Shown here in pieces: positions 1-64,000 of a stretch of DNA of 64,000 nucleotides. Location of the stretch: positions 434,001-498,000 of the forward strand of contig PABP01000014.1 in the NCBI GenBank assembly GCA_002699585.1, written 5' to 3'. The position numbers were made by a program, and so were the translations under genes. The notes beneath the pieces are model-generated. The model saw only the letters and a list, made by a program, of their open reading frames with translations, searched no databases and was not told the DNA's origin. This stretch comes from Anaerolineaceae bacterium. Its GTDB lineage: Bacteria > Chloroflexota > Anaerolineae > Aggregatilineales > Phototrophicaceae. Within the stretch, counting starts at the first letter, position 1. Each line of letters starts with the position of its first letter.

Positions 1-446
1 GCTGTACCGTTGGCTACTACAGTCAGGAGCATCAAACGCTGGCGCGTTGGTGGAAGCAGACCCCGCTCGACCTGGTGCTGGATCATAAAGTCGGCAATGA
101 AGGGCAGGCCGTTTCGTTTTTGACCAATATGCGCTTTAGTTACCAGCAGGTGCGCCAACCGGTGCATACGCTCAGTGGTGGGGAACGCAGCCGTTTGCAG
201 CTTGCTTTGCTGATGCTACAAGAACCCAATCTGCTGCTACTTGATGAACCGACCAACAATCTGGACATCAAATCTGTCGAGGTGTTGGAAGAAACGCTCG
301 ATAATTTCCAGGGTAGCATCCTGACGATTTCGCATGATCGCTACTTTCTGGATCGGGTTGTGGACCGCATCATCGAACTGCGGGATGGCACGCTGCATCA
401 CTATGTAGGCGGTTATACGGATTATGCCAGTCAACGTCCGCAATAA
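1..446 (+). CDS. ABC-F family ATPase, C-terminal part (cut by window edge)
   Basis: This is the 3' end of an ABC-F protein, a soluble tandem-ATPase family that acts on the ribosome. The frame is open from base 3, so translation begins before the window. Visible in order are a VGYYSQEH stretch (Q-loop region of the second ATPase domain), the signature LSGGE with downstream R and L residues, Walker B LLLLDEPTNNLD and the H-loop TISHDRYFLD. The protein ends soon after GGYTDY, so it lacks the long C-terminal coiled coil of Uup-type members. The domain assignment is secure. Which subgroup it belongs to (housekeeping EttA-like or antibiotic-resistance type) cannot be read from this fragment. Confidence 0.93.
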   Translation, partial: CTVGYYSQEHQTLARWWKQTPLDLVLDHKVGNEGQAVSFLTNMRFSYQQVRQPVHTLSGGERSRLQLALLMLQEPNLLLLDEPTNNLDIKSVEVLEETLDNFQGSILTISHDRYFLDRVVDRIIELRDGTLHHYVGGYTDYASQRPQ

Positions 447-526
447 TGCGTAATAACTACGTATTTGCCCTCATATGCAGGGCGTCGTTTCATCATATAA
501 TTAAGGCGTGTTAAGGTTAGCAGGGC

Positions 527-928
527 TTGACGACTATGGGCTTTGAAGTGAACTGGTTGATTCCAGAGCGGGTGATTGGGATCGAGGCCAGCGGTACAAT
601 CACAGAAGCAGACTTGATGTGGCTCAATGACGTACTCTATGACAGCATGGAAGAACAGTCATTACACATCGTCTATGATGCATCCGCTGTGCAAAAACCG
701 TTTCTCGATCTGGAACGCCGCGCCCAGTTGTTACCAGCCTTAACCGATGAACGAATGGGTTGGATGGTCATCGTCAATACCGTGTCGCCAGTGCTTCACT
801 TCCTGACGACGTCTTTTGCCTCCAAGATTAAACGACCGATTGCTGGAGCAACCAATATAGAAGAAGCGATGGCCACCCTCTCCCATCTCGATGCCACGCT
901 TGCGACATCGATAGAAGACATCGCCTGA
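527..928 (+). CDS. Small STAS/SpoIIAA-like protein
   Basis: This 133-residue soluble protein starts at TTG; an in-frame ATG lies three codons later. The pattern is a beta-strand beginning (VNWLIPERVIGIEASG), a helix (EADLMWLNDVLYDSM), a central strand ending in YDAS, and a later MVIV strand before a C-terminal helix. That layout fits the SpoIIAA/STAS-like fold of small regulatory proteins, but no catalytic motif is visible. Similar small proteins occur at 40316, 41242, 42886 and 53530. It stands alone and is followed by a hairpin terminator. A signalling or scaffold role is inference from the fold guess and the nearby kinases. Confidence 0.65.
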   Translation: MTTMGFEVNWLIPERVIGIEASGTITEADLMWLNDVLYDSMEEQSLHIVYDASAVQKPFLDLERRAQLLPALTDERMGWMVIVNTVSPVLHFLTTSFASKIKRPIAGATNIEEAMATLSHLDATLATSIEDIA

Positions 929-959
929 TTGGAACCAGTCCATACAACCTGCTATAATG

Positions 960-985
960 AAAAAGGGCGCTAAGGCGTCCTTTTT
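960..985 (+). terminator. Rho-independent terminator after the STAS-like gene
   Basis: Six G-C or G-U pairs (GGGCGC with GCGTCC) around a TAAG loop extend into an A5/T5 stem and end in TTTTT. It lies 31 bp after the stop at 928. Confidence 0.75.
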
Positions 986-1099
986 GCTTTCAATGACATT
1001 TGTCTGCTTTCGTCGTGCAGGCGTCGGTTGCCAGTTTAGGCTGTTTTTCGGTATGCTGATTGTGGTGATCTGCATCAAGTTGGCAAGCGTCTGGATAAA

Positions 1100-1867
1100 A
1101 TGATGAACAAACAACGTCTGACACTCATGATTGCGCTTTTGATTTTGCCGCTGATTCTGGCGGCGTTGGCGTCGTATTCGATCTGGGGATACTTCATTGC
1201 GCCCCCCGCACCACTGACGGATGGTATGGCCTCTGTGAGCAATATGTCGTTGGTATCCTTGCGCGAAGAACTCACCGACAAGGTGCGCATCCGCACGACA
1301 ATGGATAATGCCAATGACTATTATTTTTCGGCTTTTGATGTTGATACGATGCATCACTTGTACGCTAATTCAGCCAATGATTATCAGATTTTCCGGGGTG
1401 TAGATGCGCTATATGAACAGATACCTGCTTCTGTTGAACAGGTCGATCCACAGGAACAGGCTGCCTTCAGCGACTTCCTGACAGAGCAGCAAGACGCATA
1501 TGCGGCACAGACAGGCGAGAGCTTCCTGGGTTGCAATGGTACCGATTTCCGGGGGCATGCTGTTTTGATGGAAGGCTATGATGCCAACGGTCAGCCACTA
1601 CTGTATGCAACAGTCAGCAGCAACCAACTGCACAATGATGACTATCGCTTGCTGGAATACGTCTTCGCTCAGACAAACGATGGCCTGGAACTGCTGAAAT
1701 CGCAGCAGTTTATCTATCATGTTGCGGGCATGGAAGGTTTCGACTTCCGCATCTTGTGGCCGCTGTTCACCCTGGCGATGCTGCCCTTTATCCTCGCCGC
1801 CTGGTGGCTGACGCGCCGACCCCAAAACAAGCGCAAGCGCGACGAGAGCCATCTGGTTGTCGGCTAA
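1100..1867 (+). CDS. Membrane-anchored protein of unknown function
   Basis: No family is recognised for this 255-residue protein. A hydrophobic segment at about residues 8-31 is followed by a roughly 180-residue polar domain, then a second hydrophobic segment at about 215-237 and a short basic tail containing RRPQNKRKR. By the positive-inside rule the tail is cytoplasmic, which makes the central domain extracytoplasmic. The central domain has one visible cysteine (LGCNGTDF). Two ATG codons are adjacent at the start, and either could be used. A strong terminator follows at once, so the gene looks monocistronic. Confidence 0.8.
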   Translation: MMNKQRLTLMIALLILPLILAALASYSIWGYFIAPPAPLTDGMASVSNMSLVSLREELTDKVRIRTTMDNANDYYFSAFDVDTMHHLYANSANDYQIFRGVDALYEQIPASVEQVDPQEQAAFSDFLTEQQDAYAAQTGESFLGCNGTDFRGHAVLMEGYDANGQPLLYATVSSNQLHNDDYRLLEYVFAQTNDGLELLKSQQFIYHVAGMEGFDFRILWPLFTLAMLPFILAAWWLTRRPQNKRKRDESHLVVG

Positions 1868-1896
1868 GGTTGTAACCGGCACCAAACAATGTCTAT

Positions 1897-1932
1897 AAAC
1901 AGGTCATTTGCACAGTAAATGGCCTGTTTTTT
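1897..1932 (+). terminator. Rho-independent terminator
   Basis: An inverted repeat AACAGGTCATTT / AAATGGCCTGTT with one wobble runs into a T6 tract. It lies 30 bp after the stop at 1867. Confidence 0.88.
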
Positions 1933-1972
1933 ATGGAGCAATCGCTGCTGTTAGCAGGACATGCGTCAGGTA

Positions 1973-1999
1973 TTGTCATGTAAAGGGCTGTGCTATACT
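1973..1999 (+). promoter_or_regulatory. Possible sigma-70-type promoter for the response regulator at 2054
   Basis: TTGTCA at 1973-1978 and TATACT at 1994-1999 are separated by 15 bp, shorter than the usual 17. The same TTGTCA/15-bp arrangement occurs before the marR gene at 63084. This is sequence resemblance only. Confidence 0.4.
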
Positions 2000-2053
2000 G
2001 TGCCCAGTAATCTGTAGGGTGGTTCCTTAAGCAGGGACACGGGGAGAAGATGT

Positions 2054-2446
2054 ATGGCCAGCAAAATCCTCATTGTTGAGGATGACTATGCCTTAAGCGA
2101 TCTGTTCCGGCGTTCGCTCGTCGGCCAGGGCTATGAGGTTGAGTTGGTGTATGATGGCGAGCGCGCCATCGAACTACTGCATCATGCCACGCCCGACCTG
2201 GTGGTGCTGGACCTGCATTTGCCGCAGGTCACAGGCTATGACATCCTGGCCTATATTCGTGAAGCAGACCACCTTAAACACACCAAAGTTGTAGCGGCGA
2301 CAGCCAGTACAGCCGCCCGCCGTGCGCCTGAAATTGAAGACGCGGATATCTTCTTGATGAAGCCCATCAACCTGCGTGAGCTGCGCACGATTGTCACCCG
2401 CCTGTTACCTCAAAATTCCTCATCAGCCGATAGCCCCGGCACATAG
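2054..2446 (+). CDS. Single-domain response regulator
   Basis: This is a 130-residue receiver (CheY-like) domain with no output domain. The acidic pair is E9/D10 with D11, the phosphoacceptor is D53 (VVLDLHLP), the switch residue is T83 and the conserved lysine is K103 followed by proline (MKP). It would be phosphorylated by a histidine kinase and act through protein contacts. The two hybrid-free kinases at 5736 and 9159 are the obvious local candidates. Its last 37 bp overlap the 3' end of the convergent macro-domain gene. Confidence 0.92.
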   Translation: MASKILIVEDDYALSDLFRRSLVGQGYEVELVYDGERAIELLHHATPDLVVLDLHLPQVTGYDILAYIREADHLKHTKVVAATASTAARRAPEIEDADIFLMKPINLRELRTIVTRLLPQNSSSADSPGT

Positions 2447-2874
2447 TCGCTGTAGGCGACCACAGGCAGGCTGATTTTAGCTAACCAGCGCTCAATCAGG
2501 CTCAGGATTTCCTGGTTTTCGTAAGCGTTGCCCAGGGGGGCAATCGCCAGCGACTGGATACTGTATAGCTCGTATTCCCGCGCAATCGACATCAAGGCAG
2601 ATTCCACATAACGCAGGCGTGTCGCACCGACGCTGCTGCTGCGCACCGTCATGAACATCAGCCGTGGTCGCGTATCCGCCCATAACCACCATGTGCCCGG
2701 TTTTTGCTGACCGCGCCGTGCCAGCCGCGTGTAGCTGGCAAACGCAGGCGCAAATTGCTGCATGAGTTTTGTTTCCAGGGTACCTAACTCGGTACGTCCG
2801 CGGGCGTTGTGGCCCAGGGCCAATACATCGGCCTGGGTGAGGGTTGGATCGCCTGAAACAATCTGGACTGTCAT
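2410..2874 (-). CDS. Macro-domain-like protein
   Basis: This 154-residue protein resembles a minimal macro domain, the fold that binds ADP-ribose and related nucleotides. Visible cues are an early strand and turn (MTVQIVSGDPTLTQADVLALGHN) matching the usual dependent-ADI-VNAAN region, and a late SLAIAPLGN matching the family's A-x-P-A-L-G-T-G loop. The classic asparagine/glycine loops are diverged, so binding and any hydrolase activity are uncertain. The gene is convergent with the response regulator and overlaps its coding end by 37 bp, which places this stop codon inside the other gene. Confidence 0.65.
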   Translation of the reverse strand: MTVQIVSGDPTLTQADVLALGHNARGRTELGTLETKLMQQFAPAFASYTRLARRGQQKPGTWWLWADTRPRLMFMTVRSSSVGATRLRYVESALMSIAREYELYSIQSLAIAPLGNAYENQEILSLIERWLAKISLPVVAYSDYVPGLSADEEF

Positions 2875-3131
2875 TTTCCACCTGAATATTACGCTTTATA
2901 TCAAGAAAACTGGTAAAGGTTACGTAGTTGCTACCCGCTACTGCCACGGTACCTACAGTTACAATCGGTCATGATTTCCTTTAATTACGCACTGGCACGC
3001 TTATCTTAATGTTTCTCAATTCTTATACTGAAGATAGGTTGTTTGGGGCGTTAAGCGCCTAATCACAACCTCAATAAGCCAGATAGAGATAAAAAAACAA
3101 GACGTCCGTAAGTGTAGTTGAGGACCGTGAG

Positions 3132-3578
3132 ATGAATAAGGGTATCGTATATATTGAAGATAACGCATTCAACATGCGTTTGATGCGCCGCATACTGAGC
3201 ATCACACCATATCAGCTTTATGAAGCGTTTGATGGTGCCAGCGGCCTGCAAATGGTGAAGATGTTTAGGCCCAAACTTGTCCTGATTGACATCAACCTGC
3301 CAGATATTGATGGCCTCAAGATCGTCAAAATCCTGAAAAACGACCCGGCCACAAAACACATGCATTGTGTTGCGCTGACGGCCAATGCCATGCATGGCGA
3401 CCGCGAACGCTGCCTTGAGGCGGGCTTCGATGATTATATGGCGAAACCCGTCGTCCGCCGCGAAGTGATCGACAAGGTCAATTCGTACATGAGTGATGAA
3501 AAAAACCTCACTGAGACACAGCCGATGACACGCCTCGACCAGGTCCATGTGACATCCTCATCGGCGGTGGCCAGCTAA
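3132..3578 (+). CDS. Single-domain response regulator (second)
   Basis: This 148-residue CheY-like receiver has E9/D10, phosphoacceptor D53 (LIDINLPDIDG), T83 and K105 (MAKP). A polar, serine-rich tail of about 30 residues follows. The ATG is preceded by TTGAGGACCGTGAG, a usable ribosome binding site. It has no output domain, so it is probably a phosphorelay or protein-interaction switch. With D53 and the DLPDIDG loop intact it should be phosphorylatable. It lies with the receiver at 2054 in the signalling cluster that leads to the two large kinases. Confidence 0.93.
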   Translation: MNKGIVYIEDNAFNMRLMRRILSITPYQLYEAFDGASGLQMVKMFRPKLVLIDINLPDIDGLKIVKILKNDPATKHMHCVALTANAMHGDRERCLEAGFDDYMAKPVVRREVIDKVNSYMSDEKNLTETQPMTRLDQVHVTSSSAVAS

Positions 3579-3645
3579 GAACAAGCGGCGCTGGGGCATC
3601 TAAGGGCGATTCCTTAGCGACTTCCTTAGTCAGTTACACAATCGT

Positions 3646-5388
3646 TTAGCTGCGTAGTTCGTTCAGCAGGTCCTCGACTTCTTCACGGTCGGGGGCATCC
3701 GGCTCTAGCTCGAGATAGCGCTCAAAGTCGGCTTCTGAGGCAGTCCCATCGTCATTGTAATAATGAGCATATCCTCGGTTGAAGTAGTAGAGGCTGTTTT
3801 CTGGGTCCAGGGCAATGGCTTCGTTGTAATTTTTGATCGCCAGTTGATAATCCCCCTGCCAGTAATATGCCAAGCCTAACCAATTCCAATAGCCCGCTAC
3901 CTCTGGCGCCAGTTCGACCGCCTGCTCATGGGCGGTGATGGCTGTTTCATAATCGCCCAATCCCTGATACGCCGAGCCTAAACGCTGCCAATAGTAATCG
4001 TCGGTTGGGTCGATCTCTTCCAGATAGGTCGTGTAGTCATCGATGGCTTGCTGGTAACGCTCGGCATAGTAATACGCCTCGGCGCGGTTGCCCAGCGCGA
4101 CCTGTGTCTCCGGGTTGAGTTCCATTGCGGTCGTGTAATCGGCAATCGCCAGGTCATATTGGCCGACATCGGCGTAGCACAGGCCACGATTGTTGCGGTA
4201 ATTGGCGTCATCAGGCCGCATAGAAACCAGCACCACATAATCGGCGATGCACAGCGCTGGCTCACCCGTCCACCAGTAAAGATAGCCGCGCCAATCCAGC
4301 GCCAGTTCGTAATCTGGCTGCAAGTTGAGGGCAGTGGTGTAGTTGGAAATGGCCAGATCGTATTCTTCAAGATAGCGGTACATGGTGGCGCGGTTGTACC
4401 AATACACCGGGCGATCCGGCGCGATTTCCGCGGCAGTGGTGAAGTCGGCCAGCGCCAGTTCAATCTCGTCCATATCCAGGTAGATTAGGCCGCGGCTGTT
4501 GTAATATCCGTGTGCACCCGGCATCAACTGGATGGCCATCGTGTAGTCGTCGATGGCTTTTTCGTACTCGCCCTGAGTCTGGAACAGGTCGCCGCGATTA
4601 GAGTAGGCCAGGTCGTAATCGCCGTCTATTTCCAGCGAGCGATTGTAGTCCAGCAAAGCCCCATCGTAATCGCCCGTGGCGAAGTACGAATAGCCGCGAT
4701 TGTTCAGGGTGATGTTGTTATCCGGGTCGAGGGTCAGCGCCTGGTTGAAGTCGCGGATGGCGTCTTCGTGGTTGCCAAGTTCTTGATAGACAAACCCGCG
4801 ATTGCTGTAATAGACGCCGATGGTCTTTTCCAGGTCAATCGCCCTGGAAAAATCGCGAATGGCATCCTGATAGTTCCCCAGGCAGATATTGGCCAGGCCG
4901 CGCTCGTTGTAATCATCGGAGTTGGCGCTGCTCTCATTGAAAGCCAGCACCTGATCAAGGGCTGCGCGCTGATTGTCGTAGGTGCTGCCGCTGATGCAGT
5001 TGGTTGGCTCGCCAGAGAAATCCTCAATGAGGGCACGGGCGGCGTCAGCGGTTTCCGTATCACTACTGAGGTCTTCATAACGAGCGAAATCAGCCGTAGC
5101 TGCTTCAAAATCGCCCAGGACGATGTGGGCACAGCCCCGATGCAAATAGACATCGGCATAGCTGGCATCGGTGCTGATCGCCTGCGTGAATAGCGTCACC
5201 GCTGTCGTAAAATCCCCAAGAGAGGCCATTTGCAAGGCGGTATTGTCGAGCGTTTCCGCCGGACTTTCCGAGCCAATGGTTGTGGGTGTCTCATTGAGGA
5301 TGTCACAGGGCGCACTGAGTTGGGCCTGTGTCGGTAGGCTGGGGAACAGCAGTAAAATTACGGTCAAAATCGTTAACCAACGGCGCAT
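3646..5388 (-). CDS. Secreted tetratricopeptide-repeat protein
   Basis: This 580-residue protein has an N-terminal signal peptide (basic MRRW, hydrophobic core, likely cleavage near PTQAQ). Behind it an almost continuous array of about 14-15 TPR units of roughly 34 residues runs from about residue 45 to the end. The recurring pattern is Y-x-N-R-G-x-x-Y with later A-I-x-D-(Y/F)-x-x-A-I-x-L-x-P. TPR arrays are protein-binding scaffolds, and no enzymatic domain is present. The gene is divergent from the membrane kinase at 5736, with a 347-bp intergenic region that must hold both promoters. Long antisense frames within it come from the repetitive codon pattern. Confidence 0.92.
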   Translation of the reverse strand: MRRWLTILTVILLLFPSLPTQAQLSAPCDILNETPTTIGSESPAETLDNTALQMASLGDFTTAVTLFTQAISTDASYADVYLHRGCAHIVLGDFEAATADFARYEDLSSDTETADAARALIEDFSGEPTNCISGSTYDNQRAALDQVLAFNESSANSDDYNERGLANICLGNYQDAIRDFSRAIDLEKTIGVYYSNRGFVYQELGNHEDAIRDFNQALTLDPDNNITLNNRGYSYFATGDYDGALLDYNRSLEIDGDYDLAYSNRGDLFQTQGEYEKAIDDYTMAIQLMPGAHGYYNSRGLIYLDMDEIELALADFTTAAEIAPDRPVYWYNRATMYRYLEEYDLAISNYTTALNLQPDYELALDWRGYLYWWTGEPALCIADYVVLVSMRPDDANYRNNRGLCYADVGQYDLAIADYTTAMELNPETQVALGNRAEAYYYAERYQQAIDDYTTYLEEIDPTDDYYWQRLGSAYQGLGDYETAITAHEQAVELAPEVAGYWNWLGLAYYWQGDYQLAIKNYNEAIALDPENSLYYFNRGYAHYYNDDGTASEADFERYLELEPDAPDREEVEDLLNELRS

Positions 5389-5735
5389 CAGTTAGCGTTC
5401 CTTTGGTGTATTTTTGAATTAGTTACGATTGTTGCGCTCATTATAACAAATGCAACGCGGAAGTTTCTGTTGATGTTGGATCTGGTAGGCGTTTTTTACA
5501 TGGTTTTTATGGTGATCGAGGCGCAAATGGGGCTGTGGCTCCGTTCAGGAATCGTCGCGAGAGGTCTTTTCCCAGGATCTCAATTGGTTGCATATCCAAG
5601 AATGATGTAACATGAAGTATGCGTTAAAAACGAACCGTATTTAGGACAGCATATAAAGAAGCATTCGTTGCAACATTCATACGTCAATCGCCATATAAGC
5701 GATCATATGCCAAGCATTCAGAGTCTCCTGAGCAC
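5389..5735. promoter_or_regulatory. Divergent intergenic region with 18-bp motif
   Basis: This 347-bp gap separates the TPR gene (leftward) from the kinase gene (rightward). The sequence GCGTTAAAAACGAACCGT lies at 5621-5638, 98 bp before the kinase start, and recurs with one change at 62336-62353 before the FHA gene. The gap must contain the promoters of both genes, but no unambiguous -35/-10 pair stands out. Confidence 0.45.
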
Positions 5736-8700
5736 ATGACAGACCAACACCTCATCATTGCGCTTAATCTATTGGCCGGGGCAACGGCCGTGATATTGAT
5801 GTTTCGTGCCCTTAAGCGGCGCGATGAGGCTGTCATGTTGGCTTTTGCTATCCTGATGCTGACGGTAGCCGGATGGGCTATTACCTATGTGGGTATCCAG
5901 GCCGTGCCAACGTTAGAAGCCAAAGCCACGCTTCATAAAATCAAGCAGCCCTTTGCCCTAACCATGCCGTTGGCCTGGTTTATCTTCTGTGTGCATTACA
6001 CACGCGCCTACCGCCTGCGCCCGACAACCTTGGGCACTCTGCTCGTCTTGCCGACGATTTCCGTCATTCTGGCGCTTAGTAACGAGCAACATAACCTGCT
6101 GTACAGCAATGTACGCCTTGTTCCGGTCCTGGGCGGTTGGCTGGAGTTGATTGAGGATGTGTCCTTCATGGGCATCCTCACGCTGGTCTATTCCGCGTTC
6201 CTGCTTTTGTACGGCCTCTATCTCTTGATCCAGTCGGCTATGCGTGTGATTGGCACCTACCGTGCCCAGGTGCGTATGGTCCTCATCATGGGCTTGATGA
6301 TCTTCATCGCGGCCCTGATGGAATACAGTTCGCTGTCGCCTTTCCAGCATATCAATATGCTCCAGGTTTTTATGGCGGGCATCGGCGTTTTGATCTGGCG
6401 CTACTTGCTCACGGGACACCGCATTGGTGGCACAACCATTTCCTATGACCGGGTCATCACGACGCTCCCGGATGCGATGGTTGTACTCGATCCCAAGCGA
6501 TACGTGGTGTCGGTCAACCCGGCTTTTGCGAATATGTTCAAAGTGCCGGAGCTTGAGCTATTGGGTAAGCCCTTAAAGGCAACCGTCCCCATCATGGCGG
6601 ATCTGTTGGGACGGGTGACGCCTGAAGAGACCGTTTCTGATGACTTCGAGGCATTTAACCGCAATATAGCAGTGAACTGCGCGCCGATTGAGTCCCCCAA
6701 TACCGGGTTCCAGGGGTATGTCATTCTTTGCCATGACATCACCCGGGAGCGCGATACCCAGCAATCGTTGATTGATGCCGAACGTCGGTATCGTGCTTTG
6801 TTCGACCAGAGTAACGATGCGATCTTCATTTTTGATAGCAATGGCATCATTTTGCTGGCCAACCAGTTGGCCTGTGACCTGCTAGGGACAACGGCTAATG
6901 CCATCAAGAAACAGGATATTTTTGACTTCCTGGCTGATAATGAAGTTATGGACCTCCGGCAGCGCGTACAACACTTGCTCGATGGCTACAACATGCCCAT
7001 CGCGGAGCAAACGCTGATTGCCCTGGATAGCAGTCGAATCCCGGTAGAGGTCAGTATCACCCTGGTGACGGATGGCGAGGGTAGGCCCCTCAATATGCAG
7101 ATGGTTGCCCGTGACATCCGTGATCGTAAACGCGCCCAGAATGTCGTCGCCAGCGAGCGTCATCTGCTGCGCACCCTGTTCGATAGCATGCCAGATTACA
7201 TACTGATGGTGGATACAAAACAGCGTTATACGCTGGTCAATGAGAGTTTGCTGGATCTATTTGGCCTTGAATCCGCCGATGAATTCCTGGGCAAAACGGC
7301 CATCGACTTCTACTCGCCAGAAAAAGCCAATGAGCTGTTCGAAAAGACAGAAGAAGTCATCGAGAGTGGCTTCGCCATGAGCGAAGAAGAAAAACGTGAT
7401 GACTATACCTGGGTGCTTGTAACGCGCATTCCCATTTTTGATGCCGAAGAGAATGTGAGCGGTGTGCTGATCGTCGAGCGTGATATCACCGAAAGCCGCA
7501 TGATGAATATCGAGCTACAGCGCAGCCTGGAGCAACTCATGATTTTGCGCCAGGTGGATGAAGAAGTCACCCATACTTTGCATATGGAGAGCGTGGGGAT
7601 CATCGCGCTAGATGCAGCTTTACGTCTCAGCCGGGCCACTGCGGGTTTTATCGCCCTCGACAATGAAGATGACCAACTGCAGGTCCAGTATGTTATCGGT
7701 GGCTATAATCGCTTTAAGGCGGGTGAGGTGCTTCCACTGGATGGTATTACCGGGCGTGTCGTGCGCAACCTGACCGGGGAATTGGTCACGAACATCAAGC
7801 TGGATGATGATTACATCCCCGATGTGTTGGATACAACCGGCGTGATGTCCATCCCGATTATGGTACAGGATAACCTGCTGGGTGTGATGGAACTGGTCAC
7901 GCGCCGCAATGATGTCTTTACTGAAGACATCTTCCAGTTCATCAGCCTGTTGGCTAACCGTATTGCCATTGCCCTGGATAACGCCAAACTGTATGAACTG
8001 ACCAGCCAGCAGTTGGCAGAAGTCCAGACTTTGAATGCCAACCTGCGCGAGCTTGAGCAAATCAAGACGGATATGATCCGCATTGCCAGCCACGATCTCA
8101 AGAACCCACTGGGCGTGATTGATGGCTACCTGAACATGCTGGAAATGGATCGTGAATTATTTGACCCGGTCTATCTGGAATACTTCTCGTCCATGCAGCG
8201 GGCTGTCGTCCGCATGAACAAAATCCTCAGCGATATTCTCTCGCTGGAACGGGTGGAGCAGTATACGGGCGGCTATACCTCGCTGGTCGATTTGCAGTTC
8301 TTGGCAAGCAGAACGCTTGAAGAATTTGTTTCTCAGGCTGAGGCCAAATCCCAGCAGCTTGATCGTGAAGTCGATGTGGATACGGCGACGATCATTGGCG
8401 ATGAATCGCAAGTGTACGAAGCCATGACCAATCTCGTCAGTAATGCCATCAAATACACGCCAGAGGGCGGTAAGGTTGCTGTCCGCCTATATGAAGAAGA
8501 CGAAGATTGGGTCTTTGAAGTCGAGGATGATGGTATTGGCATCCCGGAAGATCGTCAGGATCGCCTGTTTGAGCCGTTCTACCGAGCTAAAGCCGTCGGT
8601 ACAGAAAAAATTGATGGCACGGGTTTAGGGTTGCACCTCGTCAAGAAAATCATCGAGCGGCATGGTGGCCAGATGTTTTATAACAGCCGTTACCAGCAAG

Positions 8701-8897
8701 GCAGCCTGTTCGGTTTCCGTATGCCGCAACCGCGTCCAGAGCGTATTGATGCTTTACATATACCTGTTGGCACTAAAGCGGGTGATAGTGAAGCTGTCGA
8801 GAATGAATTCGCTTCAGAAAGATTGTCTACTGCGGATAGCCCACACGATGTAAGCCAAAATGAAACATCTCCCCCTAATTTTTTTGACGATTTATAG
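5736..8897 (+). CDS. 7TM-PAS-GAF sensor histidine kinase
   Basis: This 1053-residue membrane histidine kinase starts with seven hydrophobic segments over about residues 5-230, matching the N-terminal 7TM sensory region of histidine kinases. Three PAS domains follow (about 235-345, 350-470 and 475-600), each opening with a pattern like LPDAM/FDQSNDAIF/FDSMPDYIL, then a GAF domain (about 610-755). The HisKA H-box is IASHDLKNPLG with H786. The ATPase has N-box SNAIKYTP (N903), G1 DDGIGIPE and G2 DGTGLGLHL. There is no receiver domain, so it must signal to a separate regulator. The C-terminal 60 residues are polar and unstructured-looking. Confidence 0.95.
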   Translation: MTDQHLIIALNLLAGATAVILMFRALKRRDEAVMLAFAILMLTVAGWAITYVGIQAVPTLEAKATLHKIKQPFALTMPLAWFIFCVHYTRAYRLRPTTLGTLLVLPTISVILALSNEQHNLLYSNVRLVPVLGGWLELIEDVSFMGILTLVYSAFLLLYGLYLLIQSAMRVIGTYRAQVRMVLIMGLMIFIAALMEYSSLSPFQHINMLQVFMAGIGVLIWRYLLTGHRIGGTTISYDRVITTLPDAMVVLDPKRYVVSVNPAFANMFKVPELELLGKPLKATVPIMADLLGRVTPEETVSDDFEAFNRNIAVNCAPIESPNTGFQGYVILCHDITRERDTQQSLIDAERRYRALFDQSNDAIFIFDSNGIILLANQLACDLLGTTANAIKKQDIFDFLADNEVMDLRQRVQHLLDGYNMPIAEQTLIALDSSRIPVEVSITLVTDGEGRPLNMQMVARDIRDRKRAQNVVASERHLLRTLFDSMPDYILMVDTKQRYTLVNESLLDLFGLESADEFLGKTAIDFYSPEKANELFEKTEEVIESGFAMSEEEKRDDYTWVLVTRIPIFDAEENVSGVLIVERDITESRMMNIELQRSLEQLMILRQVDEEVTHTLHMESVGIIALDAALRLSRATAGFIALDNEDDQLQVQYVIGGYNRFKAGEVLPLDGITGRVVRNLTGELVTNIKLDDDYIPDVLDTTGVMSIPIMVQDNLLGVMELVTRRNDVFTEDIFQFISLLANRIAIALDNAKLYELTSQQLAEVQTLNANLRELEQIKTDMIRIASHDLKNPLGVIDGYLNMLEMDRELFDPVYLEYFSSMQRAVVRMNKILSDILSLERVEQYTGGYTSLVDLQFLASRTLEEFVSQAEAKSQQLDREVDVDTATIIGDESQVYEAMTNLVSNAIKYTPEGGKVAVRLYEEDEDWVFEVEDDGIGIPEDRQDRLFEPFYRAKAVGTEKIDGTGLGLHLVKKIIERHGGQMFYNSRYQQGSLFGFRMPQPRPERIDALHIPVGTKAGDSEAVENEFASERLSTADSPHDVSQNETSPPNFFDDL

Positions 8898-9158
8898 GCA
8901 AAAAGCCATCAAAAAGTGGCTATTGCAACAGTTTTGTACAGCATCCTTAATGCAGGATTGATTTGGCGCGTTGATATAATAGATGCATATGAGCTTGCAT
9001 ATCGTGACGTGGGAGCAGGCCATTCGTGAGAGAAATACGCAACTGCGGTATAATGGTTGTCGTTATACTGTTTGTAATGATAGAGGTCATCATCGCAGCT
9101 TGTCGGTCTATGCTGACTGACCGTCGCTTATACGCACACAAGCTTAACAGGATACAAA

Positions 9159-12029
9159 ATGGGTGCGACACCGTACCAAAATGATTATTCCAGTCATAAT
9201 GCTGACAAGAATCCGTCAGATGCCTCTGGTAGCACAACAAGCGAAACGACGTTTTCACAAGTTGCGCTTTCGATCGCTGGCATCAGCGTTTTGTGGCTGG
9301 ATAATAATGGTATGCTCCTGGCTGCCGATGAGAGCCTGCAAGGTATCCTGAGCGAACCGCTGGACGAAGTGCTCGGTAATTCGTTCGTCCATCTGTTCAT
9401 GCCGGAGTGGCAGGCTGTCGTGGCGACGCGCATCGCCATTGGCCATGCCGACCCAACCCCTGCCCGTTATACCAGTCAATTGCAGTTGGTAGATGGTCGC
9501 CAACCCTGGGTGATGGTGGCATTTATTCCCGTTACGGCGAATGCCCCTGTAGAAGGGGCGGCTTTCCAGGTCATATTGCAAGACCTGACCTGGCAGCGCC
9601 ACGCTACTTATGCTCACACGACTGAAACACGCTACCGGGACCTGTTTGAAGCCACGACCGATGCCATCGCTGTGGAGCACAACAACCGCATTCTGGACGT
9701 GAATCCGGCTTTTGAGCAGTTATTTGGCTACACGCAGGACGAAGTGGTTGGTAAAGAACAACTCTCTTATATTGCCAAAGAAGCCCATTTTGACCTGCGC
9801 CAACACTTGCAGTCGCATCATAATCGCTCCTTAGAGACTATCGGCATCAACAAACAGGGCACGCGCTTCCCTGTCGAGGTCCAGGGCAAAGTTATTGATT
9901 ACCAGGGTGACAATGTCATCTACGTGACCATCCGGGACTTACGCGAGAAAAAAGCCGCCGAACGCGCCATCCGTGAGCGCGATAAGCTGTACCGGACGCT
10001 GGCTCGTAACCTGCCGCAAAGTGCGGTTTGCCTGTATGACCAGGGCATGAATATCCTCTTGCTGGAAGGCGACCTGGTCAATGCCATGCAGGTATCGTCG
10101 CCGGATTGGGGCGCATCCTGGCAGAGTATTGTCAGTGGGCATGTGGGCGATGTTTTTTCCGCTGCGGAAGATGTTATGGCGCAGTTCCAGCAGACCCTGT
10201 CAGGTGAACAGGGGCGTGGTGAATATGAGATTGCCAATCGTATCATCTTGATTGATACGGTCCCGATTGAAGCCGAAGATGGCGATGTGCGTGTGGCGAT
10301 GGCCCTAGCACGTGACGTCACCGCCCAGCGGCAGGCCGATAAGCAGCTTGCTGCGAGTGAGCGCCATATGCGCGCGTTGCTCAGTGCGATGCCGGATACC
10401 CTGTTCGTCCTCGATGAGCACGATGTTTTCACGACGTATCACGCGGGCAACGACTCGTTGATCGTCACAGACGCCGACCATGTGCGCGGTCAGACGATTG
10501 TCGATGTGGGCCTCCCGGACGAGATCGTCAGCGAAATCTTGATGTACCGTCAGATGGCACTGGAATCACGTCAGACGCAGAGCTTCCAGTGCAGCCTGGA
10601 TATGGATGAGGAAATCCAGCATTTTGATGCCCGTATGGTGGCTATCAGCGACACGGATGTGCTGACTCTGGTGCGTAATATTTCCCCACTCAAGCGCATT
10701 CAGGACGAGTTGGCGGACCATCTGGAACGCATCACCACCCTGCGCCAGATCGATGAGGAATTCACCCAGAAGCTGGGTCTGCCGTACGTCATGACGATGG
10801 GGCTGGATACAACCATGCGTCAGGCCTTTGCCAATCATGGTTTTATTCTGCGCACCCAGGATGACGAAGACCAGCCCTTTGATCTCTCGACCATTCGCAT
10901 CGCGGGCGGCTATACGCCCGAAGATATTGAAGCCGCGCTGGCTGACAAAAACAGTTTGCTCAACCAGGCGATACGCTCTGAGCGGGCGCTGATGCGTATT
11001 TACGAGCAGCCCGATGCCAACTCACTCAAGAATGAGGAGGCGGTGCTGCCGGATACCTGTGAGCAAATCGTTGTACCGCTGTACTCCAGTGAGAATGATA
11101 AGCATCTACTCGGCTTGCTGAACCTGGAGACGAACAAAGAAGATCGCTTTACGCGGGAACGCTTCAACTTCGTGCAGTTGGTTTCCAGTCGTCTCGCAGT
11201 GACGCTGGAAAATGCGAGCCTCTACAAACAGACTGAAGAACAACTCGAAGAACTGCGCGAGCTATACGATAAAGTCACCAAGCTAGAGCACCTCAAGACG
11301 GATATGATCCGCATCGCCAGCCATGACCTCAAGAATCCGTTGATGGGTCTGGATGGTAATTTGCAAATGATGGTGGCTGACCTGCCAGATGAAGGGTTGG
11401 CTGTACGTCTGGAGGATATGCAGCAAGCGGTGCGCAAGATGCGCAATATCGTGACGGGCATTCTGTCGCTGGAGCAAATCGAGCAGATGGCCCAGAACAG
11501 CACCGAGAAGGTCTTCAACCTGACCGACATGGTGCGCGAATCCGCACGCGAACATCAGAATGCTGCCCAATCTAAGCAGCAAATCCTGGTCACGCAGATG
11601 CACAATAAGGCCCTGTACATCAAGGCCGATGCTGTGCAATTGCAAGAAGCCATCAACAACCTGATCGGCAACGCGATCAAGTACACGCCTGACGAGGGCC
11701 GCATCACGGTTTATCTGGATGACGACAAAGATGCCGTTACCTTCCGCGTGGTGGATACCGGCTATGGCGTGCCGGAAGCGCAGCAAAAGCGCTTGTTCGA
11801 GCCATTCTTCCGCGCTCGTTCAGAAAAGACGCGCGGCATTGAAGGCACGGGCCTTGGCTTGCATCTTGTGAAAAATATCGTTGAGCGCCACGGTGGCGAG
11901 ATGATTTTCGAGAGCGTGTATGGCGAAGGTAGCACCTTTGGCTTTAAGCTGCCCCAGGTCGATGCCCCTCAGAACAAGATCGACGATTTCGATGATCTGG
12001 ACTCCATGCGCTCAATGTTGGTGGGTTAG
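9159..12029 (+). CDS. Soluble multi-PAS/GAF sensor histidine kinase
   Basis: This 956-residue kinase has no transmembrane segment, so it is cytoplasmic. About three to four PAS-like domains fill residues 25-530, including a clear one at EATTDAIAVEHNNRILDVNP. A GAF-like domain covers about 535-690, followed by a coiled linker, HisKA (IASHDLKNPLMG, H722) and an ATPase with GNAIKYTP, DTGYGVPE and EGTGLGLHL. The kinase core closely resembles that of the gene just upstream, which suggests tandem duplication with loss or gain of the 7TM input region. AGGA seven bases before the ATG supports the start. The next gene begins 2 bp after this stop. Confidence 0.95.
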   Translation: MGATPYQNDYSSHNADKNPSDASGSTTSETTFSQVALSIAGISVLWLDNNGMLLAADESLQGILSEPLDEVLGNSFVHLFMPEWQAVVATRIAIGHADPTPARYTSQLQLVDGRQPWVMVAFIPVTANAPVEGAAFQVILQDLTWQRHATYAHTTETRYRDLFEATTDAIAVEHNNRILDVNPAFEQLFGYTQDEVVGKEQLSYIAKEAHFDLRQHLQSHHNRSLETIGINKQGTRFPVEVQGKVIDYQGDNVIYVTIRDLREKKAAERAIRERDKLYRTLARNLPQSAVCLYDQGMNILLLEGDLVNAMQVSSPDWGASWQSIVSGHVGDVFSAAEDVMAQFQQTLSGEQGRGEYEIANRIILIDTVPIEAEDGDVRVAMALARDVTAQRQADKQLAASERHMRALLSAMPDTLFVLDEHDVFTTYHAGNDSLIVTDADHVRGQTIVDVGLPDEIVSEILMYRQMALESRQTQSFQCSLDMDEEIQHFDARMVAISDTDVLTLVRNISPLKRIQDELADHLERITTLRQIDEEFTQKLGLPYVMTMGLDTTMRQAFANHGFILRTQDDEDQPFDLSTIRIAGGYTPEDIEAALADKNSLLNQAIRSERALMRIYEQPDANSLKNEEAVLPDTCEQIVVPLYSSENDKHLLGLLNLETNKEDRFTRERFNFVQLVSSRLAVTLENASLYKQTEEQLEELRELYDKVTKLEHLKTDMIRIASHDLKNPLMGLDGNLQMMVADLPDEGLAVRLEDMQQAVRKMRNIVTGILSLEQIEQMAQNSTEKVFNLTDMVRESAREHQNAAQSKQQILVTQMHNKALYIKADAVQLQEAINNLIGNAIKYTPDEGRITVYLDDDKDAVTFRVVDTGYGVPEAQQKRLFEPFFRARSEKTRGIEGTGLGLHLVKNIVERHGGEMIFESVYGEGSTFGFKLPQVDAPQNKIDDFDDLDSMRSMLVG

Positions 12030-12031
12030 CC

Positions 12032-12457
12032 ATGAGCGATGACCATAAGCCACAGCCGCCCAATCTCGACTTGATCCAAATGGTGCAGAATGCGCGCATG
12101 CTGCATGATAATGATGCTATTCCCTCAAAGGTGAGTTCTGTTTACTGGATCGAGTGTAAGCGCCAGGGTGATGACCCCGCGCCGACTGCTCGCAGTGGCG
12201 AATTCCGTGTGACGACCCGCGTGCAGGATGTTGATGCTTTGTGGGCGCGTATCAAAGCGGCTACGGAATCCGGCGAATTGGGCTACAAGGCCAAAGTATC
12301 TACACGCCCCGCTGCCGATAAACAGCATCCCGATGCCCGCTTGATCTGCATTCGCACCTATGATGCCGACGACAGCGCTGACCTGGCTCGCATCGAAGCC
12401 AAGCTACGCGACCTGGGCATTGATGGCGAGCTTCCCTATATACGAGACTCTAAATAA
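12032..12457 (+). CDS. BLES03/DUF1917-like protein
   Basis: This 141-residue protein resembles the DUF1917 (BLES03) family. Cues in order are SVYWIECKR, then W-A-R-I-K-x-A-T-x-S-G-E-L-G with A-K-V-S-T, then a strand LICIRTYD and a D-x-A-D-L-x-R-I-x-x-x-L-R-x-L-G-I helix. Family members have an eIF4E-like fold, and some database entries label them phosphothreonine-lyase-like; their true function is not settled. The start lies 2 bp after the kinase stop, so the two are almost certainly co-transcribed. A role in the kinase pathway is inference from that coupling. Confidence 0.7.
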   Translation: MSDDHKPQPPNLDLIQMVQNARMLHDNDAIPSKVSSVYWIECKRQGDDPAPTARSGEFRVTTRVQDVDALWARIKAATESGELGYKAKVSTRPAADKQHPDARLICIRTYDADDSADLARIEAKLRDLGIDGELPYIRDSK

Positions 12458-12586
12458 CCCTGTATCTGGGTAATTCAGTTCCAGCCTCGTTTTTATCTCA
12501 ATAAAGCGAAAATCTCCTAACGGGCATTCTTGTGGGTTCCGTGGTGTATAATTAGACTGTGAATTATCCCAACGATAAGGGATTTT

Positions 12587-12955
12587 GTGGCACTCAGATT
12601 CTATTTGGATACCCATATAGCAAAATCGGTGGCACACCAACTGCGGCAGCGTAACATCGACGTGATACGATGTGAAGAAGTCGGTATGGCTGACGCCAGT
12701 GATGAAGCTCATCTGACCTACGCAACCGACAATGCATGTATTATGGTATCGCAGGATGATGATTTTTTGACACTTGCTGCTCGATGGCAAATGCAGGGCA
12801 AACAACATCAGGGCATATTTTATGTGCCACCGCATTTACAGGTTTCTGCACAAATCAGCCATATCGTTGAGCAAATCCAATTCTATGTTGACGCTGAACA
12901 ACAACAAGCTTTGGATGTAGAGACAGACATCGTCAATCGAGTACTCTATTTATGA
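12587..12955 (+). CDS. DUF5615 PIN-like protein (probable toxin)
   Basis: This 122-residue protein has the DUF5615 layout. An initial strand FYLDTHIAKSVA carries the first acidic residue. IDVIRCEEVGMADASDE and then a MVSQDDDFLTLA strand carry the D-D pair of the PIN-like active site, and a GIFYVPP strand follows. In this family these acidic residues coordinate metal for RNase activity. The start is GTG with AAGGGA at an ideal distance. It lies 9 bp before a DUF433 gene, its usual partner. Toxin function is inferred from the pair and not shown by the sequence alone. Confidence 0.85.
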   Translation: MALRFYLDTHIAKSVAHQLRQRNIDVIRCEEVGMADASDEAHLTYATDNACIMVSQDDDFLTLAARWQMQGKQHQGIFYVPPHLQVSAQISHIVEQIQFYVDAEQQQALDVETDIVNRVLYL

Positions 12956-12964
12956 GGATGCCTC

Positions 12965-13261
12965 ATGCAAGCACCAATCATTCACATTCTCATTGATGAA
13001 CAGGGAACGCCGCGCACAATTAACGGGCGTGTCAAAGTGCATATGCTGGCCAAGAAGCATCTTGCAGGGGAACCTGTTACAGAACTAGCCAAGCATTATG
13101 GTCTCACGGTGGCTGATGTTTATGCCGCGCTGGCTTACTATCACGACAATCGTACTTATTTTGACGCCCACGATGCCCAGGTTCAGCCACTGATTGAACA
13201 AGCCAAACAGCATACAGCAGCTATTCAACAGAAGATCAGTCAGCACACTGGCGATAATTAA
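12965..13261 (+). CDS. DUF433-type antitoxin-like protein
   Basis: This 98-residue DUF433-like protein has the expected central pattern: G-R-V-K-V-H-M-L then A-G-E-P-V-T-E-L-A-K-H-Y-G-L-T-V-A-D-V-Y-A-A-L-A-Y-Y. This is a small helix-turn-helix that in related proteins serves as DNA-binding or antitoxin module. The C-terminal half is a polar helix rich in Q and H. It follows the PIN-like gene by 9 bp with GAGG just before the ATG. Placing the antitoxin second reverses the more familiar DUF433-first order. Confidence 0.8.
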   Translation: MQAPIIHILIDEQGTPRTINGRVKVHMLAKKHLAGEPVTELAKHYGLTVADVYAALAYYHDNRTYFDAHDAQVQPLIEQAKQHTAAIQQKISQHTGDN

Positions 13262-13326
13262 GCACTACGATTCGGACAATTTTATTCGATTCATCGCTAA
13301 GAGTTGTCAGATGAGTTGAGTGGCGC

Positions 13327-14142
13327 TTACACCCCGCTCTGTTGCAACACGTACCAACAGCGGCCATCCTGCCGCACAAAATCGACAGCGACATACCTAC
13401 GCTCAAAGGCCGGGATGAAACTGGCGCGCGCGGCCTCATACCACTCGCGTCCCATTTCGGGTTTTTCTCGTAACAGGCGTGACAGATCATAGGGAATGCC
13501 GATAGCCAGCGTCGGACTTGACCAATCAGGCTGATGAATGATGGGTTCATCGTTTTCGCCTTGCTCGACAACAAAGGGCACATCGCCCTCGATAGCCAGG
13601 GGCGAGGGACCATTTTCAGCGTGTTGCCCCACGCGATCATCGCGCAAATCCCAATCAGCTACCAACCGATCTGTGGGCAGGCTGGCATTCAGACCGTCGT
13701 TCAGTTCGCCGTAAGTATTGATCTTATAGGTGCTGGCTCTGCCTCCCAGCACAAACAGATTGAAATTGGCATTCTGACGCAGCAGCGGGTTAAAGGTCCA
13801 ACTGATGCGCTCGAAGCCGTTTTCCAGTGCCCACACGCGTTGATTCAGTTTGAGCTGGCGACCGATACCCTGGGCTTGATAATCGGGATCGACCCCGGCC
13901 ATATGCGACCACAAGACCCACTGCCCGTGAACGCGCGACAACATCCCCATGCTAAAGCCAATCATGCGGTCACCATCGTACGCTGCCTGGACGTGACCGC
14001 CGCAATCGGCGACGACTTTCATCATATGGCCGGGAACGGTTGTGTCTAAACCGGAGTGCCAGATACGCGCTTCCAGGTCGCGCATGGGGGCGATTTCGTC
14101 AGCAGTGTGTAAAACGCGATAGGTAATAGTGGGTTGGCTCAT
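13327..14142 (-). CDS. GNAT-superfamily N-acetyltransferase
   Basis: This 271-residue protein has a GNAT core. The acetyl-CoA pyrophosphate-binding segment is VDPDYQAQGIGRQLK (Q-x-x-G-I-G), preceded by a strand containing GFSMGMLSRV and followed by WTFNPLLRQNANFNL. The C-terminal 100 residues are an extra domain lacking obvious motifs. The whole matches predicted acetyltransferases of the COG3375 kind. The acceptor substrate is unknown. It converges on the toxin-antitoxin-like pair with a 65-bp gap, and on its other side it follows the DUF4332 gene in the same direction. Confidence 0.82.
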   Translation of the reverse strand: MSQPTITYRVLHTADEIAPMRDLEARIWHSGLDTTVPGHMMKVVADCGGHVQAAYDGDRMIGFSMGMLSRVHGQWVLWSHMAGVDPDYQAQGIGRQLKLNQRVWALENGFERISWTFNPLLRQNANFNLFVLGGRASTYKINTYGELNDGLNASLPTDRLVADWDLRDDRVGQHAENGPSPLAIEGDVPFVVEQGENDEPIIHQPDWSSPTLAIGIPYDLSRLLREKPEMGREWYEAARASFIPAFERRYVAVDFVRQDGRCWYVLQQSGV

Positions 14143-14235
14143 GGTGTACTCCGCGATTAGTCAGCGTCAATCAGGCCCCTATCATACCGATTCACGCTGT
14201 GGGAATCACGCCATTGGGCTTATGGAACACCAAAT

Positions 14236-14265
14236 AAAAACAGAGGCACCCTGTGATGCCCCTGC
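14236..14265 (-). terminator. Rho-independent terminator after the DUF4332 gene
   Basis: Read on the minus strand, CAGGGGCA / TGCCTCTG (one wobble) is followed by TTTTT. It lies 27 bp after the stop of the gene at 14292-14696. Confidence 0.78.
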
Positions 14266-14291
14266 TTTGCGTATCTTATGATGATGTTTGC

Positions 14292-14696
14292 TTAGTGCGT
14301 GACGACTTTCGGCAGGGATTTGGCCTGCATGACCCAGGTTTCAACCATCTTGAGCGACGGCAGTTGGCGTACCAGCTTCTTCTCCGCGTTGACTTCGTCC
14401 ATCTTCTTATGCAGATTTTCCGGCTTGCGTTGTGCCAGTTCCGGCACGGAATCGACGCCTGCGATTTCCAGCAGTTGGCTGTACTCGCTGCCGATGCCCT
14501 TGATACGGTACATATCGGCGAAGTTAACCCAGCTCAGCAGTTGGGACTCGCTGAAACCCGTCTTTTCGGCCAGGTCCTTGCGGCCCTTCTTAGTGGCCCC
14601 TTGCTTGAGCAAGGCTTCCACCGTACGAACGCCCGCATCCATCATCTTCTGTCCGTACTTTTCACCGATACCTTCAATATCAACAATTTTCGTCAT
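14292..14696 (-). CDS. DUF4332 helix-hairpin-helix protein
   Basis: This 134-residue protein contains paired helix-hairpin-helix elements: IEGIGEKYGQKMMDAGV near the start and IKGIGSEYSQLLEIAGV in the middle. These are characteristic of DUF4332 proteins. Such HhH pairs often contact nucleic acid, but no catalytic domain accompanies them here. I chose the ATG at 14696 because GAGGAG lies seven bases upstream; a longer frame to 14798 has a hydrophobic, unrelated N-terminus and no ribosome site. It has its own terminator. Confidence 0.85.
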   Translation of the reverse strand: MTKIVDIEGIGEKYGQKMMDAGVRTVEALLKQGATKKGRKDLAEKTGFSESQLLSWVNFADMYRIKGIGSEYSQLLEIAGVDSVPELAQRKPENLHKKMDEVNAEKKLVRQLPSLKMVETWVMQAKSLPKVVTH

Positions 14697-14807
14697 CTTG
14701 CTCTCCTCAAAAAGGATCAAAGTGGCCCATATTAACCACTTGCAGATTACCGAAAATTCGATATGGAAGCAAGCAAACCGAATCGTTCTCAGGACCAACG
14801 CCCCAGC

Positions 14808-15824
14808 CTATGCTGGGACCAGCCCCGCATTCTTCAGCGTCGAAACCGCTTCGCGGATCATCTGGCTGGTGTAGCTCCACTCGTTATCGTACCAGGCCAG
14901 CACTTTGAGCAGATCGCCATCAACCACGCGCGTCATACCCAAGTCGACCACGCTGGCGTGTGTCTCGCCGATGATGTCGCTGGATACGAGTGGTTCGTCG
15001 GTCACGCCCAGGATGCCTTTGTAGCGATCAGTCGCGGCTTCCTTGCGGAAAATCTCGTTGACTTCCTCGGCGCTGGTATCGCGCTTGGTGACGAAGACCA
15101 TGTCGGAAATCGACCCGGTGATAACCGGCACGCGCATGGAGATGCCATCGAATTTGCCCTCAAGCTGCGGCAGGGCTTTGGTGCTGGCTTTGGCGGCCCC
15201 GGTCGTCGTCGGGATGATATTCTGGGCGGCAGCGCGGCCCCGGCGGAAGTCTTTTTGTTTGGGCGTGTCGATCAACTCCTGGGTCGAGGTATAGGCGTGG
15301 ACAGTCGTCATAATCGCCTTTTCGATACCGATATACCGATCCAGGATTTCCAGGACAGGCGTGATGTTGTTGGTGGTGCAGCTTGCGCAGCTCAGGACGC
15401 GCGTTTCACCATCGGCTGTGTTGACGCCATGCACCACAGTCGGCACATCGGCGCTCTTGGTCGGGCCGCTGATGATGACGAACTTGGCCCCGGCTTTAAT
15501 GTGCTTGCTGGCGCCTTCCATATCAGTGAAGATGCCGACGCACTCAAATACAAGGTCAACGTTCATCTCTGACCAGGGCAGGTCCTCCGGGTTGCGCTCC
15601 TGTAAAAAGGCGATGCTCTGGCCATTGATAACCAGCTTGCCATCGGCTTCTTCTACGGACTTGTCATAGCGACCAAAGGCCGTGTCATAGCGCAGCAGAT
15701 AGGCCAGGTTGTCCAGTGAGCCAATGTCATTCACCGCGACCAGATCTAGGCCCGGTGTTTCCATGATGATCTTGAGCGCGGCGCGCCCAATCCGTCCGAG
15801 TCCGTTAATTGCAACATTAGCCAT
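14808..15824 (-). CDS. gap: Glyceraldehyde-3-phosphate dehydrogenase, type I
   Basis: This enzyme interconverts glyceraldehyde-3-phosphate and 1,3-bisphosphoglycerate with NAD(P). The 338-residue product has the Rossmann start VAINGLGRIGR, D33 in VNDIG, catalytic C149 in ASCTTN, H176 in TVHAYT and the late WYDNEWSYTSQ. The catalytic stretch reads SCTTNN where most orthologs have SCTTNC. The VNDIGS turn recalls forms that also accept NADP, so cofactor preference is open. The ATG at 15824 is supported by AGAGGAT eight bases upstream. A tandem 13-bp repeat lies just before this ribosome site. Confidence 0.97.
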   Translation of the reverse strand: MANVAINGLGRIGRAALKIIMETPGLDLVAVNDIGSLDNLAYLLRYDTAFGRYDKSVEEADGKLVINGQSIAFLQERNPEDLPWSEMNVDLVFECVGIFTDMEGASKHIKAGAKFVIISGPTKSADVPTVVHGVNTADGETRVLSCASCTTNNITPVLEILDRYIGIEKAIMTTVHAYTSTQELIDTPKQKDFRRGRAAAQNIIPTTTGAAKASTKALPQLEGKFDGISMRVPVITGSISDMVFVTKRDTSAEEVNEIFRKEAATDRYKGILGVTDEPLVSSDIIGETHASVVDLGMTRVVDGDLLKVLAWYDNEWSYTSQMIREAVSTLKNAGLVPA

Positions 15825-15847
15825 GATGATCCTCTCTTGATCGTTGC

Positions 15848-15873
15848 CAATACGGTATATCAATACGGTATAG
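15848..15873 (-). repeat. Tandem 13-bp repeat in the gap leader
   Basis: CAATACGGTATA occurs at 15848-15859 and again at 15861-15872. Each copy contains the palindrome ATAC-S-GTAT. The pair lies 24-49 bp upstream of the gap start codon, in a position suited to an operator or promoter element. Confidence 0.6.
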
Positions 15874-15963
15874 GTTGAGTAAATGTGCGTTTGACGGTCT
15901 TTTTATGACCTGATCCCAGTGTAGACCCGTGAATTTGGCCCGACTACAGTCCGTTAGCACCAT

Positions 15964-16000
15964 GCTTACACTTTAGAATTACGTTTGGTTTTGAAATGAA
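15964..16000 (+). repeat. Promoter-like repeat, copy 1
   Basis: The layout is GCTTACACTTT, nine variable bases, TTTGGTTTT, two variable bases, then AATGAA. Copy 2 at 17293-17329 has the same blocks at the same spacing, and weaker similarity extends about 45 bp upstream of both. Confidence 0.6.
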
Positions 16001-16235
16001 AACAAGTGAAAATTGTTGCTATAAAGTGTTCATACTCGACGATTTGCTAAGTCTTATAGCGAATCATGTCTATCTAAAATAACGATTTAAAATGCTTTTT
16101 CCGCCTAATAGACTGTAATACAAAACTTAATTGACAGTAATAATTTAGGTAGTATATATTGTGATTAGGCGATTTGCTCAATTTTATTTGGGTAAATTAC
16201 CCAAAAAACTTAATATTAGTGGAAAGATTTTGGGG

Positions 16236-17171
16236 ATGTTTAAGAAATCGCTCGTCTCATTTGTTCTGGTCATGTTTTTTAGCTTAATGGTGGGGGTTGT
16301 GGCGGCTGATGAAACAGCCACCGTCAATTTTGAGGGCCTATCGGAAGGTCAGATCGTCAGTATCCTCACGATGGGAGCAGGTTATTCGGCAACAGCAGAT
16401 TTCGGGCCGATTGGTGTCCAAGGTGTGAATCCTGACTTGGGTGGCAATGCTGCCATGATCTTCGATTCAAACTGTGTCGGTGGTTGTACCGGCGGTGACA
16501 CCGATCTGCAATCCAATACGGGCAATGTGCTCATCGTCACTGAGAATTTCAACGGTGCTGATCCCAATGACAATGGAGAAGGTGGCCAGCTTACTCTCAC
16601 CTTCGCCAATGGCACTGTGAATACTGTGACAGTCGAACAACTTCAAGTCACAGATACCGAGGGGGGTGGGACTGTCACGCTCTATAACGGTCCTACAATA
16701 TTAGCATCCATGCCAATGCCTTTGATGGCAAATGGTCAATCAATAACAATGGCGATCAATATTTCCAATGTGACGCACATGACCGCTTCCTTCGTGGAGT
16801 CGGGGTCCATCGATAATGTCGAGTTGCGCAGACCAACACCGCCACCGCCACCGCCGCCCCCAGGGGAGCAAGGGTGTACCCTCGGTTACTGGAAGAACCA
16901 TCCTGAGTCCTGGGTAGGCTATTCCCCCAGCCAACTTTATTCTGACGTATTCGGTGTGGGTCCGGCTATCACCTTGATGGACGCGTTGAATGCCCGCGGT
17001 GGCCATGAGAAACGCTTCCTGCGCCAAAGCACGGCTGCCCTGCTCAGCGAAGCCCATCCTGGGGTTGCGTACCCCATTTCAGGCGTCATCGGTATCGTTC
17101 AGGCTAACTATTGGAATGATAACCTGTCGACGACCTTCGACAGTGCCAATAATCTGGGCTGCCCACTCTAG
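16236..17171 (+). CDS. Secreted protein with C-terminal GYWKNH domain
   Basis: This 311-residue exported protein has an N-terminal signal peptide (MFKKSLVSFVLVMFF..., cleavage near VVA-ADE). A beta-rich domain of about 180 residues follows, with a disulfide-like NCVGGCTGGD loop. An eight-proline linker leads to a C-terminal domain beginning GCTLGYWKNHPESW and containing an RFLRQSTAALLSEAHPGVAYP helix. The GYWKNH motif marks a recurrent domain in secreted bacterial proteins whose function is not established. GGAAAG nine bases before the ATG supports this start over the GTG at 16161. A strong terminator follows. Confidence 0.82.
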   Translation: MFKKSLVSFVLVMFFSLMVGVVAADETATVNFEGLSEGQIVSILTMGAGYSATADFGPIGVQGVNPDLGGNAAMIFDSNCVGGCTGGDTDLQSNTGNVLIVTENFNGADPNDNGEGGQLTLTFANGTVNTVTVEQLQVTDTEGGGTVTLYNGPTILASMPMPLMANGQSITMAINISNVTHMTASFVESGSIDNVELRRPTPPPPPPPPGEQGCTLGYWKNHPESWVGYSPSQLYSDVFGVGPAITLMDALNARGGHEKRFLRQSTAALLSEAHPGVAYPISGVIGIVQANYWNDNLSTTFDSANNLGCPL

Positions 17172-17200
17172 AATAACGATACGCGCTTCATCGTGAAGTC

Positions 17201-17232
17201 AAATCCCTGTCGGCTTCGGCAGGGATTTTTTG
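17201..17232 (+). terminator. Rho-independent terminator
   Basis: AATCCCTG-CGG / GGCAGGGATT around a TTC-type loop runs into a T6 tract, 30 bp after the stop at 17171. Confidence 0.9.
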
Positions 17233-17292
17233 TGCCTATCGCGACAGCGTGGAAACCCGTAATTCACGCGTCGGTAGGGCGTTCGGCGCTAC

Positions 17293-17329
17293 GCTTACAC
17301 TTTCATACTCTATTTGGTTTTATAATGAA
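17293..17329 (+). repeat. Promoter-like repeat, copy 2
   Basis: This has the same block pattern as 15964-16000. Here the end of the element contains TATAAT at 17321-17326, 45 bp before the start of the membrane-protein gene, consistent with a promoter role. Confidence 0.6.
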
Positions 17330-17370
17330 GTTGGTGTTACGCAGTGTTAAATGGCTGTGAGGAACGAAAA

Positions 17371-17844
17371 ATGGATGAGGCTTTAGAGACTTCCAGGCTC
17401 ATCAATGATACCATCGGCCTGAATATGGGCGACATGGGCGCGCGCGTCGTCATGTTCTTTAACCTGACCATCGTGGTGTTTTTCATCGTATCACCGATAT
17501 TGGGCATGTTCGGTCAGGGCATCATGGGCCGCTCGAAAGATACCTTTTTTGCCATCAGCAGCGCGATACTTGTGGGCGTGATCAGCAATGTTGGCATCAA
17601 CTACGGCCTGCGCTACATCATGCCGGAAGGCCGCATGAGCGATTTTAGCATGGGGTTGATCGCTGTGCTGACGTCAGTGGCTTTGGCCTGGTTGGTGGGG
17701 CGTATGGTGGCCTTTGCCCTGGCCCCTCCTGGCAAAGGATACTATCAGCAGCAGGAAGATGCCCTCGAAGAAGAGGACCTCATGCCCTTCGAGCGGCGTC
17801 GGCGTCAGTATCAGGAACGCCGCAACCGCATCCTGCGCGGTTGA
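17371..17844 (+). CDS. Small integral membrane protein of unknown function
   Basis: No family is recognised for this 157-residue protein. It has three hydrophobic segments at about residues 25-47, 58-80 and 92-118, and a strongly charged C-terminus (EEEDLMPFERRRRQYQERRNR) that is probably cytoplasmic. The ATG at 17371 has GAGGA eight bases upstream; a longer frame starting nine codons earlier lacks a ribosome site. It is preceded by the promoter-like repeat and followed by the P450 gene 129 bp downstream. No catalytic residues stand out. Confidence 0.8.
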   Translation: MDEALETSRLINDTIGLNMGDMGARVVMFFNLTIVVFFIVSPILGMFGQGIMGRSKDTFFAISSAILVGVISNVGINYGLRYIMPEGRMSDFSMGLIAVLTSVALAWLVGRMVAFALAPPGKGYYQQQEDALEEEDLMPFERRRRQYQERRNRILRG

Positions 17845-17973
17845 TCTGTTGTCAACGCGCTAAATAAGACTTAATTTCATCCGTTTCTCAATAGCGTCTC
17901 ATTTGATTGTGAAATAATACGCTAAATATGTCTCTGCGCGTTGATGCGCTAAGTCTATTCGTCCGTTGATAGA

Positions 17974-19233
17974 GTGAGAAAATCCAATATGGTGGCACAC
18001 GCCGCTGAACCCAGAACAACATTGCATACCGAAACTGAAGAATGCCCCGTACACAATATGCGGAAAACGGGCTTTGATACCAGCACCTCCGAACAGCCGA
18101 TTGTGCACACCGATGATGGCGTCTGGCATATCTATGGCTACGATGAAGTCCGCCAAATCTTACGCACAGAAATGGCGCACCAGGCCGGATTCGGCAAGGA
18201 TGAATTGGTGGCCGGTGCAGGTGGTTTTCTGAAAATTCTGCCTATTTTGTACCTGGATGGCCCGGAACATCATAAGCAGCGCCGGGAAACCAACAAATTC
18301 TTCACGCCGACCATCACTGATAAAGCCTATCGGGACTTCATGAACGATTATGCTGATGAACTGATTGATGGCCTCAAGAAAAAGGGTCGTGTCGATCTCA
18401 GCGACATCAGCATGGATATGGCCGTTAAAGTCGCATCGCGTATCGTTGGGCTGACCAACAGCTTGCTGCCCGGTTTTAAGGGACGTCTGAATGGGATGCT
18501 GGAAACAGGTAATTTGCCCGCTGATACCCCTAAATGGAAGAAAAGCCTCATCGGCCAATACAATTCGATGTCGTTCGCCTTTTTTGATGTGTGGCCCGCT
18601 GTCCGGGCACGCCGCAAAAATCCGCAGAATGATGTCATCTCCTACTTGTTAAGCCGCGATTATGGCCTGTTCGAGATTTTGACCGAATGCGTGGTCTATG
18701 GCGTGGCGGGTATGGTGACGACCCGTGAGTTCATTTGTGTGGCGCTGTGGCACTTGCTGGAAAATCCGCATCTAGCCGAGCGCATGCGCGTTGGTAGCCA
18801 GGAAGAGCGCTACGCTATTTTGCATGAAATCCTGCGCCTGGAACCCGTCGTAGGCCAGTTACAGCGCCGCGCTATAGAAGACATCACCCTGACCAGCCAG
18901 GGCGAAACGGTGACGATTCCTGCGGGTAGTCTGGTCGATTTGCATGTGAGTGCATCAAATACCGATACGGACATCTTTGGTGAGGATGCCCAGGCGGTCT
19001 GCCCGATGCGCGATGTCGCCGAGCGCAAACCGCGTGTGCAGGAGTATGCTCTCAGCTTTGGTGATGGGGCGCATCGCTGCCCTGGGGCCTATGTCGCCAT
19101 CCAGGAGAGCGATATTTTCTTGCAGAAGCTGCTGGCCATCGATACGCTGCGCATCGAACGGGCACCGGACGTCACCTATAGCGAAATCGCCAAAGGCTAC
19201 GAATTGCGTAATTTCATCATTCGCGTCGACTGA
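17974..19233 (+). CDS. Cytochrome P450
   Basis: This is a 419-residue soluble bacterial-type P450. The heme-ligand loop is FGDGAHRCPGA with C369, the K-helix motif is EILR, and LDGPEHHKQRR marks the C-helix region. The I-helix reads AGMVTTRE, so the acidic residue of the usual A-G-x-(D/E)-T is valine while both threonines remain. That change can alter oxygen activation. The substrate is unknown. No ferredoxin or reductase gene is adjacent. The GTG at 17974 and ATG at 17989 are both possible starts and neither has a strong ribosome site. A terminator follows. Confidence 0.93.
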   Translation: MRKSNMVAHAAEPRTTLHTETEECPVHNMRKTGFDTSTSEQPIVHTDDGVWHIYGYDEVRQILRTEMAHQAGFGKDELVAGAGGFLKILPILYLDGPEHHKQRRETNKFFTPTITDKAYRDFMNDYADELIDGLKKKGRVDLSDISMDMAVKVASRIVGLTNSLLPGFKGRLNGMLETGNLPADTPKWKKSLIGQYNSMSFAFFDVWPAVRARRKNPQNDVISYLLSRDYGLFEILTECVVYGVAGMVTTREFICVALWHLLENPHLAERMRVGSQEERYAILHEILRLEPVVGQLQRRAIEDITLTSQGETVTIPAGSLVDLHVSASNTDTDIFGEDAQAVCPMRDVAERKPRVQEYALSFGDGAHRCPGAYVAIQESDIFLQKLLAIDTLRIERAPDVTYSEIAKGYELRNFIIRVD

Positions 19234-19255
19234 GGTCGTTCAACAATCAGCATGT

Positions 19256-19284
19256 AAAAGGGGCCTGATCTAGGCCTCTTTTTT
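19256..19284 (+). terminator. Rho-independent terminator after P450
   Basis: AAAAGGGGCC / GGCCTCTTTT with one mismatch ends in T6, 22 bp after the P450 stop. Confidence 0.85.
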
Positions 19285-19333
19285 GTTAGAGTTGTGCAGT
19301 ATAGGGGCTAGGGCATCTAGTACAGGCAACCAG

Positions 19334-19368
19334 CGCAAAAACCGCACTGGGGGCAGCGCGGTTTTGTG
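19334..19368 (-). terminator. Probable terminator downstream of spoVS
   Basis: On the minus strand CAAAACCGC and GCGGTTTTTG form a stem with a roughly 12-base loop and a T5 run. It is 115 bp beyond the spoVS stop, farther than usual. Confidence 0.55.
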
Positions 19369-19482
19369 AGTATTTTAACGATTTTGGTCCACAATGATAA
19401 GTCGTTTTAAAGCTTCCCGCTTGAGTGTCGTTGTTTCTAAAAAGGCGAAAGCGTCGTTGGCGCGACAATTCGTCGCGCACCG

Positions 19483-19797
19483 TCACGGACGCGGTTCCAC
19501 CTTAAAGCGAACAGCGGTGCGCTCGCTCCCATCGATGTCTACTTCAGTGAAGAAGGGCGTGCAAACAATATCTATTTCGTCACGCTCCAGGTAGCCACGT
19601 GCAATGGCCAGGGCCTTGACTGCCTGATTGACGGCCCCCGCGCCAATCGCCTGGACCTCAGCAAAATCATGTTGGCGCATAACGCCTGCAATTGCGCCTG
19701 CCACAGCGGTTGACCGTGAGCGTGCAGATACTTTAATAAGGTCGGGGGTTAAATCGTGTGGATGGACTTCTAAGGGGATATCTTGAATGTCGTTCAT
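19483..19797 (-). CDS. spoVS: SpoVS-family (Alba-like) protein
   Basis: The 104-residue product matches stage V sporulation protein S. It has LIKVSARSRSTAVAGAIAG, then AEVQAIGAGAVNQAVKALAIARGYL, then EVDIDGSERTAVRFKVEPRP. The family has an Alba-like nucleic-acid-binding fold and in Bacillus affects sporulation and septation, but it is also common in organisms that do not sporulate. AAGGAAA precedes the ATG. An extra 15-20 residues at the N-terminus exceed the usual length of about 86. It is divergent from dnaA across the candidate origin, which suggests a possible chromosome or cell-cycle link. Confidence 0.95.
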   Translation of the reverse strand: MNDIQDIPLEVHPHDLTPDLIKVSARSRSTAVAGAIAGVMRQHDFAEVQAIGAGAVNQAVKALAIARGYLERDEIDIVCTPFFTEVDIDGSERTAVRFKVEPRP

Positions 19798-20561
19798 GAT
19801 GTTTTCCTTAATTTAATTCTATAGAAACAACTAGTCTATTTAGTATTCACGAACTTATCACTCGTAGACCTATATTGTACACGCTATTAAACCTTCCGTC
19901 CATCAGACCAAACAAAGTGATTATGGAACGTAGTTGCCCCTATACAGCGCTTCAAATACAGTGCTTCAAAACGAGGCATCTATGCGGGCCTGGGTAGCAG
20001 ATAGAAGGTGCCAAAGGAAAATTGCCTGACGAGTTATCCCAAATTGAAGCGGTTTTTCCGAGTTTGGGACGTTTATTATCCCAAATTTTACTCAGCTCGC
20101 ATAATGTGTTATGGGGATGATTAAGCTACAAAAACGACTTTTTCTTACGAATTTTGCGATATAACGTTATAAAAATGGGGATATTTGCGATATATGGCCG
20201 TTAATGCGGTACTTACATTGGGCAGACGTGGTCTACACAATTTTGAGTTTATTAAATCTCATTTGGCGGTTTATCCCAACCTTAAAATTTTCGGTTTTTA
20301 CAGCCGTTTCCGTTGAGCGAATCGACCATCTAAGTTATACTTTTGAATACTACGGAAGACACCCTCCGCCGCAAACTTAGGGGGCGTTGTAATCGGACCA
20401 CACCCCGTCTGATTACAACCAAATTACCAGCTTAAAGCTGATGGCAATCCGATCTATATATCAATTTGTGTGGCATACCTTATGTGCCAGACGGTATTTC
20501 TTTTGTCTATTGTCGGGGGTAGTTCGCCTGCCCGATTTTGTACCTAGAAAGTTGTTAACGA
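19798..20561. other. Candidate replication origin (oriC) with DnaA boxes
   Basis: This 764-bp AT-rich gap lies between spoVS and dnaA. The nonamer TTATCCCAA occurs three times in the same orientation at 20034-20042, 20076-20084 and 20271-20279, with degenerate relatives near 20112 and 20176 (TGGGGAT). It differs from the standard TTATCCACA at two positions. The stretch 20100-20270 is rich in A and T, with repeated GCGATAT motifs, and would suit an unwinding region. Placement directly before dnaA agrees with the common bacterial arrangement. No gene in this gap is convincing. Confidence 0.72.
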
Positions 20562-21968
20562 GTGACGCCTCAAGACGCCTGGAAAGCTGCCTATCATCAA
20601 CTAGAACTGCAACTGGACCGCGCCAGTTTCGATACCTGGCTGCGCGATGTAGTTTTCTTAGGCTATGAAGCAGGTGCCTATTTAATCGGCGTGCCCAATG
20701 GCTACGCCCGCGACATGCTCCAGCACCGCCTTTACCGCAACATTCGCCGCGTACTGAGTGATGTCGCCGGGGAAGATTGCGAATTGCGCTTCGAGATCTA
20801 TAAAGGAGAGGTCGGCGCAGCGCCAGCCGAGCCTGAAAACGACGATATGCCGTTGTTTAAGTTGCTGGCCCAGCAGCCGGTGGAGCCAAAACCCGCCGCG
20901 CCGCTACCCTTGCATCAGGCGATGTTGCCACCGTCACGGCCCGACCTACCGGAGAGCGAACTCAACCCGCGCTACACGATGGACCGTTTTATCGTCAACA
21001 AGTCCAACAGCGTGGTTTACGAAGCGGCGTCTGCCGTCGCGGAGTATCCGGCGACCGTATACAATCCTTTTTTGATTTATGGGGGTGTCGGTCTGGGCAA
21101 GACGCACTTGCTACAGGCTATCGCCCACCAATGTACCGAGCGCGGCCTCAAGACGGTCTACATCCCGTCGGAGGTCTTCACCAACGATCTGATCGACGCC
21201 ATCCGCAGCCGTACCACAGCCATGTTCCGTGAAAAATACCGCACGGTCGATGTGCTGCTGGTCGATGACATTCAGTTCATCAGCGGCAAGGAGACCACGC
21301 AGGAAGAGTTCTTCCATACGTTTAACGCGCTGGTCAACTTCAACAAGCAGATCGTACTGGCATCCGACCGCCACCCGCGCGAAATGGCTACATTAGAAGA
21401 TCGCCTGCGGTCGCGCTTCCAGGGTGGGCTGGTTGCCGATATTCAGCCGCCAGAGTACGAAACCCGCATTGCGATTTTGCGCATGTGGGCCCAGGAGCGC
21501 GGCCTCCAGATTGATAACCGTGCCATTGAGATGATCGCCCAGCGTGCGCCGAATAACGTCCGCGAGTTGGAAGGCGTCTTCAACCAGATTGCCGCCCAGA
21601 CGCGCTTCAGCGGTGGCGAAGTCAATATTTCAGATGCCCGCCAGACTGTTGATCGCTTCCGCCGCCCGCGTGAGCACATCCAGATGGCCGACATCATCCG
21701 CGTGACAGCCGAAAAACACGGCCTGGATTCTGATGACCTGACCGGGACACGCCGTACTGGACGCATCAACCGCGCCCGCCAGATTGCCATGTTCATCGTC
21801 CGTGAGTTGACGCCCTACAGTCTGCCGCAAATTGGCGAGGCCTTCGGCGGACGCAGCCATACCACCGTGCTGCATGGTTGCAACAAAATTGCCGACGAAG
21901 TCGAAAACGACCCGGTGCTTGAAAGTCGCATTCTCAAGATCAAGCAGCTCGTCCAGCGCGGCATGTAA
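20562..21968 (+). CDS. dnaA: Chromosomal replication initiator DnaA
   Basis: DnaA binds origin boxes, melts the DNA and loads helicase. The 468-residue product has domain I (residues 1-85, WLRDV), a proline-rich linker, AAA+ domain III with Walker A GGVGLGKT (174-181) and Walker B LLVDD (232-236), and domain IV with GGRSHTTVLHGCNKI from residue 429. In the DNA-contact motif the usual aspartate before HTTV is serine (S432), which may relate to the altered boxes upstream. The start is GTG with only a weak ribosome site. A perfect terminator follows. Confidence 0.98.
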   Translation: MTPQDAWKAAYHQLELQLDRASFDTWLRDVVFLGYEAGAYLIGVPNGYARDMLQHRLYRNIRRVLSDVAGEDCELRFEIYKGEVGAAPAEPENDDMPLFKLLAQQPVEPKPAAPLPLHQAMLPPSRPDLPESELNPRYTMDRFIVNKSNSVVYEAASAVAEYPATVYNPFLIYGGVGLGKTHLLQAIAHQCTERGLKTVYIPSEVFTNDLIDAIRSRTTAMFREKYRTVDVLLVDDIQFISGKETTQEEFFHTFNALVNFNKQIVLASDRHPREMATLEDRLRSRFQGGLVADIQPPEYETRIAILRMWAQERGLQIDNRAIEMIAQRAPNNVRELEGVFNQIAAQTRFSGGEVNISDARQTVDRFRRPREHIQMADIIRVTAEKHGLDSDDLTGTRRTGRINRARQIAMFIVRELTPYSLPQIGEAFGGRSHTTVLHGCNKIADEVENDPVLESRILKIKQLVQRGM

Positions 21969-21992
21969 CCTGCCGCCCCAGCGTTAAACCCA

Positions 21993-22020
21993 AGAGGACA
22001 CGCCTACCGTGTCCTTTTTT
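21993..22020 (+). terminator. Rho-independent terminator after dnaA
   Basis: A perfect seven-pair stem GGACACG / CGTGTCC, extended by an A-T pair, with a CCTAC loop and a T6 tail. It lies 25 bp after the dnaA stop. Confidence 0.93.
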
Positions 22021-22315
22021 GATTCCTGCCTGTTCCCAGATCGATTTTAAGCGAAAAAAACTCAGATTTGCTGCCCTCGCTGGCACAGTGCTGATTAGCC
22101 TGTGTTGGCTTTTTTCCACTATCTACCACCTTATTTGCGATATTTGGCTGATTATCTCCCACATTTCACCCACTTTTTGTCACAGCCGCAACCTAGCAGT
22201 CATCGCAGCCAAAAACGTACCAGATGGAAAACCATATGGAACGCCTTTCGTGGGCCAAATCGCCTACGCTGATGGGTGATCGTTTCAAAGGCGCAGCATG
22301 CGCACAGGAGACACC
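22021..22315. other. Intergenic region after dnaA
   Basis: This roughly 295-bp gap contains a short AT-rich core with TTATTTGCGATATTTGG and TTATCTCCCACA, the former echoing the GCGATAT motifs of the upstream candidate origin. An 86-codon frame here lacks a ribosome site and looks spurious. Whether the origin is bipartite around dnaA cannot be told from sequence alone. Confidence 0.35.
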
Positions 22316-23749
22316 ATGTTTAACTGGCTAAGCAATATCTTCAGTGATCGGCAGCAGTTACGGGCCGATACCCCCCACGTGGAAGCCGTCGCAGTCCATA
22401 ACAGCGCTCTCTATAACGACGCGCTCAGTGCGGCTAGCAACAGCGAAATCTATCAGCAGTCGCCGTGGATATACGTGGCTGTCAACCGCATTGCGGAAGC
22501 AGGCGCGTTGGTCCCACTAAGGGTGCTGCGCTTGCAGGGCGAGACGCGCCTCCAGGTGGAGCGTCACCCGCTTGAAGTCCTGCTGGATGCCCCCAATCCC
22601 TTCCTCAGCCGCTTTGAGCTGTTCGAGCAGACATTTGGCATGCTTGAACTTACAGGCAATGCTTACTGGTACCTGACGGGCAACAACAGCGGCCAACCAG
22701 CCCAAATCTGGCCGCTGCGTGCCGATCGCGTCAGCATCGTGCCCGACCCGAACGGTTATGTACGTGGCTATGTCTACGAGGTGGATGGCAAGCGGATTCC
22801 CTATGAACCATTGGAAATCGTGCATTTCAAGCGCTGGCATCCCGCCAATGACTACTATGGCCTGTCGGCGCTGTCGGCGGCGCGCTTGGCGGTCAACAGC
22901 GACCGGGCCATGGCGCGCTGGAACCACAACACCTTCGGCCAGGATAATGGCGTTCCGGCGGGGATTGTGGCCATTCAGGACAACATCACTGATGGCGATT
23001 TTGAGCGCATCAAGCGTGAGTGGCGCAGTAGTTACGGCGGCGGCCAGCGTAAAACGGCCTTCCTGCGTGGCGGCACCGTCACCTGGCAGAATATTGGCCT
23101 CAGTCATACCGACCTCGACTTCCTCAAAGGGCGGCAGGCCCACCGTGATGAGATACTCAATATCTTTGGCATTCCGGTGGGGCTGGTGAGCGAGAATGCG
23201 ACCGAAGCCAATGCCAAAGTCGCTGAGCGCCAGTTCATCGAGCGCACACTGTGGCCCAAGCTGGTCCGTCTCTCTCAAAAGATCACCCAGGAATTGCTGC
23301 CCTTCTATCCGGGTGAGCATGTTGCTGAGTTCGAGGACATTCGTCCGACGGATACCCAGGCGCGTCTGGAGGAAATCCGTGCCGCTCAGGCGGTTCTCAG
23401 CATCAACGAGATTCGTTCACGCTACTATGAACTACCTTCGGCTCCCTGGGGTGATGTCCCGGTGGCCCTGGCACAGTCTGATACGAGCCAGCAGTCGCAA
23501 GCACCCGCGTCTGATGACAGCACCCAGGCGGCGGCATCTGCCAAATCCCAGGCTGATGAACTGTCCCAATGGGAGCGCTTCGCCCTCAAGCGGCTGGGTC
23601 GTTCAGGCGGACGCCCCTTTGAAGTCACTGTGCTCCCGGATGATCTCGCCTTTGAGATCAGTGCCAAGCTGCTAGCTGCGGACGATAAAGAGGTGGTTAA
23701 GGCCGTGTTTGCAGAGGCAAAGTCGCAGTTGGATGCAGAAGATGAGTAA
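22316..23749 (+). CDS. HK97-type phage portal protein (orphan)
   Basis: The 477-residue product matches HK97-family portal proteins, which form the dodecameric DNA gate of tailed-phage heads. Cues are SPWIYVAVNRIAEA near residue 50, ELTGNAYWYL, WPLRADRVSIVPD, a HFKRW strand, then GIPVGLVSENATEANAKVAERQF and a polar Q/S/A linker before a helical tail. The frame is intact. No terminase, protease or capsid gene adjoins it. AGGAG five bases before the ATG at 22316 supports this start over 22298. It is probably a domesticated or stranded phage gene. Confidence 0.92.
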   Translation: MFNWLSNIFSDRQQLRADTPHVEAVAVHNSALYNDALSAASNSEIYQQSPWIYVAVNRIAEAGALVPLRVLRLQGETRLQVERHPLEVLLDAPNPFLSRFELFEQTFGMLELTGNAYWYLTGNNSGQPAQIWPLRADRVSIVPDPNGYVRGYVYEVDGKRIPYEPLEIVHFKRWHPANDYYGLSALSAARLAVNSDRAMARWNHNTFGQDNGVPAGIVAIQDNITDGDFERIKREWRSSYGGGQRKTAFLRGGTVTWQNIGLSHTDLDFLKGRQAHRDEILNIFGIPVGLVSENATEANAKVAERQFIERTLWPKLVRLSQKITQELLPFYPGEHVAEFEDIRPTDTQARLEEIRAAQAVLSINEIRSRYYELPSAPWGDVPVALAQSDTSQQSQAPASDDSTQAAASAKSQADELSQWERFALKRLGRSGGRPFEVTVLPDDLAFEISAKLLAADDKEVVKAVFAEAKSQLDAEDE

Positions 23750-23768
23750 GAATATCCAGCAGGAGCAT

Positions 23769-23888
23769 AACCCCCATCCCCGGTCCATCCCCCGAAAGAG
23801 GAAGGATGCCTTTTCATAGCGACAAGGTTCTGACATGGTTCTAAGGAATGTCCCCTCTCCTTCGGGGAGGGGATTCAGGGGAGGGGTT
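23769..23888. repeat. MITE-like double-hairpin repeat, copy A
   Basis: A 120-bp element with inverted ends (AACCCCCATCCCC versus CAGGGGAGGGGTT). Inside are GAGGAAGGATGCC at 23798-23810 and a 32-bp block at 23850-23881 that is identical to 35415-35446. The block holds a nine-pair hairpin CCCCTCTCC-TTC-GGGGAGGGG. It fills the gap between two convergent genes, where it could also act as a terminator. Confidence 0.82.
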
Positions 23889-23897
23889 AAAATTACA

Positions 23898-26738
23898 CTA
23901 ACTATCCTCATCGTCAGACGATTGCGCACCATCTAGGTAGCCAGCCAGCCACTTCATGACGTCGAGTGCGCTCTGCGGGGCTTGTTCGCCACGTGCCAAA
24001 CCCCGATCCACGGCTTCGTCACTGCGGATGAGGCTGGGCTTGCTGCGATTCGCGGCCATCGTGGTCAGTAATTGCGCTAGTTCCTTGAGGTTGATCGCCA
24101 GCACTTGCTGTTCATCCAGGCTGAGGCTGTCGTCGCGGGTTTGTAATACCGAGCGAATGGTGGCCGTATCCACGCCCAGGTTGCGCGTATTGCTATCGAA
24201 CCCATCGGCGATGGCCTCGAGCACGTTGTAAGCCGTGTTGACCTGTTCCGCGAAATCCGACAGGCTGCGCGTGCCAATCACTTTCCGCAGCGATACGTGC
24301 GTCTGCACAATTGCACGCATCTCTTCAAGCGTCCTCACACCTTCTAGCAGGCGGTCCAACTGCTGCAACTGGCTGACAGATAGCGCGCCGGTGTACTTAC
24401 GCCACCAGGACATCAGCGTCGCACGGGAAGAAGGATTCCAGTTGATGGCTTTGCGCAAGCGTAACAATTGGTCAGCGAAATCCTCATCGTAGTCAATGGC
24501 TGCGGACTCAATCATCGTGAGCAGCCGGGGAACGGCAACGCGCATAATTAGCTCGCTGCGGATTTCTGCTGCCAGATCGACCATACGCCACAGAATGGAT
24601 TCATCGACGATGATCTCGCTGTTTTGGTTGAGCATCCGCGCGAGCTGCTCGACGAGTTCTTCTTCGGCTTTTTCCCATGTGCGATCTTTCAGGATAGCCA
24701 GGTAGCTGTCAACCGCTTGCTGTGGCGTCAGGTGGCTGCTGCTGACCAGATTGCTGATGAGCATGATCTTGTCGTCATCATCGCGATGGCTTTGTTGCAA
24801 TACGCGCGGCAGCAGCCCTTCCAGGCGATCTTGTTGGGCCAATTCTGCGGCTAACTCCCGGAACAGGGCATCTTCATTGTCGTTGAGGATCAGAATGAAC
24901 AGGGCATCCAGGCCGCCGTTGACCAGTTTGCCATCTCCCAGGCGCACGACATCGTGAATGAGCGTGTTGGGACGGAATGGTTCGCCTACGCGCACCGAGG
25001 TTCCCTGGTAAAGCTGCCATAGCACGCGGATAATGGGCGCGTTGATGACGGGCGTGTCGTGATCCAGTCCACACCGAACGGCCAGCAAAAACATCTCGCG
25101 CGGGCCTTCTGCCAGGGCTTCGATGTCGGCGGTTACTGGTTCACGCAGGGCATTCCCCAACAAGTCCGGCAATTGCGCCAAAAAGTCATTGTCTTGCAGT
25201 AGCTCCGAGATTAAATCCGGCGCGCGCTTGATGGCAATCGTCAGCAGGTCGATTGCCAGTTCTTGATGCTGGCTGGCTAACGGCTTGGCAGCCACCAACC
25301 CATCGTGCAGCACATCCTGCAATTGATAGGCGCGCGGCTCACGGGCGATGAGTGTCAACCAGCGGCTGATGATTGATGGTTCGGTGGTTTCGATAGCCAC
25401 GTTGAGCGCGTTCTTTGCTGCTTCGTGCAGTCGACCCAGCCACTTTTCACGGCGGGCCTTGGCTTGTGGGTCGGCTTCAGCTTCAGCCTCACCATTTGCT
25501 TCCTTGCCATTGCTACCATTCAGATCAGCCAGGCTGGCACGGGCGATAACATAAGCCGTATCGGGTTGGTCGGCCAATGCCTCGTCAATCATCGGCTGAA
25601 TCTGGGCTTCCAGGTCGGGGTCGGCATCCAGGCGCTCGACTAGACTGGCAGCACTGGCGGCATCGTGATGGTCGAGCACGTTATGAAGCAGGCGCTCGAT
25701 GTAATGCGTATAGGCCTGTTCTGTGGGTGGGTGCGGGCTATCGAGCACGGCCAGCAGCAGTTCAGTGGTGACGCCATTGCCGGATTTCAGCGCATTATCA
25801 GCGCGGCTGCGGTTGGCGATATGCGTCAGACCGCCCTCGCGTGTGCTGGCCGCTAAGAGGGCCGTCGCATAAGGTTCTGTATCTTCCAGCACGGTCGTTA
25901 GGATGTCCAAGTCCTGCTCAGAAGCGCCCCACATGCTGTTGAGGTAAGCCACATAGGCATGGCTGGTCAACAGTGAGCCATCCAGCTTGAGCTTGGCCCA
26001 GTCCAGCGACCAGGCTGTTGTTTCCTGCGGCGTGGCGCTATCGCCTGCCGATGTGCTCGTTGGGGCCAGGTCGGGCGACGGTGCGTCAAATTGGAAATCG
26101 ACTGTTTCCGAGAATGTGGTCGCATGGGTATTGAACGTCACTGTGTGGCGGGTGGCTGTGGGTAAAAGCGCCAGCAATCCCTCGATGAGCGCCATACGCG
26201 CTTCCAGGTTCGGTGCAAAATGGGCGATGAGCAGCGGCTGTGGATGGAGTACCGCACCCAGCAAGGCGAACGCAGTCTGCATATCGTTGCCGGGTAGGAT
26301 GTCATATAGGTTTTGTAGGCGTGAACGCCGATCATAAGCCGGCGGCGTATCGTGAACGGTGAGCGGCTCTAAGGGCGCGTTGGTCACAGTGTTGTTGCTT
26401 GCTGGCATGGTCGCCAGGACTTGTAGCAGCGTGACATCCCCATTGAGTTCCGTCACGACGTCGGGCGGCAGCAGCACCAGATGAACACGGCTCGCCCCAT
26501 TGACGGTTTCCGCCAGGGCCAGCATCATTTCGTGTTCGATGTCAGGATGAGGTACATAAGCCAGGGCCTGTGCTTGGCCTGCTTCGTCGGCTTGCAACGG
26601 AAGCAAAGCAGTGGCTTCTACCAGCGAGGCAATCGCCTCAATGGGGAAGTCGTCACTCTGGCCTAAGACAACCGCCGGATCCTCTGCGGTGACTGGGTTG
26701 GGGATGTTATATACAGCATGTTGCAGGACGAACGTCAC
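23898..26738 (-). CDS. Large soluble helical protein, unknown function
   Basis: No family is recognised with confidence for this 946-residue protein. It has no signal peptide or transmembrane segment. The N-terminal 230 residues are mixed, with a TATRHTVTFNTHATTF strand that faintly recalls GTPase-associated (GAP1-type) proteins. The rest is a long run of helical pairs, with an acidic linker rich in EAEAEAD near residue 420. Helical-repeat scaffolds of this sort usually hold partner proteins. The start is GTG with GGGAAG upstream. It is followed in the same direction by nothing and converges on the portal gene through repeat copy A. Confidence 0.72.
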   Translation of the reverse strand: MTFVLQHAVYNIPNPVTAEDPAVVLGQSDDFPIEAIASLVEATALLPLQADEAGQAQALAYVPHPDIEHEMMLALAETVNGASRVHLVLLPPDVVTELNGDVTLLQVLATMPASNNTVTNAPLEPLTVHDTPPAYDRRSRLQNLYDILPGNDMQTAFALLGAVLHPQPLLIAHFAPNLEARMALIEGLLALLPTATRHTVTFNTHATTFSETVDFQFDAPSPDLAPTSTSAGDSATPQETTAWSLDWAKLKLDGSLLTSHAYVAYLNSMWGASEQDLDILTTVLEDTEPYATALLAASTREGGLTHIANRSRADNALKSGNGVTTELLLAVLDSPHPPTEQAYTHYIERLLHNVLDHHDAASAASLVERLDADPDLEAQIQPMIDEALADQPDTAYVIARASLADLNGSNGKEANGEAEAEADPQAKARREKWLGRLHEAAKNALNVAIETTEPSIISRWLTLIAREPRAYQLQDVLHDGLVAAKPLASQHQELAIDLLTIAIKRAPDLISELLQDNDFLAQLPDLLGNALREPVTADIEALAEGPREMFLLAVRCGLDHDTPVINAPIIRVLWQLYQGTSVRVGEPFRPNTLIHDVVRLGDGKLVNGGLDALFILILNDNEDALFRELAAELAQQDRLEGLLPRVLQQSHRDDDDKIMLISNLVSSSHLTPQQAVDSYLAILKDRTWEKAEEELVEQLARMLNQNSEIIVDESILWRMVDLAAEIRSELIMRVAVPRLLTMIESAAIDYDEDFADQLLRLRKAINWNPSSRATLMSWWRKYTGALSVSQLQQLDRLLEGVRTLEEMRAIVQTHVSLRKVIGTRSLSDFAEQVNTAYNVLEAIADGFDSNTRNLGVDTATIRSVLQTRDDSLSLDEQQVLAINLKELAQLLTTMAANRSKPSLIRSDEAVDRGLARGEQAPQSALDVMKWLAGYLDGAQSSDDEDS

Positions 26739-26866
26739 TAGGCTTCCCAGGGGTCGTGAACAGAACTGCGCGAGACATTGTTACAAAGAGTACGCTATCT
26801 AGCAAGGAAAGATTATCACGACATAAGCGGATTGTCTTCCTTATTTAGCATATCGGTGGTTAGGGA

Positions 26867-27652
26867 TCAGGGTGATGAGATCATCCGGCGCAGGCGTTGG
26901 ATAAAGTCCACACTCTGAAGGCGATTCTCCAGCGTGTATTGAATATAGCCTAACATGATGCGTTCCAGGTCAGCATGAAGATTTGGGCGAATGCTCAGAC
27001 TGGCGACCTGTTCATAGCTGCTGCGCTGCATATGGCGCAAAACTTTGAGGGCATTTAGCGAAATTGGCACGGTCGCCAGCGCCAGATGTTGGCTGCCAGG
27101 GGCGACGACGCCACCATCAGCAAAGCTAAAATATTGATCGACCGGTTCGACGTCTTCCCGCGTGACGACGCACTCCGTGAGTTCTGGCCTAAAGCCGATG
27201 GCATCCAGCAGATGGAGTTCATAATAGCGTACTGCGCGCCGAATATCGTCATCGTAAGAAATATGTGCCAGCGTCTGGTCCAGTAGCTGGAATAAACTGC
27301 CCTGATGAGCATCGTCATCGAAGGTGAAGCGGTCAAGCAGCTCGACGACATAGTTGGCATAGGCGCCGCGCGTGAGGTCTTCTCGCAGGGGTAAGTAAGC
27401 CTCGGTCATCTCCGCTTGCACCAACACATCCAGATCCCGCCCCTTGCTAATCAACACATTCGCCCGTGTGAACAGCTCAACGTGGCCGGTCTTTTTGGTA
27501 GCAGGTTTGCGTGCGCCTTTGGCCACCGCGTTGACCTTGCCATGATCGGGGGTAAGCAGCGTCAATAGGCGGTCAGCTTCGCCCAGGTTACGGCGTTTCA
27601 GGATGATCGCTTGTGAGTTATAGGTTCGTTGGCGGCGGGTGTTGAAGTCCAA
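26867..27652 (-). CDS. recO: DNA repair protein RecO
   Basis: RecO helps load RecA onto SSB-coated gaps in the RecFOR pathway. The 261-residue protein has the N-terminal OB fold (SQAIILKRRNLGEADRLLTLLT, then GKVNAVAKGARKP) and the helical C-terminal domain (YYELHLLDAIGFRPEL). The zinc finger typical of many RecO proteins, with four cysteines after this helix, is absent: only ELTEC retains one. The start is TTG with GGGAAAGG seven bases upstream. The upstream gene lies only 102 bp away in the same direction. Confidence 0.93.
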   Translation of the reverse strand: MDFNTRRQRTYNSQAIILKRRNLGEADRLLTLLTPDHGKVNAVAKGARKPATKKTGHVELFTRANVLISKGRDLDVLVQAEMTEAYLPLREDLTRGAYANYVVELLDRFTFDDDAHQGSLFQLLDQTLAHISYDDDIRRAVRYYELHLLDAIGFRPELTECVVTREDVEPVDQYFSFADGGVVAPGSQHLALATVPISLNALKVLRHMQRSSYEQVASLSIRPNLHADLERIMLGYIQYTLENRLQSVDFIQRLRRMISSP

Positions 27653-27754
27653 GGTGGGCCTTTCCCAACTAAGGACGGTTGAACCAGAATATTCCCATCA
27701 TACACCGCTTTTGTAGAAACTGTATTTCCTGGGCTGGTGCCCATTGCGGGTGGT

Positions 27755-28555
27755 TTATGGGTCCCTGTCGACCAACTGCGGATTGGCCTCGATCTTATCG
27801 ACTAGTTCGGGGACTTCTTGTAAGCTCATGACGACGGCATGTGGACGCACATCAGAGCCTTCTCGCGGGTAGGTCGAGATCTGGCCCAGTACTTTATGCA
27901 GATGGGCCGGACGCTCGAAGGCGTCGTACTTAACCAGTTCTGCAAAGGGGGCGCGCAAAATGCTGATAAAACCGTTGCGCCTGGGGGCGACGACATCATC
28001 GACGAAATGGTCGCCTACCTGGATCACCAGGCTGTCGGGGTAGGTTCTGGTATACTGGTCATGGTAACCCGGTGTGGCCTTATGCAACCCGGTAATATCT
28101 GGCGCGAGAAAACCGTCGAAGAGGTCATACAGCCCGACCGCTTTGAGGATGGGAAACTGATATTTACTCAGGCCCTTAGTGGCGATGAAAAGCTTACGAT
28201 GAGGCGCTTTGAGCTTTTTAATCACTGATGGACTGTCATCCAGCAGCTCGATTTCGTCCGCATTGGTATAAGCGACCCATAGCTCATCCAGATTCTTGGT
28301 GAGCGTTCCCCCAACGGATTTCACAACTGCCTCAGCGATATCCTGCCAATCCATGGTCATCGGGTCATCAGGTGCTCTGTTCTGGCGACGATAATTCTCT
28401 TTGCCGAGTTCCAAGCCCAACTCATCCAGGGAGACACCGGTTTCGTCGGCAACATCCTGCAAGACGTCTACGATGACACGTCGGCTGAAGTGATTTTCTA
28501 TCAAGGTAGCGTCAATATCAAAGAAGATGAGGGTATGGGTTGGCGAGTCTGCCAT
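27755..28555 (-). CDS. HAD-superfamily hydrolase
   Basis: This 266-residue Asp-nucleophile phosphohydrolase has motif I IFFDIDATLIEN (D13 nucleophile, D15 acid/base), motif II ATKG, a lysine region near GLHKATPGYH and motif IV GDHFVDDVV. The cap is helical and inserted after motif I, as in phosphoglycolate-phosphatase-like members. The substrate is unknown. The ATG at 28555 gives the usual short lead before motif I. Longer frames to 28567 or 28621 are possible and no start has a clear ribosome site. Confidence 0.85.
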   Translation of the reverse strand: MADSPTHTLIFFDIDATLIENHFSRRVIVDVLQDVADETGVSLDELGLELGKENYRRQNRAPDDPMTMDWQDIAEAVVKSVGGTLTKNLDELWVAYTNADEIELLDDSPSVIKKLKAPHRKLFIATKGLSKYQFPILKAVGLYDLFDGFLAPDITGLHKATPGYHDQYTRTYPDSLVIQVGDHFVDDVVAPRRNGFISILRAPFAELVKYDAFERPAHLHKVLGQISTYPREGSDVRPHAVVMSLQEVPELVDKIEANPQLVDRDP

Positions 28556-28783
28556 ACGGTGTCTCATTGTCGAGTTGTTCGTGATTTGTTGAAGTGTAGT
28601 GTAAACGGTTGGCAATATCAAATTTCCAGGCCAACTTAAGCGTCATGCACCTGTTTGCCATGTTAGAATACATAATAAAGAAAGAATTTACAAAACGGCA
28701 TTTAGATTTATCCATATTTTTATAAATTCTTGCCTTTATACATAAATCCTACGCCGTAAATAATAGGAAAGTTACTTTTCTCA

Positions 28784-29254
28784 ATGGTAGATTTTTATCC
28801 GGTAGATGTTCATCAGATTGAGCATTTTAAACAGATCCGAGAAGGATTAGCAATAGGTGGCCAGCCAACCACCCAGCAGCTTCAACAACTCATTGCTGAG
28901 GGCGTTGAAGTGGTGCTGCAACTGCATGTGGACGAAGCGCCTTATTCAATCAACGGCGAGCGCTATGAACTCAGCCAGTTGGGCGTCGTCCATCTGAGCA
29001 TGAACGTTGTCCTGCATCAGCCGACCCAATCCGACCTATGGCACTTCTTTGATTTCATGGATGTGTACCAGGGCAAAAATATGTTCGTGCATTGTGCCGA
29101 TGGCTTTTGCGCCTCAAGCATGGTCGCTCTCTATTTGATTGCCCGTGAGGGTCGGTCACTGGATGAGGCGCGTCAGATGGTTCTGCCCGGTTGGCACCCT
29201 AGCACGGCTTGGCTGCAGCTACTCGACGAGATGGTCCCGCACAGCCTATCCTGA
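28784..29254 (+). CDS. Tyrosine-phosphatase-fold protein lacking catalytic Arg
   Basis: This 156-residue protein has the layout of small DSP/BLH-type phosphatases. An N-terminal GLAIGGQPTTQQLQQL is followed by a VEVVLQLH strand and the P-loop position VHCADGFCASSMVAL. The catalytic cysteine is present, but the C-x5-R arginine is alanine (CADGFCA), so phosphate binding and catalysis are probably lost. A glycine that ends the loop remains. The intact relative at 55704 makes a useful contrast. It precedes cysH by 92 bp. A pseudophosphatase binding or sensing role is inference. Confidence 0.82.
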   Translation: MVDFYPVDVHQIEHFKQIREGLAIGGQPTTQQLQQLIAEGVEVVLQLHVDEAPYSINGERYELSQLGVVHLSMNVVLHQPTQSDLWHFFDFMDVYQGKNMFVHCADGFCASSMVALYLIAREGRSLDEARQMVLPGWHPSTAWLQLLDEMVPHSLS

Positions 29255-29346
29255 TATGTCCGTATCCTGATATATCCATATATTGGATAAAATGGTCTGG
29301 TCATCAGGCTTGTCGTGTCCGATGACACGGGGTATTGTGTAACCTG

Positions 29347-30090
29347 ATGACCCATTCCGGTGTTGTTAAGCATGGATATAGATACCAATTTGGAAGGAAC
29401 ACGGCTCTGTTCACTCATGACGATCTGCTCAGCCTGAACGCCCGGTTCGAGCACACTAACCCGCAGCATATCCTTCAATGGGCGGCTGATAGATTTGGTG
29501 AGGCTGCGGCGGTTGTGACGAGTCTGCAGCCGACGGGCATCGTCACGCTGCATATGATGCACACCCTGGGTATCCATCTGCCCGTGCTTACCCTGGATAC
29601 GGGCCACCTCTTCCCAGAAACATATACCTTGATTGAGCAGGTTGAAGCGCATTTCAATATCACTGTCGAGCGCATCAAACCCGATGTGCATGTCATCGAG
29701 CAAGACCAGAGTGGAACCCCGTTGTGGCAGCAAGACACCAACCAGTGCTGTTATCTGCACAAGGTGCTGCCCTTAAAGAAGGCCCTGGCCCCGTATGATG
29801 CCTGGATCACCGGCCTGCGTCGTGACCAATCGCCATCTCGTGCCGAGACGGACATCGTAAGTTGGGATGTACAGCGCAACATGACCAAGCTGTGCCCATT
29901 GGCTACGTGGACCGAGGCGATGGTCTGGTCCTATATCAAAGGGTATCAGCTTCCTTATAATACGCTGCACGATAAAGGTTATCCGAGCATTGGCTGTATG
30001 CCCTGTACCCAGCCTGTCAACGGCACCCGTGACCTGCGCGCTGGGCGCTGGCAGGGTACCAACAAAACCGAGTGTGGTATCCACCTTTAA
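29347..30090 (+). CDS. cysH: APS/PAPS reductase, iron-sulfur type
   Basis: This enzyme reduces adenylyl sulfate to sulfite in assimilation. The 247-residue protein has the PP-loop region VVTSLQPTGIVTLHM, LDTGHLFPETY, and GLRRDQSPSRA. Cysteines of the [4Fe-4S] type are present as NQCCYLHK and later GCMPC, and a final ECGIHL carries the catalytic cysteine. This four-cysteine set favours APS over PAPS as substrate. I place the start at the ATG 29347; a TTG four codons earlier is also possible. No other sulfate-assimilation gene adjoins it. Confidence 0.93.
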   Translation: MTHSGVVKHGYRYQFGRNTALFTHDDLLSLNARFEHTNPQHILQWAADRFGEAAAVVTSLQPTGIVTLHMMHTLGIHLPVLTLDTGHLFPETYTLIEQVEAHFNITVERIKPDVHVIEQDQSGTPLWQQDTNQCCYLHKVLPLKKALAPYDAWITGLRRDQSPSRAETDIVSWDVQRNMTKLCPLATWTEAMVWSYIKGYQLPYNTLHDKGYPSIGCMPCTQPVNGTRDLRAGRWQGTNKTECGIHL

Positions 30091-30285
30091 GACTCGCACA
30101 AAGCAGTAGATCACTCCCAACACGTCCTACCTCTATCAAGCGAAACGCCAAACGCCCTTATAGTTGTCTAAAATTAATGATTCTATAAGACCTTAATACT
30201 TCTGCGGCGCATCCCGTGTTATTGTAATAAAAGGTAATAAATTGAGTCGATGGCCACCTTTGGGTGAGCTGCGGAGTGTCGCATT

Positions 30286-31149
30286 ATGGCCAATCTAACC
30301 GAAGTCGCACTGGCGATTAAGAACAATGATCGTAGAAGTGCAGCCCGTATGTTGACCGAAATCATCCAAGAAACCCCCAGCGCGGAAGCGTATTATCTGG
30401 CGGCACGGCTGAGCAAAGACAAAGATAAGGCCCGTGCTCACTTGAAGCGCGCCCTCAGCTACGATAGCCGCCACAAAAAAGCCAATCAGATGTGGATTGA
30501 ACTGGGTGGCAAGCCCTTGCAAGTCAAGAAAGGTGGGCTGCCGATAGTTGATCGTGTTGTCGGCTTTTTCCAGGACTTTGGCACGAATATTCCAGGCATT
30601 GGTCCCATACTCAACCGGATGCACCCCAATGTGCGTGGTGGGCTGGTCGCGGCACTTTTCATTATGTTGATCGCACTCAACGTGATTTTACTGATGCAGT
30701 TTTTGGGTACACCAGCATCCGCAGCAGAGGAAAATGTCGTTGTACAGGCTCAGCCCACGATGGATGCCACCGCGACGCCCATTGCCGCGCCATCCTACGA
30801 AGAAATCGTCATTAGCGCCGGCACATTGGAGAGCTATTTTGCGGATAATGGCTATGGTATGCGGCCTATCGCCAACTATATCGGTGACACGGCTTCTCAG
30901 CAGTTCCTTCTGACGGGCCAGCTTCCGTATGATGTTTATGTGCTGGTGTATGACTCGTTGGCTGCGGCATCGTCCGACCAGTATCGCGATATGTATGACG
31001 CGACGTATGTGGCCGATGGTTTTGGCAATGTGCGGCTTTACTTCCCGATCAACGTGGATGACGAGACCGTCGACGCGCTGGTGGAGCTGGTGGCTGACTT
31101 GACGTTGACCGTACCCGCCCCAATCATGGATGAGAACAATGCAGCCTGA
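30286..31149 (+). CDS. Membrane protein with TPR-like N-terminus
   Basis: This 287-residue protein begins with two TPR-like helical hairpins at about residues 3-75 (AAYYLAARLSKDKDKARAHL). It crosses the membrane once at about 117-140 and ends in a roughly 145-residue extracytoplasmic domain without a recognised motif. GGAG lies upstream of the ATG. The gene precedes the Flp-like pilin by 168 bp in the same direction, so a link to pilus or surface assembly is possible but unproven. No other Tad-secretion gene is present in the window. Confidence 0.78.
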   Translation: MANLTEVALAIKNNDRRSAARMLTEIIQETPSAEAYYLAARLSKDKDKARAHLKRALSYDSRHKKANQMWIELGGKPLQVKKGGLPIVDRVVGFFQDFGTNIPGIGPILNRMHPNVRGGLVAALFIMLIALNVILLMQFLGTPASAAEENVVVQAQPTMDATATPIAAPSYEEIVISAGTLESYFADNGYGMRPIANYIGDTASQQFLLTGQLPYDVYVLVYDSLAAASSDQYRDMYDATYVADGFGNVRLYFPINVDDETVDALVELVADLTLTVPAPIMDENNAA

Positions 31150-31258
31150 GGCGATTTGATGAGGTTATTCGCGTGATGTCATGCTTTGTGGTTATCACGT
31201 TTGAATGCAATGTTGAACGTATGCAAAGAAGCATCACGAAAAAAGCATCACAGAGTTT

Positions 31259-31309
31259 GTCCGGTAAATTCTCAGCATGCATAGCATAGCTCTCGTACCG
31301 GACGAGGAG
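31259..31309 (+). promoter_or_regulatory. Leader hairpin abutting the pilin ribosome site
   Basis: GTCCGGTA at 31259-31266 pairs perfectly with TACCGGAC at 31296-31303, and the GAGGAG ribosome site begins at the very next base (31304). The loop holds smaller repeats (AGCATGCATAGCATAGC). Upstream, AGCATCAC is repeated 14 bp apart at about 31230-31251. Confidence 0.6.
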
Positions 31310-31317
31310 ATTATCAC

Positions 31318-31866
31318 ATGAATATATTGAAAGCGTATGAACAAACACATAACAACTCTCAACTTGAACGGGGCCAGGGCCTGGTTGAATATGGCCTAAT
31401 AATTGCCTTTGTAGCGGTAACGGCGATTTTGGTGCTGGCCAATGTCGGCACCAGCGTGTCAGAATCTTTTGACATGGTCAACTGCACCCTGACCGATCCG
31501 ACAACGGGTGCATGCGTTGATGCTGAACCCACTGAAGAACCTGATCCCGATCCATGCCCCAATTTACAGGTTCTGGCAGCTCAGGCAAGCTGCCGTGCTA
31601 GCAACGATAGATTCCATGTGCGAGTTGACTTTGATCAGTGCCCAACAGCGATGGTGGCTATATCGTCGCCTATCCAGTTGTCCATGTCACAAAACCCGAA
31701 TAAACCTGAGCGCTTCAGACGGGGTATAAATTCAAATCATCCCAGCAACATCATTTGTGATAGTGGTACATCGCTATATACAGATGCCACCGTCACCATT
31801 TATCATGATGGCACCGAGAGTTCGACCCATACAACCACTGTGACGACGCCTATCATCATCAAATAA
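31318..31866 (+). CDS. Flp-type (type IVb) pilin with long C-terminal domain
   Basis: The N-terminus has the class III prepilin signature ERGQGLVEYGLIIAFVAV: G, then Q as first mature residue, E at +5 and a hydrophobic helix. Prepilin peptidase would cut after the glycine at about residue 19. Normal Flp pilins end shortly after the helix, whereas this 182-residue protein adds about 125 residues containing an acidic EPTEEPDPDPCP linker, several cysteines and a threonine-rich beta tail. It may be a tip or pseudopilin. No tad/cpa assembly genes are nearby. A terminator follows. Confidence 0.88.
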   Translation: MNILKAYEQTHNNSQLERGQGLVEYGLIIAFVAVTAILVLANVGTSVSESFDMVNCTLTDPTTGACVDAEPTEEPDPDPCPNLQVLAAQASCRASNDRFHVRVDFDQCPTAMVAISSPIQLSMSQNPNKPERFRRGINSNHPSNIICDSGTSLYTDATVTIYHDGTESSTHTTTVTTPIIIK

Positions 31867-31899
31867 GTCCATTGCTCGTAGTGAAGTGGCCTATTACAG

Positions 31900-31929
31900 A
31901 AAATCCCCGTTATTTACGGGGATTTTTTG
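31900..31929 (+). terminator. Rho-independent terminator after the pilin
   Basis: AAATCCCCGT / ACGGGGATTT with a TATTT loop and a T6 tail, 33 bp after the stop. Confidence 0.93.
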
Positions 31930-32015
31930 TAGGTCCCTGTTCCCAATCTACAGTAACTCGTCTGTTGCAGGGTTCACCTATTGACCGCTAACAGGCCCTC
32001 ATCTAAACTCATAAA

Positions 32016-32273
32016 ATGGTGAAATCAAACGACGCAAACAATCGCCCTTCAATTCGCAAAGGGCAGCGTATTTGTCCGTGTTGCGGGACGTCATTTGTCT
32101 GTGGAGTGGCTGCTGGTACGGGCGAATGCTGGTGTTTTGAGCTGCCGCATGTGCTGACGGTGCCAGAAACAGATGGCGCGGCGACCTGTTTGTGTCCAAA
32201 TTGCTTGAACGAGCGCATACATGATATCGAATCCGCGCGCCTGAACGCCTCACAAGAGCCTGATGAAGACTGA
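32016..32273 (+). CDS. Cysteine-rich CWC-family protein
   Basis: This 85-residue protein has the CWC layout: CPCCGTSFVCG, then GECWCFELP, then CLCPNCLNE. The eight-cysteine set probably binds metal. Its last 11 bp overlap the start of the cobalamin-binding-protein gene, so translation is coupled. The pairing suggests the small protein aids metal or corrinoid handling, which is inference; the biochemical role of CWC proteins is not established. The assignment rests on the characteristic C-W-C tripeptide and spacing. Confidence 0.85.
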   Translation: MVKSNDANNRPSIRKGQRICPCCGTSFVCGVAAGTGECWCFELPHVLTVPETDGAATCLCPNCLNERIHDIESARLNASQEPDED

Positions 32274-33171
32274 CACCCGCGTAGTATCTCTCTTAGCCAG
32301 TGGTACGGAGATTATCTGTGAATTGGGCATGGAATCTAGCCTGGTTGGGCGCTCTCATGCCTGTGACTATCCCGCCTCTGTCCTGACATTGCCCAGTTTA
32401 ACTATGCCCAAGCTTGCTCGGGAGCCCATCCAATCCGCACAGGATACGATTCGAGAGACCCTCTCTGTGTTCCGTGTCGATGTTGAGCAGCTCCAGCAGT
32501 TGCAACCCGATATTATCTTCACTCAGCCGGATACAGTCCGCTACGGCTTGACTGATGCGCAGCTCACGCAGGCAGTTAAGAAAGTACTTGGCGCGGATGT
32601 GCGTATAGTTGACCTGGCACCCATGTCACTGGCTGATTTTGCTAACGATATTTTGCGTATTGCTGCCGAATTAGGCGTTCAGGAAGAAGGCGAAATCCTG
32701 TCGGAGACGTTGACGTCGCGCATGGAGGAAATCGCCCTGCATACGGCCCAACTATCGACAAGGCCCAGCGTCATCCTGATTGATTGGCTCGATCCGCTGA
32801 TGGTTGGCGGCTATTGGACGCCTTCACTGGTCGAGATGGCGGGCGGCATCAATCTGGGTATTGAACCCAATCAACCCTTGGCTTCCATAACGGTGGACGA
32901 ATTGCTGGCCATCAATCCCGATATGATCGTCATGTCGCCCTGTGGTTATGACATCGGCACGACCTATAACGAGCTTGAGACGCTGCGCCAGCAGCCTAGT
33001 TGGCAAAAGCTGAAGGCCGTTCGTGGTAAGCGGGTCTTTCTGGCAGATGGCATCCAGTATTTCAACCGTCCCGGCCCCCGCTTGCTGCAATCGCTGGAAA
33101 TCCTGGCGGAAATTCTGCACCCGAAATATTTCCATTTTGGACATCAGGGCATGGGCTGGGTTCGGCTGTAA
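32263..33171 (+). CDS. Cobalamin-binding (BtuF-like) protein without signal peptide
   Basis: The 302-residue protein matches periplasmic-binding-protein-fold cobalamin binders. It has VVSLLASGTEIICELG, VGRSHACDYP, then LQPDIIFTQ and a second lobe with LIDWLDPLMVGGYWTP, MAGGINLG and INPDMIVMSPCG. True transporters carry a signal peptide. This one starts directly with KTDTRVVSLL and so appears cytoplasmic, as in many stand-alone relatives. No BtuC/D genes adjoin it. It overlaps the CWC gene by 11 bp. The ligand is inferred from family membership. Confidence 0.88.
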   Translation: MKTDTRVVSLLASGTEIICELGMESSLVGRSHACDYPASVLTLPSLTMPKLAREPIQSAQDTIRETLSVFRVDVEQLQQLQPDIIFTQPDTVRYGLTDAQLTQAVKKVLGADVRIVDLAPMSLADFANDILRIAAELGVQEEGEILSETLTSRMEEIALHTAQLSTRPSVILIDWLDPLMVGGYWTPSLVEMAGGINLGIEPNQPLASITVDELLAINPDMIVMSPCGYDIGTTYNELETLRQQPSWQKLKAVRGKRVFLADGIQYFNRPGPRLLQSLEILAEILHPKYFHFGHQGMGWVRL

Positions 33172-33313
33172 CCGACTATTCCTTAAGCAGCGTCTATCGG
33201 CTAGCATTGTATAGTGAATATGGCATCCCAATGTGGATACCTGGCAGCGCATGCCTTGTGTAACGCATCCGACGCTGCATTGCGCTTATGGAATTGAGGA
33301 GTAACAGAATCCT

Positions 33314-34348
33314 ATGGCACGTTATTTGATTACCGGGGGCGCGGGCTTCCTGGGTATCAATCTGGTACGCTACCTGCTCGACCGGGGCCACGAGGTGGTA
33401 TCTATTGATTTCGCCCCGTTTGACTATCCTGAAGAAGATCAGATCAACGCCATTTTGGGCGATATTCGTGACCGTGATGCTGTCGAAAAGTCGATGGAAG
33501 GCGTCGACGTTGTGGTGCATACGGCTGCCGCCCTGCCACTCTACCCACCGGAAGAAATTTATTCCACCGATATTGAGGGCACGCGCATCGTGCTGGAAAC
33601 AGCCCTCAAGCATGGGGTGGAGCGCTTCATCCAGATCAGCAGCACAGCAGTCTATGGCATTCCTGACCATCACCCGCTGTACGAAACCGATCAGCTAATT
33701 GGCGTCGGCCCCTATGGTGAAGCCAAGATCGAAGCTGAAAAAACCTGCGAGAGCTTCCGTGATCGCATGTGCGTGCCTATTATTCGCCCCAAGTCCTTCG
33801 TCGGGCCGGAGCGCCTGGGCGTGTTCGCATTGTTCTATGATTGGGCCAAGGACGGCAAGAATTTCCCGGTGTTGGGCAGTGGCAACAATGCCTATCAGCT
33901 CATGGATGTCGAAGACCTGTGTGACGCTATCTACTTGTGCGCCACCCTCGACAAAGATAAGGTCAACGACACGTTCAATACAGGCGCAAAAGAATACACG
34001 ACTTTCCGTGAGGACTACCAGGCGGTGCTTGATTACGCCGGATTCGGCAAGAAGATCATCGGTCTGCCCGCGGAACCCGCTATCTGGACTCTGCGCTTCT
34101 TAGAGAAATTAGGGATTTCCCCGCTGTATAAGTGGGTCTATGAAACAGCCAACAAAGACAGTTTCGTCAGCATCGAAAAAGCGCAGACGGTGCTTGGCTG
34201 GGACCCGAAGTACAGCAACAAAGAAGCTATGATCCGCAATTACCAGTGGTACCTGGATAACCTGCAAAACTTCGAGAACCAATCCGGTGTCAGCCACCGC
34301 GTTCCCTGGAGCCAGGGCGCGCTCAAACTGGCGAAACTGGTTTTCTAG
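33314..34348 (+). CDS. NAD(P)-dependent sugar epimerase/dehydratase-like protein
   Basis: This 344-residue extended short-chain dehydrogenase has the nucleotide-binding start YLITGGAGFLGINLVRYL, an acidic residue after the second strand (SIDFAPF), HTAAALPLY, catalytic S in ISSTAVYG and the Y-x-x-x-K pair in GPYGEAKIEAEK. A C-terminal extension past residue 300 goes beyond the fold core. Substrates in the family are nucleotide-sugars or related compounds, and this one's is unknown. A GAGGAG lies 13 bases upstream of the ATG. A hairpin terminator follows. Confidence 0.92.
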   Translation: MARYLITGGAGFLGINLVRYLLDRGHEVVSIDFAPFDYPEEDQINAILGDIRDRDAVEKSMEGVDVVVHTAAALPLYPPEEIYSTDIEGTRIVLETALKHGVERFIQISSTAVYGIPDHHPLYETDQLIGVGPYGEAKIEAEKTCESFRDRMCVPIIRPKSFVGPERLGVFALFYDWAKDGKNFPVLGSGNNAYQLMDVEDLCDAIYLCATLDKDKVNDTFNTGAKEYTTFREDYQAVLDYAGFGKKIIGLPAEPAIWTLRFLEKLGISPLYKWVYETANKDSFVSIEKAQTVLGWDPKYSNKEAMIRNYQWYLDNLQNFENQSGVSHRVPWSQGALKLAKLVF

Positions 34349-34374
34349 CCAGCTCGGCATCAACCTTTGCTATC

Positions 34375-34410
34375 GTAGGGGCACGACAAACATGTCGTGC
34401 CCTTTTCTAT
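34375..34410 (+). terminator. Hairpin terminator; full copy of a small repeat
   Basis: GGGCACGACA / TGTCGTGCCC is a perfect ten-pair stem with an AACA loop followed by TTTT. The element from GTAGGGG to TTTTCTAT recurs at 59832-59856 lacking 11 internal bases (CACGACAAACA), that is, the left arm. Confidence 0.82.
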
Positions 34411-34506
34411 TTTTCGCGCGGTAGTTATCAGGTTACATGTCAAATCATCACCAGAAAAGCTATACTTGGCCCACGATTTTTATTACCTATTTGAAAGGAC
34501 GTTATT

Positions 34507-35313
34507 ATGGAAAATTGGTCAGAAGGCGATGTTTCTGTTAATGGGGTGCAACTACATTACTATCGCACGGGTGGGGATAAACCGGCTGTCGTACTGTCGC
34601 ATGGCATCACTGACAATGGCCTGTGCTGGTCACGCTTGGCCAAAGCCTTAGAAGCACAGTATGACGTCATCATGGTCGATGCCCGTGGCCATGGCCTGTC
34701 GGATAAGCCGGACAGTGGCTACAGCGCCCAGGACCACGCTCGTGACCTGGCTGGACTCATTGAGGCATTGCAACTGGATACAGTCAGTCTGATAGGGCAT
34801 TCAATGGGTGGGGCCATTATCGGTGAGCTAGCTTCCCTGCATCCAGATTATGTGAGTCATCTTATATTTGAAGACCCCGCCTGGTTCCCGAAGGGGGATG
34901 ACCGAGCACATGAAGAGACTGTCAAAAGGATGGATGACTGGGCACAATCTGTTATTGAACGTCAGGCGCTGAGCAGCGAAGCTATTGAAGCCCAGGTGCG
35001 TAAAGACAGCCCCCATTGGCATGATGATGAGGTTATCCCCTGGGTTCAGGCCCAAAAAGCGGTTAGCCCCAAAGTGATGCAGTTCGGATATACTGCCAGC
35101 CCCTGGTGGGACATCGTGCCCGACTTGACGTGCCCAACGCTCATCATCAGCGGCGACCCGGAGATAGGTGTCGTTGTATCGCCAGAACTTGAAGCGGAGA
35201 TCCGGTCACTCAATCCTGATGTGCAGATCATCCGCCTGGATGCCGGCCACAGCGTCCGCCGCGACCAGTTCGATGCCTATGTTGATGTGGTCACGGAGTT
35301 TTTGAGTCGGTAA
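34507..35313 (+). CDS. Alpha/beta-fold hydrolase
   Basis: This 268-residue serine hydrolase has oxyanion region LSHGITDNG, nucleophile elbow GHSMGGA (S101-region serine), acid in GDPEIG and histidine in DAGHSVRRD. It lacks signal peptide and transmembrane segments. AAGGA lies eight bases before the ATG. Substrate cannot be told from sequence; the family includes esterases, epoxide hydrolases and dehalogenases. It converges on the PPC-domain lipoprotein through repeat copy B. Confidence 0.93.
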   Translation: MENWSEGDVSVNGVQLHYYRTGGDKPAVVLSHGITDNGLCWSRLAKALEAQYDVIMVDARGHGLSDKPDSGYSAQDHARDLAGLIEALQLDTVSLIGHSMGGAIIGELASLHPDYVSHLIFEDPAWFPKGDDRAHEETVKRMDDWAQSVIERQALSSEAIEAQVRKDSPHWHDDEVIPWVQAQKAVSPKVMQFGYTASPWWDIVPDLTCPTLIISGDPEIGVVVSPELEAEIRSLNPDVQIIRLDAGHSVRRDQFDAYVDVVTEFLSR

Positions 35314-35342
35314 AACTACTCAATTGCCATTTCTAGTGTAAC

Positions 35343-35453
35343 AAACCCTCATCCTCAGTTCTTCTCCCGAAGGAGGAAGGATGCCTCTTACTAGCAACCA
35401 TCTACATAGAGAAAGTCCCCTCTCCTTCGGGGAGGGGATTCAGGGGTGGGGTC
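35343..35453. repeat. MITE-like double-hairpin repeat, copy B
   Basis: This is the second copy of the element at 23769-23888. The ends are inverted (AAACCCTCATCC versus GGGGTGGGGT). GAGGAAGGATGCC lies at 35373-35385 and the 32-bp block at 35415-35446 is identical to copy A. The middle portion differs between copies. It too separates convergent genes. Confidence 0.82.
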
Positions 35454-35478
35454 GAAAAAGGCGCGACATGTCATGCCT

Positions 35479-37389
35479 CTATTCAATCACCACCGCGACG
35501 GTTAGCTCGAAATCGCCACCGGAGAGGTAGCCATTGACGCGCACCGTGTAGGTGCCATCGGCGGGCAGACTAGCGGAAAAACCCGGATTGAGGCCCTCGT
35601 CGTCATCCCCCTGGGCGATCTCCTGCCCGGATGGGTCGAGTAGCACGGCCACTGGGTCTAGCTGTTGGGCATCAGCAGCCGTCACCCGGATTTGCATGCG
35701 GTCGCCCTCATAGCCATAAAAGCTGTAAAAGCCATATTCGCCCTGAACAACGCTGTCATTCACGCGCAGGATGGTCGAGGCGACAGGTACGGCGGTCGGC
35801 GTCGGCGCGGCATCGACAATGCGCCAGCGCAGACTATAATCCCCAGCGGCTTGGGCGGCGGCATCAGATACGCGCAGCCAATAGCTGCCATCAGCCTCTA
35901 CTTGCGCATAACGAATCAGCGCCGCGCGATTGGTCCCGCTGTTGTCATCCCGATAGAGCACATTGCCCTCGCTGTCGGCCAGTTCGACCACCGGATCGAG
36001 GGCGCTGTTGGCCCCCGGATTGACCGCTACCGAAATAGCATCCCCGGCATGCAGCACCACGCGGTAGACATCGCGCGTGCCGACCGCTGGCAGCGTCCGG
36101 TTGAAGGTTTCGCCCTCGCTGGGGTCGCCAACATAGCTCTCCTGATAGCTGGCTCCCACGCCATAGCTGAGCGTATACGACCCGGCTGTACCGTCTTCAC
36201 TGGTGACGATAATCAAATACGCGCCTTCTTCCGGCAGCGTGATGTTACGGACAATGGCCGCCCCATTGGCATTGCTGGTGCGTCCGCTGGCCGTTGCCAA
36301 TACGGAGCCATCCGGCGCGATGATTTCCAGCACCGGGCGCACGCTGCTATCCGAGTGTGGTGACAGGCCAATCGTGACCACCTCACCCGGTAGGCCATAG
36401 AACGAGTAGCGTCCAAAGTCGGAGCCGCTGCGTAGCTCGCCCAGCACCGGAACGTGACTTTGCAGCCGTTCGTCCTCATCGAGCGTACCCAGAGCAGGCG
36501 CAGCGTAAGCTGCCGCGACAAAGGGCGTCGGCGTGATGATCGTATCCGGTTGCAGGGTTTGCTCGCCTGTGATGGCGCGCAGTTCATAACCGCCACCATC
36601 TTTCATCGTGACCTGCACGCTGTAGACGGCATCCTCAGCAAAGGTGATGTTGCGAATATGGGCATTGTTGCCTGCCCCGCTGTCGTCGTCCATGGCGATG
36701 ATGTCGGCGTCGGCATTGTACAGCCGCAGCACCGGGTCACCTTCGCCGATGGCCCTCAACTGAAAGCTGACCGTTTCCCCGGCTGTGGCCTCAAAAATAT
36801 AGATATGCGCCTGTCCGCTGGTGATTTCTGCCAGCACGGGTTCGTCCGATGCCAGTTCTGCCTGGAACTTCCCCAACTCGCTGAAGCCAAGTGTCGGCGT
36901 CGGTACCCCGACCACTTCCGGCAGTGGGGTAGCGGCAAACGGATTTTCACGGTCGGTATAGACCAGCGCCATGTCGTAATTGGCGCGCTCGCTATCTGCC
37001 AATTCGACATCGACCGTATACGTCCCATCTTCGGGCAGCGATAGGCTGATTTCTGTGCCGCTGCCCAGCAGCACGCCGCCATCGTCGCGCAGGCTGAGCG
37101 ATACATTGGCCGGGGATGCCACACGCAGCCGAATGGCGTCGCCTGCCGCTGCCGGGAAGGTCCAGCGCTCAATTTGATAGGCGGTCATCGAACTGCTGAC
37201 CGTTTCCCAGGGCGTGAGCGTCTTGGCAGGTAGCAAAATCGGCGTGGGTTCGGCTGTGGGTGCTGCTTCTAACATCGCTCGCGTCGGCAGCGGGTCGGAT
37301 GTCCCCGGTTGGCAGCTTGCCATCATCACGCTGAGCACCAGCGCCACCAATCCATAGATAATTGTCTTTTTTCGCCTGAGAATTATCAT
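35479..37389 (-). CDS. Lipoprotein with tandem PPC-like domains
   Basis: This 636-residue protein has a lipoprotein signal peptide with lipobox M-A-S-C (C26 by position in SVMMASC), so it should be anchored on the outer face of the membrane. The mature part is a run of about five beta-sandwich units of roughly 110 residues. Each carries the pre-peptidase C-terminal (PPC) pattern: Y-S-F-Y-G-x-x-G-E/D ... P-V-L-x-L ... D-D-D-S-G ... G-x-Y-x-V/L-x-V. PPC units usually accompany secreted enzymes, but none is present here. It follows the permease by 19 bp in the same direction. Confidence 0.88.
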   Translation of the reverse strand: MIILRRKKTIIYGLVALVLSVMMASCQPGTSDPLPTRAMLEAAPTAEPTPILLPAKTLTPWETVSSSMTAYQIERWTFPAAAGDAIRLRVASPANVSLSLRDDGGVLLGSGTEISLSLPEDGTYTVDVELADSERANYDMALVYTDRENPFAATPLPEVVGVPTPTLGFSELGKFQAELASDEPVLAEITSGQAHIYIFEATAGETVSFQLRAIGEGDPVLRLYNADADIIAMDDDSGAGNNAHIRNITFAEDAVYSVQVTMKDGGGYELRAITGEQTLQPDTIITPTPFVAAAYAAPALGTLDEDERLQSHVPVLGELRSGSDFGRYSFYGLPGEVVTIGLSPHSDSSVRPVLEIIAPDGSVLATASGRTSNANGAAIVRNITLPEEGAYLIIVTSEDGTAGSYTLSYGVGASYQESYVGDPSEGETFNRTLPAVGTRDVYRVVLHAGDAISVAVNPGANSALDPVVELADSEGNVLYRDDNSGTNRAALIRYAQVEADGSYWLRVSDAAAQAAGDYSLRWRIVDAAPTPTAVPVASTILRVNDSVVQGEYGFYSFYGYEGDRMQIRVTAADAQQLDPVAVLLDPSGQEIAQGDDDEGLNPGFSASLPADGTYTVRVNGYLSGGDFELTVAVVIE

Positions 37390-37408
37390 CGCGTCATTCA
37401 GGGTGGTG

Positions 37409-38725
37409 TTAACTAAGTTTGAGTGGTTTACCGTGCCGATACCAGCGATAAGCGCCTTCCAGTATAAAAGCCGCTGCTAGCATACCGACCAGTATCAATA
37501 CCTGAGCCGGATCATCATTCAGGGTATACCAAATGAGTGCCGCCAGCGCCGCCGAACACGCTACCACGCCCAGCGCGGCGATGATCCGGTTGCTGCCGAT
37601 TTCGTTGGCTTTGCGCCAGTTGGCCATGTTGACCATCGCAAAAATAATCAGGAACCCGGCACTGGCCATCGTCGAAATGCTCGTTAGGTCAGCGGTGTTG
37701 GCCAGCAGCAAGGCCAGGCCAGCCGTGATGAACAAACCAATCGGCTGCTGCCAGATTTTCTTCTCCAGTACGTCCGGCAGTTCGCCCTCGGATGCAATGG
37801 TATAGCTCAGGCGTGCCGCGCCATACAGCGTCGAATTGATGGCCGATAGGGTCGCCAGCACTGCCGAAATCGCCACTAGCGTAAAGCCCAACTGCCCAAA
37901 AGATGGTTTGGCCGCTTCTGCCAGGGCGAAGTCCTGCGCCTGCTGGATCTGATTGGCATCCAGCGAACCGACCACCACAATCGCAATCAGCGCGTACAGG
38001 ATCATCACAAAAATGACCGAAATGTAGTAGGCGCGTGGCAGCGTCTTTTTGTAGTCCTTGACATCTGAGGCTGTGTTGGCGATCAGTTCAAAGCCTTCAT
38101 AAGCCACGAAGATTATCATGCCCGCGCTGACGATTTGCAGCAATGGAGGCCAGTCGCTGGTTGCCAGCTTCGTGCCATCAATACCACCGAACCCGACCAC
38201 CGTCACCAGCACCAGGATCGCCAGTTTGAAGCCCACCACATACGTTTCCGCTTTGCTGAGGACTTCCGCGCCCAGCATGTTCAACAGCGTGGGCAAGATG
38301 ATCGATAAGCTGATGAAGATGTGCAAGGCGAGCTGTGTCTGCTGGTCTGTTGGCAAAAAGGTCGACGCGTAATTCCCGAAAGCCACCGCATACAGTGATA
38401 GCGTCACGATATAAGACAGCCATAGCAAATTGTTGACTGTACCCGTGAATAAATCGCGGCCAAAGGCTTTGTCGATAAAAATGATCGTGCCGCCCTGGTC
38501 CGGGTAGGCTACCGAGAGCTTGGTATAGGAGTAAGCTGTCAGCAGGGCGATAATGCCTGCGACGATAAACGACAGCCAGGTCGCGCTGCCAGCCAGCACG
38601 CTGGCCAAGCCGAGCACGGCGAAGATACCGCCGCCGACCATACCGCCGATGCCTATTGACAGGGTCGCTAGCAGGCCGATTTTGCCGTCGCTGTCGCCCG
38701 TAGATGTCTGTTGTGGGTTAGCCAC
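37409..38725 (-). CDS. APC-family amino acid permease
   Basis: This 438-residue transporter has about 12 hydrophobic segments. The first carries the family's substrate-site loop GIGGMVGGGIFAVLG, and TIASEGELPDVLEK is the typical loop after helix 8. It starts at GTG with GGGAGAA seven bases upstream. The likely role is proton-coupled import or exchange of amino acids or amines, and specificity is not readable. The lipoprotein gene begins 19 bp after its stop, so they are probably one transcript. Confidence 0.93.
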   Translation of the reverse strand: MANPQQTSTGDSDGKIGLLATLSIGIGGMVGGGIFAVLGLASVLAGSATWLSFIVAGIIALLTAYSYTKLSVAYPDQGGTIIFIDKAFGRDLFTGTVNNLLWLSYIVTLSLYAVAFGNYASTFLPTDQQTQLALHIFISLSIILPTLLNMLGAEVLSKAETYVVGFKLAILVLVTVVGFGGIDGTKLATSDWPPLLQIVSAGMIIFVAYEGFELIANTASDVKDYKKTLPRAYYISVIFVMILYALIAIVVVGSLDANQIQQAQDFALAEAAKPSFGQLGFTLVAISAVLATLSAINSTLYGAARLSYTIASEGELPDVLEKKIWQQPIGLFITAGLALLLANTADLTSISTMASAGFLIIFAMVNMANWRKANEIGSNRIIAALGVVACSAALAALIWYTLNDDPAQVLILVGMLAAAFILEGAYRWYRHGKPLKLS

Positions 38726-38865
38726 AATTTTCTCCCGCTGGGAAATGATGCAATCATCACAACTATATAGCGTAATCTAGCACAAAATAGCGCTATGTAC
38801 TTGTGGGATAATCCGCAATGTTCATTAGAATGCAGATCATAGGGTTGGGGCACAAACTTATCGAA

Positions 38866-40152
38866 TTAGTATGGATGAAAGTGGTTCCAATTGGAGATAA
38901 TCCACCGGTGCCCTGGTTCACTTCGGACCTCCGCCTTGCCATCAGCATTGAGGTACAATAATCTAAAATTGAAATCCTTCTCTTTCGAATTAGTACCTAA
39001 CTCATACTCTAGTTTGACTAATATATTAGTTGCAGCAGCAGCAGCATCCTCAATGTGAAGAATCTGAAATCGAATTAACTCTACTGTGCCAAATGTCTCA
39101 CGAATCGCCTTAGGCATCTCCTTTGGAGACTTGCCTCGACTTACCTGAATGTAGTTTGCCATGTGACCATAGTTTTTGGCTTCCCATAGCGCGAGGAACT
39201 CTACGATCTGATGTTCAGGTGTTTGAGAGGGATAGTCCTTTGGATTTTCAGACTTTGGAATATCTTCGTCTGAGAATATGCGTGGCTCCCATTGCCCTAA
39301 TTGTTCTTTGGTATCATGTGTTTTCTGGATTTGCTTGAACAATTCAATAAATGATAGATTTTGATTTGGTGGAGGTTCCTCTAATCTATCTTGCTCTACT
39401 TTCAAAGCCCAATCGCGTACTGCAAATAGAGCTGCCCAAACTTTTGCTGCTACTATCTTATTGTCATAGCCGAGATCAGTGCCGTGCATAATACCGTTCC
39501 GATATGGAATGTAGATAGTTTCTGTACGAGTTTTATTGCGCCCCTTTCGGAATATGTTACCAAGTTGAACCAGTCCTTGTTTGTGTGCAGAGATCGAATC
39601 CCAAGCCTCTAGATTAGTTTCATAGGAAAAGAAGCCATGTCCCCCATTTAGTTCGTTAACCAATCCGTCTAAGAGGGCTAATATAACAGGAATACAAGCG
39701 TGATAACGATCTGCCTCATAATCTTGCAATGCAAGTCGAGCGAGTCGTATTCTCGATTGAAATGCCTTGATCTCTTTCATTTGATTAAGCCATATACCAA
39801 CGGTATTTGGGGTAAAGTAGTTCACCAGCACCTGCTCACCCGCTTCTATGTCGCCGTTGTCCGCAAGAATAACGGCCTGTTTAGCAGTCTCTAAATTAAG
39901 AGACTCATAGATAATCCAACCACGATTGCTGAAATGGTTGTTGAATTGATCTGGGAGCGCTGCTAATTCCTGGGCCTTTTTGGCAAGCTCATCGGCTATT
40001 TCGAGTTTTTCTTGCATTTTATCGGTATCGATTCCCATTAATTTGAGAAGTGGAGAAATCCAAGGAATAGTACGCTTGAGCGCCATGACGCCTTGAGTTT
40101 GCTTCAAAATATCTTGTAATGTGGGAATATCTTTTATTTGGGGTTCATGCAT
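38866..40152 (-). CDS. Accessory protein with HEPN-like R-x4-H motif
   Basis: No named family is recognised for this 428-residue protein. A helical central region contains YRNGIMHGTDLGY, matching the R-x4-H motif of HEPN ribonuclease domains, preceded by a VILALLDGLVNELN helix. The C-terminal part is mixed alpha/beta. The base composition is visibly more AT-rich than its neighbours (one sampled 60-base line is 42% GC against 50% in the permease), and codon use differs, suggesting transfer. No antitoxin partner is visible. An abortive-infection role would fit but is inference. Confidence 0.75.
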   Translation of the reverse strand: MHEPQIKDIPTLQDILKQTQGVMALKRTIPWISPLLKLMGIDTDKMQEKLEIADELAKKAQELAALPDQFNNHFSNRGWIIYESLNLETAKQAVILADNGDIEAGEQVLVNYFTPNTVGIWLNQMKEIKAFQSRIRLARLALQDYEADRYHACIPVILALLDGLVNELNGGHGFFSYETNLEAWDSISAHKQGLVQLGNIFRKGRNKTRTETIYIPYRNGIMHGTDLGYDNKIVAAKVWAALFAVRDWALKVEQDRLEEPPPNQNLSFIELFKQIQKTHDTKEQLGQWEPRIFSDEDIPKSENPKDYPSQTPEHQIVEFLALWEAKNYGHMANYIQVSRGKSPKEMPKAIRETFGTVELIRFQILHIEDAAAAATNILVKLEYELGTNSKEKDFNFRLLYLNADGKAEVRSEPGHRWIISNWNHFHPY

Positions 40153-40315
40153 CTATAGCACTCGCAAATTTATAGAAGATGATGGTTCACCATATTCATT
40201 CTACTATAAGCTTTGAATGCGTTTTTTGTTAAATAAAAGATATATAAATGCGCCACGATGAATGTCATCGTGACGCATGCATGTCTTATGAGTATAGCGC
40301 GACCGCACTAGCAAT

Positions 40316-40765
40316 TTAAGATGCTGACGGTTCAGCCTCAACCAGTGACTCGATAATGCTGACAGCCTCGCTGGTTGTATCTACAATATTGACCTTGTGC
40401 AACAATCCCAGCTTGCGGTAACGTTCTTCCAGCCTTTGGGCCACATCGTCGTTTTTACCCGTGATGCATACCAGCCGTTCGACATCGTCATCGCCAACAA
40501 TGCTTGCGATCATCGGCAAATCGGGGCGTGACGAACCATAGAGGCGTGTTTCTTCTGAATTGGGTAGGTTGCCGTTTTGGTTGGCTTTGCGTGGGCGCTT
40601 GTACATCACATGGGTGGCATCACAAACGATCACACGCGGTAAGGTCATCTCGCTGCCAAAGAAAATATCATGGTAGCGTTGGGCAGCGACTTCTGGATCG
40701 TAATACCCGTGATGGCTTAAGGCCACAACACCATCCAGAATGAGCTGTTCGACTTTGATTTTCAT
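40316..40765 (-). CDS. Small STAS-like protein of unknown function
   Basis: The 149-residue soluble protein begins with a strand-turn (VEQLILDGVVALSHHGYYDP), followed by a helix and a VIVCDATHVM strand. It ends with a helical segment TSEAVSIIESLVE. This layout resembles the other small STAS/SpoIIAA-like proteins in the window, but it has a long insertion rich in N and K (KRPRKANQNGN) and is the most divergent. GAGAGG precedes the ATG. It heads a group of small genes at 40.3-43.3 kb. Function unknown. Confidence 0.62.
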   Translation of the reverse strand: MKIKVEQLILDGVVALSHHGYYDPEVAAQRYHDIFFGSEMTLPRVIVCDATHVMYKRPRKANQNGNLPNSEETRLYGSSRPDLPMIASIVGDDDVERLVCITGKNDDVAQRLEERYRKLGLLHKVNIVDTTSEAVSIIESLVEAEPSAS

Positions 40766-40949
40766 ATCCAGGGCCTCTCAAAAACCCTTCATCTGACAAT
40801 ACATCATCACAATACACCCATTTGGATGGTCTGTAACTAGCCATCTGGCCTGTCTACCTGTAACAAAAGACATATGTATAAAAATAGCTGATCAGACGAT
40901 CAGCTATTGATACGACTTTTCCTATACAGAATGAGGACTTAGCGGGGTG

Positions 40950-41147
40950 TTACTGTTCTTCAATCTCGTCGCGCTTGATTTTCTCAGCTTCGCGTTCCAA
41001 CCCTGCGCCAATAGAAACACCCAATGCGATACCCAGCGCCAGCCCGATAGCGATATTTTCAGGGAAGAGTCCGACGCCTAACGCGAGGCCCAATCCTATG
41101 CCAATAGCGATACCTTGTACGATAAAATTACCGGATTTTTCTGGCAT
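40950..41147 (-). CDS. Small glycine-zipper membrane protein
   Basis: This 65-residue protein is mostly two hydrophobic, glycine-rich stretches (VQGIAIGIGLGLALGVG and IAIGLALGIALGVSIGAG) with a charged tail. The regular G-x3-G spacing is typical of glycine-zipper helices that pack in membranes. The ATG at 41147 has AGGAG seven bases upstream, so I prefer it to the frame start at 41162. Its function is unknown; such proteins include holin-like and membrane-organising peptides. Confidence 0.75.
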   Translation of the reverse strand: MPEKSGNFIVQGIAIGIGLGLALGVGLFPENIAIGLALGIALGVSIGAGLEREAEKIKRDEIEEQ

Positions 41148-41241
41148 CGTTTTCTCCTTCAAACCCTCTCATAATAAGTATACGCAAAATTCATTATTTT
41201 GTTACAGATATGCTAACGACAACAGGATATTTTTATTTGTT

Positions 41242-41661
41242 TTATGCACTGGCTGGCTGCTGATAATCCGCCATGCGACCATATATGACCTGCCGAGCCT
41301 CATCCATGTCTTTTGTAAAGTATACGTCCTGCACCAACTTGCGATCAACCAATTTGATGGTGTCGACGACGCGCTGCAACATGTCGCCCATGCCGACAAA
41401 CACGGCTGGACCTTTGCCCATCTCGCCGATCTGCATCAACCGCTTGAACTGTGTCAGGCTCTCCCGGCTCATCAGGACGCCGCCCGGTATGTGCAACCCA
41501 TTGCGCACATCGACAATTGCCCCAAATGTCTGCTGGCGTTCGTCACTCATGCGCTTGATGGTCTTGAGGACAGCATGTAGCTCGTCCCACTCCCATTCCT
41601 TGCCGATTTCTGCTAGCAGAATGGTCTGTTCTTCGTTATCCCAATACAGATCAATGGCCAT
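41242..41661 (-). CDS. Small STAS/SpoIIAA-like paralog
   Basis: This 139-residue protein shares a layout with 42886 and 53530: an initial strand W-D/T-x-E-x-T (LYWDNEEQTILL), then E-W-E-W-D-E-L-H, a helix, GAIVDVRNG, a second helix, a PAVFVGMG strand and a terminal helix (DMDEARQVI). This pattern fits the SpoIIAA/STAS-like fold. GAGAGAA precedes the ATG at 41661; the longer frame adds 12 residues without a ribosome site. Function is unknown. Confidence 0.72.
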   Translation of the reverse strand: MAIDLYWDNEEQTILLAEIGKEWEWDELHAVLKTIKRMSDERQQTFGAIVDVRNGLHIPGGVLMSRESLTQFKRLMQIGEMGKGPAVFVGMGDMLQRVVDTIKLVDRKLVQDVYFTKDMDEARQVIYGRMADYQQPASA

Positions 41662-42066
41662 AAGATTCTCTCGCACTAAGGTTGCTCTTAAAAACACATA
41701 TCAAGGCCCTGGAGGTACAAATTCGCTATGTCGCCTCGGCAACATGTCGTTCACAATGCCCTCGGATGCATACTTCAGGGACCCTGATTTGATGAAAGAT
41801 TATCATGGCTAACTGATGCCTGACTCAATGTACGATGAGTAATCGTTTAGGAGTGTGCTACCTAGATACGGCATTTAAGGCACGGGTATAGCGCGCTAGG
41901 ATTAGGCGCTATCACCAAAGAAAACCCACTTTCTAACCCGGTTCTGACTTGACGATTTAGAACAAAAGTTCTATTATTAAGCCATCACCTCAATTCCCAA
42001 TCTTACGCAACACATTGCCGTTTTACACGTACAGTAAGTCAGAGAGATAGGGACCCGTAACCGACT
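41662..42066. other. Intergenic region with promoter of the transglycosylase gene
   Basis: This 405-bp divergent gap has no gene of its own. Its right part holds a clear sigma-70-type promoter with a LexA-type box (described separately). The left part must hold the promoter for the STAS-like gene and shows no distinctive motif. Confidence 0.65.
41949..41977 (+). promoter_or_regulatory. Promoter with LexA/SOS-type box
   Basis: TTGACG at 41949-41954 and TATTAT at 41972-41977 are separated by exactly 17 bp. The spacer contains the perfect palindrome TAGAAC-AAAA-GTTCTA (AGAAC to GTTCT spans 41959-41972), matching the GAAC-N4-GTTC box bound by Gram-positive-type LexA, a type also reported for Dehalococcoides. 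LexA bound here would occlude the promoter of the gene at 42067. Confidence 0.75.
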
Positions 42067-42684
42067 ATGAACATCCTTCGCAAGCTCTTCCGCAATATTC
42101 CCCTGTTGATCCTAACGGTGCTCCTGCTACCGACCTTGATCCCGGCAGCATGGGAGGGCTTTAGTAACTTGATGGACCAGCTTAAAGGCGGAGACATCGC
42201 GCCATTTTTCACGCCTTCGGTGCAGCATTGGGACCCGAAAATCGAAGCCTGGGCTGGTATCTATGATGTAGATCCGAACCTGCTGGCGACTGTTATGCAG
42301 ATCGAGAGCTGCGGCCACCCCAATGTGGCCAGCCATGCCGGGGCACAGGGCCTTTTCCAGGTGATGCCTTTCCACTTTGCCAATGGCGAAGTCATGCTTG
42401 ACCCAGATACCAACGCCATGCGCGGCGCGACGGTGCTCAAAGAATGCAAGGCATTTGTCGGCGATAATATCGGCATGATCCTGGCCTGTTACAACGGTGG
42501 ACCCAGTGTCGCCAGCCGACCCTTCACCAATTGGCCCGCGGAAACGCAGCGCTATTATCTGTGGGGGGCGGGTATCTACAATGATGCCTACCATCAACTG
42601 CCCGTCAGCCCGACGCTGACAGACTGGCTCAATGCCGGTGGTCGCTCCCTATGCGATTCAGCAGAAGCCGAACTGGGTTTTTAG
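42067..42684 (+). CDS. Lytic transglycosylase (SLT domain)
   Basis: The 205-residue protein cleaves peptidoglycan between MurNAc and GlcNAc. An N-terminal signal or anchor helix covers residues 10-28. The SLT domain follows with ATVMQIESCGHPN carrying catalytic E80, then GAQGLFQVMP and later ACYNGGP and W-P-A-E-T-Q-R-Y-Y. The promoter carries a LexA-type box, so the gene may be damage-induced. A terminator lies 24 bp downstream. No phage lysis genes adjoin it. Confidence 0.92.
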   Translation: MNILRKLFRNIPLLILTVLLLPTLIPAAWEGFSNLMDQLKGGDIAPFFTPSVQHWDPKIEAWAGIYDVDPNLLATVMQIESCGHPNVASHAGAQGLFQVMPFHFANGEVMLDPDTNAMRGATVLKECKAFVGDNIGMILACYNGGPSVASRPFTNWPAETQRYYLWGAGIYNDAYHQLPVSPTLTDWLNAGGRSLCDSAEAELGF

Positions 42685-42708
42685 CCCATCGCCACAACCT
42701 ATTCTAAA

Positions 42709-42736
42709 GAGGCCAGCTCCAAGAGCTGGTCTTTTT
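42709..42736 (+). terminator. Rho-independent terminator
   Basis: GGCCAGCTC / GAGCTGGTC with one G-U pair and a T5 tail, 26 bp after the transglycosylase stop. Confidence 0.88.
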
Positions 42737-42885
42737 GTTTGTCATATTGCTTATACGGTAGGATTTTATTAAGTATTTGTAGAGAAAACTATATAAAATG
42801 AGGTGCATTCGAAAATTAATACTGACAAATAATCGCAATCCATCTATGCTTGATTCAATCAACTGACTTGTAAAGCATCCATACT

Positions 42886-43284
42886 ATGCCCATGACGCCC
42901 CGCTGGTATAATGACGAGAAGACCGTCTACATATTCCATTTTACGGAAAATGGACTGCGTGATTGGGATGAGTATCGGCAGAAAATCGCCATCGGCATGC
43001 AAGAAATAAGTCAGGTGGATCACCCAATTGTGATGCTATTCGATCCGCTGTACCGGGCGATGCCATCGGGTAACCCCTTGCCCCATCTGCGTTATGCCTT
43101 CGCTGCCAAGCCGGACCACGTCGTTGCAGCCATCTCTATCGTTCATAATCGCTTCGCCATTGCATCCATGAACTGGATCAAGCGCCTGGGTTTCTATACC
43201 TGGTTCCACATGGTCGATTCCTACGAAGAAGCCCAGCAAATCATCGACGATGTTTTGGAAGATACCAAACTGCCTTCTAACTAA
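42886..43284 (+). CDS. Small STAS/SpoIIAA-like paralog
   Basis: This 132-residue protein opens with PRWYNDEKTVYIFHF, then W-D-E-Y and a helix. Next come DHPIVMLFDP, a helix, a HVVAAISIV strand and a final helix (DSYEEAQQIIDDVLED). The first strand W-x-N/D-x-E-x-T and the H-P-(I/V) centre match the paralogs at 41242 and 53530. It has no signal peptide or catalytic motif. It stands in its own promoter context between the transglycosylase and a metallophosphoesterase. Confidence 0.72.
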   Translation: MPMTPRWYNDEKTVYIFHFTENGLRDWDEYRQKIAIGMQEISQVDHPIVMLFDPLYRAMPSGNPLPHLRYAFAAKPDHVVAAISIVHNRFAIASMNWIKRLGFYTWFHMVDSYEEAQQIIDDVLEDTKLPSN

Positions 43285-43380
43285 ATTGTCTGTTTTATGT
43301 AGCTGGGATGACGGCTGCGGGTTACAGTAGCCAGGTATGCTCTTGTGTACCTGTACTGTGATTGCACCTGCGAGGAACCC

Positions 43381-44184
43381 ATGCCTACTCTGCTGCGAAT
43401 CGTCCATATCAGCGATACCCATATCCATCCTGATACAACCTATCAGCCGAATGACGCACCGCCACCGCTTGTTGGCGCGCGCAAGCTGGTTGAGGCTGTG
43501 AATGCCTTGCCCTTTATGCCCGATGCCATTCTGCATACAGGTGATGTGATTTATGATCCTGTCCCGGAAGCCTACCCTGTAGCCAAAATGGTTTTGGGAG
43601 CGCTCAAAGCGCCGATTCACTATGTCGTCGGCAACCATGACAGTGCACCTGATCTTCAGCGGGTGTTGCTTGGCCGTGACGAAGCCGCTGTGACGCCCTA
43701 TCTGTACTATGAAACTGAAATCAATGGCGTGCAGTTGATCGTGCTCGATAGCAATGGCCCAGCGGAACTCCCGGCAGGTTATATCGTGCCGGAGCAGTTG
43801 GATTGGCTGCGCGGTTTGCTCAGTCAGCCCGATGATCGGCCTTTGCTGGTGGCCACCCATCATAATGTGCTGCCAGTGGGTGCGCCCTGGCTCGATGACT
43901 GGATGCGTACTACCAACGGCGAGGGTTTGCACGCGGTTCTCAAGTTGGCTGGTCCGCGCTTACAGGCTGTGCTGCATGGCCACATTCACCAGTCTTACAC
44001 GATCCAGCGCGATGGCATCCTGTATGTATCGGCGGCTTCTTCTTGGGAGCAGTTCGTAGGATATCCTACGCCGACCAATACCGAAGTCATCCATGATACG
44101 ACCGCCCAACCGGGCTATAACGTCATCCATCTGACGACGGAAGGCATTTCTGTGCGTGCCCATCAATTCCAGGTGATAGATTAG
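43381..44184 (+). CDS. Calcineurin-like metallophosphoesterase
   Basis: This 267-residue phosphoesterase has all blocks of the dinuclear-metal family: HISDTHIHP (D12, H14), HTGDVIYD, VGNHDS, ATHHN and HGHIHQS. It resembles the CpdA/class III cyclic-nucleotide phosphodiesterase branch, although the substrate cannot be decided. The ATG at 43381 has GAGGAA closely upstream; the longer frame adds a cysteine-rich start without support. No signal peptide is present, so it is probably cytoplasmic. It converges with the aldolase gene through a shared terminator. Confidence 0.92.
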   Translation: MPTLLRIVHISDTHIHPDTTYQPNDAPPPLVGARKLVEAVNALPFMPDAILHTGDVIYDPVPEAYPVAKMVLGALKAPIHYVVGNHDSAPDLQRVLLGRDEAAVTPYLYYETEINGVQLIVLDSNGPAELPAGYIVPEQLDWLRGLLSQPDDRPLLVATHHNVLPVGAPWLDDWMRTTNGEGLHAVLKLAGPRLQAVLHGHIHQSYTIQRDGILYVSAASSWEQFVGYPTPTNTEVIHDTTAQPGYNVIHLTTEGISVRAHQFQVID

Positions 44185-44191
44185 GCAAATA

Positions 44192-44223
44192 AAAAAGTGG
44201 CGAGGGCAACCCCGCCACTTTTC
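44192..44223. terminator. Bidirectional terminator between convergent genes
   Basis: AAAAAGTGGCG / CGCCACTTTT with an AGGGCAACCC loop. A-runs on one side and T-runs on the other serve both the phosphoesterase and the aldolase. Confidence 0.88.
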
Positions 44224-44259
44224 GTTTTTAGAAAAAGCGTGTTTACGCGATAACGTCGC

Positions 44260-45354
44260 TTATGAAATAGTGACGTCTTCGCAGAGATACACGTCCTGGA
44301 TGGTGTGCAGCAATTTCGCACCTTCATCCATCGGGCGCTGGAAGGCTTTACGGCCACTGATGAGGCCCATACCACCGGCACGTTTGTTGATGACTGCCGT
44401 CCGAACGGCTTCGGCGAAGTCGTTAGCGCCACTGGCACCACCGGAGTTAATCAGGCCGATGCGGCCCATGTAACCATTGGCCACCTGATAGCGGGTCAGG
44501 TCAATCGGGTGTTCGCTGGTGAGTTCGGTGTAGATGCGCTCATCGAGCTTACCGTAGCTGCTGTCGCCTGTATTCAAGGCTTTGAAACCGCCATTGTTGG
44601 TCGGCAGCTTCTGCTTGATGATGTCGGCATGGATGGTGACGCCCAGGTGATCGGCTTGGCCCGTCATATCAGCCGAGCTTTCGTAATTGACGCCGTCAAT
44701 CTTGAAGGCTGGGTTACGCATGTAGCACCACAGCACCGTCGCCATACCTAATTCGTGGGCATAGGCAAACGCTTCTGCGACTTCTACCAACTGGCGGTTG
44801 CTTTCTTCACTGCCGAAGTAAATGGTCGCGCCGACAGCCGCCGCACCCATGTTCCAGGCCTGCTTGATGGTACCAAACATGATCTGGTCGTAGGTGTTGG
44901 GGTAGGTCACGAGTTCATTGTGGTTGATCTTCACCAGGAAGGGGATGCGATGGGCGTATTTGCGGGCGACTGCGCCCAATACGCCAAAGGTCGATGCGAC
45001 GGCGTTGCAGCCGCCTTCGATGGCTAGCTCGATGATTTTTTCTGGATCGAAGTAGTCAGGATTGGGGGCGAAGGATGCGCCGCCGCTGTGCTCGATGCCC
45101 TGATCAACTGGCAGAATGCTCAGATAGCCCGTACCGGCCAAACGGCCCGTATTGAGCATCTGGTTGAGGCTGCGCAGGACCTGTGGATTGCGATCGGTTT
45201 GTGCAAAGACATCCGTAACGTACGTTGGGCTAGGCAGATAAAGTCGATCTTTGCTGATAGTTTTACTGGTATGGTTCAGCAGGTATTCGGCTTTGTCGCC
45301 GAGATAATCTTGAATCTGGCTGTAGGATGTGGCGGGTGCTTCTGCTACTGCCAT
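44260..45354 (-). CDS. Class I fructose-bisphosphate aldolase (FbaB type)
   Basis: This enzyme cleaves fructose 1,6-bisphosphate to two triose phosphates through a Schiff base. The 364-residue protein matches the DhnA/FbaB branch: [57 protein letters not shown], and the late [13 protein letters not shown] with [12 protein letters not shown]. The ATG at 45354 has GAGGAG six bases upstream; the longer frame to 45432 has no support. With gap in the same window it supports a complete lower glycolysis. Confidence 0.95.
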
Positions 45355-45546
45355 GTTGAACTCCTCATATATGTATATGCACCGAATACCTATTATAGCA
45401 ATATCGCATGCTAAACGCACCTGTCGACGCAAAAGTCGGGGGTGTCAAAGCACCTATCTTTGGCATGTGCTTTTACTGATTTTAGGCTGAGCTATGCTAA
45501 TATCCGAAAGCAATACAGACAACACATTGAAAGTAGGCCTCTTAAA

Positions 45547-46752
45547 ATGCCAGAAAAAGTAACGATTACCGACGTAAAAGTGATTCTGACACAGCCTGGT
45601 AACTCACGGCTGGCGGTCGTCAAGGTGATGACCTCTGAGCCGGGGTTGTATGGCCTGGGTTGCGCGACCTTTACCCAGGCAATTTTCGCGGTGCAAGCTG
45701 CTGTTGAGCGTCACATTCGGCCCTTCGTCATCGGCTGGGATGTGGACCGCATTGAAGAACTGTGGAACATGATGATGGTCCACGCGTATTGGCGCAACGG
45801 CCCGGTCATGAACAATGCCATCTCTGGCATCGATCAGGCCTTGTGGGACATCAAAGGCAAACGGGCCGGAATGCCGCTTTACCAGTTGCTTGGTGGCAAG
45901 TCCCGTGAAGCGGCCTACGTTTATGTGCATGCCAATGGCCCCACACCGCAGGCGGTTGAAGAGCAGGTCCGTGCCTACATGGAACAGGGCTTCCGTTATA
46001 TTCGCGTGCAGATGGGCGGCTACGGCGGTCAAGGGGATACGATGGTCAGGCCAGACGATGCGCCCGATGGAGCCTACTTCGACCCCCGCGCTTACAGTCG
46101 CAATATGCTCAACATGATCGAGCATGTGCGCAGCGCTGTCGGCCCGGAAGTCGAACTGCTGCACGACATTCACGAACGTCTGACGCCCATTCACGCCATC
46201 CAGTTTGCCAAAGATGTCGAGCAGTACGATCTATTCTTCCTAGAGGATGCCCTCGCCCCGGAAGACATCGCCTGGTTCCGCCAGATGCGCCAGCAGACCG
46301 CAACGCCGATTGCGATGGGCGAGTTGTTCAACAATCCGCATGAGTGGCGCACACTCATCAGCGAGCGCCTGATTGACTTCATTCGCATGCACATTAGCCA
46401 GATGGGCGGTATCACGCCAGCCCGCAACGCGGCGATCTTCGCTAACCTATTTGGAATTCGTACCGCGTGGCACGGCCCGGAAGACACGTCACCAGTGGGC
46501 CATGCGGCCAATCTGCACCTGGATATATGGGCACCCAACTTCGGCATTCAGGAGTGGTACCGCCCCTCGGAACTGGATTATGAAATGTTCCCTGGCCTGC
46601 CGGAAGTGCGCAATGGCTACCTGTACCCCAATGAGCAACCCGGCCTGGGTATCGACATCAATGAAGAACTGGCGGCTAAGTACCCATGCGGCGATATTGT
46701 CGAGACATGGACGCAAACGCGCCTGCCAGATGGGTCCCCTACACGGCCTTGA
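45547..46752 (+). CDS. Mannonate dehydratase-like (ManD/RspA) enolase-superfamily enzyme
   Basis: This 401-residue sugar-acid dehydratase belongs to the mandelate racemase/enolase superfamily. Visible are the N-terminal capping domain, WDIKGKRAGMPLYQLLGG, YVHANG, metal ligands in LLHDIHERL, FLEDAL and GELFNNP, and HISQMGGITPARNAA with WHGPEDTSPVGHAAN. The H-D-I-H-E-R-L stretch is as in ManD/RspA proteins, which dehydrate D-mannonate or D-gluconate. The start at 45547 follows TAGG; a longer frame to 45442 is unlikely. No uronate pathway partners adjoin it. Confidence 0.93.
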   Translation: MPEKVTITDVKVILTQPGNSRLAVVKVMTSEPGLYGLGCATFTQAIFAVQAAVERHIRPFVIGWDVDRIEELWNMMMVHAYWRNGPVMNNAISGIDQALWDIKGKRAGMPLYQLLGGKSREAAYVYVHANGPTPQAVEEQVRAYMEQGFRYIRVQMGGYGGQGDTMVRPDDAPDGAYFDPRAYSRNMLNMIEHVRSAVGPEVELLHDIHERLTPIHAIQFAKDVEQYDLFFLEDALAPEDIAWFRQMRQQTATPIAMGELFNNPHEWRTLISERLIDFIRMHISQMGGITPARNAAIFANLFGIRTAWHGPEDTSPVGHAANLHLDIWAPNFGIQEWYRPSELDYEMFPGLPEVRNGYLYPNEQPGLGIDINEELAAKYPCGDIVETWTQTRLPDGSPTRP

Positions 46753-46812
46753 TAGCCCTTTGTTGTTGAACTAACCGAAATGAAACGATCTTCTAGCGTG
46801 GCTGTTATTGTT

Positions 46813-46843
46813 TAGAACAGATGTGCGTAATACATTTGTTCTA
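46813..46843 (+). promoter_or_regulatory. Inverted repeat upstream of the phage-like cassette
   Basis: TAGAACA at 46813-46819 and TGTTCTA at 46837-46843 are perfect inverted arms separated by 17 bp, 35 bp before the start at 46878. Each arm carries one half of a LexA-type box (GAAC...GTTC), but the spacing is not the standard four bases. Confidence 0.45.
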
Positions 46844-46877
46844 TTCATGACATATTCACACAGGAGAGGATCGTTCC

Positions 46878-48020
46878 ATGCAGTTATATGATTCGCTGCC
46901 CGGTGTGGCCCTGTTGCGCCACAACCCATCGTCTTATCAGGCGGCGGTGATGCAGCTAGCGCCTTTGGGCTGGTGGCCGCTTGACGAAGATAGTGGGGCG
47001 ATTGCGTCCAACCGCATCTATGCGCAGCTCCCCGGCCCGGAACTCGTCGCTAATGGTGACTTCAACAGTTGGGTCAGTGATGATCCTTCGGGTTGGGTAC
47101 TCATGTCAGAGTCCGCGCCTAATCGGGTTATCAGCGAACGTGACCCCGACCAGCTCGCAGCCGACACCCCGACGGTAGGTGGGGCGGCCAACTTCAAAAG
47201 CGACACGCCCTATCAGCCATCGATCCGGCAGACGGTGGTTACACACGGTTATACCTATGAATTCGTGTTGGATGTCAGCGCAGCGGGCCAGGGCCAGATC
47301 ATGGTCTATGATCTGGTTGGCATCATCATTCAAGGCAACGTTAGCACGCGTACCAAGCGCCATATCATGCTGACGGATTGGTTCGCCATGTGTCCGTACA
47401 CGGTGCCCTGTGATGTTACTGCTGACCGCATCAGCGTGCGCAAAGTTGGCGAGATGGATGCCACAATAAAAGGAACGACATCCATGTCGTTAGCCGGGGC
47501 CAGCCCGATGACAGGCAGCGCGCTTGCTTTTGATGGCGCGACCAGTGCGTTGGCTGTCACTGATAGCCGCTTAAATGGCCTGGACGAACTCACGCTGATG
47601 ATGCTGGTCAAGCTCGACAACGCGGGTGAAGCTGACAATGGCCATCTGATGTACAAAGCAGATGAATTCACCTGGCGCGTGCTGCCTTCCGGTCAGATCG
47701 ATTGCACCATTGAGTACAGCACGACCAACGCCCAGGCGGTCAGCGCGACAGGGGCCTATAGCACCGGTGAATGGGTCTGGTTGACTTGCCGCATCGGGGC
47801 TGATGCCGTGCCGCATCTCTTCGTCAACGGCACCGAAGTCAGCTATGCCACCCAGACCACGGGCAGCGGCCTGCGTACCAGTGACACGGGCAATCTATTC
47901 ATTGGTAATGATGACGGCCAACTGGCAACGCTGGATGGGCTGGTCGACGAAGTGCTGGTGTTTGATCGCGCGTTGACCGATGGTGAAATCAGCACCCTGG
48001 TTCAAAGGAGCGACATATGA
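46878..48020 (+). CDS. Phage-tail-appendage-like protein with LamG domain
   Basis: The 380-residue protein starts with the pattern SSYQAAVMQLAPLGWWPLDED, typical of laminin-G/concanavalin modules on phage appendages. A carbohydrate-binding-like beta domain follows at about residues 55-200 (VANGDFNSW...SDDPSGW), then a second LamG fold at about 210-375 (GSALAFDGATSALAV, LTLMMLVKLD, WVWLTCRI, GLVDEVLVFDRALTDGEI). It has no signal peptide. AGGAGAGGA precedes the ATG. Its stop overlaps the next start (ATGA), so the two are coupled. Confidence 0.82.
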   Translation: MQLYDSLPGVALLRHNPSSYQAAVMQLAPLGWWPLDEDSGAIASNRIYAQLPGPELVANGDFNSWVSDDPSGWVLMSESAPNRVISERDPDQLAADTPTVGGAANFKSDTPYQPSIRQTVVTHGYTYEFVLDVSAAGQGQIMVYDLVGIIIQGNVSTRTKRHIMLTDWFAMCPYTVPCDVTADRISVRKVGEMDATIKGTTSMSLAGASPMTGSALAFDGATSALAVTDSRLNGLDELTLMMLVKLDNAGEADNGHLMYKADEFTWRVLPSGQIDCTIEYSTTNAQAVSATGAYSTGEWVWLTCRIGADAVPHLFVNGTEVSYATQTTGSGLRTSDTGNLFIGNDDGQLATLDGLVDEVLVFDRALTDGEISTLVQRSDI

Positions 48021-48571
48021 GCCAGCCAACGCATCGTGACCCGGTCCGCTGCTATGCGGCCATACATGCCCCGGTGGGTAACGCGCCCGCCCTCAAAGAG
48101 TGGCCGCTGCTGCTCAATGGCATGGATCTCGCGCTTGACCTGGGCATCAACCGTGTGGCCAAACAGGCGCGCCACCGCGTGTCCTTTGGCAAAGTCAGCC
48201 AGGGGAAGGGCCGTCTGGGGGCATCTGCCATCATCAGCTTTGAACTGTCGCCAGCCGATGCCGACGCCCTGCTAAGTGGCTCAGAAAGTCGTTTGCGTCA
48301 GCGTGCCCGTGACATTGGCCTGACTGACGAAGCGGATGACCGTCGTTTGCTGGAAAAACTGCTGCGGCGCTTGCCAGGGGAGGCACTCGCTCATGTCCCC
48401 GATCTCCGCCAGTCCCTGAAATGGACGCAGTCCAAAGCGACCGCCATCGGCAACGGCATGCAGGTAGAAATCATTACTCTGGCTGAAAGTCAACTCGCCC
48501 AGGCCCAGATGCAACGTTATCTGCGTGACCATGCCGCCGACTGGTATCCAGCGGCCCGGAGCGCCACCTAG
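48017..48571 (+). CDS. Unknown protein of the phage-like cassette
   Basis: The family of this 184-residue protein is not recognised. It begins with a polar segment and then a WPLLLNGMDLALDLGINRVAKQARHRVSFGK region, followed by highly charged helices rich in R, L, A and E (RLRQRARDIGL, RRLLEKLLRRLPGEALAHV). Its start overlaps the LamG gene's stop by four bases, and AAGGAG lies seven bases upstream. Position between two phage-structural-like genes suggests an assembly or structural helper. That is inference from location only. Confidence 0.7.
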   Translation: MSQPTHRDPVRCYAAIHAPVGNAPALKEWPLLLNGMDLALDLGINRVAKQARHRVSFGKVSQGKGRLGASAIISFELSPADADALLSGSESRLRQRARDIGLTDEADDRRLLEKLLRRLPGEALAHVPDLRQSLKWTQSKATAIGNGMQVEIITLAESQLAQAQMQRYLRDHAADWYPAARSAT

Positions 48572-48669
48572 TAGCGGCAAGAGAAGTCTTGCTCAAGGGG
48601 TTGGCCTGCCAATCCACTACAAAACGACCTGTAAAACCACCCAGCCATCACCATAAAGGAGCAAACATC

Positions 48670-49035
48670 ATGGCTGAATATCAAATTGACGTGACCACAA
48701 GCGGCTCTGCCGGGGCCGCCAGTGGCACTCAGCGCACGGATAGCCCCGTGCGCGGTTTCGTGTATGCCATCAAGATCGACTATGACGGCGCTGCCCCTGG
48801 TAGCACCACAGTCGCACTTGTGGAAGAAGGCGGTCTTGCACAGACCCTCGTCGACTTGGACGCTGGCAACAGCGATCTCACCCTCTATCCGCGCGTCCAG
48901 GAGACGCAAAACGACAATACCCCCACCGGTGCTCATGGCTTTTACTTCGTCGATGGGCGTCACCTCGCGCTATCTGTCTCCAATAGTGACCCCCTCGCCA
49001 ACGCCGTCCGCGCGACGATCCAGGTGCTGGGGTAA
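48670..49035 (+). CDS. Small phage-structural-like beta protein
   Basis: The 121-residue protein has the pattern of small phage head/tail-associated proteins: YQIDVTTSGSAGAASGTQRTDSP, GFVYAIKIDYDGAAPGSTTVALVEE, LTLYPRVQETQND, GAHGFYFVDGRHLALSVSN and a final RATIQVL strand. Proteins of this layout commonly accompany portal and capsid genes in prophages. I chose the ATG at 48670 because AAGGAG lies nine bases upstream. It ends the cassette and is followed by a terminator. Confidence 0.72.
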   Translation: MAEYQIDVTTSGSAGAASGTQRTDSPVRGFVYAIKIDYDGAAPGSTTVALVEEGGLAQTLVDLDAGNSDLTLYPRVQETQNDNTPTGAHGFYFVDGRHLALSVSNSDPLANAVRATIQVLG

Positions 49036-49070
49036 CTGCACCAAACAGGCGTCTGTGCACGCTTATCATC

Positions 49071-49107
49071 AACCTGACGCCCCTAATTTTGGGGCGTTTG
49101 GGTTTTT
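49071..49107 (+). terminator. Rho-independent terminator of the phage-like cassette
   Basis: ACGCCCC / GGGGCGT with a TAATTTT loop, extended by outer AACC/GGTT pairing, then TTTTT. It lies 36 bp after the stop. Confidence 0.85.
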
Positions 49108-49245
49108 ACCAGCCATAACGGACCAACCTCATCCTATGTACGGGCTATTAATAAGCCCATTCCTTGACAGTGCCAGGTGACTATGTTAGCTTTATGGCAG
49201 TAACTACCCGTTTTTGCGGGTAAACAGTTAGGTAAGGAGTATTGT

Positions 49246-50325
49246 ATGGCCGAGTGGGATTTTGTTGCAGCGCCCGCGACCGTATCTGTGGATTTTGGTG
49301 TTAGCCAGGCCAATATCATCGTCAATATGCTGCATTTGCTCAATACTGTTGAACACAACGATGGCTTTTCCCAGTGGACCGTCGATACCTACCATGCCTT
49401 GACAGAAGAAGAGAAGCTCCGTAACCAGTTGGCGAGCATGCTCATTGAGCCGGGAACGTATCCCCCGACGTATACACAGTTCAGCCAGATTTTGGATGAC
49501 ATCAAGGCGGCTGATGCCGAGTCGCTGCGCGATATGGCGCTCAAGCCTATTCTGGAGCTGGAAGAACCTCCGACAGTGGCGCAGGTAATGGCCAGTGCTG
49601 ATGCTCTCGTTGAGTACAGTTATAAGGTGGCCGCTGAATACGGCAAAGTAGACGATTATAACGAAGCCGATTGGCGCTGGACCTATAGTCAATTGGTCGA
49701 TGCCGATGCTTTTAAACAAATGGCCGTCGATCATCTGACCATGATGTGGGACCGCTTCTACCGCGATCAGTGGACGCGCAACGAATCCATGCTGCTGGAA
49801 TCGCGCGATGCTTATTTGCAGATGAACATGTCCAGCTATTCCGATGTATTCGCTGCTATTGAAGCCGTGACAGGCCGTAACATGCGTGGCATCGACAAGA
49901 TGGAGAAGCACTTCGAAAAAATCAATCACGTCACCTTCATGCCGGTGACGCATCTTGGCCCCTACATCAGTTGGGAGCGTCGTGACGAGAATAACGCCAT
50001 CATCTTCTTTACGGCGCGCCTGCCAAGCAACACTCGCCAGAGTTCATCGGCACTCAATCGCAATGAACTGCTGGTGCGCCTGAACGCCCTGGCTGACGAT
50101 ACGCGCCTCAGCATATTAGAGATGTTGGTCGCTGAAGAAGAACTGTGCGCCCAGGATTTCATCAATCGTCTGGACCTCAGCCAATCGAGCGCCTCACGTC
50201 ACCTGCGCCAGTTGACCGCGTCTGGCTTTTTGAACGAACGCCGCCGCGATGTCGCCAAGTGCTATTCACTAAATTCCGAGCGCATCGAAGATACGATGAA
50301 GGCCCTCAAGCGCCTGCTGACCTGA
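49246..50325 (+). CDS. ArsR-type winged-helix regulator with large N-terminal domain
   Basis: The C-terminal 90 residues form an ArsR-like winged helix: LLVRLNALADDTRLSILEMLV, then CAQDFINRLDLSQSSASRHLRQLTASGFLNERRRD and CYSLN. The N-terminal 270 residues are a helical domain without recognised family, giving 359 residues in place of the usual 100. That arrangement suggests an effector or dimerisation domain. The recognition helix region SQSSASRHL is intact. AAGGAG precedes the ATG. Target genes are unknown. The Nfu-like gene 47 bp downstream may be co-transcribed. Confidence 0.88.
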   Translation: MAEWDFVAAPATVSVDFGVSQANIIVNMLHLLNTVEHNDGFSQWTVDTYHALTEEEKLRNQLASMLIEPGTYPPTYTQFSQILDDIKAADAESLRDMALKPILELEEPPTVAQVMASADALVEYSYKVAAEYGKVDDYNEADWRWTYSQLVDADAFKQMAVDHLTMMWDRFYRDQWTRNESMLLESRDAYLQMNMSSYSDVFAAIEAVTGRNMRGIDKMEKHFEKINHVTFMPVTHLGPYISWERRDENNAIIFFTARLPSNTRQSSSALNRNELLVRLNALADDTRLSILEMLVAEEELCAQDFINRLDLSQSSASRHLRQLTASGFLNERRRDVAKCYSLNSERIEDTMKALKRLLT

Positions 50326-50371
50326 TGCGGATTAAACACTGCAAGTCAATAAAGGTAGGTAATCGCTAGCG

Positions 50372-50650
50372 ATGCCTGAATACGTCACCTTTGAAATCGA
50401 AACCACCGACGACCCCGATGTGCGTTTGCTGTACATCAACCAGCGTCTGACGGATGCAGCCGAAGTCTACGCCACTGCCCAAGAAGGGGCAGTTGGCTCG
50501 CCGATTGCTCAGCTTATCTGCCTGGACGTGGGCGGCGTGGCTGCCCTGACCATCCAACCCGACCATCTGGTCGTCACGCGCGAGCCAGATGTCGATTGGA
50601 CGGTCCTCATCGACGAAATTCGTGACGCCATCCGCGACTTTTATCTATAG
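50372..50650 (+). CDS. Stand-alone Nfu N-terminal-domain protein
   Basis: The 92-residue protein matches the N-terminal domain found before NifU-like scaffolds. It has EIETTDDPDVRLLYINQ, then A-V-G-S-P-I-A-Q-L-I-C-L-D-V-G-G-V, then LTIQPDHLVVTREPDVDW and a final helix IRDAIRDFYL. In Nfu proteins this domain precedes the CxxC iron-sulfur carrier domain, which is missing here. It probably binds a partner or substrate in cluster delivery, as inference. It sits 47 bp after the ArsR-type gene and is followed by two hairpins. Confidence 0.8.
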   Translation: MPEYVTFEIETTDDPDVRLLYINQRLTDAAEVYATAQEGAVGSPIAQLICLDVGGVAALTIQPDHLVVTREPDVDWTVLIDEIRDAIRDFYL

Positions 50651-50690
50651 CGGCTAGCGTCTGACCATCATCATTTTTTCATAACTCAAC

Positions 50691-50743
50691 GGTAGCTTGT
50701 TAAGAAGCTACCTGTCGTTGGCTTGCCGCATAACGCAATGCGG
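50691..50743 (+). other. Two tandem hairpins in an intergenic region
   Basis: GGTAGCTT / AAGCTACC (perfect eight pairs, 50691-50712) is followed by CCGCAT / ATGCGG (six pairs, 50726-50743) and then a short TTGTTTT. The pair could be a terminator or a structured leader for the gene at 50849. Confidence 0.5.
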
Positions 50744-50848
50744 TAGGTAGGTTGTTTTGGTTACCCAGTTTAGGTTCCCGAATGGTGTTCCCCATTTTTT
50801 GTGGAACGTGTACTTAGAATCGTTCGATTTAAGAGAGGAGTTTTTACA

Positions 50849-51415
50849 ATGGCCAATACAGCAAATGAACAGCTCCAGACGATGATCGCTAACATGCCGG
50901 AAAAAACGGGCAAAAGCCTGGACGAGTGGCTGGCAATCCTCGACAAGAGCGGCTTATCCAAACATGGCGAAATCATGAAACTGCTCAAGGGCGAACATGG
51001 CGTGACGCATGGCTTCGCCAACACCATCACACAACTGTATCGCCAACGTAAAGAGGGCGCACCCACCAGTGACCAGGGTTTGATTGAGGCCCAGTACGCC
51101 GATGCCAAAGCCGACCTCAAGCCCATTTATGATGCCGTCATTGCCGCTGCCAACAAGCTCGGCAAAGATGTGGAAGTCGCCCCGAAAAAGACCTACGTCA
51201 GCTTGCGCCGCAACAAGCAGTTCGCCATCGTCCAGCCGACGACCAAAACTCGCGTGGACCTCGGCCTCAACCTTAGCGATGTCGATACCAGCGACCGCTT
51301 AGAAGCAGCGGGTTCCTGGAACAGCATGTGTAGCCATCGCATCCGTCTAACTTCTGCTGATGAGGTCGATGAGCAGGTCAGCCAATGGTTGGCCCAGGCT
51401 TACGAACAGAACTAG
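50849..51415 (+). CDS. DUF4287/DUF5655 protein
   Basis: The 188-residue protein combines a DUF4287 N-terminus (TMIANMPEKTGKSLDEWLAILDKSGLSKHGEIMKLLKGEHGVTHGFANTI, given only as position) with a DUF5655 C-terminus containing YDAVIAAANKLG and PKKTYVSLRRNKQFAIVQP. Both domains are of unknown function and often occur together. The ATG at 50849 has GAGAGGAG ten bases upstream; the longer frame starting at 50801 has no site. No signal peptide or membrane segment is present. Confidence 0.85.
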   Translation: MANTANEQLQTMIANMPEKTGKSLDEWLAILDKSGLSKHGEIMKLLKGEHGVTHGFANTITQLYRQRKEGAPTSDQGLIEAQYADAKADLKPIYDAVIAAANKLGKDVEVAPKKTYVSLRRNKQFAIVQPTTKTRVDLGLNLSDVDTSDRLEAAGSWNSMCSHRIRLTSADEVDEQVSQWLAQAYEQN

Positions 51416-51754
51416 CTACACTATCTCTGCGTTATCGCTGCTGATTATCACGCTGTGGAATGGCCTCCGGTGCAGGGTACGGCCTGCACCGGGCGGTCGC
51501 TGCTAGCCTTGTCCTCAATCACGAACCTTCTAATAACCCTCACACACCATCGTGCGCCCGTCGGGTGATCAGATGCTATTGAGCACGATTCGGTTTATAA
51601 TTTGGCCTAGTATGGTAAGGAAGCGCTATAGTTCAGTGCTGGCATGACCATACGATCATTGCCTATGATGATCACTGCCAGATACGATTGTCGCTCGTTC
51701 GGGTCATCACAGATAGACGGGCATCACAGATAAGAGAAGGCAAGGGAGATCAGC
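51416..51754. other. Intergenic region with a 10-bp hairpin
   Basis: This 339-bp gap contains a perfect ten-pair hairpin at 51467-51492 (CCGGTGCAGG, six-base loop, CCTGCACCGG) with no following T-tract, and a TATAAT at 51596-51601. The hairpin may end transcription of the upstream gene with a factor, or be a structured RNA element. No gene is supported. Confidence 0.5.
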
Positions 51755-52801
51755 ATGAAGCAGTTACTTGACTTTCTGTTGGGTTTAATTCGTGGGTTGT
51801 TGGGGATGCCGTCCCAATCCGAACCCTCATCTACACCAAGTCGTGCTGAGGACGTGCCCTGTGACCTGGGCATGCATGAGGTGCCGGAGTCAGTTGATAC
51901 CAGTGCCGTGCCTTTTGTCGGCATGGCTGCTGCTTCTGCCGCTGCGCCTGCTGCTGCGCCCGATGTCGTCAGCGCGAGTGCCCAGGCTGCTGATTGCACG
52001 GTGACGGTGCGCCCGGAACTGGGGACGGTCAATGTGCGTACGGGTCCACGTATTGGCTTTTTCCCGGCAGGCAAGGCACGCGGCGGGGCGGTCTTTTCAC
52101 TATCGGGTGCATCGGAGCCTGACGAAACGGGCTTCCGTTGGTTCCAGGTGGCTTTTGAAGGCGGCAGTGGTTGGATTCGCAGTGATCTGGTGCTGCTTTC
52201 AGAAAGTTGTAAGCAGCTCAGTTACATCACCGATGCCGACTATCCTGATTCACCGACGATTCCAACGCCTCCCGCGACCACGCGCTTCCCACGCCCGACC
52301 ACGGCTCTTTTGAGCAATGGCTACAGCAGCACACGCCATCCCGGTATCGACCTGGCGACGGCGATGGGAACGCCGATAGCCGCATCGGCCCCCGGCACAG
52401 TGATCCGTGCCATTCGCTGCGTCAACTGTACCGAGGAGCGCCCCAATCGCTTCCCCTGCGGGCCAACCACCTACAGCGATGAAAAATGGGGCTATGGTTA
52501 TGGTAATTTCGTCGTCGTACGCCATGATTATGCGGTGCTGCCCGACCCCATGCGCGAAGCCATGGACGATGCCAACCTGACCGGGGGCTTTGCCTACGTA
52601 CTCTATGCTCACTTCCAGGAACTGCGCGTTGATTTAGGGGAAACGGTCCAGGCGGGGACGCTGCTAGGCCGTACCGGCAATCACGGTTGCAGTACTGGAC
52701 CGCATATTCATATCGAGATTCGTATCGGCAATGTGGAAATCGTCGATGGCCAGTGGCTCGCCCAGAAAGCTGTCAACCCGGTGCGCTTCTATGTCTTGTA
52801 A
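51755..52801 (+). CDS. SH3-like plus M23 (LytM) peptidase
   Basis: This 348-residue cell-wall peptidase-type protein has an SH3-like domain at about residues 80-150 (VNVRTGP, GWIRSDLV). The C-terminal M23 domain has zinc ligands H195 and D199 in RHPGIDLAT, H286 region YAHF, and H317/H319 in GPHIHIEI. All catalytic positions are present. The N-terminus (MKQLLDFLLGLIRGLLG) is amphipathic rather than a standard signal peptide. An alanine-rich stretch at residues 57-80 precedes the SH3 domain. It may cleave peptide cross-links during growth or division. Confidence 0.92.
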   Translation: MKQLLDFLLGLIRGLLGMPSQSEPSSTPSRAEDVPCDLGMHEVPESVDTSAVPFVGMAAASAAAPAAAPDVVSASAQAADCTVTVRPELGTVNVRTGPRIGFFPAGKARGGAVFSLSGASEPDETGFRWFQVAFEGGSGWIRSDLVLLSESCKQLSYITDADYPDSPTIPTPPATTRFPRPTTALLSNGYSSTRHPGIDLATAMGTPIAASAPGTVIRAIRCVNCTEERPNRFPCGPTTYSDEKWGYGYGNFVVVRHDYAVLPDPMREAMDDANLTGGFAYVLYAHFQELRVDLGETVQAGTLLGRTGNHGCSTGPHIHIEIRIGNVEIVDGQWLAQKAVNPVRFYVL

Positions 52802-52910
52802 TCTGATGTGTTATTGGGTTGCGTAACAAAAGTTGCCTATAGCGCGGTGGACTAGCTACGGGGACTGTAGCAAAGGGTTTTATTTTTAGGGGCTTATGTA
52901 AGGGAACTTC

Positions 52911-53453
52911 ATGATTGAACTAACGCCAGAGATACTTCTTGGCGCGCTCTTTATATTTGCACTGCGCGTCTTCAATTATTCCATTAGCACCTTCCGCTTG
53001 GTGATGATCTCCCGCGGCCAGAAGCTGGTCTCCGCTGCGATGGCCTTCGTTGAAGCACTCATCTTCATTATGGTGATGGCGACTGTGATCACCGATATTG
53101 ACGACCTGCCGCGCCTGTTTGCCTACTGCATGGGTGCCGCCGTGGGCAGTTACGTCGGCATGTGGCTGGAATCCCGTCTGATTACCAGTTACAGCACTGT
53201 GACCGTCATTGCCAGTGAGAAAGGGGAAGCTCTGGCTGAGCATCTTCGCAGTAACGGTTATGGCGTGACTGTAACCATAGGCCAGGGTCGAGATGGTGAT
53301 GTCACGATTGTGCGCAGCACTATCAATAACCGCGAGATGCGCCGATTTATCCACAACGTAGAAAGCATCAATGAACATGCCTTCATTGAAATTGAACAAT
53401 CCCGTACCCTTCAGCGCGGCTGGGTACCGGGTGGTCCGAGGCGACGGTTGTAA
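52911..53453 (+). CDS. DUF2179/DUF5698 membrane protein
   Basis: The 180-residue protein has three hydrophobic helices in its first 95 residues (FALRVFNYSISTFRLVMISRG; AMAFVEALIFIMVMATVI; YCMGAAVGSYVGMWLES) followed by a soluble C-terminal DUF2179 domain (TVIASEKGEALAEHLRSNGYGVT). This matches the UPF0316/YitT-like family of unknown function; the soluble domain is thought to bind a small ligand. GGGAA precedes the ATG. It stands alone, with the nearest genes unrelated. Confidence 0.87.
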   Translation: MIELTPEILLGALFIFALRVFNYSISTFRLVMISRGQKLVSAAMAFVEALIFIMVMATVITDIDDLPRLFAYCMGAAVGSYVGMWLESRLITSYSTVTVIASEKGEALAEHLRSNGYGVTVTIGQGRDGDVTIVRSTINNREMRRFIHNVESINEHAFIEIEQSRTLQRGWVPGGPRRRL

Positions 53454-53529
53454 TACTAACCAATTTATAACCAAGCCTGTTATATACCTTAATCTTTCTA
53501 GCTTGCGAATAAATTAATTTAGGGTTATT

Positions 53530-53976
53530 GTGAAGATGATAATCAATTATTCGACAATGCATAGAGCGATGCATAACTCAGTCAGATGGACCACAGAAGA
53601 ACAGAATAGCTTGCTATACACGATGCGAGGCCCCTGGAATTGGGAAGCGGTCAATGAAATGCTCATCATCGGTGATGAATTGATGGGTTCCGTTGACCAT
53701 CCAGTCGATGTGATTCTCGATATTCATGACGTGGGCAATATGTTAGGACCGGGTTTTCTGGTCCACAGCCGCCGCATTTTTACCTCCGTACGACCCAATT
53801 GCAGCGGTCGCCTCGTCTTAATGCAGCCGGATTCCATGCTGCGTTCAGTACATACGCTGCTGGACCGTGCCTTTAGCACCATTTTCTCGCAGATTTACGT
53901 GCAATATGCTGAAACACTCGATCACGCCCTCCTCCTGCTCGATATGGCTGGCGACGGCCACATCAGCGTTTCGTAA
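53530..53976 (+). CDS. Small STAS/SpoIIAA-like paralog
   Basis: The 148-residue product has VRWTTEEQNSLLYTM, then W-N-W-E-A-V-N-E-M, DHPVDVILDIHDV, GPGFLVHSRR, a RLVLMQPDS strand and a terminal helix (TLDHALLLLDMAG). W-x-x-E-x-N/T, the W-N-W/E-W-E pair and D-H-P-V link it to 42886 and 41242. The start could be GTG at 53530 or an ATG two codons on; neither has a clear ribosome site. Its function is unknown. Confidence 0.7.
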   Translation: MKMIINYSTMHRAMHNSVRWTTEEQNSLLYTMRGPWNWEAVNEMLIIGDELMGSVDHPVDVILDIHDVGNMLGPGFLVHSRRIFTSVRPNCSGRLVLMQPDSMLRSVHTLLDRAFSTIFSQIYVQYAETLDHALLLLDMAGDGHISVS

Positions 53977-54098
53977 TACGCCCCTTTCCTTCATTACAAC
54001 TCAGAACAAGATGGGCGAGCATCGCTAGGCCTACGCAGTTGCCTGCCGGGGGCGTATAATGCCCTCCTTTGGACGAATAAGTGTAGGTAATCACCATC

Positions 54099-55646
54099 TT
54101 GGGAATGCAACCACCCTCGCTAGATGACAATATAACGACCCATGCCCGTGATATGCAGCGGGCCGCTCGTAATATTAGCGTGCTGATGCTGGCGAGTATC
54201 GTCAGTAAAGGCGTCATCTTCATCTGGCAGATCGTCCTCAGTGGCTTGCTCAGTGAGGTTGATTATGGCGTCTACAGCACAGTCGTCGCGTTAGGGGCAG
54301 TAGCTGCGCCTATTGTCAACTTCGGCATTGGCCTGATTGCCATCCGTGAAGTATCGCGCAAGCCGCAGATGATTGGGCGCTACTGGGCGGCCATGCTCTA
54401 TACACAGACGGCACTCTTTGGCGTGGCCTACATCGGCCTGGTGATTGGCGGCCTGTTCGTCAGCCAGAGCGCGAGTAATCCCGATATTCTGGCACTAACA
54501 GCGATTGCGGGCATCAGCCTACTGATTGACGTCATCGGCAGCATCAGCAACGATTTGCTGATTGCCCAGGAGCGCATGACCATCACCGCTGGTGTGGAAA
54601 TCGGCACGATGTTACTGCGCGTGGCGCTGGTGGCACTGGCTGTGCTGGCGGGTTGGGGGCTGATCGGCCTGTATGCCATGACCATCGCCAGCGGTATTGT
54701 CCGGGCGGCGGTGCTGTCGGGCGTCCATCTGCGCGATGGCCTGCGCCCGCAATGGTCGTCAGATCGCACAATTGCCTGGGGGCTGCTGGTCAATGGCTGG
54801 CCGCTGGCGATCAATGCCATCATCGCCCAGGTATACGACCAGAGCGACAAAATCATGACCACGTCCATCATTGGCGAGGTTTTTACGGGCTACCTCAATC
54901 TGGCTTATACCATCAAGCTGGGCATCACCGAGCTGTTGAGCACGACCGTCGTCATGGCCACGTACCCGATCATGTCACGCTACCATGAAGAGGGCGATGG
55001 CCGCATGTTCGGCTTCATGGTAGAAAAATTGGCGCGCTTTATGCTGCTGGTTAGCCTGCCGCTGGCGCTGGTCTTCACCATCTTTGCGGAACCCATCGTT
55101 GATCAATTTCTAGCGGAAAAATACGCCCCGGTAGCGGGCATCCTGCCGATTTACCTGTGGTACACGGTTGTCTCCATGATTGGAGCCATCTTCGCCCGTG
55201 CCCTGCTCATCCAGAATAAGCAGCGCACCGCGTTAGCCATTCGTGTCGCCGGGTTGATGCTCAATCTGGTGCTGAACGCCATCTTGTTGTTCGGCCTGCG
55301 TGACCCGCGCGGCGTGGTGATTGCCACCTTGTCCGCAGAATTGCTCTCCCTGTTCCTGATGATGCAGATTTTCCGCGCCCCTGGCTTCGATTGGGGCACG
55401 ACGCTATCGGGTGCCCTGCGCATTTTCGCCCTGGGTGCGGCCACCGTTATCGTCATGCTGCTCATCGGCAGTCTGAACCCCTGGCTGGGCTTGATAGCGG
55501 GCTTGCTGGCGTATGCCGCTGGCGTGCTGCTGCTGCCTGTGCTCCACAGTGATGATTGGGACCTGCTGTACCGCGTGGTCGCGGCTATGCCCGGTGGCGC
55601 AATCATCCGCCGCTACTGGCAGCGTGACATTCAGATCACGACCTGA
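54099..55646 (+). CDS. Polysaccharide flippase (MOP superfamily)
   Basis: This 515-residue integral membrane protein has about 14 hydrophobic segments. The pattern matches RfbX/MurJ-like lipid-linked oligosaccharide flippases: VSKGVIFIWQIVLSGLLSEVDYGVYSTV near the start, then IAREVSRKP-like loops and VYDQSDKIMTTSIIGEVFTGYLN in the middle. It probably moves glycan precursors across the membrane. No other glycan-synthesis genes adjoin it. The start is uncertain between TTG 54099 and ATG 54105. The phosphatase gene follows 57 bp downstream. Confidence 0.9.
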   Translation: MGMQPPSLDDNITTHARDMQRAARNISVLMLASIVSKGVIFIWQIVLSGLLSEVDYGVYSTVVALGAVAAPIVNFGIGLIAIREVSRKPQMIGRYWAAMLYTQTALFGVAYIGLVIGGLFVSQSASNPDILALTAIAGISLLIDVIGSISNDLLIAQERMTITAGVEIGTMLLRVALVALAVLAGWGLIGLYAMTIASGIVRAAVLSGVHLRDGLRPQWSSDRTIAWGLLVNGWPLAINAIIAQVYDQSDKIMTTSIIGEVFTGYLNLAYTIKLGITELLSTTVVMATYPIMSRYHEEGDGRMFGFMVEKLARFMLLVSLPLALVFTIFAEPIVDQFLAEKYAPVAGILPIYLWYTVVSMIGAIFARALLIQNKQRTALAIRVAGLMLNLVLNAILLFGLRDPRGVVIATLSAELLSLFLMMQIFRAPGFDWGTTLSGALRIFALGAATVIVMLLIGSLNPWLGLIAGLLAYAAGVLLLPVLHSDDWDLLYRVVAAMPGGAIIRRYWQRDIQITT

Positions 55647-55703
55647 GTCATGCTATACTTGTAGACCATTTTCCACGACACTTGAAGAGATTTTCCCTGG
55701 CTG

Positions 55704-56303
55704 ATGACTGAACTCCACGACGCACCTGTTCCCGTAACCAAAAAACCAACTTCGCCCTTCGCGCGTATCCTGAGCCTACTCAAGACCGGCCCGCGTGGGC
55801 TGGCCCTGCGTTTTGTTGACCAGGGCTTACGTAAGCAGTCCGGCGCGCCCTTGTGGTCCCTCAGTCGCATTACGCCCAATCTATACGTGGGCGGCCAGCA
55901 GTACATTAAAGGCTGGCCAGCCATGCAGGATGAGGGCATTACTGCCGTGCTCAATATGCGCGAGTCACATCACGACGACCAGGAAAAAGGCGTGGCCGGG
56001 GAGTCCCATCTCCATCTGCCGACCCGTGACAATACACCGCCCAGCCTGGACGATCTCCAGCGCGCGGCGGATTTCATCCAAGAACATGTCGAGCAGGGCG
56101 GGAAAGTCTATGTGCACTGCGGACTGGGCGTTGGTCGTGCGCCGACGGCTGCCGCAGCTTACCTCATTCAATCCGGCATGGGCGTTGATGAAGCCCTGGC
56201 CAAAATCAAGCATGTGCGCCCCTTCGTCCACTTGACACCGGGGCAGTATCGCCAACTGCACGCCTTCGCTGAGCGTAACAAGGACCGCGCTGGCGAATCG
56301 TAG
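55704..56303 (+). CDS. Dual-specificity protein phosphatase-like
   Basis: The 199-residue protein has a DSP fold. ITPNLYVGGQQYI starts the domain, ITAVLNMRESHHDD gives the general-acid region, and the P-loop VHCGLGVGRAPTAAAA has the complete C-x5-R. An N-terminal tail of about 40 residues is basic. This intact active site contrasts with the arginine-less relative at 28784. No membrane segment is present, so it should be cytoplasmic. The substrate is unknown. The flippase precedes it and a small membrane protein follows at 56369. Confidence 0.9.
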   Translation: MTELHDAPVPVTKKPTSPFARILSLLKTGPRGLALRFVDQGLRKQSGAPLWSLSRITPNLYVGGQQYIKGWPAMQDEGITAVLNMRESHHDDQEKGVAGESHLHLPTRDNTPPSLDDLQRAADFIQEHVEQGGKVYVHCGLGVGRAPTAAAAYLIQSGMGVDEALAKIKHVRPFVHLTPGQYRQLHAFAERNKDRAGES

Positions 56304-56368
56304 GGAACAAACAGGGTCGTGCTGTCGTTTTAACCGTATCATGAGGATAGATGCGACGGAGAAGCGAT

Positions 56369-56887
56369 ATGGTCGAAAAACTCAAACGTAAGCAAAAACG
56401 GCGGTCCTGGCCCTGGTGGGCTAAATTTGGCATCGCCTTTGTGATTGTACTCGCGGTTGGCGGAGTCGCGTTTTTTGCCTTTACCATGTGGGCTGTGAAT
56501 GATGCCTTCGGCAATACCAACTTTGACTGGCAGGGCGACGAAGCCCGCACCAAAGCCCAAGACTTGCTCGATGTCACCTTCCCCGATGAAGCCGCTAATT
56601 TCCTTATGCACTATATGAGCTGGACTGACTGGCACGCCAGCGTCCGCTTTGAAATTCCTGCGGCAGTTGGCACGGATTGGGTCAGTGAGCAAATGTGTTT
56701 TGGCGAGTTGGCGCGTAACCCTGGCTTGATCTATGTTCTGCCCAACGATTCGCTCGATTGGTGGCAGCCTCAGCAGTCTGAGGATAACCTCAGCGGGTCG
56801 TGTGGCAACGATCCCTACTACCACATCCTGATCGACCAAACCGACCCCGATACCTGGATCGTCTATCTCACAGCCAACACGACCTAG
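56369..56887 (+). CDS. Single-pass membrane protein of unknown function
   Basis: This 172-residue protein begins with a very basic stretch (KLKRKQKRRSWPWW) followed by one hydrophobic helix at about residues 19-44, then a roughly 125-residue extracytoplasmic domain. The domain is rich in W and D and has two cysteines (MCFGEL and GSCGND) that could pair. The family is not recognised. GGAG eight bases before the ATG at 56369 supports this start over 56351. It converges on yqeK with a 41-bp gap. Confidence 0.8.
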   Translation: MVEKLKRKQKRRSWPWWAKFGIAFVIVLAVGGVAFFAFTMWAVNDAFGNTNFDWQGDEARTKAQDLLDVTFPDEAANFLMHYMSWTDWHASVRFEIPAAVGTDWVSEQMCFGELARNPGLIYVLPNDSLDWWQPQQSEDNLSGSCGNDPYYHILIDQTDPDTWIVYLTANTT

Positions 56888-56928
56888 CAGACATCAGGCA
56901 CAACCCAAGGTATTGGAAGGGTGAGGGT

Positions 56929-57534
56929 CTATTCCCTTAACTCCCAATACGCATCTCGCGCCCACGGATGCAGCACCTTGAGCTGATCGCGCATCTGCCA
57001 CAAATAGTCCGCATAGACGAAGGCTGCCTTATTGATGGAGGTATCCAGCGCGGCCATGATGTCGTCATAGTAGGGCGGCGTCCCCGGCTGGTCCCATGCG
57101 ATCTTATCGGCTACAAAAACCACCTTATCCAGCAGACTGGCCCCGGCCTTCAGCGTCGTATGACAGCCAATTGCGCTTAGAATGTCCGCATCCTGCACAC
57201 CAAAAAGCTCCCGCGCGATGACCACCGACAGCTTTTGATGAAGGATCATCGGCAAGATTTCTTCTTCCGGCAGCACCTCGACATCCCATTCGTGTGCTGC
57301 TGCGATGCGTTCGCTGTTAGGAACTACCGCGCTGATGTCGTGCAGCCAGCCCGCGACCTGTGCCGCCTGCATATCCGCTCCGAATCGCTCAGCTAATCGT
57401 CCGGCTTCCGCAGCGACATCAGCCACATGTGCTGCTGTCTTGGGATAACCGTGCTGCTCCAGAAAAGCCCGTGCATCCGTTGCCATATTACCGCTGAAGA
57501 CAAAATTCTGTCGCAATTTATCCAGTCGATTCAT
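56929..57534 (-). CDS. yqeK: HD-domain phosphohydrolase (YqeK type)
   Basis: The 201-residue HD protein has H in AAHVADVAAEAG, the H-D pair in AGWLHDISAVV, MILHQKLSVV, IGCHTT and VADKIAWDQPG. These match bacterial YqeK, a symmetric diadenosine tetraphosphatase that splits Ap4A into two ADP. AGGAA lies before the ATG at 57534; a longer frame to 57591 is unsupported. The usual neighbours (nadD, rsfS) are not present here, so the assignment rests on motif spacing. Confidence 0.85.
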   Translation of the reverse strand: MNRLDKLRQNFVFSGNMATDARAFLEQHGYPKTAAHVADVAAEAGRLAERFGADMQAAQVAGWLHDISAVVPNSERIAAAHEWDVEVLPEEEILPMILHQKLSVVIARELFGVQDADILSAIGCHTTLKAGASLLDKVVFVADKIAWDQPGTPPYYDDIMAALDTSINKAAFVYADYLWQMRDQLKVLHPWARDAYWELRE

Positions 57535-57724
57535 GCTGTTCCTAACCCTATGATGGTCGCTACACAAGCCCTTGCTGATGGTCATTCTCATGCGTTACTC
57601 ATTACGAGACAATCCAAATTTAGCATTTTCTTCGTAAGAATAAACGGACTGCTGTCCACAAAACAGGGTCTGAAAAGACAGTTTCATAAACATTTCTGCA
57701 CGGGAATATCGAGGAGGTAGATAT

Positions 57725-58726
57725 ATGATCGTTCGTCGTGGCTTTGGCCTGATGATGACCTTGGCGTTGGCTGTGGTGCTGGCGCTGCCTACTGTGGCAC
57801 AGGATGCTGGTGATGTTTTCGCCGATGGCCTGCCCAATCCCCGTAATATGTCCTTTGATAGCGATGGCAACTTGTATGTTGCCGAGGCCGGTGTTGCTGG
57901 CGCGCAGATGACAGCCGCTGAAGACCCCTATGGGGCAAGCGCATCGGTATCCGTCATTGCCCCCGATGGCACTCGCGATGTCGTCGTTGCTGGCCTGATC
58001 AGTTACCGCGAAGGCAACCCCCTCGGTGCCCATGACATTATCGTGACGGATGAATCCTACTGGGTTTTGTTGGGCGAAACAGCCGATTTCCGCATCCCCT
58101 TTACCCACGCCCTTGTCCAACTTGATAAAGACACGGGCCGCGTCAAGACCTTCGTTGACCTGCTCTCGCTCGAACTTGAAGAAGATCCCGATAACAACCC
58201 CAATGAACAATCTAACGCAGTTGACATGGCAATTGCTCCCGATGGCAGCATCACCATCGCCAATGCGGGCTGCAACTGCCTCATGAGCTGGTCCGCGGAA
58301 GCGGGGCTATCGGTGCTGGCCGCCTGGGATTTTGCGTCGGATAATCCGGTCCCGACCAGCGTGGCTTACGGCCCCGATGGCGATCTCTACGTTGGCTTCC
58401 TGACGGGTTTCCCCTTCCCGCAGGGCGGCTCGCGCATTGAGCGTTGGTCCGGTGGGGAATTGGCAGAAACCTATGAAGGGCTGACGGCTGTCACCAGCTT
58501 GTTGGTCACGGACGATGGTACCATCTACGCGGTTGAACTGGGCGTCTTCGATCAGGGTTGGAACCCGGGCCGCGTGATAATGATCCAGGATGGGAACGTT
58601 GTCCCGGTCCTTGAAGACCTGACACAGCCCTACGGCATCGCTCAGGGGACGGATGGCACGCTGTACGTCAGCACCAACACCTTTGGTGCGGCAGATGGGC
58701 AGATTATCACCATCCCGATGAATTAA
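57725..58726 (+). CDS. Secreted ScyD/ScyE-like beta-propeller protein
   Basis: This 333-residue protein has a signal peptide (MIVRRGFGLMMTLALAVVLALPTVAQ, cleavage near VAQ-DA). Behind it lies an NHL-like propeller: LPNPRNMSFDSDGNLYVAEAG, AVDMAIAPDGSITIANAG, SVAYGPDGDLYVGFLTGFPFPQGGSRI, TSLLVTDDGTIYAVELG and QPYGIAQGTDGTLYVST. The layout matches the ScyD/ScyE family, named from scytonemin clusters but widespread elsewhere. GAGGAGG before the ATG gives a strong start. No scytonemin genes adjoin it. A weak hairpin (ACACGATG/CATCGTGT) follows. Confidence 0.9.
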   Translation: MIVRRGFGLMMTLALAVVLALPTVAQDAGDVFADGLPNPRNMSFDSDGNLYVAEAGVAGAQMTAAEDPYGASASVSVIAPDGTRDVVVAGLISYREGNPLGAHDIIVTDESYWVLLGETADFRIPFTHALVQLDKDTGRVKTFVDLLSLELEEDPDNNPNEQSNAVDMAIAPDGSITIANAGCNCLMSWSAEAGLSVLAAWDFASDNPVPTSVAYGPDGDLYVGFLTGFPFPQGGSRIERWSGGELAETYEGLTAVTSLLVTDDGTIYAVELGVFDQGWNPGRVIMIQDGNVVPVLEDLTQPYGIAQGTDGTLYVSTNTFGAADGQIITIPMN

Positions 58727-58885
58727 CGGCAATAACCATAACACGATGGCGTTTGTAATGTCATCGTGTTTATGAGATGTTGTACAGGGGCGCACACAGG
58801 TGGGCCTCTGACTTATCCATTTATCGTTTAACCTTATCCATATGCATGACAGTCTCACATACCACCCACCGGAGGATACGTATCT

Positions 58886-59806
58886 ATGACTCAGAAGAAC
58901 ACTCGCAGTTCCAACCGCCTGATTTGGCTGCTCGTCCCGCTCGCATTTGCTGCTGGTGTCGCCGTTGGCGCCCTCGGTTTGCTGTGGGCGACAGGCGGCA
59001 ACGACACTCCCAGCCAGGACATTGGCAATGTCGTTCCGACGCTCTCCCTAGACGATGACGAAGCCGAACCCACTGAGGAAATGGTCGAGCCAACAGAAGA
59101 ACCTACCGAAGAGATGGCTGAGCCAACAGAAGAACCCACTGAAGAGATGGCTGAGCCGACCGCCGAACCCACTGAGGAAATGGCCGAGCCAACCGAGGAA
59201 ATGACTGAGGAACCTGCCGATGCTGAGTCTGCGAGTGCATCGAGCCTGCCGGAGCAAGCCCTCTTCCGCATCACGACCGAAGAGAGCGAAGCACGCTTCA
59301 AAATTGACGAAACGCTCTCCGGGAATGACATTGTCGTCATCGGTGCAACTGACGATGTCGCTGGCGATATCATCGTCAACTTCGCCAATCCAGGGGAATC
59401 CGAGTTGGGGCAGGTGGCCGTCAGCGCACGTACCCTCAAGACCGACAATGACTTCCGTAATCAGGCTATTCGTGGGCGTATTTTGCTGTCATCGCAAGAT
59501 GAGTACGAGTTCGTGACCTTCGTGCCGACCGAATTCGTCGCACTCAGTAGCGACCCGGTCAGCGTTGGCGATACGCTCGAATTTGAAGTCACGGGTGACT
59601 TGACCGTGCGTGATACGACCAACACCGTGACCTTCGATGCGTCCGTCAATGTGGTCTCCGAAGATCGGATTGAGGGCACGGCCACTGCAGAAATCCTGTA
59701 TGCCGACTATGGCATCAGCATTCAGTCGCCGCCTCAAGTCGCTGGCATTGGCGATGTCGTCACGCTGGAATTGGACTTCGTCGCCCTATTGGTAGACGAA
59801 AGCTAA
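58886..59806 (+). CDS. Membrane-anchored YceI-family protein with acidic repeat linker
   Basis: This 306-residue protein starts with a membrane anchor at about residues 11-36. An acidic linker of 11-residue units (EPTEEPTEEMA) covers about residues 61-110. The C-terminal YceI-like domain (about 125-305) has FRITTEESEARFKIDE, VAVSARTLKTDNDFRNQAIRGRIL, FEVTGDLTVRDTTNTVTFD and ADYGISI. YceI proteins form a lipocalin-like barrel that binds isoprenoid or fatty molecules. CGGAGGA precedes the ATG. Its acidic linker may span the surface layer. Confidence 0.92.
   Translation: MTQKNTRSSNRLIWLLVPLAFAAGVAVGALGLLWATGGNDTPSQDIGNVVPTLSLDDDEAEPTEEMVEPTEEPTEEMAEPTEEPTEEMAEPTAEPTEEMAEPTEEMTEEPADAESASASSLPEQALFRITTEESEARFKIDETLSGNDIVVIGATDDVAGDIIVNFANPGESELGQVAVSARTLKTDNDFRNQAIRGRILLSSQDEYEFVTFVPTEFVALSSDPVSVGDTLEFEVTGDLTVRDTTNTVTFDASVNVVSEDRIEGTATAEILYADYGISIQSPPQVAGIGDVVTLELDFVALLVDES
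59066..59215 (+). repeat. 33-bp coding tandem repeat (acidic linker)
   Basis: Imperfect 33-bp units encode E-P-T-E-E-P-T-E-E-M-A and close variants over 150 bp. The tract is prone to copy-number change by slippage without breaking the frame. Confidence 0.85.
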
Positions 59807-59831
59807 TTCGCATATCGTCTTGATAAGCATT

Positions 59832-59856
59832 GTAGGGGTGTCGTGCCCTTTTCTAT
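59832..59856 (+). repeat. Deleted copy of the hairpin repeat at 34375
   Basis: GTAGGGG joined directly to TGTCGTGCCC and TTTTCTAT. The sequence is the same as 34375-34410 minus 11 bases, so the stem cannot form. A working terminator lies just downstream. Confidence 0.7.
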
Positions 59857-59876
59857 GCTAGAGTTACAGTTCAACC

Positions 59877-59911
59877 AAAAAGGCCGCACTCATCGGAGCG
59901 CGGCCTTTTTT
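59877..59911. terminator. Bidirectional terminator between YceI gene and ftsH
   Basis: AAAAAGGCCGC / GCGGCCTTTTT forms an 11-pair stem with a 12-base loop and T-runs on both strands, between convergent genes. Confidence 0.93.
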
Positions 59912-59934
59912 ATGTTACTGAGTCGGCTAAGTGA

Positions 59935-61917
59935 TTAGAGATCGTCACCTGCCAGCGGCATATCAAACGGGGATTCGCCAGCCGATTCGCGACCTTCAAT
60001 GATGTCGACAAATTCGGTGCTGGTTAGCGTCTCACGTTCGATCAACTCGTGCACCAGGGTTTCCATCTGGTCACGGTATTCCATCAAGAGGTTCTTGGCA
60101 CGCTGGTAAGCGGATTGCAGGATGCCTTTGACCTCGTCGTCGATGGTCTCGGCATAGTGCTCGCTGTAGTCGCGTGTTTCGCCCATTTCACGTCCGAGGA
60201 AGATCGGGCCATTGTTGCTGCCATAAGCGCGCGGGCCAAGCCGTTCGCTCATGCCGAACTGCGTGACCATAGACCGCGCCATGCGTGTCGCCTGACGCAG
60301 GTCGCCCTGTGCGCCGGTAGTGTAGTTGTTGTAGACGATTTCTTCGGCAGCACGGCCACCCATTGCAGCTACGATGTCATCCTCAAATTCCTCTTTGGAT
60401 TTGAGCATCTTGTCGCCTGTCGGCAATGGCATCACGTAACCACCAGCCTGACCGCGGCTGACAATCGTGATCTTATGCACTGGGGCACTGTGCTCAAGCA
60501 CATGGAACAGGATGGCATGGCCCGCTTCGTGGTAGGCGATGCGTTCTTTTTCTTCCGGCGTAATCACGCGGCTGCGACGTTCCGGCCCCATCACCACGCG
60601 CTCCATGCTTTCTTGCATTTCGCTCTGGCCGATGGATTTCTTGTTGCGACGTGCCGCCAGGATCGCGGCTTCGTTGACCAGGTTTTCCAGGTCGGCACCG
60701 CTGAAGCCAGCCGTAATCTTCGACAGAGCTTCGATGTCCACATCGGGGGCCAGCGGCTTACCGCGTGTATGTACCTTGAGGATGTCCTCACGACCCTTCA
60801 CATCCGGGTTATCCATCACCACCTTGCGGTCGAAGCGACCGGGGCGCAGTAGCGCCGGGTCGAGGATGTCCGGGCGGTTGGTGGCGGCGATGATGATGAC
60901 GTTGGTATCGTTTTCAAAGCCGTCCATCTCCACCAGGATCTGGTTGAGTGTCTGCTCACGTTCATCGTGACCACCGCCCAGGCCAGCACCACGCTGGCGG
61001 CCAACGGCATCAATTTCGTCGATGAAGATGATCGCCGGGGCTTCCGACTTGGCGCGCTCGAACAGATCACGGACGCGGCTGGCGCCGACACCTACGAACA
61101 TTTCCACGAATTCCGAGCCGCTGATGCTAAAGAACGGTGCGCCAGCTTCACCAGCGACAGCACGAGCCATCAGCGTTTTACCCGTCCCTGGCGGGCCGAC
61201 CATCAACACGCCTTTAGGCACACGCGCGCCCAGGCGAATGAATTTCTCCGGCTCTTTCAAGAACTCAACGACTTCCTTCAGTTCTTCCTTAGCTTCTTCC
61301 GCGCCTGCCACATCGTCAAATGTGACCTGTGGCCGTTCCATATCGCGGGAGACACGGGCGCGGCTGCGGCCAAAATTCATGGCCTGGTCCTGCCCGCTGC
61401 GGACGTTGCGCATCATCCGCCAGAAGAAATAGAGGATAATCGCGCTTGGCACCAGGATAATCAGCAGGTTGAAGATAAACGCGCCGGAGTTATCCGCAGC
61501 TTCTGACGAGTACTCGAAGGGTGCGCTACTAGTATTTTCATAACCCAGCAGGTCGAGTACATTGTCGTTGTAGCTTTTGGTGTAAGTCATGCGGCGGCCA
61601 TCGTTATAGGACACCACGACTTCACTATCCCCGCGCACCAGAATTTCACTGATTTGCTGGTTTTCGGCTTCCAGGCGCAGGTCGCTGAACGAAATCGCCT
61701 GACCGCCGCCCAAACCCTGGGCAGTCATCATCAGGACGACCAGTACCGCGACCACGCCCATAATCAACAACCAGAAGTTACGCGCATTCGGGTTATTGAG
61801 TGGGCCTTGGCCGTTGTTATTGTTATTGTCCCCGTTGTTATTATCCCCTGGCCCCTGTTGGTTAGGGTGGCGTCGGGGATCGTTGGGTGGACGATCTTTC
61901 ACAGGATTTTCTCCCAT
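59935..61917 (-). CDS. ftsH: ATP-dependent zinc metalloprotease FtsH
   Basis: FtsH unfolds and degrades membrane and soluble proteins at the inner membrane. The 660-residue protein has an N-terminal G/N-rich cytoplasmic tail (residues 12-45) and two transmembrane helices at 47-67 and 147-167. The AAA+ domain has Walker A GPPGTGKT (241-248), Walker B IIFIDEID and second-region-of-homology [20 protein letters not shown]. The zinc motif HEAGH is at 463-467. All catalytic elements are present. The polyasparagine tail is unusual in length. No clear ribosome site precedes the ATG. Confidence 0.97.
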
Positions 61918-62386
61918 ATACTATGTGCATCACGTTGTGAATGCATGGTTGACGAATAAAACATCATGAATATTCGGGACGACGATTTCTAAATAGTCTC
62001 TGTTGATTAGACAGAACGGATTTTGCAAAACGATATGGCTTACAATTTGGACCATACACCTGGCCAACACAGCCATCAGGTGCAGGCATTATATCATGAT
62101 GTGCCCCGCAGGTAATGTTCGCAGCCTGCGATTTACCTGTTGATCGAATGCTGAATCTAGCAATCCTAGCCCAGACCAGATATAACTATATATATAACGA
62201 TCAACATTGCGGTATGACCTGCGCCTAAGCGCACAAAGATCGAAACCTCAATCCTTTTGCGCTTTAGAACAGAGTAGCATCATAATATAGAATCGTAGGT
62301 CATTTCGATTGTTAAATACGGCGTAGCTCACTGTTGCGCTAAAAACGAACCGTCTAATATAAATAGACCCAACTGGGAGGTCAAAG
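61918..62386. promoter_or_regulatory. Divergent intergenic region, ftsH and FHA gene
   Basis: This 469-bp gap must hold both promoters. It contains the 18-bp motif GCGCTAAAAACGAACCGT at 62336-62353, 33 bp before the FHA start, a one-base variant of the copy before the kinase at 5736. An AT-rich TATATATATAACGATC run lies near 62185. No gene or RNA was recognised. Confidence 0.5.
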
Positions 62387-62887
62387 GTGACAGAGTGTCC
62401 GAAATGTGGCACCAAAAACCCAGATTATGAAGCCTCTTGTATTCGCTGTGGCGAACCGCTGGTGAATGCAACAACTCGCAGCCTGGGCGATACAGATTTT
62501 GAAGAAGGTATCCCGAAATGGGGCTCAGCTCGCTTTAATGGCATGATGCTCCTCAAGCTCGATGTACTGAAGTCCGATCAATCTTTTGAATTTTTGGCAA
62601 ATGAGATTACGGAACTGGCCATTGGCCGCGTCGATCCTGATAGTGGGAATGCGCCCGAAGTCGACCTGACACCTAGTGATGCCATCGATAAAGGCGTATC
62701 GCGCCATCATGCAACCGTTGTCCGCCGCGATGGTGCACTGCATATCGTTGATAACGACAGTGCCAATGGCACCTATCTCAACGGCCAGAGGCTGGTCGCA
62801 CGCCAACCGCGCATACTGCGCGATGGTGACGATATTCGCCTAGGGCATCTGGTTGTCCGCGTGACGTTTAACGTCGGTGGCTCATAG
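62387..62887 (+). CDS. Zinc-ribbon FHA-domain protein
   Basis: The 166-residue protein begins with a zinc ribbon (C4-x2-C7, C18-x2-C21). A C-terminal FHA domain has the phosphothreonine-binding residues in LAIGRVD, GVSRHHATVVRR and NDSANGTYLNG. FHA domains read Ser/Thr-kinase phosphorylation, so this protein probably works downstream of a Hanks-type kinase that is not in this window. The start is GTG with GGGAGGTC five bases upstream. It shares its upstream 18-bp motif with the 7TM histidine kinase. Confidence 0.93.
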   Translation: MTECPKCGTKNPDYEASCIRCGEPLVNATTRSLGDTDFEEGIPKWGSARFNGMMLLKLDVLKSDQSFEFLANEITELAIGRVDPDSGNAPEVDLTPSDAIDKGVSRHHATVVRRDGALHIVDNDSANGTYLNGQRLVARQPRILRDGDDIRLGHLVVRVTFNVGGS

Positions 62888-62994
62888 CGGGTGGCTCATA
62901 ATGAGATCAATTGCCTGATCGGTTGCCACACAACCTAAATAATTGAACGCACGGTTTGACGAAGTGTTTTGCACCCAATGACGTAAGATGGGGC

Positions 62995-63053
62995 TTGTCA
63001 GACCGTCCAATAGGGTATAATAGTTAGCGTGCTAATGATTATGGTGCTAACTA
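62995..63053 (+). promoter_or_regulatory. marR promoter with overlapping operator
   Basis: TTGTCA at 62995-63000 and TATAAT at 63016-63021 have 15-bp spacing. Starting at the last base of the -10, TAGTTAGC (63021-63028) and GCTAACTA (63046-63053) are perfect inverted arms, with a second small palindrome TTAGC-GT-GCTAA (63024-63035) inside. Overlap of the -10 and start-site region suits autorepression by the MarR protein. Confidence 0.7.
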
Positions 63054-63083
63054 TTGATCCCATAAGCAACGAGGTGATAGCGC

Positions 63084-63536
63084 ATGGATCGAGCTGAATT
63101 GAATGATGTGCGTCTGCTGGCGCAGTTTAGCCAGGTATTGCGCACGGCCATCGATGCCAGTGTTGATCAGGTCGGTATGCATCGCGGACAGGCCATGCTA
63201 TTGTGCCAGGTCGCCAAGCAAGATGGCATGACCCAATCCGAACTGGCCCAGGCCCTATCGGTCCAGGGGGCAACCATCACCAACTTGCTCAAACGCATGG
63301 AAGAAACGGGCATGGTCGTGCGCCGCCGTGACGATGAAGATAATCGCCTGGTGCGCGTCTATATCACAGACGATGGCCGCCAGCACGAAGAAGCTATTAC
63401 CGAGCAGTTCGAGCATCTCATCCAGCAGATGTTCACGGGCCTGTGTGATGAAGAATATGCGGCCTTTCGTCGGACAATCGGGCAGTTAATGTCCAACCTG
63501 GAAACTTACCAGATTGACCAGGACTGCGACAGCTAA
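63084..63536 (+). CDS. MarR-family transcriptional regulator
   Basis: The 150-residue regulator has the winged helix of MarR proteins: GMHRGQAMLLCQVAKQDGMTQSELAQALSVQGATITNLLKRMEETGMVVRRRDDEDNRLVRVYIT (given as positions roughly 35-100, with recognition helix near QGATITNLL and wing DDEDNRLV). MarR proteins usually repress and release DNA when a small ligand or oxidant binds; no reactive cysteine pair is conspicuous. GAGGTGA lies seven bases before the ATG. The DoxX gene 96 bp downstream is a probable target. Confidence 0.95.
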   Translation: MDRAELNDVRLLAQFSQVLRTAIDASVDQVGMHRGQAMLLCQVAKQDGMTQSELAQALSVQGATITNLLKRMEETGMVVRRRDDEDNRLVRVYITDDGRQHEEAITEQFEHLIQQMFTGLCDEEYAAFRRTIGQLMSNLETYQIDQDCDS

Positions 63537-63632
63537 ATGACGGTTGCTGTGCACGGAATAGGGGTGCAGCAAATCGGATCGTCACATTCCCACGTAACGT
63601 CAGATTTGAGGGTTAGAGTAGGGAGCAAGATC

Positions 63633-64000
63633 ATGTCAGAAACAGTCGTATGGATCCTACAAGTTGTGGTAGCGATTGCCTTTGCCGGGGCAGGCATCGG
63701 GAAGCTGATGCAACCTAAAGCCAAATTGCAGGAACGCATGGATTGGGTTGAGGATTTTTCTCAAAATCAGGTCCGCTTGATTGGCCTCGTTGAGCTATTG
63801 GGTGCAATCGGTGTAATTTTACCCGTTTTGCTCGGCGTGCTGCCTGTGCTTTCGCCACTAGCCGCGGCTGGCCTCACGTTGACGATGCTGGGTGCGGCAC
63901 TGGTCCATCTGCGCCGTCAAGAATACCCGATGATCGGTATCAACGTTGTTCTGGGCCTGTTGGCAGCATTGGTCTTCATCGGGCGCATGGACCTGCTTAA
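63633..64000 (+). CDS. DoxX-like membrane protein (cut by window edge)
   Basis: The open frame starts at ATG 63633 (AGGGAGC nine bases upstream) and runs past the window end, with at least 122 residues. Four hydrophobic segments are visible, starting VVWILQVVVAIAFAGAGIGKLMQP, then LIGLVELLGAIGVILPVLLG and a third and fourth pair around LTLTMLGAALVHLRR and VVLGLLAALVFIG. This fits DoxX-like proteins, four-helix membrane proteins with reported roles in redox stress. Its place after marR suggests shared control. Confidence 0.82.
   Translation, partial: MSETVVWILQVVVAIAFAGAGIGKLMQPKAKLQERMDWVEDFSQNQVRLIGLVELLGAIGVILPVLLGVLPVLSPLAAAGLTLTMLGAALVHLRRQEYPMIGINVVLGLLAALVFIGRMDLL

Follow-up and report, generated by a model that had tools for sequence, protein, structure and literature searches.

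The window, i.e. the whole 64-kb stretch of DNA analysed here, carries a gene for a phage portal protein in the order dnaA, portal, a gene for a 946-aa protein and then recO. We refer to the genome of the window (6.7 Mb) as G000 and to its congener as G001; f1 is the window's family, f3 and f4 are other families, g12 and g17 are genera, L followed by a number is a locus read, and C followed by a number is a contig of a genome. The features at the locus are as follows (positions in the window).

20562-21968, plus strand: dnaA, a host gene (ORF and Pfam); neighbour of the portal gene only in the window's genus
22217-22242, plus strand: repeat of the CCATATGG type in the promoter region of the portal gene, putative (by eye)
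22255-22271, plus strand: possible degenerate counterpart of the SOS box with a -10-like element (CCAAATCGCCTACGCTG), putative (by eye)
22316-23749, plus strand: HK97/RcGTA-type portal protein, 477 aa, intact (Pfam, PHROG and structure match)
23898-26738, minus strand: 946-aa neighbour, outside the module described below, without a Pfam (E <= 0.001) or PHROG match

The portal ORF is unbroken and is preceded by an AGGAG ribosome-binding site just upstream of the ATG. The protein matched Pfam Phage_portal (4.6e-61) and the PHROG portal family (1.8e-66), and it passed the PF04860 test with 208.5 bits against a curated cut-off of 39.1, covering profile positions 2-318 of 321. Among solved structures, the RcGTA portal Rcc01684 was closest (1.8e-33). 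Moreover, it is the single Pfam portal match (E <= 0.001) in the whole G000 genome. An earlier sequence-only reading had described a full-length, uninterrupted portal gene between dnaA and a large gene, and the 477-aa ORF with dnaA and the 946-aa gene as neighbours confirms this description.

When the window was searched by tblastn with queries for the module genes (TerL, capsid, adaptor, terminator, hub, fibre and two tape measures), the portal gene was the sole match at E <= 0.01. Contiguous structural, replication and integration genes as in an intact prophage were not found, the portal being the only module gene in the window and the others lying on other contigs. Thus, the statement that the portal stands without terminase, protease or capsid genes holds for the window but not for the genome, in which homologs are present at other loci.

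Among the 20 genomes with both a dnaA match and a portal gene, the two genes are close to each other in two (G000 and G001, the latter with a 204-aa gene between them) and on different contigs in 18. The position beside dnaA is, therefore, a trait of the window's genus and does not extend to the other genomes. Because the linkage is confined to this genus, we reject a special role of the portal at oriC/dnaA and conclude that its dnaA neighbourhood is incidental. As a separate observation, a DnaA match at E <= 1e-60 was found in none of the six g17 genomes (G017, G033, G043, G049, G052 and G058) and in 20 of 20 other genomes; DnaA may be divergent or lost in this genus.

The portal gene is alone locally, but not genome-wide: it is one piece of a scattered packaging set. 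In G000, the genes for a TerS-like protein and TerL are on C5, the capsid gene is on C25/C34, the portal gene on C28, the genes for adaptor, terminator and hub on C17 and a fibre operon on C25. The G000 hub was detected at 6.4e-4 with an f3 query and is 65% identical to the G001 hub. With capsid, TerL, adaptor and other partners encoded at other sites of G000, the portal is no orphan, and the idea of a lone portal lacking a capsid partner was wrong; the partners are present but scattered.

In order-level relatives, TerL is encoded directly upstream of the portal and the remaining module genes are located a few kb further on. The capsid protein is a 603-aa protease-capsid fusion (PF05065, 6e-12; weak PHROG match of the protease part, 3e-4), and the head-tail adaptor in relatives matched PHROG at 2e-20. 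After the adaptor, order-level relatives encode a terminator-like protein, a protein of about 490-500 aa and a fibre-like protein, and the fibre-like operon also encodes a small hydrophobic protein. Matches, weak or repeat-only ones included, were found in 70 (capsid), 73 (TerL), 75 (adaptor) and 73 (490-aa protein) of 101 genomes, and the fibre-like protein in 29 of the 29 genomes searched, some of which had provided the query alignment (2.1e-16 in G000). The putative TerS was called from where its gene lies, from an N-terminus resembling an HTH and from weak PHROG matches of three proteins (0.0003, 0.0038 and 0.016); for two of these candidates, a different and unrelated family scored slightly better. 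The motifs GRxxGKT, LDEAA and HDD are invariant in 31 TerL sequences, as are HG, WSSGS and EGSLTP in 30 capsid fusions; we take these motifs to be the motor, nuclease and protease sites.

Other genes were noted around these loci. Genes for TIR-domain (often TIR-HEAT) proteins recur beside module loci in three families; they were confirmed by Pfam at L085 and L244 and identified by eye at L090, L091, L092, L101, L089, L237 and L245. Serine-recombinase-like ORFs were identified by eye near the terminase genes of G001 (L096:10673-12436) and near the fibre operon of G050 (L159:14882-16639).

We built AlphaFold models of the terminator and the hub from family alignments (mean pLDDT 82.8 and 85.2, respectively). 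For the terminator model, the similar structures were tail terminators of the lambda gpU type, with E values down to 3.8e-4 and a TM-score (to target) of 0.64; for the model of the about 490-500-aa protein they were phage and VgrG hubs, with E values down to 9.6e-16 and a TM-score (to target) of 0.74 for 3d37. The terminator is thus predicted to have the lambda gpU fold and the ~500-aa protein the gp27/VgrG hub fold. Terminator and hub genes adjoin, or the former just precedes the latter, in most of the f3 and f1 loci that we read, and in most of them there is no gene of tail-tube or tape-measure size between the two; in the G006, G036, G010 and f4 loci, no terminator was called. A tail tube, a tape measure or a sure lysis gene was not recognised with PHROG and Pfam profiles, which would miss such genes; because a tape-measure-sized protein of 724 aa at L102 matched nothing in PHROG or Pfam at E <= 0.05, these profiles cannot exclude a tape measure.

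We analysed the window's genome together with 100 relatives, i.e. 101 genomes. A portal match (E <= 0.001) was found in 68 of these, with strong same-type orthologs in 61, and 29 portal loci came from genomes named as Anaerolineae, Anaerolineaceae, Anaerolineales, Chloroflexi or Thermoflexus. The lists of strong matches were picked by hand, leaving out weak or prophage-type matches, i.e. portal matches below 45% identity, capsid matches below about 56%, TerL matches below 45% (fragments excepted) and partial or repeat matches to the adaptor. With these hand-picked matches, portal and capsid occurred together in 60 of the 101 genomes, the portal alone in one and the capsid alone in two, and 38 genomes had neither; portal, capsid, TerL and adaptor were all present in 57 genomes (46 in f1, seven in f3 and four in f4).

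In f1, 33 of the 46 genomes with all four genes have the portal and capsid genes on separate contigs, and six have them at most 10 kb apart; contig separation is not a measure of distance because most of the genomes are fragmented MAGs. In f3, TerL is at most 3 kb from the portal gene in 7/7 genomes and the capsid gene at most 10 kb from it in 4/7. G001 consists of one 5.63-Mb contig, on which the portal gene is at 2.5 kb, TerL at 244 kb, the adaptor gene at 1,313 kb and the capsid gene at 1,350 kb, and this settles the dispersal for one genome. In G035, the genes for TerL, portal, capsid, adaptor and hub are on the same strand and span about 48 kb. An ancestral order TerL-portal-capsid-adaptor-terminator-hub would have been progressively dissolved, with a route from cluster (f3) to dispersal (f1) that is readable in living relatives. 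Finally, in a phylum-wide draw of 400 genomes, any capsid match was found in 13 and a strong one only in G000 and G015, which are the two genomes of the window's family with a capsid match in this draw.

Lengths range from 396 to 514 aa across the 40 portal ORFs that were read, and one of these ORFs (447 aa) is truncated by a contig end. In pairwise comparisons (NG86), dN/dS was 0.050-0.302 for the portal in 13 pairs and 0.018-0.165 for DnaA in the eight pairs with a value; between G000 and G001, synonymous sites of the portal gene are saturated (dS 2.15). The TerL pair G043/G058 had a dN/dS of 0.41 and is probably a pair of paralogs; G043 has four TerL matches. Distances of portal and capsid were correlated with a Mantel rho of 0.88 (n = 30), and those of both proteins with DnaA distances at 0.86 (n = 20 for the portal and n = 18 for the capsid), while the correlation with DnaA was weaker for TerL (0.73, n = 20) and the adaptor (0.59, n = 13). 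In the capsid tree, which has long viral branches and 15 of 37 inner branches without resolution, the module sequences do not appear as one clade (four label changes), and they may have had one origin or several. The distance correlations favour vertical inheritance of the module with its host, for which the capsid tree does not show a single origin. In total, we conclude that the module genes are under purifying selection and that the divergence of portal and capsid parallels that of DnaA.

The sequence-only reading had suspected domestication or selection of the portal, and had named decay or absence in relatives and a full prophage elsewhere as observations that would speak against it. Domestication of the portal and the module is supported by the strong orthologs in 61 of 101 genomes, by the portal dN/dS of 0.05-0.30 and by portal distances that track those of DnaA. 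For the most part, neither adverse observation was made; still, some relatives are without the whole set, portal matches with apparent internal stops are present in G002, G016 and G036, and two further phage-like clusters (L147 and L246), with tape-measure-sized genes of 840 and 711 aa and distant hub or fibre homologs, were noted in the congener G001.

GAAC-N4-GTTC is the LexA pattern of Gram-positives, as given in PMC3323433. We searched for it with at most one mismatch in the 300 bp upstream of module genes (up to 900 bp for TerL), and it was found upstream of 29/31 TerL, 19/30 capsid, 12/40 portal and 2/24 adaptor genes, compared with a background of 81/716 upstream regions (300 bp). The exact pattern is present at five of the 40 portal genes, all of genus g12. 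The form GAAC-N4-GTGC followed by TA was found at 20/31 TerL and 18/30 capsid genes, in one orientation throughout, with a background of 42/705 (600 bp). The common box emerged from testing a named LexA pattern; k-mer enrichment over upstream regions yielded mostly locus-specific words.

In 21 whole genomes (97.9 Mb), the box GAACNNNNGTGCTANNNTG has 70 sites, compared with two for the reversed control. For 26 of the 70 sites, a module gene starts within the next 700 bp (13 TerL, 11 capsid, one portal and one fibre), with 0.03 expected, an enrichment that is partly circular because the box was derived from such regions; the other 44 sites are away from module genes. A site at a module gene is present in 15 of the 21 genomes, and none is at a module gene in G001, G009, G010, G033, G035 and G041. 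In G026, all three sites in the genome are those of portal, capsid and terminase, on three contigs, and in G012 both sites are those of capsid and terminase. The box was also found before recA (G001 and G029) and before ftsK/spoIIIE-like, nurA and alkZ-like genes, with further sites before genes without a clear link to repair. Of the 18 recA loci that could be read (15 genomes), 14 have GAACN4GTKC (two of the 14 inside an assigned ORF; four more loci were unreadable); it is likewise present and at lexA in 12 of 21 loci (one inside an ORF; some loci with little upstream DNA).

We take the box to be the SOS operator of the clade. Judged by sequence, a LexA-type box in common with recA and lexA is present at the TerL and capsid loci of many, not all, genomes, which may place their expression under host control. 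The window's own portal gene has no SOS box at up to one mismatch in its promoter and would not be counted in the SOS regulon. By eye, the CCATATGG-type repeat occupies the place in this promoter at which g12 orthologs have GAAC-N4-GTTC, and CCAAATCGCCTACGCTG, compared by eye with GAACAGATGTGCTACGCTG in G026, may be a degenerate counterpart of the box. Small proteins consisting only of a LexA DNA-binding domain are encoded near terminase or portal genes in several genomes (L150:17303-17521, L090:5055-5288 and L092:17208-17456) and are possible dedicated regulators. Independently, two identical boxes GAACATTCGTGCTACTCTG were found in G000, at C19:3006 (L334) and C23:609563 (L332), each just past a match resembling a LexA DNA-binding domain; and RecA appears to be split by a LAGLIDADG-type, intein-like insert in G029 (L279:3-1451), with similarly split RecA matches in G010, G044, G026 and G076.

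A second phage-like operon with an SOS-like box is located at 46815-49032 of the window.

46815-46826, plus strand: SOS-like box GAACAGATGTGC, 51 bp before the operon start at 46878, candidate only
46878-48017, plus strand: LamG (concanavalin-like lectin) protein, virion-structural-like, candidate accessory (phrog_8510, 7.6e-6; PF13385, 3.1e-20)
48017-48568, plus strand: 184-aa protein in the same operon as the LamG gene, no family match at E <= 0.05
48670-49032, plus strand: 121-aa protein; five IMG/VR contigs encode a counterpart with 32-42% identity

The box GAACAGATGTGC is one of several GAACN4GTKC in the window. The IMG/VR counterpart of the 121-aa protein is encoded slightly downstream of a capsid gene. 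At the corresponding site in G001, the LamG operon is absent and the flanking genes are about 0.4 kb apart.

The capsid gene of G000 has a box upstream (C25:135224) and is split: its N-terminal half is followed by a serine recombinase gene (profile-tested), and the C-terminal half is on another contig. The split gene was noted at the following positions.

L099:11477-13172 (G000 C25): split capsid gene
L100:10617-10626 (G000 C34): split capsid gene

Both junctions have GCCCATCGAA in common, with a 10-bp core. In G028 and G047 (loci L249 and L238), the C-terminal capsid half begins at about the same codons after foreign DNA, at a right-hand junction. Elements may thus integrate into the capsid gene recurrently. 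Because the G000 capsid gene is split by an integrated element, module activity in this genome would need excision.

Altogether, these observations make it reasonably probable that the genes form a dispersed, SOS-linked, GTA-like system. In this reading, one order of Anaerolineae would have domesticated a viral module for head, neck and tail tip, which consists of a TerS-like protein, TerL, portal, protease-capsid fusion, adaptor, gpU-type terminator, gp27/VgrG-type hub and a fibre-like operon. We favour a GTA-like system because motor, portal, capsid and neck have been kept by selection without linkage and are in part wired to SOS boxes. As in GTAs, the host lineage has retained structural and packaging genes of viral origin and, judged by the gene distances in G001 (2.5 kb to 1,350 kb on one contig), the whole set would not fit into one particle. 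This suggests a tamed virus that ships host DNA.

In such a system, DNA damage would activate RecA, LexA would be cleaved, and the operons with the observed SOS boxes would be turned on together, i.e. those for terminase and capsid and, in some genera, portal and fibre. Capsid, portal and terminase would together form a procapsid and load host DNA into it, and because the genes are far apart the particle could not carry its own gene set. The neck would be sealed by adaptor, terminator and hub, and the missing genes hint that the tail tube may be very short or lacking. Lysis would free the particles, and kin cells would receive host DNA from them, which may serve as templates for repair; release and delivery are proposed here by analogy with the Caulobacter GTA. 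The fuller reading, that this is an independently domesticated Anaerolineae GTA in which free-standing genes are held together by the SOS regulon, with hub and terminator and no tape-measured tail, and which delivers DNA to kin upon damage, is tentative, and we place it somewhat short of an even chance.

The main rival is a bacteriocin of the PBSX kind that is SOS-induced, packages host DNA and kills or binds competitors without delivering DNA. PBSX is an SOS-induced defective phage, a contiguous prophage with a full contractile tail. The SOS boxes and the retained hub and fibre-like parts would fit such a particle, as would the LamG lectin gene of the window with its SOS-like box, and no tail tube was recognised; however, head genes that are dispersed and a set in which no tail tube was recognised would suit a killing particle poorly, and we consider this explanation unlikely. 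Less likely still are separate exaptations, by which each gene would have its own, unrelated host role, e.g. the portal as a DNA-translocating ring. Such roles would agree with genes that are unlinked and have differing neighbours, including a window portal that adjoins dnaA, but are at odds with the near-perfect co-occurrence, the boxes common to terminase and capsid, the conserved motor and protease motifs and a dnaA linkage that is not conserved.

That the capsid and packaging parts form an anti-phage device switched on by damage is very unlikely: TIR-domain genes recur near module loci (two by Pfam, the rest by eye), but a full motor, portal, neck and hub would exceed the needs of interference. 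Least probable, at the margin of what we would consider, are one or several decaying prophage remnants or a live phage with a scattered genome: viral relatives with the same capsid fusion exist (L351-L355), the set was lost in some relatives, three portal matches have apparent stops, the capsid gene is split in G000 and serine-recombinase-like ORFs lie near module genes in G000 (profile), G001 and G050 (by eye), but portal ORFs of 396-514 aa, dN/dS well below 1, portal and capsid distances that follow DnaA and no recurring integrase or replication gene by eye in the other loci read argue against them, and given intact ORFs with low dN/dS we reject a recent prophage or decay as the main reading.

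If the GTA-like system is real, orphan phage genes in environmental genomes may be parts of a working machine of which the cluster has dissolved, and finders that require a gene cluster would miss such systems. Moreover, a GTA-like system tied to host SOS boxes would be a testable case for the purpose of GTAs, i.e. repair templates after damage. Among the papers listed in our literature searches, no title or opening of an abstract describes such a system for Chloroflexi, Chloroflexota or Anaerolineae.

Among viral sequences, IMG/VR contained one relative of the window's portal (32%) and nine of the capsid (32-56%), and in 50,697 phage records no place covered 80% of the portal or capsid query. 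The siphovirus-like IMG/VR contigs L351-L355 have the same protease-capsid fusion, with a capsid part 53-57% identical to that of G001, and homologs, where found, of portal (33-45%), TerL (40-44%, L355 only) and adaptor (27-33%). Going by position and length, two of these contigs (L351 and L354) have a tail-tube-sized gene and a tape-measure-sized gene of 825-898 aa after the terminator; in the module, by contrast, the hub follows the terminator in most of the f3 and f1 loci that were read.

The module resembles RcGTA in its portal, which is closest to Rcc01684, in HK97-type head genes kept by the host and in genes at several loci. RcGTA is described as having at least 24 genes in five loci (PMC10883770) or at least five loci (PMC7947584). 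A fragmented GTA is reported to revert less easily to a phage (PMC13420450). CcGTA of Caulobacter is controlled by the LexA-like repressor RogA and aids survival and DNA repair after damage (PMC9632790). RcGTA has 17 genes in one head-tail cluster, whereas the window's family has its terminase, portal and capsid genes at loci apart from each other; moreover, in the Anaerolineae module protease and capsid are fused, and a tail tube or tape measure was not recognised. It also differs from the alphaproteobacterial GTAs in that its boxes would be those of the host SOS regulon and its hosts are Anaerolineae. Finally, the module is similar to PBSX in its SOS link and presumed packaging of host DNA; PBSX is one contiguous prophage, whereas the Anaerolineae set is dispersed.
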